From the NCBI GenBank assembly GCA_018818145.1, contig JAHIST010000006.1, forward strand, positions 1 through 38,261: 38,261 nucleotides of DNA, given 5' to 3'. This DNA comes from Patescibacteria group bacterium. GTDB lineage: Bacteria; Patescibacteriota; Minisyncoccia; Portnoybacterales; GWB1-42-6. A model generated the notes under the pieces. That model searched no databases. It saw nothing but the letters and a program-made list of their open reading frames with translations, and was not told the origin of the DNA. The translations under genes and the position numbers were made by a program. Shown here in pieces: positions 1-38,261 of this stretch (the first letter of the stretch is position 1; each line of letters opens with the position of its first letter).

Positions 1-392
1 AAGTTTTTGAAAGCCCGCTTCATCGCTAATTTCGTCGCTGCAAGAATATTTATTTTATCTATAATTTTTTCTGAAACGACACCAATTCCCCATTTGATAT
101 CCGGATGGCTAATTAAAACCTTATACCATTTATCGCGCTGTTTGGCCGAAAGTTTTTTGGAATCGCGAATCCCCTTTTTTGTCATTCCCGCGAAAGCGGG
201 AATCCAGTTTTTTTTTCTGGATCCCGCATCAAGTGCGGGATGACAGAATATAACTGCCGCCGCGACAACCGGTCCGGCCAAGGGCCCGCGGCCGGCTTCG
301 TCCAAGCCCACGACAAACTCATAGCCTCGTTGCCAAAGCTTTCGTTCCTCTTTAAAACTGGGATAATTTTTTGTTTTTATTATCTCCTTCAT
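1..392 (-). CDS. rnhB: Ribonuclease HII, N-terminal part (cut by window edge)
   Basis: Ribonuclease HII cleaves RNA in RNA-DNA hybrids and begins removal of ribonucleotides misincorporated in DNA. About 130 N-terminal residues are present and the rest lies left of the window. The family signature [15 protein letters not shown] is seen, with the first two acidic metal ligands D31 and E32, followed later by [10 protein letters not shown], which normally comes about 10-15 residues after the first strand. Here the two blocks are separated by about 22 extra residues (about 51-72, beginning HPALDAG and ending IPAFAGM) encoded by a palindromic repeat at 181-245; the frame stays open. The ATG at 392 is the best start; an ATG at 420 is out of frame. 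It is divergent from the gene at 432. Confidence 0.9.
181..245. repeat. Family A palindromic element inside rnhB
   Basis: A 65-bp element runs from GTCATTCCCGC to GCGGGATGAC. It folds as two hairpins (GCGAAAGC and GCATCAAGTGC tips) joined by a T-rich spacer, with the outer ends also complementary. The outer sequence matches other copies at 8237, 8600, 9734 and 13566. The core resembles the neisserial dRS3 palindrome (ATTCCC-N8-GGGAAT). Confidence 0.85.
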
Positions 393-396
393 CTTC

Positions 397-425
397 TTGT
401 ATATTAGCAGCAATTTTCATATAAT
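397..425 (+). promoter_or_regulatory. Sigma70-type promoter for the 432 gene, possibly leaderless
   Basis: TTGTAT (397-402), 17-bp spacer, TATAAT (420-425). The expected start of transcription falls at or beside the ATG at 432, and no Shine-Dalgarno sequence precedes that ATG, so the mRNA may be leaderless. Confidence 0.55.
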
Positions 426-431
426 TATACC

Positions 432-1037
432 ATGACCGAAAACAAACTAGGATTAAATTGGTCGGCTGTGGAGAAAGCCTTGGCCGAGGGAACTTTTTCT
501 GGCTACAAAGTCGGAATTTTGGAAACCGAAAAGCTTTTTAACGAAATGTTCAAGGCCAAAAAAATCCCCGGCTCCACGGTTGAACGGAAAACCAAATACA
601 TTAAGCGCTTTTTAAGCTTGCCCGACAAACTAGAATACGGCCGGAATATCTATGAAAGAATAATTAATGAGCCGCATTTTGAAATCTCGCGTGAAGAAAC
701 CAAACACGTAATTTCCGGCTATTGGCAAGCCATGCTGGATATTGAAGAAGCGGTGCAAAGCTTATCGCTCTGGGAAAAAATTACTCTGCGCGCCAGATAT
801 ATTTTTGGCACAGCGCTGAAAAATTTAAAAATTATCGCAGCGACAATTCTGGGGGCAACAGCGGTTATTTGGTTTTTGGGCGAAACTGTTTGGGGACAAA
901 AAATCAGCCGTGCGGTTGTCATTGGCAATCACTTTTTTATTTTTAAAATACTTTTTTGGAGCACGATTGTTTTAGTCTCGTTAATAATTATCGGCGGATT
1001 ATTATTTTTTATCCTGCGCAGGAAACGACACTTCTGA
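432..1037 (+). CDS. HEPN-like membrane protein, catalytic motif lost
   Basis: Protein of 201 residues with no family that I can name with certainty. The N-terminal ~115 residues are soluble and helical; two hydrophobic segments follow at about 133-150 and 172-195, and the C-terminus is basic (RRKRHF). The block GILETEKLFNEMF...PG...ERIINEPHFEI aligns by eye with the protein at 30533-31057 (AIIEADNIFDGIL...PG...RNAIVHEPSIQI). That second protein carries an R-x4-H HEPN-type motif; here the matching positions are Y74 and N79, so any ribonuclease activity is probably lost. The two have their membrane anchors at opposite ends. It is monocistronic, ends in TGA, and precedes dnaE. Confidence 0.6.
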   Translation: MTENKLGLNWSAVEKALAEGTFSGYKVGILETEKLFNEMFKAKKIPGSTVERKTKYIKRFLSLPDKLEYGRNIYERIINEPHFEISREETKHVISGYWQAMLDIEEAVQSLSLWEKITLRARYIFGTALKNLKIIAATILGATAVIWFLGETVWGQKISRAVVIGNHFFIFKILFWSTIVLVSLIIIGGLLFFILRRKRHF

Positions 1038-1044
1038 AAATTTT

Positions 1045-1117
1045 CAATTATCAATTTACAATGAATTTTCAATTGAAAATTTAGAAAATTGATTATTGAT
1101 TAAAAATTGAAAATTGG
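1045..1117. repeat. AT-rich inverted array with 7-bp spacing
   Basis: CAAT occurs at 1045, 1052 and 1059 on the left; ATTG occurs at 1088/1095 and 1106/1113 on the right. The two halves are roughly inverted copies. This fills the spacer before dnaE. Comparable heptad arrays occur at 6711, 23075, 25800 and 32990. Confidence 0.6.
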
Positions 1118-1158
1118 AAAATTAAAAATTAAGTCTTGTTTAATAGAAAAAATAACTA

Positions 1159-4100
1159 ATGCAAAAGTTTACACACTTACATGTACATAGCCATTTTAGT
1201 CTTTTAGACGGTCTCCCTAAAATTGACCCGCTAATTGACCGCGCGCTGGAACTGGGAATGGATTCGCTGGCAATAACGGATCACGGCTCTCTCTACGGAG
1301 CCGTTGAATTTTATAAAAAAGCTAAAGCCAAGGGGTTAAAGCCGATTATCGGGTCGGAAATGTACGTGGCGCCTGCCAGCCGCCTAAGCAAACAGCCCCG
1401 GATTGACGATAAAAATTATCACCTGATAGTTTTGGTCAAAAATAAAACCGGCTATCAAAATTTAGTTTATTTAACGACCAGCGCGTGGCTGGAAGGATTT
1501 TATTATAAACCCCGCATTGATAAAGAACTGCTGCGGCAGTATTCAGAAGGCCTGATTGCCACCTCCGCTTGCCTGGCCGGAGAAATTGCCAGAGCCATTG
1601 AAGCCGGACATCCCGAAAAAGCCGAAGCGCTCGCTTTGGAATACCAGGAAATTTTTGGCAAAGGAAATTTTTATCTGGAAATAGAACACCATCCCAACCT
1701 CGGCGACCAGGCCAAGGTCAACGAAACGCTCAAAAAAATTTCCAAGAAATTGAATATTCCCCTGGTCTGTGCTCATGATGTGCACTACATCAAACCGGAA
1801 GAGGCCCAGGCACAGGATATTTTAATGTTGGTCAATACCAGCGCCAGCCTTGAAGACCAAGACCGCCTGACGCTCAAAGCCGATGATTTTTCGCTGCGGC
1901 CGCCCCAGGATATGATTGACTGGTTTAAAGACGTGCCCGAATCCATTGCCAATACACAAAAAATTGTCGCTGAATGCAATTTTGAATTTGAACTGGGCAA
2001 ATACCAGCTGCCTCATTTCAAAGTTCCTTCGGGTAAATCGCCAGAAGATTTTTTGCGCCAGCTGGCCTACGAAGGACTGGAAAAGAAATATCCGGGCAAT
2101 GGCGAGGAAGTCCGCAAAAGACTGGAATACGAACTTTCGGTCATTGCCAAAACCGGCTTTGCCTCATATTTTTTAATCGTGCATGATTTTGTCAGCTGGG
2201 CCAGACAAAACGGCATTGTCGTCGGCCCGGGGCGCGGTTCGGCTGCCGGCTCAATTGTTTCGTATCTTTTAAACATCACCAGCATTGACCCGCTAAAATA
2301 TGACCTGCTATTTGAAAGATTTCTGAATCCGGAAAGAATTTCTATGCCCGATATTGACCTTGACTTTGCCGACACGCGGCGCGATGAAGTCATCAGTTAT
2401 GTGCGCCAAAAATACGGCGAAGACCATGTGGCGCAAATCATCACTTTTGGAACAATGGCCGCCCGCGCCGCTATCCGCGACACCGGCCGCGCCATGGGCA
2501 TTTCCTACCAGCTTTGCGACCAGGCGGCCAAGACAGTTCCTTTTGCGGTTGGCATGACGCTGGAAAAAGCGCTCAACGAATCAGTAGAGCTCAAACAACT
2601 ATATGAGTCTGACGAACAAGTTAAAAAACTGATTGACACGGCCAAAATTCTTGAAGGCGTGGCGCGACACGCCTCCACCCACGCGGCCGGTGTCGTTATT
2701 ACCAAAGATCCTTTAAGCAAAGTGGTGCCGCTTCAGCATCCCACGCAGGATGACAACGCCATTGTCACGCAATATGAAATGCACGCGATAGAAGACTTGG
2801 GCTTGCTCAAAATGGATTTTTTGGGCCTGAAAACTTTGACGCAAATTGAAAACACCATCAAAATAGTCAAAAACACCAAAAACATAGATATTGATATTTC
2901 TGGTCTGGCGCTGGAAGACCAGAAAACTTACAAGCTCCTGCAGGAGGCCAGAACGACGGGCGTCTTCCAGTTGGAATCGGGCGGTATGAAAAGAAATTTG
3001 AAAGAGCTCAAACCGACTGTCTTTGAAGATATCATTGCCATGGTCGCGCTTTACCGTCCGGGCCCCATGGACCTGATACCGGATTTTATCGCGCGCAAAC
3101 ACGGCCACAATAAAATTGAATATATTGATGCGGGGCTTGAACCAATCCTGAAAAACACTTACGGCATCGTGGTGTATCAGGAACAGGTCATGGAGATTGC
3201 GGGGAAGCTCGCCGGCTTTACCATGCCCCAAGCCGACACTTTGCGCAAAGCCATGGGTAAAAAAATCAAAAAGCTGATGGACGAGCAAAAAAATAAATTA
3301 ATTGACGGCATGATTAAAAATAGCATCGCCGGCGCCACGGCCGAGCGTATTTGGGAATTCATTGAGCCTTTCGCCCAATACGGCTTCAATAAATCTCATG
3401 CCACCTGCTACGCTTTACTGGGCTACCAGACTGCTTATCTTAAAGCCCATTTCCCCACTGAATTTATGGCCGCTTTGATGAATTCAGAGCTGGACGACAT
3501 TGAACGCGTGGCTTTTTTGGTAGACGAATGCCATAGTATGAACATTGAAGTTTTGCCGCCGGACATTAACGAAAGCCTGGGAAATTTTACGGTGATCAAC
3601 CCCCACACCTTAAAAAAATATAATGACCAGCGCAAGATAAATTTATCCGAGGACGAAAAAGACCGAAACGAGACAATAGAGCAAAAAGGTATGGGGGCAA
3701 AAGATCATGTAATCCGCTTTGGTTTAAACGCTGTCAAAAATGTCGGTGAAAACATTGTCGCCGCCATTGTCAAAGAACGCAAGCGGGGCGGGCCATATAG
3801 TGTAATTTCTGAATTTATTGAGCGGGTGCAGGACAAAGATTTAAATAAAAAATCTCTGGAAAGCCTGGCTAAATGCGGAGCCATGGATAAATTGGGCGAG
3901 CGCGGCCAACTACTGGCCAATATGGAAACGCTGCTTATCTACGCCCGCGAAATGCACCGACCAAAAACCAACGGCCAAGCCAGTCTTTTCTCGGCCCCGG
4001 CCACTGGCGGCAAAAGTATTCTGCCGCCGCTGAAACTGCAGGACGCGCCGCCAGCCGGCAAAAAAGATAAGCTGACCTGGGAGAAAGAATTGCTGGGCCT

Positions 4101-4464
4101 TTATATTTCGGCCCACCCGGCAAAAGAATATGAAAAAGTGATTGAACGCCTGGCTATGCTGCCTTCCAGGATTCCCAAAGAACTGCTCGGCCAGCGCACC
4201 AAAATCGGCGGTGCCATCACCAACATCCACAAAATCATCACCAAGGCCGGGCATCCCATGCTCTTTGTGATGATTGAAGACTCCAAAGCTCGCATTGAAA
4301 CGCTCATTTTTCCCAAAGTGCTTGAGCGCACCGCCACTATGTGGCAGGAAGGCAAAATCGTCCTGATTTCCGGCCGGCTGGACGACAAAGACGGAAATTT
4401 AAAATTATTAGCCGAAGAAGTGCAGGAATTGAATGAGAATCATTTGAAGAATTTTAGACAATAA
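1159..4464 (+). CDS. dnaE: DNA polymerase III alpha subunit
   Basis: Replicative polymerase subunit, 1101 residues (typical DnaE is 1100-1160). Order seen: N-terminal PHP domain (HLHVHSHFSLLDG at 6-18, ITDHGSLYGAVEF), the polymerase core with GRGSAAGS near 357, the catalytic pair in PDIDLDF (D400, D402) and the third aspartate D553 in KMDFLGLKTL, then helix-hairpin-helix and a C-terminal OB domain (TKIGGAITNIHKI). About 35 extra hydrophilic residues lie before IRFGLNAVKNVG; I see no repeat in that DNA. The ATG at 1159 lacks a clear Shine-Dalgarno sequence but starts directly at the conserved PHP strand. No terminator is obvious before the promoter at 4474. Confidence 0.97.
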   Translation: MQKFTHLHVHSHFSLLDGLPKIDPLIDRALELGMDSLAITDHGSLYGAVEFYKKAKAKGLKPIIGSEMYVAPASRLSKQPRIDDKNYHLIVLVKNKTGYQNLVYLTTSAWLEGFYYKPRIDKELLRQYSEGLIATSACLAGEIARAIEAGHPEKAEALALEYQEIFGKGNFYLEIEHHPNLGDQAKVNETLKKISKKLNIPLVCAHDVHYIKPEEAQAQDILMLVNTSASLEDQDRLTLKADDFSLRPPQDMIDWFKDVPESIANTQKIVAECNFEFELGKYQLPHFKVPSGKSPEDFLRQLAYEGLEKKYPGNGEEVRKRLEYELSVIAKTGFASYFLIVHDFVSWARQNGIVVGPGRGSAAGSIVSYLLNITSIDPLKYDLLFERFLNPERISMPDIDLDFADTRRDEVISYVRQKYGEDHVAQIITFGTMAARAAIRDTGRAMGISYQLCDQAAKTVPFAVGMTLEKALNESVELKQLYESDEQVKKLIDTAKILEGVARHASTHAAGVVITKDPLSKVVPLQHPTQDDNAIVTQYEMHAIEDLGLLKMDFLGLKTLTQIENTIKIVKNTKNIDIDISGLALEDQKTYKLLQEARTTGVFQLESGGMKRNLKELKPTVFEDIIAMVALYRPGPMDLIPDFIARKHGHNKIEYIDAGLEPILKNTYGIVVYQEQVMEIAGKLAGFTMPQADTLRKAMGKKIKKLMDEQKNKLIDGMIKNSIAGATAERIWEFIEPFAQYGFNKSHATCYALLGYQTAYLKAHFPTEFMAALMNSELDDIERVAFLVDECHSMNIEVLPPDINESLGNFTVINPHTLKKYNDQRKINLSEDEKDRNETIEQKGMGAKDHVIRFGLNAVKNVGENIVAAIVKERKRGGPYSVISEFIERVQDKDLNKKSLESLAKCGAMDKLGERGQLLANMETLLIYAREMHRPKTNGQASLFSAPATGGKSILPPLKLQDAPPAGKKDKLTWEKELLGLYISAHPAKEYEKVIERLAMLPSRIPKELLGQRTKIGGAITNIHKIITKAGHPMLFVMIEDSKARIETLIFPKVLERTATMWQEGKIVLISGRLDDKDGNLKLLAEEVQELNENHLKNFRQ

Positions 4465-4473
4465 TTATTAATA

Positions 4474-4502
4474 TTGACCAAAAAATTTCTTTAAGATATA
4501 CT
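4474..4502 (+). promoter_or_regulatory. Sigma70-type promoter for the HD hydrolase gene
   Basis: TTGACC (4474-4479), 17-bp spacer, TATACT (4497-4502). The expected start is near 4509, giving a ~30-nt leader with AAGGAGG 7-8 nt before the ATG at 4539. Confidence 0.75.
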
Positions 4503-4538
4503 TGAAAATCGATCTTTAAAAAATAAGGAGGCGAAAAT

Positions 4539-5552
4539 ATGAAATATACAGACAGAGTATATGGAGAATTTAAAATCACAGAACCGGTTATTTTGGAACT
4601 TGTAAAATCTTACCCGCTCCAAAGATTAAAAGGAGTGGACCTTGGAGGCTATAATCCGCATTGGGTGAAGCCAGCTACGGATACCGGTAAATATGATCAC
4701 AGCCGATTTGCTCATTCGGTAGGTGTCTATCTTTTGCTTCGTGAATATAATGCTCCCATTGAAGAGCAAATCGCCGGCTTAATCCACGATGTTTCTCATT
4801 CGGCCTTTTCCCACTGCATTGACTATGTCCTGGATACCGGTTCAGAAAAAGAACACAATCACCAAGATAATGTTTTTGAAAGATTTACAGAAAAGACGGA
4901 GATACCGCAGATGCTCAAACAACACGGATTCAATCCAAAATACATTCTGGATGATAGCCATTTCCCGTTGAAAGAAAATAATCTGCCAGATTTATGCGCT
5001 GACAGAATTGATTATTCCTTGAGAACAGCGGTAATTTTTGACGAGCTTGATGATGAAAGCAAAAAATATCTTCTGGATAATTTAACGGCTGAAAACAATA
5101 AGTGGGTTTTTAGAGATTTTGAAAGCGCCAAAAGATACGCGGAATTGTTCCTTAAAATTAACATAATTTATTACGCCGGCCTTCCTTCGGCGATCATGTT
5201 CAGAACAGTCGGCGATTGCCTGCGATACGCCCTGCAAAAAGGATACATTTCAGAAGACAACCTCTATACAACCGACAAATTAGTGATAGAAAAAATTGAA
5301 GAATTTTTGGATAAAGATGAAAGACTAAAGCTTCTTTTTAACCGGATGAATAACAAAGTTAGAATCATTAATAATCCAAACGATTATGATGCCAGCGTCT
5401 TTTGCAAATCAAGAGTTGTTGACCCTTTGTTTAAACATTTGTTTAAACACGGGAAAGAAAAAAAACGTGTATCCGAAGTTAATTCAGATTGGGCCAAGAT
5501 ACTTAAACAAGAATCAAAGCCAAAACAGTATTTTTTGAAATTTGATAAATGA
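4539..5552 (+). CDS. HD-domain metal-dependent phosphohydrolase
   Basis: 337-residue HD-superfamily hydrolase of the dGTPase/SamHD1-like group. The metal-binding set is visible: H59 in RFAHSVGV, H83-D84 in LIHDVSHSAFSH, and D155 in CADRIDYSL. YDHSRFAHSVGV followed by AGLIHDVSHSAFSH is typical of the YdhJ/SamHD1-like branch that acts on (deoxy)nucleotides or phosphate esters; the substrate cannot be told from the sequence. It has its own promoter, a strong ribosome site (AAGGAGG) and its own terminator, so it is an independent unit. Codon use is more AT-rich than in dnaE, so recent acquisition is possible but unproven. Confidence 0.85.
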   Translation: MKYTDRVYGEFKITEPVILELVKSYPLQRLKGVDLGGYNPHWVKPATDTGKYDHSRFAHSVGVYLLLREYNAPIEEQIAGLIHDVSHSAFSHCIDYVLDTGSEKEHNHQDNVFERFTEKTEIPQMLKQHGFNPKYILDDSHFPLKENNLPDLCADRIDYSLRTAVIFDELDDESKKYLLDNLTAENNKWVFRDFESAKRYAELFLKINIIYYAGLPSAIMFRTVGDCLRYALQKGYISEDNLYTTDKLVIEKIEEFLDKDERLKLLFNRMNNKVRIINNPNDYDASVFCKSRVVDPLFKHLFKHGKEKKRVSEVNSDWAKILKQESKPKQYFLKFDK

Positions 5553-5570
5553 AATTTAATCAAAAACTTT

Positions 5571-5604
5571 AAGCTCCTAGCGGTCTCCGCTCGGAGCTTT
5601 TTTT
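5571..5604 (+). terminator. Rho-independent terminator after HD gene
   Basis: AAGCTCC paired with GGAGCTT, with an inner AGCGG/CCGCT stem, followed by seven T. Confidence 0.85.
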
Positions 5605-5639
5605 AAACGGCTCAACGGCAATTGCCCGTTGAGCCGTTT
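5605..5639. repeat. Long perfect hairpin abutting the terminator
   Basis: A 14-bp stem begins AAACGGCTCAACGG and has a short loop (CAATTGC region). It starts right after the T tract of the previous terminator. It may act as a second or reverse-strand terminator or be another inserted palindrome. Confidence 0.7.
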
Positions 5640-5724
5640 GTTCTGCCGTCTCGCGCGGGGCAAACTTCAAAAAGAGCAAAGGATAAATACTACGACTAAC
5701 ACGGACTCATGGCACAAGGATTTA

Positions 5725-5752
5725 TTGACAATTTTCTCTACTGATTTAAAAT
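5725..5752 (+). promoter_or_regulatory. Promoter of the T-box leader
   Basis: TTGACA (5725-5730), 16-bp spacer, TAAAAT (5747-5752). It lies just upstream of the T-box leader. Confidence 0.65.
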
Positions 5753-5790
5753 ATACTTAAGAGCGATGACGCAGACTAACCACCTGCTGA

Positions 5791-5825
5791 CCCCAATTAG
5801 ATAGCGCTTCGCGCATCTAACGGGG
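5791..5825. repeat. Family B palindrome in T-box stem region (copy 1)
   Basis: CCCCAATTAGAT, loop, ATCTAACGGGG. Other copies are at 5853, 15265 and 37157. Confidence 0.75.
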
Positions 5826-5852
5826 TAAAGCTCGCGTAAGCAGCCGACGATA

Positions 5853-5886
5853 CCCCATTAGATAATGCTTCGTATATCTAACGGGG
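5853..5886. repeat. Family B palindrome in T-box stem region (copy 2)
   Basis: CCCCATTAGATAAT, loop, ATCTAACGGGG. It is close to copy 1 but differs in the loop, so it is unlikely to be a very recent tandem duplication. Confidence 0.75.
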
Positions 5887-5952
5887 CAAGACAGGCGTAA
5901 AAAGTGGTCCGGTTTGTATAATCGGGCAACTTGGGTGGAACCGCGAGGTTAA

Positions 5953-5978
5953 CCCTCCTTCGCTAAAGCTACGGAGGG
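5953..5978. repeat. Family C palindrome in T-box antiterminator region
   Basis: CCCTCC...CGCTAAAGCTAC...GGAGGG, in the loop between the two antiterminator halves. It is related to the copies at 29536-29562 and inside miaA. Confidence 0.6.
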
Positions 5979-5989
5979 CGAAGAAAAAA

Positions 5990-6045
5990 CCCCGTCCCAA
6001 GAATTTGCTTTTTTGGCAAATTTTTGAGATGGGGCTTTAGTTTTT
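5990..6045. terminator. T-box terminator, probably bidirectional
   Basis: A 19-bp stem with one mismatch (CCCCGTCCCAAG.. against ..TTGAGATGGGG). The plus strand reads CTTTAGTTTTT after it. The minus strand reads GTTTTTTC after it, so it also ends the zinc-ribbon gene at 6059-6310. Confidence 0.8.
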
Positions 6046-6058
6046 ACGTCCCTCCTTT

Positions 6059-6310
6059 TCAATGACTTTTTTTGGGAAACTGTGAGGGCTCGCGGTCGTG
6101 GCAACCGCAATTCCGACAGTCAACCAGCAGCCGCAGAACCGACGCCCCAAACTCGTCAAACACATTCGCGAAGCTAACCGAACACTGACCTTTATCGGCA
6201 ACCTTGGTCCCGCATTGCGGACAATAAAGAGTCACCTCCTCCGGCAGCTCTACCGAGCCAGATCTTGATTTTGTCAAAATACCAAGACCTATTCTAGTTT
6301 TAACACTCAT
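6059..6310 (-). CDS. Small zinc-ribbon protein of unknown function
   Basis: 83 residues. Two CxxC pairs, C30-P-Q-C33 and C65-R-N-C68 (followed by C70), would form one zinc ribbon. The spacer between them is hydrophobic and the C-terminus is basic. I do not recognise a specific family. The ATG at 6310 is chosen because AAAGGAGG lies 7-9 nt upstream. The gene lies on the opposite strand between the T-box leader and thrS, and it shares the T-box terminator as its own 3' end. Confidence 0.7.
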   Translation of the reverse strand: MSVKTRIGLGILTKSRSGSVELPEEVTLYCPQCGTKVADKGQCSVSFANVFDEFGASVLRLLVDCRNCGCHDREPSQFPKKSH

Positions 6311-6389
6311 CACTAATCCTCCTTTCCTAAAAAATAGAATCCTACCTTATTTTAAAACAACAAATTAACAATAATAGCTTTTTAAACCT

Positions 6390-8213
6390 ATGTCAACAAA
6401 ATCAAATCAAAATAATAAATTAGATATCTTAAGGCACTCCGCCTCCCACATCCTCGCCGCCGCGGTTTTGGAAATGTTTCCCGAAGCCAAATTCGGCATC
6501 GGACCAACTATTGAGGGTGGATTTTATTATGACTTTGACTTGCCCCGCACGCTAATTCCCGAAGACCTGCCTCTTTTGGAAGAGAAAATGCGCGCGATAA
6601 TAAAGCAGAATTTTTCGTTTGAGCGACAAGAAATTGAAGCCAAAAAAACACAAAAGCTTTTTGATAAAGCTGGACAACCCTACAAAGTTGAACTGATAAG
6701 AAAATTGAGTAAACAAGAAACAAGTAAACAAGTCGCAAGTAAAAATAAAAAGGCAGAAAAACTTGTCACTAAACACTTGCCACTTGTCACTATCTATAAA
6801 ACCGGAGGTTTTGTAGATTTATGCCGCGGCCCGCACCTTGATTCCACCGGCGAAATCAAAACCGATGCCTTTAAGCTTCTCAAAATTGCCGGCGCTTATT
6901 GGCGCGGGTCGGAAAAGAATAAAATGCTTCAGCGTGTTTACGGCACGGCTTTTGAGACAAAAAAAGAGCTGGATGAATATTTCAAAAAATTAGAAGAAGC
7001 CGAAAAAAGAGACCATCGCAAGTTGGGCAAAGAATTAGATTTATTTAGTAGCCACGATGAAGTAGGCGCTGGTATTTTTCTATGGCATCCAAAAGCATCA
7101 GTTATTCGTACTGTTATAGAAGACTTCTGGCGCATTGAGCATAGTAGGCGCGGTTATCAATATGTTTTCACGCCGCATATCGGTAAATTAGAACTATGGA
7201 AAATTTCCGGCCATTGGAATTTTTACCGTGAAAATATGTATACGCCGATGATAACGCCAGAAGGAGAATATATGATTAAGCCGATGAATTGCCCTTTCCA
7301 TATCTTAATTTATAAAACCAAACCCCGCTCCTATAAAGATTTGCCTATTCGTTATGGTGAGTTGGGCACCGTTTATCGTTTTGAACGGGCTGGCACGCTT
7401 CATGGATTATTGCGAGTAAGAAGCTTCACCCAGGACGATGCCCATATTTTCTGCCGCCAAGATCAATTATTAGATGAGATAATCGGTGTATTAGATTTAG
7501 CTCTCTTTATGTTGAATTCGTTTGGTTTTAAAGAGTATAAAATTGAATTATCGACTCGAGATCCCAAAGAAAAGAAAAAATACATGGGCGATGATAAAGT
7601 GTGGGATAAAGCGGAAAAGGCCCTGGCGAACGCCCTTGAAACCAAAAAGTTAAAGTATAAAATTATGCCCGGCGAAGCAAAATTTTACGGACCAGCGATT
7701 GATATTAAATTGATTGATGCCCTTGGTCGAGGCTGGCAAGGGCCGACTATTCAACTTGATTTCAATTTAGCTAAAAATTTTGACGTCAACTATATTGATC
7801 AAAAAGGCAAACCGCAACAAGCAATTATTCTCCACCGCACCGTACTTGGCTGCATGGAAAGATTTTTGGGTTGCCTAATTGAGCACTACGCCGGCGCGTT
7901 TCCGGTGTGGCTGGCGCCGGAACAGGTCTGGATTTTATCCATTGGCTCGCGGCACGAAGAATATGCTTTTAAGGTCGCCGAAAAATTGAAATCCGAAAAT
8001 ATCAGAGTTGCGGTCAAAAATGAAAACGAAACCATCGGCAAAAAAATCCGCGAGGGCGAACTTCAAAAAATCCCCTATCTTTTAGTTGTGGGCGATAAAG
8101 AAATCGCCGCCGACTCCGTCGCTGTGCGCGAACGAGGCAAGGGAGACTTGGGGCCAATGAAAGTGGACAAGTTTATAGAAAAGATCCTTAACGAGATTAA
8201 AAATAAGAATTAA
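6390..8213 (+). CDS. thrS: Threonyl-tRNA synthetase (no TGS domain)
   Basis: Charges tRNA-Thr and edits Ser-tRNA-Thr. 607 residues; it begins directly with the editing domain (LRHSASHILAAAV, zinc-type H16 and H20; C145 and H149 in DLCRGPH), so the N-terminal TGS domain of the E. coli enzyme is missing. The class II core follows: NCPFHILIYK, motif 2 GTVYRFERAGTLHGLLRVR and motif 3 ILHRTVLGCMERFLG, then the anticodon-binding domain. Residues about 107-133, rich in SKQ/KHLPLV, are encoded by an inverted heptad repeat (6711-6789) kept in frame. No Shine-Dalgarno sequence is seen before ATG 6390. Likely controlled by the T-box upstream. Confidence 0.97.
   Translation: MSTKSNQNNKLDILRHSASHILAAAVLEMFPEAKFGIGPTIEGGFYYDFDLPRTLIPEDLPLLEEKMRAIIKQNFSFERQEIEAKKTQKLFDKAGQPYKVELIRKLSKQETSKQVASKNKKAEKLVTKHLPLVTIYKTGGFVDLCRGPHLDSTGEIKTDAFKLLKIAGAYWRGSEKNKMLQRVYGTAFETKKELDEYFKKLEEAEKRDHRKLGKELDLFSSHDEVGAGIFLWHPKASVIRTVIEDFWRIEHSRRGYQYVFTPHIGKLELWKISGHWNFYRENMYTPMITPEGEYMIKPMNCPFHILIYKTKPRSYKDLPIRYGELGTVYRFERAGTLHGLLRVRSFTQDDAHIFCRQDQLLDEIIGVLDLALFMLNSFGFKEYKIELSTRDPKEKKKYMGDDKVWDKAEKALANALETKKLKYKIMPGEAKFYGPAIDIKLIDALGRGWQGPTIQLDFNLAKNFDVNYIDQKGKPQQAIILHRTVLGCMERFLGCLIEHYAGAFPVWLAPEQVWILSIGSRHEEYAFKVAEKLKSENIRVAVKNENETIGKKIREGELQKIPYLLVVGDKEIAADSVAVRERGKGDLGPMKVDKFIEKILNEIKNKN
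6711..6789. repeat. Heptad-spaced inverted array inside thrS
   Basis: CAAG at 6714, 6721, 6729 and 6736, and CTTG at 6762, 6776 and 6783, form inverted halves with mostly 7-bp steps. The reading frame is preserved. Confidence 0.6.
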
Positions 8214-8236
8214 TCACTGTAATATCTACTCCCTTT

Positions 8237-8626
8237 GTCATTCCCGCGAAAGCGGGAATCCAGTGCGGGATAAACTCCAGCGGGAATCCAGTTTTTGAAT
8301 TTTAGAATGAATCAAAAAAGTTATTACGTTTATATTATAGCCAGCAAACGAAACGGCACTTTGTATATTGGCGTAACTTCCGACTTAAAAAAACGCATCT
8401 GGGAACATAAGAATAATCTCGTAGAAGGATTTACTAAAAAATATAAAGTTCATTTGCTTGTATATTATGAATCGACTAATAATGTACGCAGTGCAATAAC
8501 ACGAGAAAAACAATTAAAGAAATGGAACAGAAAATGGAAAATAGGGCTCATTGAAAAAAATAATCCCCGATGGAAAGATTTATACTGTGATCTTTAATCC
8601 TGGATTCCCGCTTTCGCGGGAATGAC
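8237..8626. mobile_element. Putative GIY-YIG-carrying palindromic element
   Basis: A 390-bp unit is bounded by perfect 27-bp inverted repeats at 8237-8263 and 8600-8626 (GTCATTCCCGCGAAAGC... outward). These are the same family A arms found without a gene in rnhB, the PMT gene and miaA. Inside is a single GIY-YIG gene. An extra partial arm (GCGGGAATCCAG) follows the left repeat up to 8292. That this is the autonomous form of the dispersed repeats is inference. Confidence 0.6.
8307..8597 (+). CDS. Small GIY-YIG nuclease-family protein
   Basis: 96 residues, a stand-alone GIY-YIG domain of the UPF0213/YhbQ-like type. VYI at 8-10 and LYIG at 19-22 are the two core strands, R30 in KKRIWEH is the conserved arginine, and E67 in TREKQLKKW is the metal-binding glutamate, so the catalytic set looks complete. 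It ends with the family-typical NNPRWKDL. The ATG at 8307 is preferred over an in-frame TTG at 8295 that overlaps the repeat edge. Single-domain members of this family have no firmly assigned role; some GIY-YIG proteins are homing or repair nucleases. The flanking inverted repeats suggest a mobile unit. Confidence 0.88.
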   Translation: MNQKSYYVYIIASKRNGTLYIGVTSDLKKRIWEHKNNLVEGFTKKYKVHLLVYYESTNNVRSAITREKQLKKWNRKWKIGLIEKNNPRWKDLYCDL

Positions 8627-8653
8627 AGCCTTAAAAAAATTTCAAAAATAAAA

Positions 8654-8686
8654 AAGCCCAGGGCCTTATTAAATAAGGTTGGGCTT
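8654..8686 (-). terminator. Terminator for the 8712-8999 gene
   Basis: AAGCCCA/TGGGCTT plus inner CCTTATT/AATAAGG stem. On the minus strand it is followed by TTTTTTATTTTT. Confidence 0.8.
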
Positions 8687-8711
8687 TATGGCAAAACGTA
8701 TTTACGGGCCG

Positions 8712-8999
8712 CTAGGGAATATCCTCTATAATCAGAATCAGATCTTTGGGTTCATCCATTGCGGCCACACACGCTTTGTCTAATATTCTCTGTAACAGAT
8801 GCCGCCTGCCCTCATTGCCTGCATAGGGATCAAAAACAGCATCTTTGAACTGAACTCCCGGAATTCCTGGAATTTCTGATTCCAGAAATTTTCGACCATC
8901 AACAGGGCTTTTTTCTGCCCTTAGCTTCCGTATTTTTGAATCAATCGGTTCCGAGTCAATTGCCTGAAGAAAAACCCTGACCACGACGCTTTTAGCCAT
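8712..8999 (-). CDS. Hypothetical protein, 95 residues
   Basis: I do not recognise a family. The protein is soluble, mixed alpha/beta, without signal peptide or Cys pairs. It begins MAKSVVVRVFLQ and ends LILIIEDIP, both beta-like, with charged middle segments (KIRKLRAEKSP, GNEGRRHLLQRILDKA). A strong ribosome site (AGGAGGTGAATT then ATG) and a clear terminator support a real, singly transcribed gene. It is divergent from the PMT gene. Confidence 0.7.
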   Translation of the reverse strand: MAKSVVVRVFLQAIDSEPIDSKIRKLRAEKSPVDGRKFLESEIPGIPGVQFKDAVFDPYAGNEGRRHLLQRILDKACVAAMDEPKDLILIIEDIP

Positions 9000-9064
9000 A
9001 ATTCACCTCCTGGAATGTACTGGATTCAAGATAGCATACTAAATCAAAATACGCAATAAACCAA

Positions 9065-10525
9065 ATGAAACCGTTTCTCAAAAAATCTTGGCCATTTCTC
9101 GTTTTGGCTATTCTATCTTTTACAATCCATCTCGCCTTTTTGAGTTACCCCAGCCAGGTCGTTTTTGACGAAGTGCATTTTGGCAAGTTTGTGGGCGCGT
9201 ATTTTACCGGCCAGTATTATTTTGACATTCACCCGCCACTGGGAAAATTAATTATTGCCGGCTGGGCGAAATTAAATGGAGTCAATCCCGTCTTTGATTT
9301 TGAAAAAATCGGTGAGCAAATTCCAGCCCAAACACTTTTTGTTTTAAGATTTTTGCCCGCTTTTTTTGGCGGACTTTTTGTTTTGACGGTTTCTTGGCTC
9401 GCTTGGCTGATCAGCCGCTCAAAAAAAGTGGCGCTAATTGCCGGCCTGCTGATTTTGCTGGATAACGCTTTTTTAATCCAGTCGCGTTTTATTCTGGTGG
9501 ATATTTTTATGCTGACTTTTGAAGTGCTGTGTTTTTGTTTTTTCTTTTTGTATCAGCGCCAAAAAAGTTTCGGAGCTAAATGGTTTGGCTATTTAATTTT
9601 AACCGGCGCATTCTTTGGCCTGACAATTTCGGTTAAATGGACCGGGTTGGCGACGATTGGAATCATCGGTGTGGTTTTGCTGGCTAAAATTTTCAGCCGG
9701 AAATTGGCCGATTATCTCAACAGCTCTATTTCTGTCATTCCTGCGAAAGCAGGAATCCAAACCCCTAGACCCCAGATTAAGTCAGGGACGACAAAATGGA
9801 TACAAATTAAAGAAGCATTAACCGGCTTAATAATTTTAATAACCATCGGGCTCGCCATCTACGCCATCCCCTTCTATATCCACCTTAAACTCCTCCCCGA
9901 CTCCGGCCCCGGCGATCCTTTTATGTCACAGGCCTTCCAAAGAGAATTAAAAGGCGGAGGCAACGAGCTGACATTTTTGCAAAAATTCACCGAGCTTAAC
10001 CAAAAAATGTTTTTTTATAACTCTACTCTTAAAAGCAACCATCCTTATTCCAGCCGCTGGTATACTTGGCCGCTTGATTATAAACTGATTTACTACTGGA
10101 ATCAGAATCAACAGGACAACCAAGACGTTTGGGCCGGAAAAATTTATTTTATGGGAAATCCTGTTCTTTGGTGGCTGGCCGGAGGGCTGATAGCGGTTAC
10201 GCTAATACAGCTAACAACCAAAAAAGGCCGCCAGAAAAAACCTATTGTTTATATTTTAGTTCTGGCTTACTTTGCCAATCTTCTGCCTTTTATTTTTGTC
10301 AGCCGCGTGGCATTTCTGTATCATTATCTGGCTTCTGCGCTTTTTGCCATTTTGCTTTTCAGCTTCCTGCTGTCGGATTTTTGGCCCCAAAAAAAACTTT
10401 TTGCCGGAATTTTGTTTTTTATATTTATCAGCTTCATTTTGTTTCTTCCGCTTTCCTACGGCATTCAAGTCCCCGCGTCTTTTGACAGACTTGAATCAAA
10501 ATTAATCAATCCTCTGGTGCGCTAA
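9065..10525 (+). CDS. Dolichyl-phosphate-mannose-protein mannosyltransferase-like (GT39) membrane protein
   Basis: 486-residue polytopic protein. PMT-family enzymes move mannose from a polyprenyl phosphate to proteins at the outer face of the membrane. The first loop carries the PMT hallmark FDEVHFGKF...FDIHPPLGKL, with the acidic pair D35-E36. About ten hydrophobic segments follow. The loop after LADYLNSS contains about 20 residues (223-243: [11 protein letters not shown]...) encoded by a family A repeat at 9734-9792 that stays in frame. The ATG at 9065 directly precedes the first hydrophobic segment. The substrate is unknown; surface glycoproteins are likely in this group. Confidence 0.88.
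   Translation: MKPFLKKSWPFLVLAILSFTIHLAFLSYPSQVVFDEVHFGKFVGAYFTGQYYFDIHPPLGKLIIAGWAKLNGVNPVFDFEKIGEQIPAQTLFVLRFLPAFFGGLFVLTVSWLAWLISRSKKVALIAGLLILLDNAFLIQSRFILVDIFMLTFEVLCFCFFFLYQRQKSFGAKWFGYLILTGAFFGLTISVKWTGLATIGIIGVVLLAKIFSRKLADYLNSSISVIPAKAGIQTPRPQIKSGTTKWIQIKEALTGLIILITIGLAIYAIPFYIHLKLLPDSGPGDPFMSQAFQRELKGGGNELTFLQKFTELNQKMFFYNSTLKSNHPYSSRWYTWPLDYKLIYYWNQNQQDNQDVWAGKIYFMGNPVLWWLAGGLIAVTLIQLTTKKGRQKKPIVYILVLAYFANLLPFIFVSRVAFLYHYLASALFAILLFSFLLSDFWPQKKLFAGILFFIFISFILFLPLSYGIQVPASFDRLESKLINPLVR
9734..9792. repeat. Family A palindromic element inside the PMT gene
   Basis: GTCATTCCTGCGAAAGCAGG on the left, GTCAGGGACGAC on the right. The left hairpin is perfect with compensating C-to-T/G-to-A changes relative to other copies; the right half is degraded. 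Confidence 0.8.
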
Positions 10526-10556
10526 GGCATTGGGGATAACTGAATTTTCTATTTTG

Positions 10557-10565
10557 TGGTATAAT
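10557..10565 (+). promoter_or_regulatory. Extended -10 promoter candidate
   Basis: TGGTATAAT (extended -10) without a convincing -35. It would give a ~70-nt leader to the gene at 10641. That leader holds an AAGGAGGG at 10582-10590, about 50 nt before the start codon and not obviously used. Confidence 0.4.
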
Positions 10566-10640
10566 GTATTTAATTAAATTCTAAGGAGGGCCGGACTGGC
10601 TAACTATTTATTTAGTCTGCGCCGCGACTTCGTATAATAT

Positions 10641-11093
10641 ATGAAAAAAATAAATACGCAAAGAATTCTGCTAACTACTTTAGTAGCCGTAGCTTTTTTT
10701 GGTTTTCTTTTGTGGTCAATCCAACAATCTCTATCCGAAGAAGAATCGCTTTACATAGGTCCAACTATTTCCTATGTTAATCCTTTGGCCAACAGCTCAA
10801 TTACTATTATTGCTCCCACTCTTAACGACCGGATTAAAAGCCCGCTGGCCCTTTCCGGCCGGGCTGATTTGGCGGGGAATAAATTAAAAACAAGAATAAA
10901 AGACGTCAAGGGTCTTATTCTGGCAGAAAGCTTCATTCAAACAAAAGACGCTAAAAAAATGTCTGATTTCTCTCTCGTCTTAAAATATAAAAAACCTTCT
11001 GCTGGCACCGGAATAGTTGAAGTATTTTTAATATCGGCAAAAGACGGAAAAGAAATCAAAAAAATATCTGTTCCCGTAAACTTCACAGACTAA
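10641..11093 (+). CDS. Membrane-anchored Gmad2-like immunoglobulin-fold protein
   Basis: 150 residues. An N-terminal signal anchor (LLTTLVAVAFFGFLLWSI, about 10-27) is followed by one extracytoplasmic beta domain of about 110 residues. The pattern IIAPTLNDRIKSPLALSGRA ... FSLVLKYKKPSAGTGIVEVF ... SAKDGKEIKKISVPVNF fits the Gmad2 domain known from spore-germination and other surface proteins. Here there is no partner domain, so it is probably a small exported binding or scaffold protein. It has its own terminator and lies between the PMT gene and miaB. Confidence 0.75.
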   Translation: MKKINTQRILLTTLVAVAFFGFLLWSIQQSLSEEESLYIGPTISYVNPLANSSITIIAPTLNDRIKSPLALSGRADLAGNKLKTRIKDVKGLILAESFIQTKDAKKMSDFSLVLKYKKPSAGTGIVEVFLISAKDGKEIKKISVPVNFTD

Positions 11094-11116
11094 TCTCATT
11101 ATTTTTCTTATTATTG

Positions 11117-11146
11117 AAAAGACTCTTGAAACGGGGTCTTTTTTGT
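11117..11146 (+). terminator. Terminator after the Gmad2-like gene
   Basis: AAAAGACTC and GGGTCTTTT pair around a short loop and are followed by T-rich sequence. It ends about 10 nt before miaB. Confidence 0.7.
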
Positions 11147-11156
11147 ATTAAAGTAA

Positions 11157-12488
11157 ATGGCAAGCATGAAATACTTTATTATTACTTACGGCTGTCAAAT
11201 GAACGTTGCTGACAGCGAAAAAATTGCATCGGCCCTAGAAAAGACCGGCCAGCAACCCGCCAATAACGTCAAAGAGGCTGATTTATTAGTGATCAATGCT
11301 TGCTCTGTGCGCCAGGCGGCAATTGATCGGGTCTATGGCCAAATAAATAATTTCCCCGACAAAAAAATCATCGTTGCCGGTTGTTTGCTTGATTTTGACA
11401 AAAAAAGGCTCGCTCAAAACAAAAATATTTCTTTTTGGAACCCGGATGAATATTTTAAACTGCCGCCCGCCCGCCTCGCAAGCGAGAGCGTTGCGGGCGG
11501 GCCGCCTCGGACGAACAAAAACACGGCTAATATCCCGATTATGACCGGCTGCAATAATTTTTGCTCTTACTGCGTTGTCCCCTACACTCGCGGCCGGGAA
11601 AAATCCCGACCGGCATCAAGAATTATTAAAGAAGTAAAATCACTGATTAAAAAAGGTTATAAAGAAGTTATTCTGCTGGGACAAAACGTCAATTCTTATA
11701 AAGACAAAAAAAATAATTTTCTTCAGTTATTACAAAAAATTAATAATTTACCCGGCGATTTTTGGCTGAGTTTTCTTACTTCTCATCCAAAAGATATGTC
11801 TGATAAACTAATCGAGACTATGGCGCGCTGTGAAAAAATAGCGCCCTATATTCATTTACCGGTTCAAAGCGGCGACAACGAAATATTGAAAAAGATGAAT
11901 AGACATTATACCGTGACACATTACAAAAATCTGATTAAAAAACTGCGTGCTGCTTTTAAAAAACACCGGGTAAATTTTCCGCCGCTGGCTATTTCTACCG
12001 ACATTATTGTCGGCTTCCCCGGCGAAACTAAAAAACAATTTCAACATACCGCCAATCTCGCCAGAGAAATTAAATTTGATATGATTTATTTTGCTCAATA
12101 CTCACCGCGCCCCGGCACCGCGGCCGCCCGACTGCCAGACGACGTACCGCAGCAAGAAAAAAAGCGGCGCACCCGGATTTTAAATAATATCTTAAAAAAA
12201 ACGGCCTTGCAAAATAATAAAAAATATATCGGCAAGACTGTTGATGTGCTGATAAATAAAATTAAAAAAGACTGCGCCATCGGCAAAACCGCTACTTTAA
12301 AAACAGTAAAAATTGACGCAAATCCCCATTCCGAACTTACTTATCTGCCAAAACTTCAGAAACGGACAGTTTCGGACTCTCTTGCTTCCGTTAAAATTAT
12401 CGGCGCTACGGCTTGGGGATTAAGGGGAAAACTAAAAGCCGACACTGATAAAATCAGTAATCGGCTCTATAAAAAGTCAAACATATAA
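11157..12488 (+). CDS. miaB: tRNA-2-methylthio-N6-dimethylallyladenosine synthase
   Basis: Radical-SAM methylthiotransferase that adds the ms2 group to i6A37 of tRNAs; it works after MiaA (13005). 443 residues. The N-terminal UPF0004 domain has YGCQMN and INACSVR cysteines, the radical-SAM motif is C132-x3-C136-x2-C139 (GCNNFCSYC), and a C-terminal TRAM-like region follows. Residues about 103-116 (PPARLASESVAGG) are encoded by a 10-bp-stem palindrome at 11465-11502, in frame. The start may be ATG 11157 or the in-frame ATG 11166. Its 3' end overlaps by 22 bp the convergent membrane-protein gene at 12467. Confidence 0.94.
   Translation: MASMKYFIITYGCQMNVADSEKIASALEKTGQQPANNVKEADLLVINACSVRQAAIDRVYGQINNFPDKKIIVAGCLLDFDKKRLAQNKNISFWNPDEYFKLPPARLASESVAGGPPRTNKNTANIPIMTGCNNFCSYCVVPYTRGREKSRPASRIIKEVKSLIKKGYKEVILLGQNVNSYKDKKNNFLQLLQKINNLPGDFWLSFLTSHPKDMSDKLIETMARCEKIAPYIHLPVQSGDNEILKKMNRHYTVTHYKNLIKKLRAAFKKHRVNFPPLAISTDIIVGFPGETKKQFQHTANLAREIKFDMIYFAQYSPRPGTAAARLPDDVPQQEKKRRTRILNNILKKTALQNNKKYIGKTVDVLINKIKKDCAIGKTATLKTVKIDANPHSELTYLPKLQKRTVSDSLASVKIIGATAWGLRGKLKADTDKISNRLYKKSNI
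11465..11502. repeat. GC-rich palindrome inside miaB
   Basis: GCCCGCCCGC pairs perfectly with GCGGGCGGGC; an inner CTCGC/GCGAG hairpin lies between. It is far more GC-rich than the surrounding gene and resembles the family C arms in miaA. Confidence 0.75.
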
Positions 12489-12925
12489 CAAAACCAAAAC
12501 GTAATTCTTAGGGCATTGAAAAAAAGAACAACGAGAAGAGTATATTTCAAGCCAAAGGCTTGACCGCTGACCAATCCTGCTTCCTTTAACGAAGGAGCGA
12601 AAGGGATCGAAACAAGAAAAATCAAGCCGATATAGCCAAATTTTTTAACTATGCCGGAGGTGGCTGTGCGAAACTTTTCAAAAGATTTATCAAGCTCTTT
12701 TCTAAAGATCCGCGAAAGAAAGGGTAATAAAATCTTTGAAACAAAAGGGAATAGACCTTTTCCATTCCCTAAATAAAGCAGTATTACTCCAAAAGAGCTA
12801 ACTGCTACAGCCAATAAGATAACCTGGAAATCCGGATATCCTGCTTCCTTAAAAGTAGAAAAAGAACTATCGGTGTTTAAAAAAGCGTGTATCAGACCAT
12901 ACAACAACCATTCTGTTTTTTCCAA
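12467..12925 (-). CDS. Polytopic membrane protein of unknown function
   Basis: 152 residues with about four hydrophobic segments. A TTG start at 12925 is chosen because GGAGG lies 7 nt upstream; the longer frame from 13000 would have that site inside the coding region. The C-terminal half (GYIGLIFLVSIPFAPSLKEAG...NALRITFWFC) resembles small-multidrug-export or SNARE/VTT-like membrane families, in which a conserved IPF-P-xxxxEA segment enters the membrane, but I cannot name the family firmly. It is convergent with miaB (22-bp overlap) and divergent from miaA. Confidence 0.65.
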   Translation of the reverse strand: MEKTEWLLYGLIHAFLNTDSSFSTFKEAGYPDFQVILLAVAVSSFGVILLYLGNGKGLFPFVSKILLPFLSRIFRKELDKSFEKFRTATSGIVKKFGYIGLIFLVSIPFAPSLKEAGLVSGQAFGLKYTLLVVLFFNALRITFWFCYMFDFL

Positions 12926-13004
12926 TTGATATCCTCCTTTTTTTATCTTAATAAAAATTGCCAAAGAACTGGCTACTATATATTTTATCTCTTTATACAA
13001 TAAA

Positions 13005-14045
13005 ATGCAAAAAAAATATCCCCAGAGACTTCATCCTGATCGACGGAAAAAAATTATCGTCGTCCTCGGCCCAACCGCATCCGGCAAAACGGACTTGGCG
13101 GTTGGCTTGGCGCGCCAATTTAACGGCGAGATTATTTCGGCTGATTCGCGCCAGGCTTATCGCGGGATGAATATTGGAACAGGTAAAATTACAAAAAAAG
13201 AAATGGCAGGCATTCCCCACTATCTTTTGGATATTGCCTCGCCAAAACGTCGATTCACCGTCGCACAATACCAAAAATTAGCGCAATCAGCTATTAAAAA
13301 AATTCTAGCCAAAGGCAAAATTCCAATTATCTGCGGCGGGACGGGTTTTTACATTCAAGCAATCACGGAAAATTTACAAATTCCCGAAGTCAAGCCAGAT
13401 TTGAAACTGCGCGCGAAATTAGAAAAAATAGCCACAAAAGAACTCTACAAAAAACTACAAAAGTTAGATCCAAAACGTGCCAAAGAAATAGACCCATTTA
13501 ATCGACGCCGATTGATTCGGGCACTTGAAATAGTTTTAAAAACCGGCAAGCCAGTGCCCGCACTTGTCATTCCCGCCCGCTTCGCCGTAGCTTTAGCGAG
13601 GCGAGCGAAAGCGGGAATCCAGAATTCAGAACCTAGATTCCGGGTCCCACCGCCGCTAAAGCTTTGGCGGGCAGGCAAGCCCGGAATGACAAAAGAATAT
13701 AATATTTTATTTTTGGGCGTTAAAAAATCGCCTGCAGAACTAAAAAAACTTATTCACAAACGCCTACTCAAGCGTCTTAAACAAAGAATGATAAAAGAGG
13801 TGCAAAACTTACGGGCATCCGGTCTCTCGTGGAAACGGCTGGACAGCTTCGGCCTTGAATACCGCTGGGTTGCTCGGTTTTTACAAAAAAGAGTCGGCTA
13901 CGAAGAAATGATATCGCAGCTGCAAAAAGATATTGAACATTTTGCCAAGCGGCAGATGACTTGGTTTAAAAGAGATAAACGAATCTTTTGGATAAATAAT
14001 AAGCGGCGAGCTTATGTTCTGGCAAAAAATTTTCTGCAACATTAA
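13005..14045 (+). CDS. miaA: tRNA dimethylallyltransferase
   Basis: Transfers the dimethylallyl group to A37 of tRNAs reading UNN codons; MiaB then thiomethylates. 346 residues against a usual ~300. The P-loop GPTASGKT is at 22-29, ISADSRQAYRGMNIGTGK follows, and GGTGFYIQA and RRRLIRALEI are typical. The excess length is residues about 188-229, encoded by a 125-bp nested palindromic element at 13566-13690 in frame (VIPARFAVALARRAKAG ... KLWRAGKPGM). Without it the protein would have the normal length. The N-terminal ten residues before KKIIVV may be poorly placed. It ends at a bidirectional terminator shared with gatB. Confidence 0.95.
   Translation: MQKKYPQRLHPDRRKKIIVVLGPTASGKTDLAVGLARQFNGEIISADSRQAYRGMNIGTGKITKKEMAGIPHYLLDIASPKRRFTVAQYQKLAQSAIKKILAKGKIPIICGGTGFYIQAITENLQIPEVKPDLKLRAKLEKIATKELYKKLQKLDPKRAKEIDPFNRRRLIRALEIVLKTGKPVPALVIPARFAVALARRAKAGIQNSEPRFRVPPPLKLWRAGKPGMTKEYNILFLGVKKSPAELKKLIHKRLLKRLKQRMIKEVQNLRASGLSWKRLDSFGLEYRWVARFLQKRVGYEEMISQLQKDIEHFAKRQMTWFKRDKRIFWINNKRRAYVLAKNFLQH
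13566..13690. repeat. Nested family A + C palindromes inside miaA
   Basis: The outer ends are GTCATTCCCGC and CCGGAATGAC (family A). Each half carries a second hairpin of family C type (CCGCTTCGCCGTAGC...GCGAAAGCGG; CGCCGCTAAAGCTTTGGCG). The layout looks like a palindrome inserted within a palindrome. Confidence 0.8.
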
Positions 14046-14066
14046 AAGCGCCCAAAAGGCGCTTTT
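14044..14066. terminator. Bidirectional terminator between miaA and gatB
   Basis: AAAAGCGCC and GGCGCTTTT pair around CAAAA; T runs on both strands serve the convergent genes. Confidence 0.85.
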
Positions 14067-14085
14067 AAAACGGGCTGAATAACAG

Positions 14086-15696
14086 CTATTTTAATAACTC
14101 CGTTAAAATATCCCGGGCAAGATTGGGATTTGCCCTTCCCCTGCTTTCTTTCATCACCTGCCCGACCAAAAACTGCAAGGCGTTAGTATGGCCTTTTTTA
14201 TAATCAACAACGGTTTTTTGGTTATTCTCTATAACTTTCTGCGCGATTGAACGCAGAGCTCCTTCGTCGCTCACCTGCCCTAAATCTTTTTCTTCAATGA
14301 TATGCGTTGGGTCGGCGCCGGTTTTAAACATTTCCGCCAAAACAGCTTGCGCGCCGGAAGAAGAAACTTTTCCCTGATGAATTAAAATGATAAATTCCGC
14401 AAAATTCTCCGCCGTGATTTTGTCTTTTATTTGATAATTAGTCAGCTGCAAAATTGCCGCGATACGCGGAATTTCGGTTATTAAATAATTTACCGCTAAT
14501 TTACAAAGTTTAACAATTTCTTCTTTAACTAGGCCGGCCACATTCTCTGTTTTATTAAACTCCGAACAAACATTCTCAAAATAATCTGTAATATTTTTGC
14601 TCTGAATCAAAACCTCAATGTCGGATTGCGACAGGACATATTCTTCAGCCAACCGAACCTTTTTGGCTCTGGGCAACTCCGGCATCCCGGCTAAAAGTTT
14701 ATCGGCCAACTTATCAAGGCCGACCAGCGGCGGCAAATCCGGTTCTGGAAAATAACGATAATCGTGCGCCTCTTCTTTGGTGCGCTGACTGACTGTCTTG
14801 CCGGCCGCGTCGTCCCAACCGCGCGTCTCCTGAATAATTTTACCGCCCGCCTCAAGCTCTTCGGCTTGGCGTTTTATTTCATAATTAATTGATTTTTCTA
14901 CCGCCCGAAAAGAATTTAGATTTTTTATTTCAACTTTTGTCCCCAAAACCGCTGATTCTCGCTGATCTTCTGCCTGATTATCGCGGATCCCCTCTTTATA
15001 TATTGATCCGCGTCTATCTGCGGTATTTATATCCGCGCCTATCTGCGGTATTTCGCGAAGCGAAATATTAACTTCGCAACGCATCTGGCCCTTTTCCATA
15101 TCAGCGTCAGAAACGCCCAAATATCGTAAAATCAATTGTAGTTCCTGGCAAAATTTCCTGGCCTGACTTCCTGATTTAATATCCGGTTCAGTCACCAATT
15201 CCATCAGCGGAACGCCTGCCCGATTTAAATCAACCAGAGAATAGTCCGCGCCTTTTGGATTGACCCCGTTAGAAAAATCCGATTTTCTAACGGGATGGAC
15301 GAGCTTGCCCGTATCTTCTTCCAGATGCACGCGCGTAATTTGGATGCGACCGGTGCTCTCCCCGTCTATTATGTCTAAATGCCCGCCCAGAACCAGCGGC
15401 TTGTCATATTGGCTAATCTGATACCCTTTTGGCAAGTCGGGATAAAAATAGTTTTTTCGGTCAAATTTGGAAAATTCGGCAATTTTAGCGTTGAGCGCCA
15501 AGCCGGTTTTTAAAACCATATGCACCGCCTCTTCATTTATAACGGGCAAAACCCCCGGCTGGCCCGTGCAGACCGGGCAAATATTAACGTTAGGCTCTTT
15601 TTCCAAACCAAGGCCATTAGGCGTATCGCAAAACATCTTGCTTTTGGTTTTCAGCTCAACGTGAATTTCCAGACCGATTGTCGGTTCATATTTCAT
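14086..15696 (-). CDS. gatB: Asp-tRNA(Asn)/Glu-tRNA(Gln) amidotransferase subunit B
   Basis: The tRNA-binding kinase-like subunit of the GatCAB amidotransferase; gatA and gatC lie at 31132 and 32702. It has 536 residues against about 475-480. The start MKYEPTIGLEIHVEL and the blocks NICPVCTGQPGVLP, YFYPDLPKGYQISQ, SLVDLNRAGVPLMELVTEPD and DYRYFPEPDLPPL are family-typical; the C-terminal helical and tail domains are complete. Two inserts explain the length: about 135-145 (VRKSDFSNGV) from a family B palindrome at 15265-15294, and about 213-249 (EIPQIGADINTADRRG...) from another repeat at 14951-15055. Both are in frame. It is alone, not in a gatCAB operon. Confidence 0.96.
   Translation of the reverse strand: MKYEPTIGLEIHVELKTKSKMFCDTPNGLGLEKEPNVNICPVCTGQPGVLPVINEEAVHMVLKTGLALNAKIAEFSKFDRKNYFYPDLPKGYQISQYDKPLVLGGHLDIIDGESTGRIQITRVHLEEDTGKLVHPVRKSDFSNGVNPKGADYSLVDLNRAGVPLMELVTEPDIKSGSQARKFCQELQLILRYLGVSDADMEKGQMRCEVNISLREIPQIGADINTADRRGSIYKEGIRDNQAEDQRESAVLGTKVEIKNLNSFRAVEKSINYEIKRQAEELEAGGKIIQETRGWDDAAGKTVSQRTKEEAHDYRYFPEPDLPPLVGLDKLADKLLAGMPELPRAKKVRLAEEYVLSQSDIEVLIQSKNITDYFENVCSEFNKTENVAGLVKEEIVKLCKLAVNYLITEIPRIAAILQLTNYQIKDKITAENFAEFIILIHQGKVSSSGAQAVLAEMFKTGADPTHIIEEKDLGQVSDEGALRSIAQKVIENNQKTVVDYKKGHTNALQFLVGQVMKESRGRANPNLARDILTELLK
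14951..15055. repeat. Repeat array inside gatB
   Basis: Two 25-bp near-identical units (ATCCGCGTCTATCTGCGG and ATCCGCGCCTATCTGCGG, at 15006 and 15031), plus CGCTGATTCTCGCTGATC-like sequence at 14950-14990. All are read in frame by gatB. Confidence 0.7.
15265..15294. repeat. Family B palindrome inside gatB
   Basis: CCCGTTAGAAAA pairs with TTTTCTAACGGG. It is 30 bp, exactly ten codons, preceded by TGAC as in the copy at 5791. Confidence 0.8.
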
Positions 15697-15778
15697 GCTA
15701 GCAATAATAGTATTAATAACCCTGCGTAATTCTATAATAACACATAAATATTTACAATTGTAGTTTAATTTTTCTATT

Positions 15779-15934
15779 CCGCGCTTGCCAAAAATTTTGT
15801 TAGAAATTAGAGCTAAGCCGAAGGATAAAAATTGCGTGTTGTGGTGGGGCCCCAGCCTCTGGGCTGGGGCGTTGTGGATAGTAATTTTTATCGTGAGGCG
15901 AGGCCTAATTTATCAAAATTTTATGGCTGCGCGG
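15779..15934. repeat. ~150-bp structured repeat, copy 1
   Basis: It begins CCGCGCTTG and ends GCTGCGCGG. It shares with 16951-17100 the blocks TTTGTTA, GCGTGTTGTGG, GAGGCGAG and ATCAAAATTTT-like sequence in the same order. The middle holds a different hairpin (CCCCAGCC/GGCTGGGG here). The two copies are direct repeats flanking folD. Confidence 0.7.
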
Positions 15935-15945
15935 AAACTCTTTTG

Positions 15946-15971
15946 CTACTTTTCTGGTTACAGAAAAGTAG
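15946..15971. repeat. 11-bp-stem perfect palindrome
   Basis: CTACTTTTCTG, loop GTTA, CAGAAAAGTAG, downstream of folD on its strand. No long T run follows directly, so it may be a repeat rather than a terminator. The rest of 15972-16058 shows only short GC hairpins. Confidence 0.7.
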
Positions 15972-16058
15972 AAGAAAAATTTAATAAGACCGGTAAAAAC
16001 CGGCCTTTGCGGTCCTCCGCCCGAAGGCAGAGAGCGCCAACAATATTATAGCAATGCT

Positions 16059-16922
16059 TTATTTTTTAACAATACCTTTCGCGGCCAAAAAAACATTACG
16101 CAGAAGCAACGCCACCGTCAAGGGCCCGATGCCGCCGGGTACCGGCGTCAAAAAAGCGGCCTTGCTTTTCACGTCTTTGCGATTGACGTCTCCAACCACT
16201 TTGCCATCATGATAGCGAGTGACGCCCCCATCAATTAAAATTACACCGGATTTTATCATTTCTCCTTTAATTAAGTTAGGACAACCGCAGACAGTAATTA
16301 AAATGTCAGCCGCCTGTATCTCTTTCTCTATCCCCAAAACGATACAAGTATTTCTTACTTGATATTTAAGGGGCGCACCTTCTTTCTCTAGAACCAATTT
16401 TAAAATAGAACCGAAAATTTCAGAATTAACCAGGGCCAGAATATTTTTATTTTTTAAACTGGCAAGGTTCTTTTTAACCGCGTCGGCTATAGCCGTTAAA
16501 ATTGCCAAAGGCAAAACCGGTAAAAAATGCGGTGTCTCCCCTTTTTCCAGCAACCGCCTGTTTTCTTTATGAAACCCATCAACGTCTTTTTGCGGACTTA
16601 TTATTTCCAGAATTCGCTCGGTATTAAAAACTGCCGGCAGCGGCAATTGAACAATTATCCCATGAACCTTTTCATCTTCGTTTAATTTCTCTATTCTATC
16701 AATAATTTCCTCTTCCTTCGCTTGGTCGCCAAAATAAAATTCCTTGATTTCAACGCCGATTTTTACGGCCGCTTCTTTTTTTAATTTAACATAAAGCTTG
16801 GAGGCTTCATTTTCACCGACCAAAACCACGGCCAGCGCCGGCCGAATTTTATCTTTTTTAATATCCGCCGCTAAATCTTTCAAAATCTTCCGCGCGGCTT
16901 TTTTGCCATCAAATAGTTTCAT
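16059..16922 (-). CDS. folD: Bifunctional methylene-THF dehydrogenase/cyclohydrolase, divergent cofactor loop
   Basis: Interconverts methylene-, methenyl- and formyl-tetrahydrofolate, linking GlyA (17282) to thymidylate and formate pools. 287 residues from ATG 16922, where MKLFDGKKAARKIL matches the family start; a longer frame upstream runs through the structured repeat and is rejected. Seen: SKLYVKLKKEAA (substrate loop with the Tyr and Lys), GIIVQLPLP, DVDGFHKENRRLL and TPVPGGIGPLTVALLL. The usual nucleotide-binding GRSxxVGxP reads VNSEIFGSI, so NADP binding may be altered. It is flanked on both sides by copies of a ~150-bp repeat. Confidence 0.92.
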   Translation of the reverse strand: MKLFDGKKAARKILKDLAADIKKDKIRPALAVVLVGENEASKLYVKLKKEAAVKIGVEIKEFYFGDQAKEEEIIDRIEKLNEDEKVHGIIVQLPLPAVFNTERILEIISPQKDVDGFHKENRRLLEKGETPHFLPVLPLAILTAIADAVKKNLASLKNKNILALVNSEIFGSILKLVLEKEGAPLKYQVRNTCIVLGIEKEIQAADILITVCGCPNLIKGEMIKSGVILIDGGVTRYHDGKVVGDVNRKDVKSKAAFLTPVPGGIGPLTVALLLRNVFLAAKGIVKK

Positions 16923-16950
16923 AAAAAACAATGTGAAAAATTCATTTTCT

Positions 16951-17100
16951 CCGCGCTTGGCGAAAAATTTGTTATAAAATCGCGGTGAGCCGAGCGTTAA
17001 AAATTTGCGTGTTGTGGCTGCATATTTTGCCGCAGGCAAAATGGCATAGCAAATTTAGCGAGGCGAGCCCGATTTTATCAAATTTTTGCGCCCTGCGCGG
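16951..17100. repeat. ~150-bp structured repeat, copy 2
   Basis: CCGCGCTTGG to CTGCGCGG, same orientation as copy 1. The central hairpin here is TTTTGCCGCAGGCAAAA. Confidence 0.7.
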
Positions 17101-17110
17101 CGGTTTTTTC

Positions 17111-17215
17111 CCTGCCCGCCGATAACCAAAGCTTGATTACTTATATTTATATTTAACGCAAACTTTAAGTTTATATCCATTATATATCAGCTAATCATTA
17201 TCGAGCTTTGGCAGG
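17111..17215. repeat. Inverted-repeat spacer between folD and glyA
   Basis: The ends CCTGCC and GGCAGG, then CCAAAGCT and AGCTTTGG, are inverted around an AT-rich core. After it, CCCCGAT/ATCGGGG (17238-17255) and a GCCGC/GCGGC hairpin lie just past the glyA stop. No gene is seen in 16923-17281. Confidence 0.5.
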
Positions 17216-17281
17216 CGCGGCGCCGCTTTGGAGTTTACCCCGATGAAAATCGGGGCCGCCAAAAAAGCGGCAAAAGATTTT

Positions 17282-18535
17282 TTACCACTTAAAATTATTA
17301 TAAATCGGGAATTTTTTTACCAGTCTTTGAACTTCTTGTTTAATTTTTATCTTAACGTTCTTATCTCCAAAATTCTTAATAAATTCGGCAACCAATCCTG
17401 CCACCAGCGCCGCGTCTTTTTCTTTAAGACCACGAGTGGTAATGGCAGGCGAACCGACTCTTATACCAGAGGGATTATATGGTGGTTTGGAATCATTAGG
17501 AATGGTATTTCGGTTAACATAAATATTCAATTCGTTCAGCCCGTCCTGAATCTTTTTAGATTCTACGCCAAAGGAAGAAATGTCAATGACCATCAAATGA
17601 TTGTCCGTGCCGCCGCTGACTACCCGAATCCCCTGCTTTTTAAACTCTTCAGCCATAGCGCGGGCGTTCAAAATAATCTGACGCTGATACTTTTTAAAAG
17701 CCGGCTGCATTGCTTCCAAAAAACAAATTGCCTTGGCGGCAATAATATGATCCATCGGCCCTCCCTGAAGTCCCGGAAAAACGCCTTTATCAATTTTTTG
17801 CGCCAAACTGCCGCCAGTGATCTCATCCTTTTCTTTGCACAAAATCAAGCCGCCCCGCGGGCCGCGCAAAGTTTTGTGAGTTGTGGTGGTCACTACGTCG
17901 CAGAAAGGAAAAGGATGTGGATGTTCAGCCGCGATAACCAAACCGGCAATATGTGCGATGTCGCCCAAAAGATAGGCATTAACTTTTTTGGCGATAGCGC
18001 TGAATTTGGCAAAATCCAAAATGCGAGAATAAGAAGTCGTGCTGACAATAATTAATTTTGGCTTAAATTCCAAAGCGATTTTTTCCACTTCGCTAAAATC
18101 AATTAGTTCTGTCTTGGGATTCACGCCATAAAACGCGAAATTATAGGTTAGGCCGGAAAAATTAACCGGCGAGCCGTGAGTTAAATGACCGCCGGCTTTC
18201 AGGTCAAAACCTAAAATTTTATCGCCCGGTTTAAGCAAAGCCAGATAAACCGCCGCGTTGGCTTGGGAACCGGAATGCGGCTGAACATTCGCATGCTCGG
18301 CATTAAATAATTTTTTAGCCCGCTCTACTGCCAACGCCTCAATCTCATCAATAAATTTGTTGCCGCCATAATAGCGCTTACCCGGATAGCCCTCGGAATA
18401 CTTGTTTGACAACGGCGTGCCCATCGCGGCCAAAACTTCCGGCGAGGCATAATTTTCCGAAGGAATCAAAACCAACCCATCGCGCTGACGGCTGATTTCT
18501 TTTTGAATTAAATCTTGGATTTTCTCATCCTTCAT
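17282..18535 (-). CDS. glyA: Serine hydroxymethyltransferase
   Basis: PLP enzyme making glycine and methylene-THF from serine; it is the one-carbon donor for the thymidylate synthase encoded at 19876. 417 residues, normal length. Seen: GLVLIPSENYASPEVL, NKYSEGYPGKRYYGG, QPHSGSQANAAVYLALL, the PLP lysine in TTTTHKTLRGPRGG, and the C-terminal GIRVGSPAITTRGL. The start MKDEKIQDL at 18535 is chosen; the open frame extends to 18601 but crosses a 55-bp palindrome. No strong Shine-Dalgarno sequence is seen. Confidence 0.96.
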   Translation of the reverse strand: MKDEKIQDLIQKEISRQRDGLVLIPSENYASPEVLAAMGTPLSNKYSEGYPGKRYYGGNKFIDEIEALAVERAKKLFNAEHANVQPHSGSQANAAVYLALLKPGDKILGFDLKAGGHLTHGSPVNFSGLTYNFAFYGVNPKTELIDFSEVEKIALEFKPKLIIVSTTSYSRILDFAKFSAIAKKVNAYLLGDIAHIAGLVIAAEHPHPFPFCDVVTTTTHKTLRGPRGGLILCKEKDEITGGSLAQKIDKGVFPGLQGGPMDHIIAAKAICFLEAMQPAFKKYQRQIILNARAMAEEFKKQGIRVVSGGTDNHLMVIDISSFGVESKKIQDGLNELNIYVNRNTIPNDSKPPYNPSGIRVGSPAITTRGLKEKDAALVAGLVAEFIKNFGDKNVKIKIKQEVQRLVKKFPIYNNFKW

Positions 18536-18548
18536 TTTAATTTTTTTA

Positions 18549-18603
18549 TTTTGACTAGCGAGGACAATGCGCCCGCAGGCATATTGTCCGAGTGAAGTCA
18601 AAA
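18549..18603. repeat. 55-bp palindrome in the glyA leader
   Basis: TTTTGACT...AGTCAAAA with an inner GGACAAT...ATTGTCC stem, 13 nt upstream of the glyA ATG. It may be a dispersed repeat or a leader structure acting on glyA translation. Confidence 0.7.
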
Positions 18604-18651
18604 GAAAGGGATTTTTAATACCCCAAACAGCTCTGTTGCGAGGGTAGATTC

Positions 18652-19233
18652 CTAATTTGAGTCTCCCGCATTTGCGGGACTCTGGAGTTTAAAACCCTTT
18701 ATTATTTTATCAATCTGTTGATATAGGTCTTTGAGATTTCCTTCGTTTATCAATGTATATTCAGCCATAGCAATGGGGCCGGCCTGAAAAAGATTCTCAA
18801 TTTGTGCATAATCGCGGCCCTGGGCTTCCGCGCTCGTCAAGGGTCGCGTCGGCCTCTTAGCCAGTCGCGCGTAGCGTATTTTTGGCGGAGCATAAACCGC
18901 AACAGCTTTAAAATTATCGCCAAATTTTTTCTTAAATTCCAGATATTCAACCCAACTATATAAACTCTCCACCAAAATATTACCGCTTGGAATTTTTTCA
19001 ATTTTTTCTATCACCTTTTTGGCATAATAATCTTGCCCATGCTTAACACGCAATTCTTCTCTAATTTTTCTCTCGTTAGCCTCATTAATCGCTAATCTCT
19101 TCTTTTTTAATTCGTCGAATGTCACTTCGCCAAAATAAACTTTTGGCCAATTTAATTTTTTAAGTAAATAATTTATCGCTTCTGTTTTACCCGAGCCGGG
19201 CAGGCCCAACACCGCTACAATTTTTCTTTTCAT
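18652..19233 (-). CDS. P-loop nucleotide kinase-like protein (dephospho-CoA kinase / UPF0200-like)
   Basis: 193 residues. Walker A GLPGSGKT is at 10-17; the fold resembles small NMP-kinase and dephospho-CoA-kinase-like proteins, with a lid-like arginine-rich stretch (RLAKRPTRPL). AAA-type archaeal UPF0200 proteins look similar. The position next to dCMP deaminase and thymidylate synthase genes makes a (deoxy)nucleotide kinase attractive, but the substrate is not proven. The last ~9 residues (SPANAGDSN) are encoded by a small palindrome CCCGCAAATGCGGG at the gene end. The start is 16 nt after the dCMP deaminase gene, so they are probably cotranscribed. Confidence 0.75.
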   Translation of the reverse strand: MKRKIVAVLGLPGSGKTEAINYLLKKLNWPKVYFGEVTFDELKKKRLAINEANERKIREELRVKHGQDYYAKKVIEKIEKIPSGNILVESLYSWVEYLEFKKKFGDNFKAVAVYAPPKIRYARLAKRPTRPLTSAEAQGRDYAQIENLFQAGPIAMAEYTLINEGNLKDLYQQIDKIIKGFKLQSPANAGDSN

Positions 19234-19249
19234 AATTTTAAAACAAAGA

Positions 19250-19813
19250 CTATCTATTTTTTAAATGTTTTTCTGTCACAATTTCACGACCGTTGCCGCA
19301 CTGATGACGGTCATCAATAATCTCTTTTTTCTGCCAGTCTTTTATCCAATCATCAATCTTAAAAATTTTAGTCCCGTTTTTCGTCATAATAATAGCACTA
19401 TCAATCCCCGCATTAATAATCATGCGCTTACAGATAAAGCAAGGAAAAGCGTCAATTAATTTTCCGGTTGCGGCGTCTTCTCCCCAAATATAAATTTTAC
19501 TGCCCAGGGTTGAAGCGGCGCCGCGGGCCGCGTTTATAATGGCATTTTGTTCGCTATGCACCGAACGGCATATTTCATAACGCTGACCGTGGGGCATACC
19601 CAAAGTTGTACGCAGGCAATTGCGGCGCTCAAAACAATCCTTGGTTTTACGAGGTGCTCCAATGTAACCGGTAGCAATAATCTGGTCTTCTTTCACAATA
19701 ACACTGCCTATCCGATTGCGATAACAAGTAGAACGCATTGCAATTTGCTTAGCAATTGATAGATAATAATCATCTTTTGAGGATCGATTTTTAAGAAGTA
19801 ATTTTTTTGCCAT
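19250..19813 (-). CDS. dCMP deaminase
   Basis: Zinc deaminase converting dCMP to dUMP, the substrate of thymidylate synthase (ComEB-like). 187 residues. The zinc and catalytic signature is H86-S-E88 with PC125-x2-C128 (FPCFICKR); ATGYIGAPRKTKDCFERRNC is typical of the family's extra metal-binding loop. The C-terminal 30 residues (IIDDRHQCGNGREIV...) are an unplaced extension. The ATG lies only 13 nt after the hairpin of a terminator-like structure (19827-19867), so its expression may depend on readthrough. It is a paralogue of the C-terminal half of the 20677 protein. Confidence 0.85.
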   Translation of the reverse strand: MAKKLLLKNRSSKDDYYLSIAKQIAMRSTCYRNRIGSVIVKEDQIIATGYIGAPRKTKDCFERRNCLRTTLGMPHGQRYEICRSVHSEQNAIINAARGAASTLGSKIYIWGEDAATGKLIDAFPCFICKRMIINAGIDSAIIMTKNGTKIFKIDDWIKDWQKKEIIDDRHQCGNGREIVTEKHLKNR

Positions 19814-19826
19814 ATTTATAAAAAAT

Positions 19827-19867
19827 AGGGGCCTTGCTGGATTTATTGTAACCCAGTTTAGCCCCTT
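19827..19867 (-). terminator. Terminator-like hairpin after thyA
   Basis: AGGGGC/GCCCCT stem with inner CTGG/CCAG pairing; on the minus strand ATTTTTTATA follows. It sits between thyA and the dCMP deaminase gene and could attenuate the downstream genes. Confidence 0.6.
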
Positions 19868-19875
19868 TGTTCAAG

Positions 19876-20664
19876 TCAAGATTTCCGTGATGGGATTTCT
19901 TTAAGCTTTTTAATTTCTTCTACGGAAAGTCCGCGGCGGATGCCAGCGATTTCCCAGCAATGGTCGTAAAGGTGCAGGCCCTTGCTGACGCAGATCATCT
20001 CTCCGTCCTCAACGCCAATCTGGCGAGCCATATATTCTTTCATTAGCTGAATAGCGGCGAGATTTGCTGGCAAGCCTCCCCAAAGATCCCAGCTTCGGAA
20101 ATACACGCAAACAAAATGCAATTTCCCTTCCTTGACTCTGGTGTCGATTTGGCGAAGACAGGGCGGGTCTTTGAGCATAATGTCGGCGGGTTGACCAACT
20201 TGTAGAATCAACTGGTTATTACCCGGGCCATACTTTTTGTATCTGTCTATAACTTCGTCCATCTGATTGACGAATTCCGGAGGATTAACCCCCAGAAAAG
20301 TTTGATTTCGCTCGATGTGCTGTATCGCAGAAGTGCGCGCTTTGGTAATCCGCTCGCCGTAGGTATATTGTTCGTTCCCTTCTTTTAAATCGGTCATCCA
20401 GTATCGATCGGTATACATTTCGACAAATTTCATATCGGTCGGCGGCGGAATGCCAAGCCCGGGCGGAATATCTGGAATCAGCGGTCTCACGCCCGGATAA
20501 TGAACATGGATTATCACGAAATCAAATTCTAAGCGGTATTGACTAGCATATGAACCCTGATCAATCCTGTATTTGTCAGCTATGCCTGGCTCAATAATCT
20601 TCGCCACTAACTGAAACCAGGCATCCGGAAGATCGCGCGCTTCAATAAGAACAATTTTCAACAT
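19876..20664 (-). CDS. Thymidylate synthase, archaeal-type ThyA family
   Basis: Methylates dUMP to dTMP using methylene-THF. 262 residues. The C-terminal half shows the ThyA-fold signature: catalytic C169 in DPPCLRQID, YFRSWDLWGGLPANL (R190, S191, D193, N201, the phosphate- and base-binding set) and SKGLHLYDHCWE (H231, Y233). YGERI replaces the YG-x-Q-WR motif of bacterial ThyA; the general pattern matches the short archaeal enzymes. ATG 20664 follows GGAGGAGC. It starts 12 nt after the dUTPase-dCMP deaminase gene, so the two are an operon that makes and uses dUMP. Confidence 0.85.
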   Translation of the reverse strand: MLKIVLIEARDLPDAWFQLVAKIIEPGIADKYRIDQGSYASQYRLEFDFVIIHVHYPGVRPLIPDIPPGLGIPPPTDMKFVEMYTDRYWMTDLKEGNEQYTYGERITKARTSAIQHIERNQTFLGVNPPEFVNQMDEVIDRYKKYGPGNNQLILQVGQPADIMLKDPPCLRQIDTRVKEGKLHFVCVYFRSWDLWGGLPANLAAIQLMKEYMARQIGVEDGEMICVSKGLHLYDHCWEIAGIRRGLSVEEIKKLKEIPSRKS

Positions 20665-20676
20665 CTGCTCCTCCTT

Positions 20677-21684
20677 TCATAATTTAACATAACGAATATT
20701 GATAGCTGCCTCTCTCAAAATTTCAGTACCATTGGTCGGGTAAACGCCAAGGGGTATCACTATTGTTTCAATCCCAGCGTTAGTGATAAGCGTAGCGCAT
20801 AGCTCACACGGTTCTGCATTGTTATAAAGCGTGGCTCCTTTGGTTGCGTGACCAAGCCTGGCAGCATTAGTGACTGCCCACTCTTCTGCGTGGATAGCGC
20901 GGCATTTCTCAAGTCTTGTGCCTGAAGGAATATTTAATTCGTCTCTCAAACACCCCGTCTCCTCACACCGTGGAGACCCCGGCCGATAATCATTAAATCC
21001 TTGCGCGATGATAGTGTCGTCTTTAACAATAAGAGAGCCAAATTTTCTTGTCTGACCAATTAACTTACCCTTTGCATCCCGCGGGTATTGATCGTTAATT
21101 TTTTTCATCCCGCGTACGCATCGCGAACGGCCAGCCGCCATCAAAGCAACGCTCATGTAATATTCGTCCATCTGTCGGATTGATTCTTCGTAATCCGTTA
21201 TGCCTAGGCCGCCACCAAAAAGTCCTGTCCCGCCGAAACCCAGTGAACCTCGCCGCGTCAATGGAAGATCCAAAGTCTCTTCTAAAATTGGTATCTCAAC
21301 TTTAGAAAAAACTAATTGAGCAATCCGCATATTCTTCTCTATTGTAAATGGTTTCTCGCCCCTGTTTCTGAGCAACACTCCGGCTTCTCCACGAAAGTCT
21401 GGATCAATCGTGCCTGGCGAATTAGAAAGTTCAATATCGTACTTGCTGGCAAGACCGCTACGCGGTCGCACTTCACACTGAATAGGCCAAGGCACAGCCA
21501 TTTGTACACCGATACCTATAAGAACGCTGTTGCCGGGAGAAATTTCGACTGGTAATTCTTGAATGACCTCTTTGGTCGATTTATCCAAGACCCGAGAAGC
21601 ATATACGTCATAACCAACCGCGCCATCCGATGCCCTAACTGGAATTAAAGCATCCCTCCTGATTTTTTTTACTTTGATATTCAT
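20677..21684 (-). CDS. dUTPase-dCMP deaminase fusion protein
   Basis: 335 residues, two complete enzymes in one chain. Residues 1-155 are a trimeric-type dUTPase with all five motifs: SDGAVGYDVYA, RPRSGLASK, GTIDPDFRGE (the usual Tyr is Phe97), IAQLVF and RGSLGFGGTG. A glycine-rich linker follows. Residues 172-335 are a dCMP deaminase with H265-A-E267 and PC293-x2-C296. Both activities yield dUMP, which the thymidylate synthase downstream consumes. ATG 21684 has GGAGGTG upstream. A glycine hinge suggests each domain folds alone. The alternative reading of the first domain as a dCTP deaminase is less likely because of the GGFG-type fifth motif. Confidence 0.88.
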   Translation of the reverse strand: MNIKVKKIRRDALIPVRASDGAVGYDVYASRVLDKSTKEVIQELPVEISPGNSVLIGIGVQMAVPWPIQCEVRPRSGLASKYDIELSNSPGTIDPDFRGEAGVLLRNRGEKPFTIEKNMRIAQLVFSKVEIPILEETLDLPLTRRGSLGFGGTGLFGGGLGITDYEESIRQMDEYYMSVALMAAGRSRCVRGMKKINDQYPRDAKGKLIGQTRKFGSLIVKDDTIIAQGFNDYRPGSPRCEETGCLRDELNIPSGTRLEKCRAIHAEEWAVTNAARLGHATKGATLYNNAEPCELCATLITNAGIETIVIPLGVYPTNGTEILREAAINIRYVKL

Positions 21685-21762
21685 CCTTCACCTCCGCTTA
21701 TAAAATATTGTAAGGTACTGCCAAAAAGATACTTATTAATCTTTATCACGGCAGAATACAAA

Positions 21763-21786
21763 AAGCAAGGCTTTTTGGCCTTGCTT
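21763..21786 (-). terminator. Terminator after the rplK-side small ORF
   Basis: AAGCAAGGC/GCCTTGCTT stem; minus strand continues TTTTTGTATT-like. It separates the rplK transcript from the dUTPase fusion gene. Confidence 0.85.
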
Positions 21787-21802
21787 CTGGCAAAAGAACA
21801 GA

Positions 21803-21910
21803 CTATTTAAACCTAATAGGCTGACGAGAATGAGTGTTTTTGCCGATATCGCATCCTCTACCCGAGCACTTACGCACCAAAAACTGCCAAAATCTTTTCA
21901 GCCATCTCAT
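21803..21910 (-). CDS. Small basic protein, 35 residues
   Basis: MRWLKRFWQFLVRKCSGRG followed by CDIGKNTHSRQPIRFK. ATG 21910 has a strong AAAGGAGGG 6 nt upstream and a terminator follows the stop. It is rich in Arg/Lys and Trp/Phe, has two Cys, and no recognised family. It sits immediately downstream of a fragment of a ribosomal protein L11 C-terminus, so it may once have been translationally linked to rplK. Confidence 0.5.
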   Translation of the reverse strand: MRWLKRFWQFLVRKCSGRGCDIGKNTHSRQPIRFK

Positions 21911-21925
21911 CTTCTCCCTCCTTTT

Positions 21926-21976
21926 CTATTCCACTTTTATTCCCATACTTCTGGCCGTGCCTTTCCCGATTTTCTC
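21926..21976 (-). pseudogene. Orphan copy of the rplK 3' end
   Basis: Sixteen codons plus stop read [16 protein letters not shown], nearly the same as the live rplK end [16 protein letters not shown] at 22065-22109. The codons differ widely, so it is not a recent tandem duplication. It lies beyond a family D palindromic element. Confidence 0.75.
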
Positions 21977-22058
21977 CAAATCTTCGATTTGGCTAGAAAA
22001 TCGAGGATCCTCGAAAAATATAAAAATCAAAGATTTTTTATTTTTCGGGACAACAATT
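21977..22058. repeat. Family D palindromic element between rplK and its orphan tail
   Basis: Minus strand: GTCCCGAAAAATAAAAAATC...GAGGATCCTCGAT, with nested AT-rich hairpins and CCAAATC/GATTTGG at the far end. It matches 30361-30430, where it abuts a tRNA-fMet fragment. Confidence 0.7.
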
Positions 22059-22061
22059 TTC

Positions 22062-22484
22062 TTATTCTACCTTAATACCCATAGAACGTGCAGTACCTCC
22101 GATTATCTTTTCCGCCGCTTCAATGTCGTTGGCGTTTAAATCCGCCATTTTTTTGGTGGCGATTTCGCGGATTTGCGCTTTGGTAACTTTGCCGACTTTT
22201 TCCTTCAACGGATTAGCCGCGCCTTTTGCCACACCGGCCGCCTTGCGCAACAAATCAGCCGCGGGCGGCGTTTTAAATTTTAGACCGTAACTCCGGTCCT
22301 CATAAACCGTAATTTCCACCGGAATAATGTCGCCGACTTTATCCTTTGTGCCGTCGTTAAATTTGCTGCAAAATTCAGCCAGGTTTAAGCCGTGCTGGCC
22401 CAAAGCCGGCCCGACCGGCGGCGCGGGCGTTGCTTGCCCGGCGGGCAATTGCAACTTGATAATAGTTTTTATTTTTTTAGCCAT
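22062..22484 (-). CDS. rplK: Ribosomal protein L11
   Basis: 140 residues, complete. It binds the GTPase-associated centre of 23S r[23 protein letters not shown] at 8-27 is the hallmark, and the tail is [21 protein letters not shown]-like. ATG 22484 (MAKKIKTI) is chosen over an in-frame upstream Met. It is third in secE-nusG-rplK. The usual next gene rplA (L1) is absent; some Parcubacteria lineages are known to lack L1. A second, diverged copy of the last 16 codons lies downstream past a palindromic element. Confidence 0.96.
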
Positions 22485-22526
22485 TTGTTGATAACCAACC
22501 ACCAATAGAAGCAATTAGTGGTTAGC

Positions 22527-23069
22527 TTAAATCTTCCTTACTTGTAAAAAGTCCAACTCCACCGGCGTTTCCCGGCCAAACATTGAAATCAAAACCTTAA
22601 CGCGACCCCTGTCTTCGTCAATTTCCGCCACCTTGCCGTCGGTATCTTTAAACGGCCCGTCGGTAATTTTGACCGAATCGCCAAACGCAAAATCAATTTT
22701 ATATTTGGGCTCTTCAACCCCCATCCGCTTTTGCAGGTCTTTTATTTCTTCCGGAGAAATCGGAGTCGGGGTGGTGCCCGAACCCACAAAGCCGGTCACC
22801 CGCGGAGTATTGCGCACCACATACCAGGAATCATCAGTCACAATCATTTCAACCAAAACATAGCCGGGATAAATTTTTTCTTCCACGACCTTACGTTTGC
22901 CGGCTTTTATTTTTATCTTTTTCTCGGTCGGAACCAAAACATTAAAAATCTTGTCTTCCATCCCCATGGATTCAATGCGCTGTTTGAGATTTCGCACAAC
23001 CGCTTCCTCATAGCCCGAATAGGTATGCAAGACGTACCAATTTCGACCGCGTGAGACTTGCTTAGGCAT
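22527..23069 (-). CDS. nusG: Transcription termination/antitermination factor NusG
   Basis: 180 residues. The N-terminal NGN domain (WYVLHTYSGYEEAVVRNL, then EKIYPGYVLVEM, WYVVRNTPRVTGFVG) binds RNA polymerase; the C-terminal KOW domain (FGDSVKITDGPFKDTDGKV) contacts Rho or ribosomal S10. Standard length. It lies 120 bp after secE, a gap filled with a repeat, and 42 bp before rplK, in the conserved order. Confidence 0.96.
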   Translation of the reverse strand: MPKQVSRGRNWYVLHTYSGYEEAVVRNLKQRIESMGMEDKIFNVLVPTEKKIKIKAGKRKVVEEKIYPGYVLVEMIVTDDSWYVVRNTPRVTGFVGSGTTPTPISPEEIKDLQKRMGVEEPKYKIDFAFGDSVKITDGPFKDTDGKVAEIDEDRGRVKVLISMFGRETPVELDFLQVRKI

Positions 23070-23074
23070 AAATT

Positions 23075-23185
23075 ACGGATTTACAAATCAATACAGATAT
23101 GCAGATACAATGATGATTTTAAACGCAATGCGTATGCAATTAACCCATCTACTATCTGTATATTTGTAAAAATCTGTAAATCTGC
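23075..23185. repeat. Inverted heptad-spaced repeat between secE and nusG
   Basis: TACAAATCAATACAGATATG on the left and TATCTGTATATTTGTAAAAA on the right are rough inverted copies with 7-bp steps around an unrelated core. Confidence 0.6.
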
Positions 23186-23189
23186 AAGA

Positions 23190-23381
23190 TTAAATCACAA
23201 ATGTATTTAATAACCAAGTAAACAATAAATCAGCGGCGCCCAAAAAAGCTGCCACGGCCAAAGAAATCACAATAACCGCCAAGGTGTGCTTAATTGTTTC
23301 CTGCCGAGTCGGCCAGGTAACTTTTTTTAGCTCCAGCCGAACTTCTTTTAAAAAAGTTATGATTTTCCCGAATATTCCCAT
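23190..23381 (-). CDS. secE: Preprotein translocase subunit SecE
   Basis: 63 residues, single-anchor bacterial SecE. An amphipathic helix (FLKEVRLELKKVTWPTRQET) precedes one membrane helix (TLAVIVISLAVAAFLGAADL). It stabilises the SecYEG channel. It is the first gene of secE-nusG-rplK and is preceded by a near-consensus promoter at 23468-23495. Confidence 0.93.
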   Translation of the reverse strand: MGIFGKIITFLKEVRLELKKVTWPTRQETIKHTLAVIVISLAVAAFLGAADLLFTWLLNTFVI

Positions 23382-23427
23382 AAATATACGAATCTATTAA
23401 CCGCTAAGACTATTCTGGTTTCTAAAA

Positions 23428-23444
23428 ACCCCCCTCGCGGGGGT
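23428..23444 (-). terminator. Terminator-like GC hairpin in the secE leader
   Basis: Minus strand CACCCCCGCGAGGGGGGTTTTTAG. It lies between the secE promoter and the secE ATG, so it could act as an attenuator as well as a terminator of upstream transcription. Confidence 0.65.
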
Positions 23445-23467
23445 GTTATTTGAATCTTACTACCCCC

Positions 23468-23495
23468 ATTATATATAGCCCAAGTTAAATGTCAA
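23468..23495 (-). promoter_or_regulatory. Near-consensus promoter for secE-nusG-rplK
   Basis: TTGACA (23495-23490), 16-bp spacer, TATAAT (23473-23468), reading on the minus strand. The -35 box lies at the edge of the inverted-repeat element at 23495-23638. Confidence 0.8.
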
Positions 23496-23638
23496 CCCTC
23501 ACACCTAATCAGAAATTTTAATTGAAGAATTTTTCCTCTTGCGGTCTTTAATTATTTTTTTTGAAAAAATACTATCGCAGTAAACTATTTTATGAATCCC
23601 GCCAAGCGGGATTCATTTTTCTGATTAGGTGTGGGGGT
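23495..23638. mobile_element. MITE-like element, copy 1
   Basis: 144 bp. Terminal inverted repeats ACCCTCACACCTAATCAG and CTGATTAGGTGTGGGGGT differ at one base. Inside, near the right end, is a hairpin ATGAATCCCGCC/GGCGGGATTCAT (23592-23616). There is no ORF. A second copy is at 38000-38137 with a diverged core. The 308-bp gap 23382-23689 holds only this element, the promoter and the hairpin. Confidence 0.75.
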
Positions 23639-23689
23639 CAAGGTTCTGCCCTTCAAAAATTTCTTACTAAATTTTTTCAGGGTAAACTA

Positions 23690-25783
<2,094 letters not shown>

Positions 25784-25799
25784 CTAAAGGTTTAAAGCT

Positions 25800-25888
25800 C
25801 AAATTTCAAATCAAATCCAAAGCCCAAATGTCAAAATTTGGATTTTGGATTTTAGTCATTGATTTGTCATTTGAATTTTGAAATTTGG
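25800..25888. repeat. Heptad-spaced inverted array between gyrB and pheT
   Basis: CAAA at 25800, 25807, 25812, 25818, 25825, 25832; TTTG at 25837, 25844, 25863, 25870, 25877, 25884. The steps are mostly 7 bp and the two halves are inverted. Confidence 0.7.
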
Positions 25889-25899
25889 ATTTTTTTGAT

Positions 25900-27960
25900 T
25901 TATTTTCTCACTTCCCAACCTTTCTCTTCCAGCGACTTGATTATTTTTTCCATTAACTTATTAATTTCCGCGTCGGAGAGACTTCTTTCATCTGATTGAT
26001 AAATTAGGCGGAAAGCCAAACTTTTCTTATAATCAACCAATCCTTCATAAATATCGAAAATATCGGTGTCCTGCAAGAGCGGCCCGCCTGCTATTTCAAT
26101 GATATTTAAAACCGTTTCAATTTTTGTTGTCTGCTCAACCACAATTGCCAAATCCCGAATAATAGCCGGATATTTGGAAGGCGGGATGTATTCCCTTTCT
26201 TCTGAAGCTATCCTGATTACCTCCGAAAAATCAAGCTCAAAAACAGATATTTTTTCCTTTATCTCCATAGCGCTCAAAATTTTTGGCTTAATCTCGCCAA
26301 CCCAGCCGATTTGATTCTGACCCGATTTAATCTGTGCTCGCCTTGCTGGATGCGTGTATTTAAGCCAAAAAGGCATTACGGAAGAATCTGATGAAATTTC
26401 GTCATCAAACCAGACATCGTCAATTCCCAATTTTTCAAACAATATATGTACCAATCCTTTTAGCTCAAACAGGCCCTCGGCTGGTCTTTTTGCATTTTTA
26501 TTTGAGACCACAGCGGCAATCTTATTTTTCCATTCCGCCGGATTGCCGCCAACCATGGTGAAACTGCGCCCTATCTCAAACAGCCGGACGCCGTCAAAAT
26601 ATTTCAAATTTTCTTTCACATTTTTCAATAAATTGACAATCAGAGTCGGTCGCAGATACTTTTGGTCTTGCGAAAAAGGATTTTTAATTTCAACCTGTTT
26701 AACTATTTCAAATGTCTTTACGTCAGCGTCTGAGATAAAAGAATAATTCTGCGCCTCAGACCATCCGGCACCAACCAATATATCCTTGATTTTATCTTCA
26801 TAAATCAAGTTCTCTTCTTTCGCTGCTGGAATTAAAATTCCCGAGGGCACTGTGGCCGGAATTTTGTCATAGCCCATAATGCGCGCGATTTCCTCGGCGA
26901 TGTCTTCTTGCGCCCGTAAATCAAGACGGCTGGAAGGCGGTGTTACCTCGATAAAAGTTTTTTTGTTTTTCTTGATGATTTTTGCAGGAACATCCAATCT
27001 TTTTAAAATATTTATCATCTCCTGCATTTTAACCGGCAAACCCAATAGCCCCTGAATCCACTCAACGTCCGCGAAAATTTTACGCGGTTTTACCTTATTC
27101 GGATAAACATCAATCAAGCCGCTTGCGACTCTTCCGCCGGCAAATTCAGCCATAAGTGACGCCGCCCGCCCAAGCGCCTTGATTGTCAGTTCCGGATCAA
27201 GTCCGTTTTCAAAACGAATTGAGGCATCAGTTCGCAAATTAAATGCTTTTGATGTGCGGCGGATATTTGTCGGCTCAAAATTCGCCGATTCAATTACCAC
27301 AACTTTCGTTTTTTCGTCAATTTCCGGACCTTCCCCGCCCTTAATGCCAGCGATACCGATAGCGACTTTTTCATCCGCGATTACTAAGTTTTGATTGCTT
27401 AATTTATAAGTTTTTCCTTCGAGCGTCGTAATTTGCTCTCCCTCGTTAGCTCTCCTTACAATAATTTTTTTACCGCCAACCTTATCAACATCAAAAGCGT
27501 GCAGCGGCTGACCGGTTTCTATCATCACATAATTGGTAATATCAACGATATTTGAAATAGGCCGCAGGCCGCACGCGGCCAAGCGCTCCTGCATCCATTT
27601 TGGCGACGGCGCGACCTTCACATCAGACAAAACGCGCATGCTGTAACGCGGGCACAAATCGCCTGATGGCACTTCAACGAAAATAAAATCCTTGGCTTTG
27701 ATTTTTTTGTCTTCGGAAATATTTGCTTTAGATTCAATAAATCCAAGGCCTGAAATCGCCGCCAGCTCCTTGGCAATCCCGATATGTGACATGCAATCAT
27801 GCGCCCGGTCGGGCAAAACTTTGATATCCAACACAAAATCTTTGCCGAATTTTTCGCAAGTTTCAACCTCAAACGCGTGCATGGTCAAAAGATCGGCTAT
27901 CTCTTGCGGCTTTAACGGTTTTTGCAAATATTCATTTAGCCAGTTAGCGGAAAATTTCAT
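25900..27960 (-). CDS. pheT: Phenylalanyl-tRNA synthetase beta subunit (short form)
   Basis: 686 residues against ~795 in E. coli. It partners PheS in an alpha2-beta2 enzyme. The start MKFSANWLNEYL is typical, but the EMAP-like OB tRNA-binding domain that follows in long forms is absent: the chain goes straight to DIKVLPDRAHDCMSHIGIAKEL. B3/B4 editing (RYSMRVL, GLRPISNIVDITNYVMIETG, QPLHAFD), B5 (RLDLRAQEDIAEEIARIMGYD) and the C-terminal anticodon-binding fold (KYPAIIRDLAIVVEQ, IFDIYEG) are present. It starts one base after the pheS stop. Confidence 0.95.
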   Translation of the reverse strand: MKFSANWLNEYLQKPLKPQEIADLLTMHAFEVETCEKFGKDFVLDIKVLPDRAHDCMSHIGIAKELAAISGLGFIESKANISEDKKIKAKDFIFVEVPSGDLCPRYSMRVLSDVKVAPSPKWMQERLAACGLRPISNIVDITNYVMIETGQPLHAFDVDKVGGKKIIVRRANEGEQITTLEGKTYKLSNQNLVIADEKVAIGIAGIKGGEGPEIDEKTKVVVIESANFEPTNIRRTSKAFNLRTDASIRFENGLDPELTIKALGRAASLMAEFAGGRVASGLIDVYPNKVKPRKIFADVEWIQGLLGLPVKMQEMINILKRLDVPAKIIKKNKKTFIEVTPPSSRLDLRAQEDIAEEIARIMGYDKIPATVPSGILIPAAKEENLIYEDKIKDILVGAGWSEAQNYSFISDADVKTFEIVKQVEIKNPFSQDQKYLRPTLIVNLLKNVKENLKYFDGVRLFEIGRSFTMVGGNPAEWKNKIAAVVSNKNAKRPAEGLFELKGLVHILFEKLGIDDVWFDDEISSDSSVMPFWLKYTHPARRAQIKSGQNQIGWVGEIKPKILSAMEIKEKISVFELDFSEVIRIASEEREYIPPSKYPAIIRDLAIVVEQTTKIETVLNIIEIAGGPLLQDTDIFDIYEGLVDYKKSLAFRLIYQSDERSLSDAEINKLMEKIIKSLEEKGWEVRK

Positions 27961-27961
27961 G

Positions 27962-28975
27962 TTAAAATTGTTTTAAAAATCTTAAATCTCCAAAATTCAA
28001 CACTCTCATATCGTTAATTTTGTATTTCATCATCACCAGCCGGTCCAAGCCAAATCCAAAGGCAAATCCCTGCCATTCATAAGGGCTATAACCAGCCGAT
28101 TTAAAAACAAAGGGGTGTACCATACCCGCTCCGGCCATTTCAAGCCAGCCCGTATTTTTGCAAATCCGGCAACCCCTCCCATCGCAAAAAGTACAGGATA
28201 TATCTGGTTCAAAGCTCGGCTCCGTAAAAGGAAAATAACTTGGCCGTAGTCTGATTTTGATCTTTTGACCATAAAGCTGACTAAAAAATTCACCGATAAC
28301 CGCTTTAAAATGGCCTATTGAAATATGTTTATCAACCATCAAGCCTTCAACTTGATAAAATTGAGATTCGTGAGTTGCGTCAGAAGCGTCACGGCGAAAA
28401 ACCTTGCCGGGCACAATTATACGCAAAGGCGGATTATGTTTTTCCATATAGCGCACTTGATTAGGCGAAGTCTGGGTGCGCATTAAAAGTTCATCAGTAA
28501 TATAAAAAGTGTCCTGCATGTCGCGTGCCGGATGATCTTTTGGGAAATTTAATGCCTGAAAATTATAATAATCAGTTTCCATTTCTCGACTGTCAACAAC
28601 GGAAAATCCCAGCGACTGGAAAATTTCTTCAACTTTGCGAAGAACGATTGTCCGCGGGTGCAAATGGCCCTGTGGTAATTTTGCGCCGGGCGCCGTAACA
28701 TCCAACCATTCTTTTGAAAAATCTTCGGCCATTTGTTTTATTTTTTCTTCCGCAGTTTCCATCAACTCGCTAATCTCTTTTTTAAACTCGTTAATATAGC
28801 GACCGACTTGAACGCGCTCTTCTTCCGAAAGCTCCTTTAACCCGCGCAGGATTTTATTCAACTCGCCATTCCGGCCCAAATAACGCACGCGAAGATCTTC
28901 CAGCAATTTTTTGTCGCTGACTTTCTGCATTTCCTCTTTAAACTTTTTCTTTAAATCTTCTATAATATTTTGCAT
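27962..28975 (-). CDS. pheS: Phenylalanyl-tRNA synthetase alpha subunit
   Basis: 337 residues. The class II catalytic subunit: coiled-coil N-terminus (LKKKFKEEMQKVSDKKLLEDLRV), motif 1 region GHLHPRTIVLRKVEEIFQ, motif 2 VFRRDASDATHESQFYQVEG, the cysteine-bearing segment CTFCDGRGCRICKNTGW before EMAGAGMVHP, and motif 3 GFGLDRLVMMKY. ATG 28975 follows GAGAGGAG in the end of the preceding gene; the open frame to 29026 overlaps that gene and is rejected. Operon with pheT and the membrane-protein gene. Confidence 0.96.
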   Translation of the reverse strand: MQNIIEDLKKKFKEEMQKVSDKKLLEDLRVRYLGRNGELNKILRGLKELSEEERVQVGRYINEFKKEISELMETAEEKIKQMAEDFSKEWLDVTAPGAKLPQGHLHPRTIVLRKVEEIFQSLGFSVVDSREMETDYYNFQALNFPKDHPARDMQDTFYITDELLMRTQTSPNQVRYMEKHNPPLRIIVPGKVFRRDASDATHESQFYQVEGLMVDKHISIGHFKAVIGEFFSQLYGQKIKIRLRPSYFPFTEPSFEPDISCTFCDGRGCRICKNTGWLEMAGAGMVHPFVFKSAGYSPYEWQGFAFGFGLDRLVMMKYKINDMRVLNFGDLRFLKQF

Positions 28976-28979
28976 AAGA

Positions 28980-29357
28980 TTAACTCCTCTCGCCGTAAAG
29001 AAACGCCAGCTCAATCGCCACCACAATTATTAAAAAAATCAAAGCAGTCCACCAGTAAAAAACCTGAAAAAATTTCATTGCCAGAAATCCCACAAAAAGC
29101 AGGCCCAGCAATGATCCTTCGCGAAAAGAAATTCCTAAAAAATATATGGCGGATTTATCTCGCTGTTTTCGCCGGCGGATATAAAAACCCAGCAGGCTGA
29201 AAAAACCGCAAAGCGACAGGAATAAACTTAACGCCAATAAAATCAAAATTATGCCGCTTGAATTCTCCGGCGAGAAAAACCATATAAGCGCCAAAAACGA
29301 AGCCAGGGCCAACGCGCTGGCCAGCCCCACGCCCCATAGATAAGTTCTGGAAGTCAT
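28980..29357 (-). CDS. Hypothetical membrane protein, four helices
   Basis: 125 residues with about four hydrophobic segments (9-28, 35-58, 79-97, 103-120) and a basic loop RRRKQRDK between the second and third. I do not recognise a family. It lies 4 nt upstream of pheS and the pheS ribosome site lies in its last codons, so it is the first gene of a three-gene operon. A possible promoter is at 29395-29423. Confidence 0.7.
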   Translation of the reverse strand: MTSRTYLWGVGLASALALASFLALIWFFSPENSSGIILILLALSLFLSLCGFFSLLGFYIRRRKQRDKSAIYFLGISFREGSLLGLLFVGFLAMKFFQVFYWWTALIFLIIVVAIELAFLYGERS

Positions 29358-29394
29358 TAATTACTTAACTTATTCCTTTATAATTTCTACTTTA

Positions 29395-29423
29395 ATTTTA
29401 CCCCAACCGCCTCATAAAAGCAA
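29395..29423 (-). promoter_or_regulatory. Promoter candidate for the pheST operon
   Basis: TTGCTT (29423-29418), 17-bp spacer, TAAAAT (29400-29395). The stretch 29358-29477 otherwise shows nothing. Confidence 0.5.
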
Positions 29424-29477
29424 GGGCAAAACAAGGGTAAAATGTGTATAAATATTGCCTCTAAAACAACAAAAAAA

Positions 29478-29492
29478 CAGGCTTAAAGCCTG
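29478..29492 (-). terminator. Terminator of the tRNA cluster
   Basis: CAGGC/GCCTG stem, followed on the minus strand by a run of T. Confidence 0.8.
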
Positions 29493-29535
29493 ATTTTTTG
29501 GCGGGCCGTAGGGGATTCGAACCCCTAATCTTCTC

Positions 29536-29562
29536 CCCGCCTTCGCTTAAAGCTACGGCGGG
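29536..29562. repeat. Family C palindrome in the interrupted tRNA
   Basis: CCCGCC, TTCGCTTAAAGCTAC, GGCGGG, directly beside the anticodon-stem half of the interrupted tRNA. It is nearly identical to the copy in the T-box leader. Confidence 0.75.
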
Positions 29563-29583
29563 CAAGCGTGATCCCGTTCAAAG

Positions 29584-29659
29584 CGGACCGTGCGGGATTT
29601 GAACCCGCGATCTTCTCCGTGACAGGGAGACGTGTTAGACCAGGCTACACCAACGGTCC
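29584..29659 (-). tRNA. tRNA-Asp (GTC)
   Basis: 76 nt: acceptor GGACCGT/ACGGTCC, D-arm GTGT...ACAC with GCCTGG, anticodon arm TCTCC-CTGTCAC-GGAGA (GTC), T-arm GCGGG-TTCAAAT-CCCGC, discriminator G, CCA not encoded. The acceptor stem is extended by 13 further complementary bases (GCTTTGAACGGGA and its complement) on both sides, giving a 20-bp inverted repeat (29572-29591, 29653-29672). Confidence 0.95.
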
Positions 29660-29773
29660 GCTTTGAACGGGACAAGCAGAAATAATAGGAGACGCGCCTG
29701 CCCCATAGTATCCGAGCTTTACAAGGATTGCTTCGGGGTCAAGCCAGGCTACGCTAACGGCCCATATTTTGTG

Positions 29774-29846
29774 TAGCAGGGGTGGGGATCGAACCCACGA
29801 CCTCGGGCTTATGAGTCCCACGCTCTACCAACTGAGCTACCCTGCC
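29774..29846 (-). tRNA. tRNA-Met (CAT), elongator type
   Basis: 73 nt: GGCAGGG acceptor against CCCTGCT, D-arm GCTC-AGTTGGTA-GAGC, anticodon loop CTCATAA, T-arm GTGGG-TTCGATC-CCCAC, discriminator A, no encoded CCA. It could alternatively be Ile-CAT (lysidine type); this cannot be told by eye. Confidence 0.9.
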
Positions 29847-29990
29847 TCGCTAAAATAAATATATTTTATATTTTCTACGCTCGCTCGGAAATGAAAATAA
29901 ATTTTCATTTCACTCGCTCTCTTAAAAATAACGCCAAAATTAAACACTGTCACTATTTAATCAACGGCGTTAGATTTAAACAAAAAGTGT

Positions 29991-30060
29991 TGCGGGGCCC
30001 GGAATTGCACCGGGGTCTGGGGCTTATGAGACCCCCGAGATACTTCTTCTCCACCCCGCG
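29991..30060 (-). tRNA. tRNA-fMet (CAT), divergent
   Basis: 70 nt. C1 and A72 are unpaired (CGCGGGG/CCCCGCA), the mark of bacterial initiators; G:C-rich anticodon stem around CTCATAA. It is odd: the D-loop (AGAAGTA) lacks the GG pair, the T-loop is TGCAATT rather than TTC-type, and the variable loop is short. It overlaps the end of the GIY-YIG gene at 30024. A copy of its first 18 nt lies at 30431-30448. Confidence 0.65.
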
Positions 30061-30296
30061 ATAAGTTGTTCTATAATATACCTCTTTTTGATCTTTTTCA
30101 ATTGCATTTCTCTTTTTATAGCTTCTCGCTTTGAGTCATAGGATTCTTCATACACTAACTTCCATGGAATTCCTGATTTTGTTGATCTTGATGTTCCTAA
30201 ATTGTGCTCTTGGATCCTCTTTGCTAATTTTTCAGTCTGACCAATATAATAATGATTATTTTTCAAGCTTTTCAAAATATAAACTTTACATTCCAT
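30024..30296 (-). CDS. Small GIY-YIG nuclease-family protein in the tRNA-fMet insertion
   Basis: 90 residues. VYIL at 5-8 and YYIG at 16-19 are the core strands, R27 in AKRIQEHN is the conserved arginine and E63 in IKREMQLKK the catalytic glutamate, so the active site looks intact. The ATG at 30296 is chosen because the domain starts there; the longer open frame upstream runs through hairpins. The last ~12 codons and the stop come from the tRNA-fMet sequence on the same strand, so the gene ends inside the tRNA gene. It is only distantly similar to the GIY-YIG protein at 8307. Confidence 0.85.
   Translation of the reverse strand: MECKVYILKSLKNNHYYIGQTEKLAKRIQEHNLGTSRSTKSGIPWKLVYEESYDSKREAIKREMQLKKIKKRYIIEQLIAGWRRSISGVS
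30042..30064. repeat. 23-bp direct repeat, tRNA side
   Basis: Perfect 23-bp match to 30430-30452. It covers the tRNA-fMet 5' end (CGCGGGGTGGAGAAG on the minus strand) and four flanking bases. Confidence 0.9.
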
Positions 30297-30312
30297 ATCA
30301 ATTCCGAGATAT

Positions 30313-30347
30313 CCTCGTCCTCGACGCCGAAGGCGTCGAGGACGAGG
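30313..30347. repeat. 16-bp perfect hairpin upstream of GIY-YIG
   Basis: CCTCGTCCTCGACGCC, loop GAA, then its exact complement; GAGAT/ATCTC can extend it. It lies 17 nt upstream of the start codon, in the expected leader. Confidence 0.85.
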
Positions 30348-30360
30348 ATCTCCCGATTTT

Positions 30361-30430
30361 ATCGTGGATCCTCGCCATCTTTGATGGCGGGACTCAAAAT
30401 TATAAAATCTTCGATTTTTAATTTTCGGGA
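30361..30430. repeat. Family D palindromic element at the tRNA-fMet fragment
   Basis: Minus strand: GTCCCGAAAATTAAAAATCG, AT hairpin, CGCCATC/GATGGCG hairpin, GAGGATCC. It shares its start and GAGGATCC block with 21977-22058. Confidence 0.7.
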
Positions 30431-30480
30431 CTTCTTCTCCACCCCGCGATAAAAATGCGACTTTTATTATTATATATAAA

Positions 30481-30521
30481 AAAGCGCCCTTAATCAAGGG
30501 TTCTCAAAATTAAGACGCTAA
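30481..30521 (-). terminator. Terminator after the HEPN-like gene
   Basis: AAGGG/CCCTT hairpin within an AGCG/CGCT stem, followed by TTTTTTA on the minus strand. Confidence 0.6.
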
Positions 30522-30532
30522 AAACCTTTATT

Positions 30533-31057
30533 TTATAAATATTCCAGTTCCTTCAACGCCGCTTCGTAATTTTCAACCGCCTGCTCGGCTTGCTCATGGG
30601 CAATTTGAATGCTTGGCTCGTGGACTATCGCGTTGCGCAGACGGTGCGCTTCCCAGACTAAATTCACGCTTTTTAGCTCGTGCGGCTCAAATTGGCGCAG
30701 ACGCTCCCCCATATCTACGCCGGGCAGGCCCATTTGTTTCAAAATGCCATCAAAAATATTATCCGCTTCAATAATCGCCAGCTTCAAATTCGCTTCATCG
30801 CCTTTGCGCAGCCTTGTTTGAATTATCTGCCATTTTTTATCAACCTTGGCCCCGCCGTAAATAAACCTCCGCGCCTGCATCTGCTCTTTCAGCCACCAGG
30901 CGGCATCGGAACGCTTCAGTAAAACCGCGATCAAAAAAATAAAAAACAAAGAAACTCCGTAGCTGATAAGTTTCAAGGTTAAAACAGTCCCTCCAAATTC
31001 GGTAGTTGTGAAAAAATAATATATTTGGTCGTAGAGGTCGTAGAGAAAAGTTATCAT
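30533..31057 (-). CDS. Membrane-anchored HEPN-like protein
   Basis: 174 residues. One N-terminal membrane helix (about 27-47) is followed by a soluble helical domain. R141-NAIV-H146 gives the R-x4-H pattern of HEPN ribonucleases, inside EAHRLRNAIVHEP, as in DUF4145-like or four-helix HEPN proteins. The segment AIIEADNIFDGILKQMGLPG is shared with the protein at 432-1037, which lost the motif. There is no nucleotidyltransferase (MNT) neighbour, so it is not an ordinary HEPN-MNT toxin-antitoxin pair. Function unknown. Its own terminator follows. Confidence 0.65.
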   Translation of the reverse strand: MITFLYDLYDQIYYFFTTTEFGGTVLTLKLISYGVSLFFIFLIAVLLKRSDAAWWLKEQMQARRFIYGGAKVDKKWQIIQTRLRKGDEANLKLAIIEADNIFDGILKQMGLPGVDMGERLRQFEPHELKSVNLVWEAHRLRNAIVHEPSIQIAHEQAEQAVENYEAALKELEYL

Positions 31058-31068
31058 CCTTCTAAGCG

Positions 31069-31131
31069 ACCCGAATGACGCGAATTACCACTCGAATGAC
31101 CCTAATTCGGGTAATTCGGGTGAATTCGTAA
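31069..31131. repeat. CGAATTACCC-type repeat array next to the gatA stop
   Basis: Repeated ATTCGGGTA-like words of 9-10 bp in both orientations. The gatA stop (CCC TAA) lies at its edge. Confidence 0.6.
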
Positions 31132-32577
31132 TTAGGGTCGCCTTAATAATTCTTCACACATTCCTGCAACCTGAAAAATCAAATCTTCGGAAAAATGTTT
31201 CCCGATAATCTGCAGCCCGACCGGCAAATTACCAATTTTACCGCAAGATAGAGAGAGCGCCGGCACGCCGGCCAGGTTTATGGGCACGGTATAAATATCG
31301 GAAAGATACATCTTGATTGGATCATCCACTTTTTCGCCGATTTTGAAAGCGGGCGTGGGCGAGGTAGGTGTTAAAATTACATCAACCTGTTCAAACGCTT
31401 TTTGAAAATCCTGCAAAACTTTAGTCCGCACTTTTTGAGCTTTCAAATAATAGGCATCGTAGTAGCCAGCAGACAAAGTATAGGTGCCAAGCATTATCCG
31501 CCTTCTGGGCTCGGCGCCAAAATAATGCCCGCGCGTTTTTAAATAAACATCCAGTAAATCGCTTGTGGCAAATCGTTTATCGCTTATCGCAGAAGTTCCA
31601 TACTTAATACCATCGTAGCGCGCCAAATTTGCCGAAACTTCCGAGGGCATAATTATATAGTAGCACGCCAAAGCGTATTCCGTATGCGGCAGATTTATTT
31701 CTTTAACTTCTGCTCCAGCATCGGCCAATTTTTTTATAGCTTGCTTCACCAATTTTTCTACTTCAGGATCAATGCCTTGGCTGAAATATTCTTTAGGCAA
31801 ACCAATTTTTAAGTTTGTAGTTTGTAGTTTGTAGTTTGTAGTTTGGGGAAAATCTGCGCTGGTTGAATCTTTTAAGTCTTTACCTTTAATCACATCAAAC
31901 ACTTTCTTACAATCCGCGACATTTTTGGCGAACGGCCCGATCTGGTCAAGCGAAGAAGCCATTGCCATTAAGCCATAGCGAGAAACTGCGCCATAGGTGG
32001 GTTTTAACCCCACAACGCCGCAAAAAGAAGCGGGCTGGCGGATTGAGCCACCGGTATCGGAGCCCAAAGAAAAAACACATTCTTCCGCTGCCACGGCTGC
32101 AGCCGAACCGCCCGAGGAGCCGCCCGGAACTCGTTGCAAATCCCGCGGATTACGAGTTGGGCCAAAAGCCGAATTTTCGGTTGAAGAACCCATGGCAAAT
32201 TCATCCATATTGGTCTTGCCCAAAAATATCGCGCCGGCTTTTTTTAATTTCTGAATTACCGTAGCGTCATAAGGCGCAATGTAATTTTCCAAAATCTTTG
32301 AGCCGGCAGTGCATTTTATGCCCTCCAGCAAAATTATGTCTTTGATGGCGCAGGGAATTCCCGCCAAATCCCCTATTTCTTCTCCAGCTGCGATTTTTTC
32401 ATCAATTTTTTCCGCCTGCGCTAAAGCCAAATCATCTGTCACAGTCAAATAAGCATGCATATCTTTTTCACGCTTTTCAATCTGCGCCAAAAACACTTCG
32501 GTCAGTTCAGTCGCCGAAAATTCTTTATTTTTTAACCCCTGCTTGGCCTGGGTAATTGTTAATTTAGTTAAGTCCAT
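31132..32577 (-). CDS. gatA: Asp-tRNA(Asn)/Glu-tRNA(Gln) amidotransferase subunit A
   Basis: Amidase subunit of GatCAB. 481 residues. The Ser-cisSer-Lys triad region is visible: AIKDIIL (Lys), [14 protein letters not shown] and [38 protein letters not shown] is typical. Residues about 245-256 ([14 protein letters not shown]) are encoded by five tandem copies of a 7-bp unit (31811-31845) in frame. The C-terminus (MCEELLRRP) stops at a repeat edge and may be slightly shortened. gatC is 124 bp upstream across a family E repeat, probably the same operon. Confidence 0.95.
31811..31845. repeat. Heptanucleotide tandem repeat inside gatA
   Basis: Five units of TAGTTTG (the first is AAGTTTG), 35 bp. 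A change of one unit would break the gatA frame. Confidence 0.9.
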
Positions 32578-32593
32578 AAATAATCTTTATTTT

Positions 32594-32702
32594 CTGCGTC
32601 GTTCCGCGAGAAATGATGAATAGCTAATAAGCGTTTTATCTCTGAACCACGCGGAACTTTGCGCGGAACAACGCGGAAATAGATTCTGCGGAGTTCCGCG
32701 GT
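32594..32702. repeat. Family E repeat between gatC and gatA
   Basis: Words such as GTTCCGCG, TTCTGCG and CCGCGGAAC in both orientations can form a long imperfect hairpin. It begins exactly at the gatC stop (TAACCGCGGAAC). Confidence 0.7.
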
Positions 32703-32983
32703 TATTCAAATACCGCCTTCACCTTAATAAAGCCTTTCTTAGTTTCCGGCGCATTGGCTAAAATTTGCCCGCGCGTCTTTTCGTCTTGTTTTTCCGATTC
32801 GTCGACCCGCATCACATTTTGTTGTCCGGTCGCCTGCGCCGTCGGCTCCACATTTTGGGTATCCACTTCTTTTAATTTTTCCACGAACGCCAAAATCGCC
32901 GCCAACTCTTTGGTAAACTTTTTTTCCTCCTCGGTAGACAAACCTAGTCGGGCTAATTTTGCGATATGATTGACGTCAAACAT
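32702..32983 (-). CDS. gatC: Asp-tRNA(Asn)/Glu-tRNA(Gln) amidotransferase subunit C
   Basis: 93 residues. A small belt subunit that stabilises GatA-GatB. HIAKLARLGLSTEEEKKFTKEL then LAFVEKLKEVDTQNVEPTAQ matches the family. The length is normal. The stop codon is followed directly by a family E repeat. It precedes gatA on the same strand; gatB is elsewhere at 14086. Confidence 0.94.
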   Translation of the reverse strand: MFDVNHIAKLARLGLSTEEEKKFTKELAAILAFVEKLKEVDTQNVEPTAQATGQQNVMRVDESEKQDEKTRGQILANAPETKKGFIKVKAVFE

Positions 32984-32989
32984 AAAGAA

Positions 32990-33090
32990 TTTTAAATTTC
33001 TAATTTTAAATTTTAAATCAAATTCTAATTTCTTAATTTTAAAACATTAAATCATTAAAAATTCATTCGAAATTTGAATTTCAAAATTCA
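32990..33090. repeat. AT-rich heptad-spaced array between ligA and gatC
   Basis: Words AATTTT, AAATTT and AAATCAA recur at about 7-bp steps with inverted halves. There is no gene. Confidence 0.5.
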
Positions 33091-33094
33091 GAAT

Positions 33095-35149
33095 TTATTT
33101 TATTAGATTAAGAAACTCCTCTTCTCCTATTATTTTAACACCCAAATCCCTCGCTTTATCATACTTTGACCCCGGCTCCGCGCCTGCCACCACCAAGTCG
33201 GTTTTAGCCGAAACAGAAGAGGAAACATCGCCGCCTCGCTCCCGTATCAATTGCTTGGCCTGCTCGCGGGACAAGCTTTCCAGCTCACCGGTTAAAACAA
33301 TGGTTAGGCCTTTAAGCGTCTGATTTTTCTTTTTAATTTTCGGATTGATAATTTTAACCGCTTTAAGCAGGCGAGCCAAGAGTTTTTGATTTTTGGCGCT
33401 GGTAAACCACTCATAAATACTTTTGGCAACAACCTCGCCGATATTGGCAATTGAGCTTAACTCATTTATACTTGCTTGCGCCAATTTATGAATGCCGCCA
33501 AAATGATTGGCTAAATCTACTGCCGTTTCCTCGCCCACGTGCAAAATGCCAAGCGCGTTGATAAATTTTGTCAGCGGAACTTCACGGCTTTTATCAATCG
33601 CTTCAATCAAATTTTGGGTTGCTTTTTCCGCAAAGCGTTCCAGCGGCACCAAATCCCCTTCTGCCAAATCATAGATGTCCGCTGGATCGCGCACCAGGCC
33701 TTCCCTCATCAGCTGATCAATGATTTTCCCGCCCAAGCCCTCAATATCCATCGCGCCTTTGGAAACAAAATGAATCAGATTGCGGCGGCTCACGGCAAAG
33801 CAATTTTTATTGGCGCAACGGTGCGCCACTTCACCCTCGGCCCTTACCACGCGACCGCCGCACATCGGACAGGTTTTTGGCATCTGAAACTTTTTTTCTT
33901 TGCCGGTGCGGAGTTTGGGCAAAACTTTAATGATGTCGGGAATCACATCGCCGGCTCGCCGGACGATCACCGTATCGCCAATTTTCAAATTCAGCCGCCT
34001 GATTTCATCTTCGTTATGAAGCGTGGCGCGCGCCACCGTAACGCCGCCGACATTAACCGGTTCTAAAACAGCTACCGGCGTCAGGATGCCGGTCCGGCCG
34101 ACCTGCAAAATTATATCTTCAACAATAGTTGTTGCCTCTTTGCCGGAAAATTTGTAAGCCTGCATCCAGCGGGGCGCCTTGCCCACCACGCCCAATTTTT
34201 TATGGAGATTGAGATTATTTACAACTACCACCACCCCATCGCACTCAAAAGGCAGATTTTCTCGCTGCCTCACCCAGCGCTCATGAAATTTCATGACGGC
34301 TGACAAATCTTTGCTATATTGGTTTTGGAAAATAGTTTTAAAACCAATGGCTTTGGCAATTTTATGCTCTTGCCCATGAGTCTCCTGCCCCAAATCAGAA
34401 ATCAATGCATACACATAAAAATCAAGTTGGCGCTCGGCGGTTATTTTGGAATCAAGCTGACGGATTGAGCCGGCCGCGCCGTTCCGAGGGTTAGCCAGAA
34501 GCGGCTTGCCTTCTTTTTTATACTGCCGGTTAAGCGCCTCAAAAACTTTTTTGGTCATTACCGCCTCGCCCCGTATTTCAACCTTGCCGCTCTTAACTGC
34601 CGCCAAAATTTTTTTAATCTGCCCCGTGCCAAAACCTTCTTTTTCCAGTTCCGCTTCGGTCGGCAGGCGCAGACGCAAAGGAATAGATTGAATTGTTTTT
34701 AAATTCTGCGTCACGTCCTCCCCTGTTTTGCCGTCGCCCCGCGTGGCGCCGCGCGTAAAAACTCCATTTTCATAAATTAAAGAAGCGGCCAAACCATCCA
34801 GTTTTAATTCACAAAAATAATCCAGCTTGGCGTTTGGAACTAATTTTTGAATCCGCTCCTGCCAGGCCTTAATTTCTTCTTCGCCAAAAGCGTCGTTTAG
34901 CGAAAGCATCGGCACGACATGTTCAACTTTTTTGAATTCGTCCAACGGCTCCCCGCCCACCCGCTGGGTCGGTGAATCGGATGTAATTAAATCAGGGTGT
35001 TTTAACTCCAACTCTTCCAGCTCATTTTTAAGCGTATCAAAAGCCGCGTCGGAAATATCCAATTTATCCAAAACGTGATACATGTAACGATGGCTGTTTA
35101 TTTCCTCTTTGAGTTTTTCAATCCGCTGTTTGGCCTCTGCTTTATTCAT
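33095..35149 (-). CDS. ligA: NAD-dependent DNA ligase
   Basis: 684 residues, normal length. It seals nicks in replication and repair using NAD. Domain Ia (HRYMYHVLDKLDISDAAFD), nucleotidyltransferase with the adenylated K116 in CELKLDGLAAS and EIRGEAVM, OB fold (YKFSGKEATT), zinc finger (CPMCGGR...CANKNC), HhH repeats and a C-terminal BRCT (LTGELESLSREQAKQLIRER). Near-consensus promoter upstream at 35169-35197. Confidence 0.97.
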   Translation of the reverse strand: MNKAEAKQRIEKLKEEINSHRYMYHVLDKLDISDAAFDTLKNELEELELKHPDLITSDSPTQRVGGEPLDEFKKVEHVVPMLSLNDAFGEEEIKAWQERIQKLVPNAKLDYFCELKLDGLAASLIYENGVFTRGATRGDGKTGEDVTQNLKTIQSIPLRLRLPTEAELEKEGFGTGQIKKILAAVKSGKVEIRGEAVMTKKVFEALNRQYKKEGKPLLANPRNGAAGSIRQLDSKITAERQLDFYVYALISDLGQETHGQEHKIAKAIGFKTIFQNQYSKDLSAVMKFHERWVRQRENLPFECDGVVVVVNNLNLHKKLGVVGKAPRWMQAYKFSGKEATTIVEDIILQVGRTGILTPVAVLEPVNVGGVTVARATLHNEDEIRRLNLKIGDTVIVRRAGDVIPDIIKVLPKLRTGKEKKFQMPKTCPMCGGRVVRAEGEVAHRCANKNCFAVSRRNLIHFVSKGAMDIEGLGGKIIDQLMREGLVRDPADIYDLAEGDLVPLERFAEKATQNLIEAIDKSREVPLTKFINALGILHVGEETAVDLANHFGGIHKLAQASINELSSIANIGEVVAKSIYEWFTSAKNQKLLARLLKAVKIINPKIKKKNQTLKGLTIVLTGELESLSREQAKQLIRERGGDVSSSVSAKTDLVVAGAEPGSKYDKARDLGVKIIGEEEFLNLIK

Positions 35150-35168
35150 AGCTTATTTTTGCACCTTT

Positions 35169-35197
35169 ATTATATATAAAAAAAAGGTGGCTGACAA
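35169..35197 (-). promoter_or_regulatory. Promoter of ligA
   Basis: TTGTCA (35197-35192), 17-bp spacer, TATAAT (35174-35169) on the minus strand. Confidence 0.75.
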
Positions 35198-35203
35198 CAA
35201 AAA

Positions 35204-35220
35204 ACCGCCCAAAAGCGGCT
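35204..35220 (-). terminator. Terminator of the pseudopilin operon
   Basis: AGCCGC/GGCGG-type stem followed by TTTTTTGTTG on the minus strand. Confidence 0.75.
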
Positions 35221-35253
35221 TTTTAGTTCGCACTAAATCCAAAGTTTAGTTTT

Positions 35254-35631
35254 CTACCAATCTACTTGTATTTTCCGCTTTGTCTGGGAAAAAATACCGC
35301 TTGACTGAATTTGTTGATTGGTGATTCTTGTGGCAGAAACAGCAGCGCCGTTGCTTAAAGAATAATTAACCGTGCCGCCCACATTAGCGCATCCGCCCGA
35401 GGTTTTTCTGGCTTCGTACAAACACTGTTCCGCTCCGGCGTCGGCCGCATAAAACGCGGGGATGGAATTAGCGATTCCCCGGGACATTTTTATTTCAAAA
35501 AGCATAATGCTGGCCACGACCAAAGCAATCAAAAATATAATCATCATCACAAAAAAGGACATCAAAATAGCTGCGGCCCCGCGCTGGCAATTGAAAATTG
35601 AAAATTGAAAATTGAAAATTTTATGGTGCAT
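35254..35631 (-). CDS. PilX-like minor pilin with repeat-encoded leader
   Basis: 125 residues. The leader (1-18) ends at QRG and is followed by AAAILMSFFVMMIIFLIALVV, the membrane helix, then AFYAADAGAEQCLYEAR, typical of PilX/type IV minor pilins. ATG 35631 is chosen; it overlaps the end of the upstream pilin gene by 11 nt. Leader codons 5-14 (IFNFQFSIFN) are made of a TTGAAAA heptamer tandem repeat (35589-35622), so unit gain or loss would shift the frame. It lacks the Glu5 of major pilins. It may start or prime pilus assembly. Confidence 0.75.
   Translation of the reverse strand: MHHKIFNFQFSIFNCQRGAAAILMSFFVMMIIFLIALVVASIMLFEIKMSRGIANSIPAFYAADAGAEQCLYEARKTSGGCANVGGTVNYSLSNGAAVSATRITNQQIQSSGIFSQTKRKIQVDW
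35589..35622. repeat. Heptanucleotide tandem repeat in a pilin leader
   Basis: Four AATTGAA units plus a partial one, within the first 14 codons of the PilX-like gene. Confidence 0.85.
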
Positions 35632-36181
35632 ATTGCCTTGAAGAAATAGTTGTCTGTAAATTAACTTGTACTTGCTGCGTAAGAATCGTTGTTTTATTTT
35701 TAACATTCATCGTCACTGTCACTCTGGCTTGCTCCGTAGCAGCTATATTAATCCAAAAAGAACCGGTTATTTCCACTTCATCTGGCGTCAATTCTACCGG
35801 AAGTACGCCTACTGTGCAGCCGGCCCCACTCGTGACCTCTCGCGTTACGACCGTACCAGAAAAGGCATATGTGACATAGCAATCTTTTGAGTTTTTAATG
35901 TTAATAGAGGCCGAGGGGCCGCCGGCGCCGGTGAGAACATCACTCATCCTGATTTCCTTGCTCATTGATTCCAAAACGAAACGTGCTGCATCCAGGGCGT
36001 TTTGCCGGCCAAAAAGCCGCTTAACCCCCCCCATACCGGCCGAGAAAATTTGCGCAACAACAACAATAACAATCAAAAAAATAGCCATAGCGATTAGAAT
36101 TTCAAGCAAAGTAAACCCGGACCGCACAGAGCCGGATGTGGGGCTACACGAAGCTTCTTTATTTTTTTCTGGTAGCGTCAT
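35621..36181 (-). CDS. PilW/PulJ-like type IV pseudopilin
   Basis: 186 residues from ATG 36181 (AGGAGTG upstream). The prepilin peptidase site is SG22|FTLLE, with Glu at +5, then LIAMAIFLIVIVVVAQIF, and ARFVLESMSKEIRMSD, typical of PilW/GspJ-type minor pilins. The globular part has Cys pair C-C (SKDCYVTYAF, GAGCTV). It overlaps the next gene by 11 nt, so the two are translationally coupled. Confidence 0.8.
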   Translation of the reverse strand: MTLPEKNKEASCSPTSGSVRSGFTLLEILIAMAIFLIVIVVVAQIFSAGMGGVKRLFGRQNALDAARFVLESMSKEIRMSDVLTGAGGPSASINIKNSKDCYVTYAFSGTVVTREVTSGAGCTVGVLPVELTPDEVEITGSFWINIAATEQARVTVTMNVKNKTTILTQQVQVNLQTTISSRQYAP

Positions 36182-36228
36182 AGATTTTTTCACTCCTATG
36201 TAACAAAAAACATAAAACATGTAACAGA

Positions 36229-36588
36229 TTATTTATTTTCTAAATTTTTAATTGTTTTCCATAACATCGCGCCTATCTCCTCGGCCAAGTTTATGGCTTT
36301 TTGATAAATTATCATTTCCATATATTCTTCTTTCAAAGAAAAGTATAAAAGATATTTGCATTCCTTCAATGAACCGTAAGAAATTTCCAAAAAATTTAGT
36401 AAAACTAATTTCTTTCTGCGCGCATAACCTTCAATATAATTTAAAATTACAGACAAGGCCGCACGTCTTAGCTGAGAGACTACGCCATATAATTCCTCTC
36501 TGGGAAATCGCTTGGTTATTTGATAAATTAAATGAACAAACTCATCCATCTTTAGTTTTAAATTATCGTGAAAAGGTCTTTTTTCCAT
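36229..36588 (-). CDS. Four-helix-bundle protein (23S rRNA IVS-type family)
   Basis: 119 residues. FVHLIYQITKRFPREELYGV, SQLRRAALSVILNYIEGYAR and FLEISYGSLKECKYLLYFS are the hallmark of the IVS/S23 four-helix-bundle family. Members include proteins in rRNA intervening sequences and the Avd accessory proteins of diversity-generating retroelements. No reverse transcriptase is in the window. It lies inside the pilin operon between the PilV- and PilW-like genes, on the same strand. Function unknown; it may be a mobile insertion. Confidence 0.85.
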   Translation of the reverse strand: MEKRPFHDNLKLKMDEFVHLIYQITKRFPREELYGVVSQLRRAALSVILNYIEGYARRKKLVLLNFLEISYGSLKECKYLLYFSLKEEYMEMIIYQKAINLAEEIGAMLWKTIKNLENK

Positions 36589-36606
36589 CCTTCTGTTTTC
36601 TGTTCT

Positions 36607-36648
36607 GTTATATGTTATATGTTATATGTTATATGTTATATGTTATAT
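36607..36648. repeat. Heptanucleotide tandem repeat
   Basis: Six perfect GTTATAT units, in the gap between the PilV-like stop and the four-helix-bundle start, 19 nt upstream of that start. Confidence 0.95.
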
Positions 36649-36654
36649 GGTCTT

Positions 36655-37257
36655 TCATCTCCAATTCCAAAACATATCCTCAACTATGATGCTCTGGGTC
36701 TGGTTACGATCGCTCCAGGTCACGCGAGAGACAACTCTTAGCTGATTGTCGGAAAATTTGGTTAAAATAATTTCCCGCTTAAAGGGAGTATCAGCTCCGG
36801 AATCATAGCTATAAAGACCCGTCCCCGCGTCAAATTTTAAAAAATTATTCTGGAGAGCGCCAAAACTATTGCTATTGTACTGCACAGAATAACTATTAGT
36901 CCCGGCCGGAATGCCTGCATGCCAAACATCCCAAGTTCCCAGGTCTATCACAAAAGCAACATCTCTCATATTTTTGACAACTTCAATCCCCTCTTGCGCT
37001 AAATTAGCGGCAATCAGGCGCTGGGCGCTGCTGTTGCCGGCATAGGTGCTCCGGCTAACCAATAAAAGCGCGACCACCAGGCCCATAATAATAATAAAAA
37101 TAGCCACCATTACTTCCAGCAGGCTAAAGCCTGCAGCGCGGAACCACGCGGAATTCACCCCGTTAGATGAACGAGCTCTATAAGCTCTATCTATCGGGGT
37201 AAGCGCGGAACCACGCGGAATTTCTGTAGCATCTTTTTTAATGTGTCTCAAAAACAT
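36655..37257 (-). CDS. PilV-like type IV pseudopilin with repeat-extended leader
   Basis: 200 residues. The processing site is AAG43|FSLLE (Glu +5), followed by VMVAIFIIIMGLVVALLLV and AQEGIEVVKNMRD, typical of PilV/GspI-like proteins. The leader before the site is 43 residues, much longer than the usual 6-25. Residues about 12-41 are encoded by two family E units and a family B palindrome between them (37135-37222). The frame is preserved. ATG 37257 is the best start seen. Confidence 0.8.
   Translation of the reverse strand: MFLRHIKKDATEIPRGSALTPIDRAYRARSSNGVNSAWFRAAGFSLLEVMVAIFIIIMGLVVALLLVSRSTYAGNSSAQRLIAANLAQEGIEVVKNMRDVAFVIDLGTWDVWHAGIPAGTNSYSVQYNSNSFGALQNNFLKFDAGTGLYSYDSGADTPFKREIILTKFSDNQLRVVSRVTWSDRNQTQSIIVEDMFWNWR
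37135..37222. repeat. Family B palindrome flanked by 21-bp direct repeats in the PilV leader
   Basis: A 21-bp perfect repeat (AGCGCGGAACC...) at 37135-37155 and 37202-37222 flanks a family B palindrome at 37157-37200. Inserted unit 46 bp. Similar in layout to the 23-bp duplication at the tRNA-fMet. Confidence 0.8.
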
Positions 37258-37259
37258 TT

Positions 37260-37382
37260 TTGCTTCCGCGTAGTTCTGCGAGAGGAAATACGATAATTAA
37301 ACTTCCTGTCGCTAACTACGAAGAATTTTAAAAACGGTAACGGGCGGAAATGAGTTCTGCGTCGTTCCGCGGTTACTGGATA
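37260..37382. repeat. Family E repeats between FimT- and PilV-like genes
   Basis: TTCCGCGTAGTTCTGCG and TTCTGCGTCGTTCCGCG words flank an unrelated core. The left unit (minus strand) begins at the FimT stop (TAACCGCGGAAC). Confidence 0.6.
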
Positions 37383-37882
37383 TCAATTTTCCCGCCCGCC
37401 TCAACTATAATTTGCCGACTATAACTGCCGTTGGTCAAAGTAAAAACCAAAGAGCCGGAAGACGCGCCATTAAGAAAGGTTGTCGGATCGGGCGGGATAA
37501 AATAAACATCGCTGTTAACCGGGCTTATTGTTACGCCGGCGGGCAAAAAAATGGAATCTAAAATCGTGCTGGCTCCCCCCGAATAACGCCTACTGCCGGA
37601 ATCATGGTGAAAGAAAAGATATGAATTAGATGAATTAGTATTTATTCCGTAGCCCCGGGGGCTGGGAGCTGCTCCAAGGTCCATAGGCGCCAGCGCCAAA
37701 TTCTGCGCTCGCCGCAAATCCGCCGCCATTCTTTGAACAGCCGAATCTACCGCATATCTTTTTTGCCCTTCGCGATAGTTAGCTATGGTCAAAACGGACA
37801 ACAAGGCAATAATAAAAATAACCACCAGTAGCTCGACAAGAGTGAACCCTTTTAAACTAAATGGAAGCCTACTGTTTACCAT
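37373..37882 (-). CDS. FimT/GspH-like type IV pseudopilin
   Basis: 169 residues. The prepilin site is LKG12|FTLVE (Glu +5), followed by the helix LLVVIFIIALLSVLTIA and AVQRMAADLRRAQNLAL, typical of FimT/GspH minor pilins. Globular beta part with GGASTILDSIFLPAG. It is the first pilin gene of the operon. Its promoter candidate (37891-37919) would start at or beside ATG 37882. Confidence 0.85.
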   Translation of the reverse strand: MVNSRLPFSLKGFTLVELLVVIFIIALLSVLTIANYREGQKRYAVDSAVQRMAADLRRAQNLALAPMDLGAAPSPRGYGINTNSSNSYLFFHHDSGSRRYSGGASTILDSIFLPAGVTISPVNSDVYFIPPDPTTFLNGASSGSLVFTLTNGSYSRQIIVEAGGKIDIQ

Positions 37883-37890
37883 TAAGATAA

Positions 37891-37919
37891 ATTATGCCTT
37901 TGTTAAACTGACAGCTCAA
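37891..37919 (-). promoter_or_regulatory. Promoter of the pseudopilin operon
   Basis: TTGAGC (37919-37914), 17-bp spacer, CATAAT (37896-37891). Only 8 nt lie between the -10 box and the ATG, so the mRNA may be leaderless. Confidence 0.5.
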
Positions 37920-37956
37920 TAAATCCTGAAGAAAAAGTCTTTAATCAGATTATTTC

Positions 37957-37998
37957 TGCGTAATTCTGCGTCTTAGTTCTGCGTTTGTTCCACGGTTT
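37957..37998. repeat. Family E repeat beside MITE-like copy 2
   Basis: TTCTGCG words at 10-13-bp steps end TTCCACGGTTTA, just before the terminal repeat of the element at 38000. Confidence 0.55.
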
Positions 37999-37999
37999 A

Positions 38000-38137
38000 C
38001 CCCCACACCTAATCAGGAATGTTTTTAGTTAATAAGAGATTTCTTCTTTTGATATTTTTTCATCTTTTAAGATAGCATAAAACTTTATTTTATGAATCCC
38101 GCCAGGCGGGATTCATTTTCTTGATTAGGTGTGGGGG
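38000..38137. mobile_element. MITE-like element, copy 2
   Basis: 138 bp. Ends CCCCCACACCTAATCA and TTGATTAGGTGTGGGGG. Internal hairpin ATGAATCCCGCC/GGCGGGATTCAT at 38092-38116, as in copy 1 at 23495-23638. There is no ORF. The core is diverged. Confidence 0.75.
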
Positions 38138-38141
38138 CTTT

Positions 38142-38261
38142 CTACGGCGCCACCTCTTTCCATTTAGGCAAGGTTGAACCAACCTGCACCGAATCAGCAA
38201 AAGGAGGGCAAGAGAAGCCGCTCGCGTCGGTTACCGACAGGGTTATAATTTTGCCGCCGCT
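38142..38261 (-). CDS. C-terminal end of a PKD/Ig-like surface protein (partial)
   Basis: The last 39 codons, open to the right edge. GGKIITLSVTDASGFSCPP resembles the final strands of a PKD domain (VTLTVTDxxG). It ends STLPKWKEVAP. It lies upstream of the pseudopilin operon on the same strand, with a MITE-like element between, so it may belong to the pilus or surface locus. Confidence 0.6.
   Translation of the reverse strand, partial: SGGKIITLSVTDASGFSCPPFADSVQVGSTLPKWKEVAP

Follow-up and report, generated by a model that had tools for sequence, protein, structure and literature searches.

A probable compact T-box leader of thrS with three inserted palindromes in a genome of the Patescibacteria

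Can a riboswitch keep working when foreign hairpins have been inserted into it, and do such hairpins then become parts of it? This question is raised by the leader of a threonyl-tRNA synthetase gene (thrS) in the window, i.e., the whole stretch of 38,261 nucleotides analyzed here, which is a contig of an 866-kb draft genome (G000) whose relatives were found among the Parcubacteria/Patescibacteria. The initial annotation had described a T-box leader with three embedded palindromes and proposed that mobile palindromes may have become parts of a working riboswitch. Surveys place T-boxes in Firmicutes, Actinobacteria, Chloroflexi, Deinococcus-Thermus, and a few Proteobacteria (PMC2494555, PMC3766115). 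In the open-licence papers searched, nothing relevant joined T-boxes with CPR, Patescibacteria, or Parcubacteria, and a partial literature search returned no report of palindromes in a riboswitch. The literature used comprises PMC7583486, PMC7778990, PMC2494555, PMC3766115, PMC10482949, and PMC2229807.

The regulated gene, thrS, lies at 6390-8213 (plus strand, as all features below unless stated otherwise), and its product matches the Pfam families tRNA-synt_2b, HGTP_anticodon, and tRNA_SAD. The T-box leader upstream of it spans 5760-6045 including the terminator, or 5760-6001 if only stem I through the antiterminator is counted. It is preceded by a strong sigma70-type promoter, TTGACA-16-TAAAAT (5725-5752), with 11 of 12 matches in a consensus scan, and a TTGACA-like box is also present upstream of the leader in palindrome-free relatives. 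In the interval from the leader to thrS, the consensus scan revealed no further plus-strand site that resembles a promoter. The 345 nt that separate the terminator from thrS include a small zinc-ribbon-like gene on the minus strand (6059-6310), which is antisense to the read-through transcript. This gene had no match in a Pfam search and has a promoter-like sequence, TTGACA-17-TATTGT, at 6396-6368. Its homologue in the related genome G002 is at the same place and 54% identical, and G008 has an apparently frameshifted copy (by eye). On the minus strand, the T-box terminator could also end this gene, whose antisense strand would be transcribed upon T-box read-through. A search for a plasmid match gave none. 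Beyond thrS, a GIY-YIG nuclease gene (8307-8594) lies between two copies, in opposite orientation, of the commonest palindrome of the genome (GTCATTCCCGCGAAAGCGGGAATCC; 8234-8264 and 8602-8626).

Does this leader have what a T-box needs? Its parts are all present and in the correct order. Stem I (5761-5833) has only standard pairs and consists of a base helix (5761-5764/5830-5833) and an upper helix (5771-5774/5784-5787), with a k-turn whose loop is at 5765-5767 and whose G5768-A5769 faces G5789-A5790. The apical specifier loop, ACTAACCAC, has 9 nt (5775-5783) and presents the threonine specifier ACC (5779-5781) followed by A5782. The next element is a IIA/B-like pseudoknot (5835-5896), made of H1 (5835-5837/5847-5849) and H2 (5843-5845/5894-5896), the latter having just three pairs in the window. 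It is followed, at 5902-5929, by RRRNG (AAGTG), stem III (5907-5914/5920-5927), and AA, an arrangement published as the discriminator signature 5'-RRRNG-Stem III-AA (PMC7778990). The antiterminator (5930-6001) comprises helix A1 (5930-5935/5996-6001; 6 of 6 pairs), the bulge UGGAACC (5936-5942), and helix A2 (5943-5950/5988-5995; 7 of 8 pairs and one A.C). The intrinsic terminator occupies 5990-6035, or 5990-6047 with its T tail; it is predicted at -26.7 kcal/mol over 5990-6047, is followed by TTTAGTTTTT, and forms in the fold of the full leader. Because the strand 5990-6001 belongs both to the 3' side of the antiterminator and to the terminator, the two structures are mutually exclusive. With the UGGAACC bulge, A1, A2, and this shared strand in place, the T-box core and its competing terminator are intact, as initially annotated.

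The leader is also very compact. Stem I ends at its 9-nt specifier loop, and a distal stem I with interdigitated T-loops is absent from both the window and an alignment of 16 related leaders. There is no stem II with S-turn, as stem I and H1 are separated by 0-1 nt. The predicted best fold of the nascent leader has an energy of -88.0 versus -78.7 for the T-box-constrained fold, a value that leaves out the k-turn, the pseudoknot, and the tRNA. As minimum-energy folding alone does not give the T-box form, we used comparative evidence.

For this, we built a covariance model (R1) from 16 palindrome-free thrS leaders of relatives. The window was kept out of the training set, and so were loci L019 and L053, which had been misplaced in the first multiple alignment. 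The 16-leader alignment has 26 pairs in six helices, with 96.1% of the cells paired and double-sided changes (both sides altered in at least one sequence) in 23 of the 26 pairs. None of 500 shuffles was as good, and slid partners pair in 30-46% of cases. All nine pairs of the base and upper helices of stem I show double-sided changes, H1 covaries, A1 is paired in 99% of the cells, and both the ACC specifier and the UGGN bulge inside the antiterminator are invariant. H2 was assessed separately, and its pairing among the relatives was better than in 1000 of 1000 re-dealings. Model R1 finds the window leader at 5760-5968 (31.9 bits, E 2.6e-7 over 215 kb) and again in a genome scan with stricter filters (26 bits, E 5.2e-5), these E-values being rough; the helices of the whole element were inspected singly.

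The general Rfam model gave a different picture. At the gathering score, the T-box model had no match in the window, and a sub-threshold match of RF00230 (5897-5960; 18.7 bits, E 0.095 or 0.02, for a curated cut-off of 93 bits) covers only the 3' (antiterminator) half. The score is low because the leader belongs to a divergent, compact class. The cut-off was reached by none of 16 related loci, and in a relaxed search the classic-type leaders L019 (49.3 bits, E 4.9e-8), L036 (46.3 bits, E 2.9e-7), and L008 (35.9 bits, E 1.4e-4) matched along the whole model. The miRNA and sRNA names that appear in the low-score Rfam list were dismissed as chance matches to hairpins. Hence, the T-box named by the initial annotation goes unseen by Rfam at its gathering score and is recovered by the lineage-specific model.

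Across the phylum, model R1 matches 86 of 380 genomes (E <= 0.001), and thrS is near 29 of the 30 class loci that were fetched. Judging from sequence, the class is akin to the known T-boxes yet set apart by a stem I that stops at the specifier loop and by the missing stem II. We class the window leader as a divergent T-box, taking the family in its broad sense, and it should work like a transcriptional T-box. With a class present in about a quarter of the sampled genomes of the phylum and invisible at the Rfam cut-off, T-boxes would extend beyond the range in which they are known, and the opinion that an elbow-binding stem I apex is a general requirement of transcriptional T-boxes (PMC7583486) would come into question.

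How such a leader would operate can be proposed by analogy with known T-boxes, from which we infer tRNA binding, antitermination, and the response to starvation; the specifier, the bulge, the discriminator match, the exclusion between antiterminator and terminator, the promoter, and the gene order are read from the sequence. The GGU anticodon of an uncharged tRNA-Thr could base-pair with ACC in the specifier loop that caps the very short stem I, and the UCCA end of the tRNA could do so with the UGGA bulge. Binding would hold the antiterminator (5930-6001) together and stop the terminator (5990-6035) from forming, so that transcription of thrS would start under threonine starvation. The UGGA bulge predicts a discriminator U, which is found in every tRNA-Thr recovered from nine genomes of the family. 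The ACC specifier predicts the anticodon GGU. Among these nine genomes, tRNA-Thr(GGU) was found only in G005, and the 95%-complete draft of the window's genome has tRNA-Thr(UGU) and tRNA-Thr(CGU) only.

Where, then, are the palindromes? Two belong to family B and one to family C. B1 (5791-5825) stands between the GA of the k-turn and the 3' strand of the base helix, where it creates a three-way junction, and is followed by TAAA (5826-5829). B2 (5853-5886) is in the pseudoknot loop, between the 3' strands of H1 and H2, and is followed by CAAG. The family C palindrome (5953-5979) is in the antiterminator loop, in agreement with the initial annotation. The family B tip-plus-arm pattern has two exact matches in the window (B1 and B2) and the family C pattern one (5958-5977), for none expected by chance. 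Both families are dispersed. A search with the family B arm pattern, CCCGTTAGA..TCTAACGGG, returned 18 copies in the genome, against 0 with the reversed pattern as a control; G002 has 7 and the other family members 0-2. The tip pattern of this family is rare, with three copies in the window's genome and one in G002. Family C has 8 copies genome-wide (0 for the control) and 1-13 in every family member. The palindromes are imperfect and 27-39 nt long. Many family B copies are flanked by TTYA before and CRRG after the palindrome (by eye). We found no published name for these families in the open-licence literature searched. A longer element (..ggatagcaaatttagctcg CCCCGTTAGATTTGAAAATTATCTAACGGGG cgaggcgag..) with family B at its center was seen in seven copies (L221, L222, L226, L227, L232, L233, and L236).

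The insertions add about 100 nt to the leader. All three fall in loops or junctions, and no helix or core motif is interrupted by them. B1, B2, and C fold autonomously (-19.6, -14.3, and -12.3 kcal/mol), each forming its own hairpin whether or not the fold is constrained to the T-box. B1 is the least innocent of them, as an extra helix at the k-turn junction could weaken the bend. In the window leader deprived of its palindromes, 42 of the 137 gaps (31%) avoid a helix or a core motif. With so few permissive gaps, the chance that three random insertions all prove harmless is about 3%, an estimate that carries an ascertainment bias, as broken leaders are less likely to be noticed. A Y1 (IS200/RAYT-like) transposase was considered as the mover of the palindromes and set aside, as PF01797 had no match in the G000 assembly; there is one weak match in G002. 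The initial annotation calls the palindromes mobile; their current mobility is unproven.

The comparison of thrS leaders shows that the palindromes are insertions, since their sites are empty in relatives. In none of G001, G004, and G007 is a family B or C palindrome present at the junction of stem I or in the loops of the pseudoknot and the antiterminator. G008 and L019 have the same classic terminator and lack family C, and G008 also lacks family B. B2 is absent from G002, G001, G004, G007, and G008. The B1 site is also occupied in G002 (L003), by a family B copy identical to B1 in position and tip, the arms having drifted between the two genomes without compensating changes. The antiterminator loop of G002 holds a family C copy in the orientation opposite to that of the window. 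We considered B1 as a mark of common descent of G000 and G002, but this is unsupported by the tree and by the thrS identities: G001 and G002 are sisters (85%), G000 and G002 are only 71% identical, and G001 has no B1. The distribution of B1 and C may reflect loss in G001, parallel insertion, or recombination.

Palindromes also occur in leaders further away. In L039, from another lineage, the loop of stem III holds a GTCATCCTGAAC..TTCAGGATC palindrome with 16 copies in the genome, including the one in the T-box. In L049 this loop holds a GTCATTCCCGC..GCGGGAATCC palindrome with 8 other copies in its genome. Hence, the presence of dispersed palindromes in predicted thrS T-boxes is a wider habit, extending to two lineages besides that of the window. 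The pseudoknot loop of L019 contains CCCCGCTTAGCGGG; L056, L064, and L082 have extra, unrelated hairpins at the stem I junction; and L199, L200, and L208 have long repeat-like inserts in stem III. In a separate observation, tRNA-like remnants (Tyr-, Thr-, and Met-like) have palindromes within the would-be D arm or anticodon region, in G000 at about 15900-16350 of contig C84 (L170) and at 66-124 of contig C21 (L173). It looks as if palindromes may also land in tRNA genes or gene copies.

Relatives also have thrS leaders of other designs. Leaders of the AGTGGAACC type are found in G001, G004, G007, and most Moranbacteria. Their terminator takes its 5' strand from RRRNG and the 5' side of stem III, and it encloses the antiterminator. 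In 15 of 19 leaders, the complementarity of this terminator exceeds that of dinucleotide shuffles (p <= 0.01). The choice in these leaders would be between stem III and the terminator, and the window uses a different platform. We know of no described T-box platform of this kind. It was observed in L004 (1253-1420), L005, L007, L027, L051, and others, i.e., in most relatives. The k-turn is seemingly lost in the thrS leaders L054, L056, L066, L072, L073, L075, L082, and L083, where the specifier hairpin comes directly after the base helix and a linker or extra hairpin is on the 3' side. In L193, L219, and L073, the T-box is separated from thrS by ORFs on the sense strand and may thus govern the extra gene and thrS as one operon.

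What are the palindromes to the switch? We consider it probable that the leader is a working compact transcriptional T-box for thrS, sensing uncharged tRNA-Thr, and that the palindromes are tolerated passengers. They would have entered places where an extra hairpin is tolerated, at the junction of stem I and in the loops of the pseudoknot and the antiterminator. Since they fold on their own as hairpins, the core would be undisturbed; they were most likely kept because they do little harm, and selection would have removed the insertions that broke the switch. Points that weigh against this reading are the lower energy of the unconstrained fold, the three-pair H2, the position of B1 at the k-turn, the failure to find tRNA-Thr(GGU) in the draft genome, and the antisense gene ahead of thrS. 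Alternatively, the palindromes could have been co-opted, with B1 forming a three-way junction that positions the tRNA or the pseudoknot in a T-box devoid of elbow apex and stem II, and C stabilizing the antiterminator or speeding its folding. The shared position and tip of B1 in G000 and G002 despite the divergence of their thrS, the presence of family C in both antiterminator loops, even if in opposite orientation, and the unrelated hairpins at the stem I junction of L056, L064, and L082 would fit such a role. We nevertheless regard it as unlikely, given that G001, the sister of G002, has neither insert, that the B1 copies of G000 and G002 show uncompensated differences in their arms, and that palindrome-free leaders are the rule in the class. 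Passengers fit better because the arms of B1 drifted uncompensated, because C is reversed in the nearest relative that has it, and because the sites are empty or occupied by unrelated hairpins in relatives. The initial proposal thus holds for the insertion of dispersed palindromes in a T-box leader, and these comparisons count against its suggestion that they became working parts. A broader version, in which Patescibacteria have a separate class of minimal transcriptional T-boxes without elbow contact or stem II and some palindromes are architectural (e.g., B1 as a third helix at the k-turn junction), seems to us similarly unlikely.

One might also suspect a decaying relic, i.e., a T-box look-alike that the insertions and the antisense gene have uncoupled from thrS. 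Three insertions, an H2 of three pairs, an unfavorable minimum-energy fold, and 345 nt with an antisense gene before thrS are what one could expect of it. It is, however, an improbable explanation: no damage is seen in any core motif, in the promoter, or in either arm of the terminator, no other plus-strand promoter-like site was seen downstream of the leader and ahead of thrS, and G002 has the same arrangement, with leader and antisense gene diverged but intact. Finally, loop length varies within this class and small stems are frequent in the loops, so the three hairpins might be native, fast-evolving loop stems that resemble the dispersed families by chance. This was already disfavored and is very improbable, since by chance no occurrence of the family B or C pattern is expected in the window, and the two patterns have 18 and 8 genome copies for controls of 0. 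The palindromes serve as natural insertion mutants that mark the loops of a riboswitch able to accommodate a foreign hairpin.

How does this leader compare with known systems? With the transcriptional, long stem I T-boxes of RF00230 it shares the specifier and its adjacent A, the k-turn, the succession of RRRNG, stem III, and AA, the UGGNACC bulge, the competition between antiterminator and terminator, and an aminoacyl-tRNA synthetase gene downstream. It differs from these class I T-boxes in having neither the distal T-loops of stem I that stack on the tRNA elbow nor a stem II. In this respect, it resembles the actinobacterial ileS T-boxes with ultrashort stem I (PMC7583486), in which stem I stays below the elbow apex, the specifier is in a short stem I, and the k-turn and IIA/B pseudoknot are kept. 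Yet, the latter (class II) are translational, specific for Ile, and have a stem II with S-turn, whereas the window leader has an intrinsic terminator, a Thr specifier, and no stem II. The palindromes, for their part, are short, imperfect, and dispersed, with a preferred flank (TTYA .. CRRG for family B), like bacterial REP and small MITE-like palindromes; unlike REP-type palindromes mobilized by Y1 transposases, they have no Y1 match in the G000 assembly. In the account of PMC2229807, which cites Ogata et al. 2002, Rickettsia palindromic elements are inserted in tmRNA and M1 RNA and apparently tolerated. As described there, they too are dispersed palindromes inside functional structured RNA genes, but they are longer (105-146 bp), unlike those of the window, and reside in stable RNAs, whereas the window has three in one regulatory leader.
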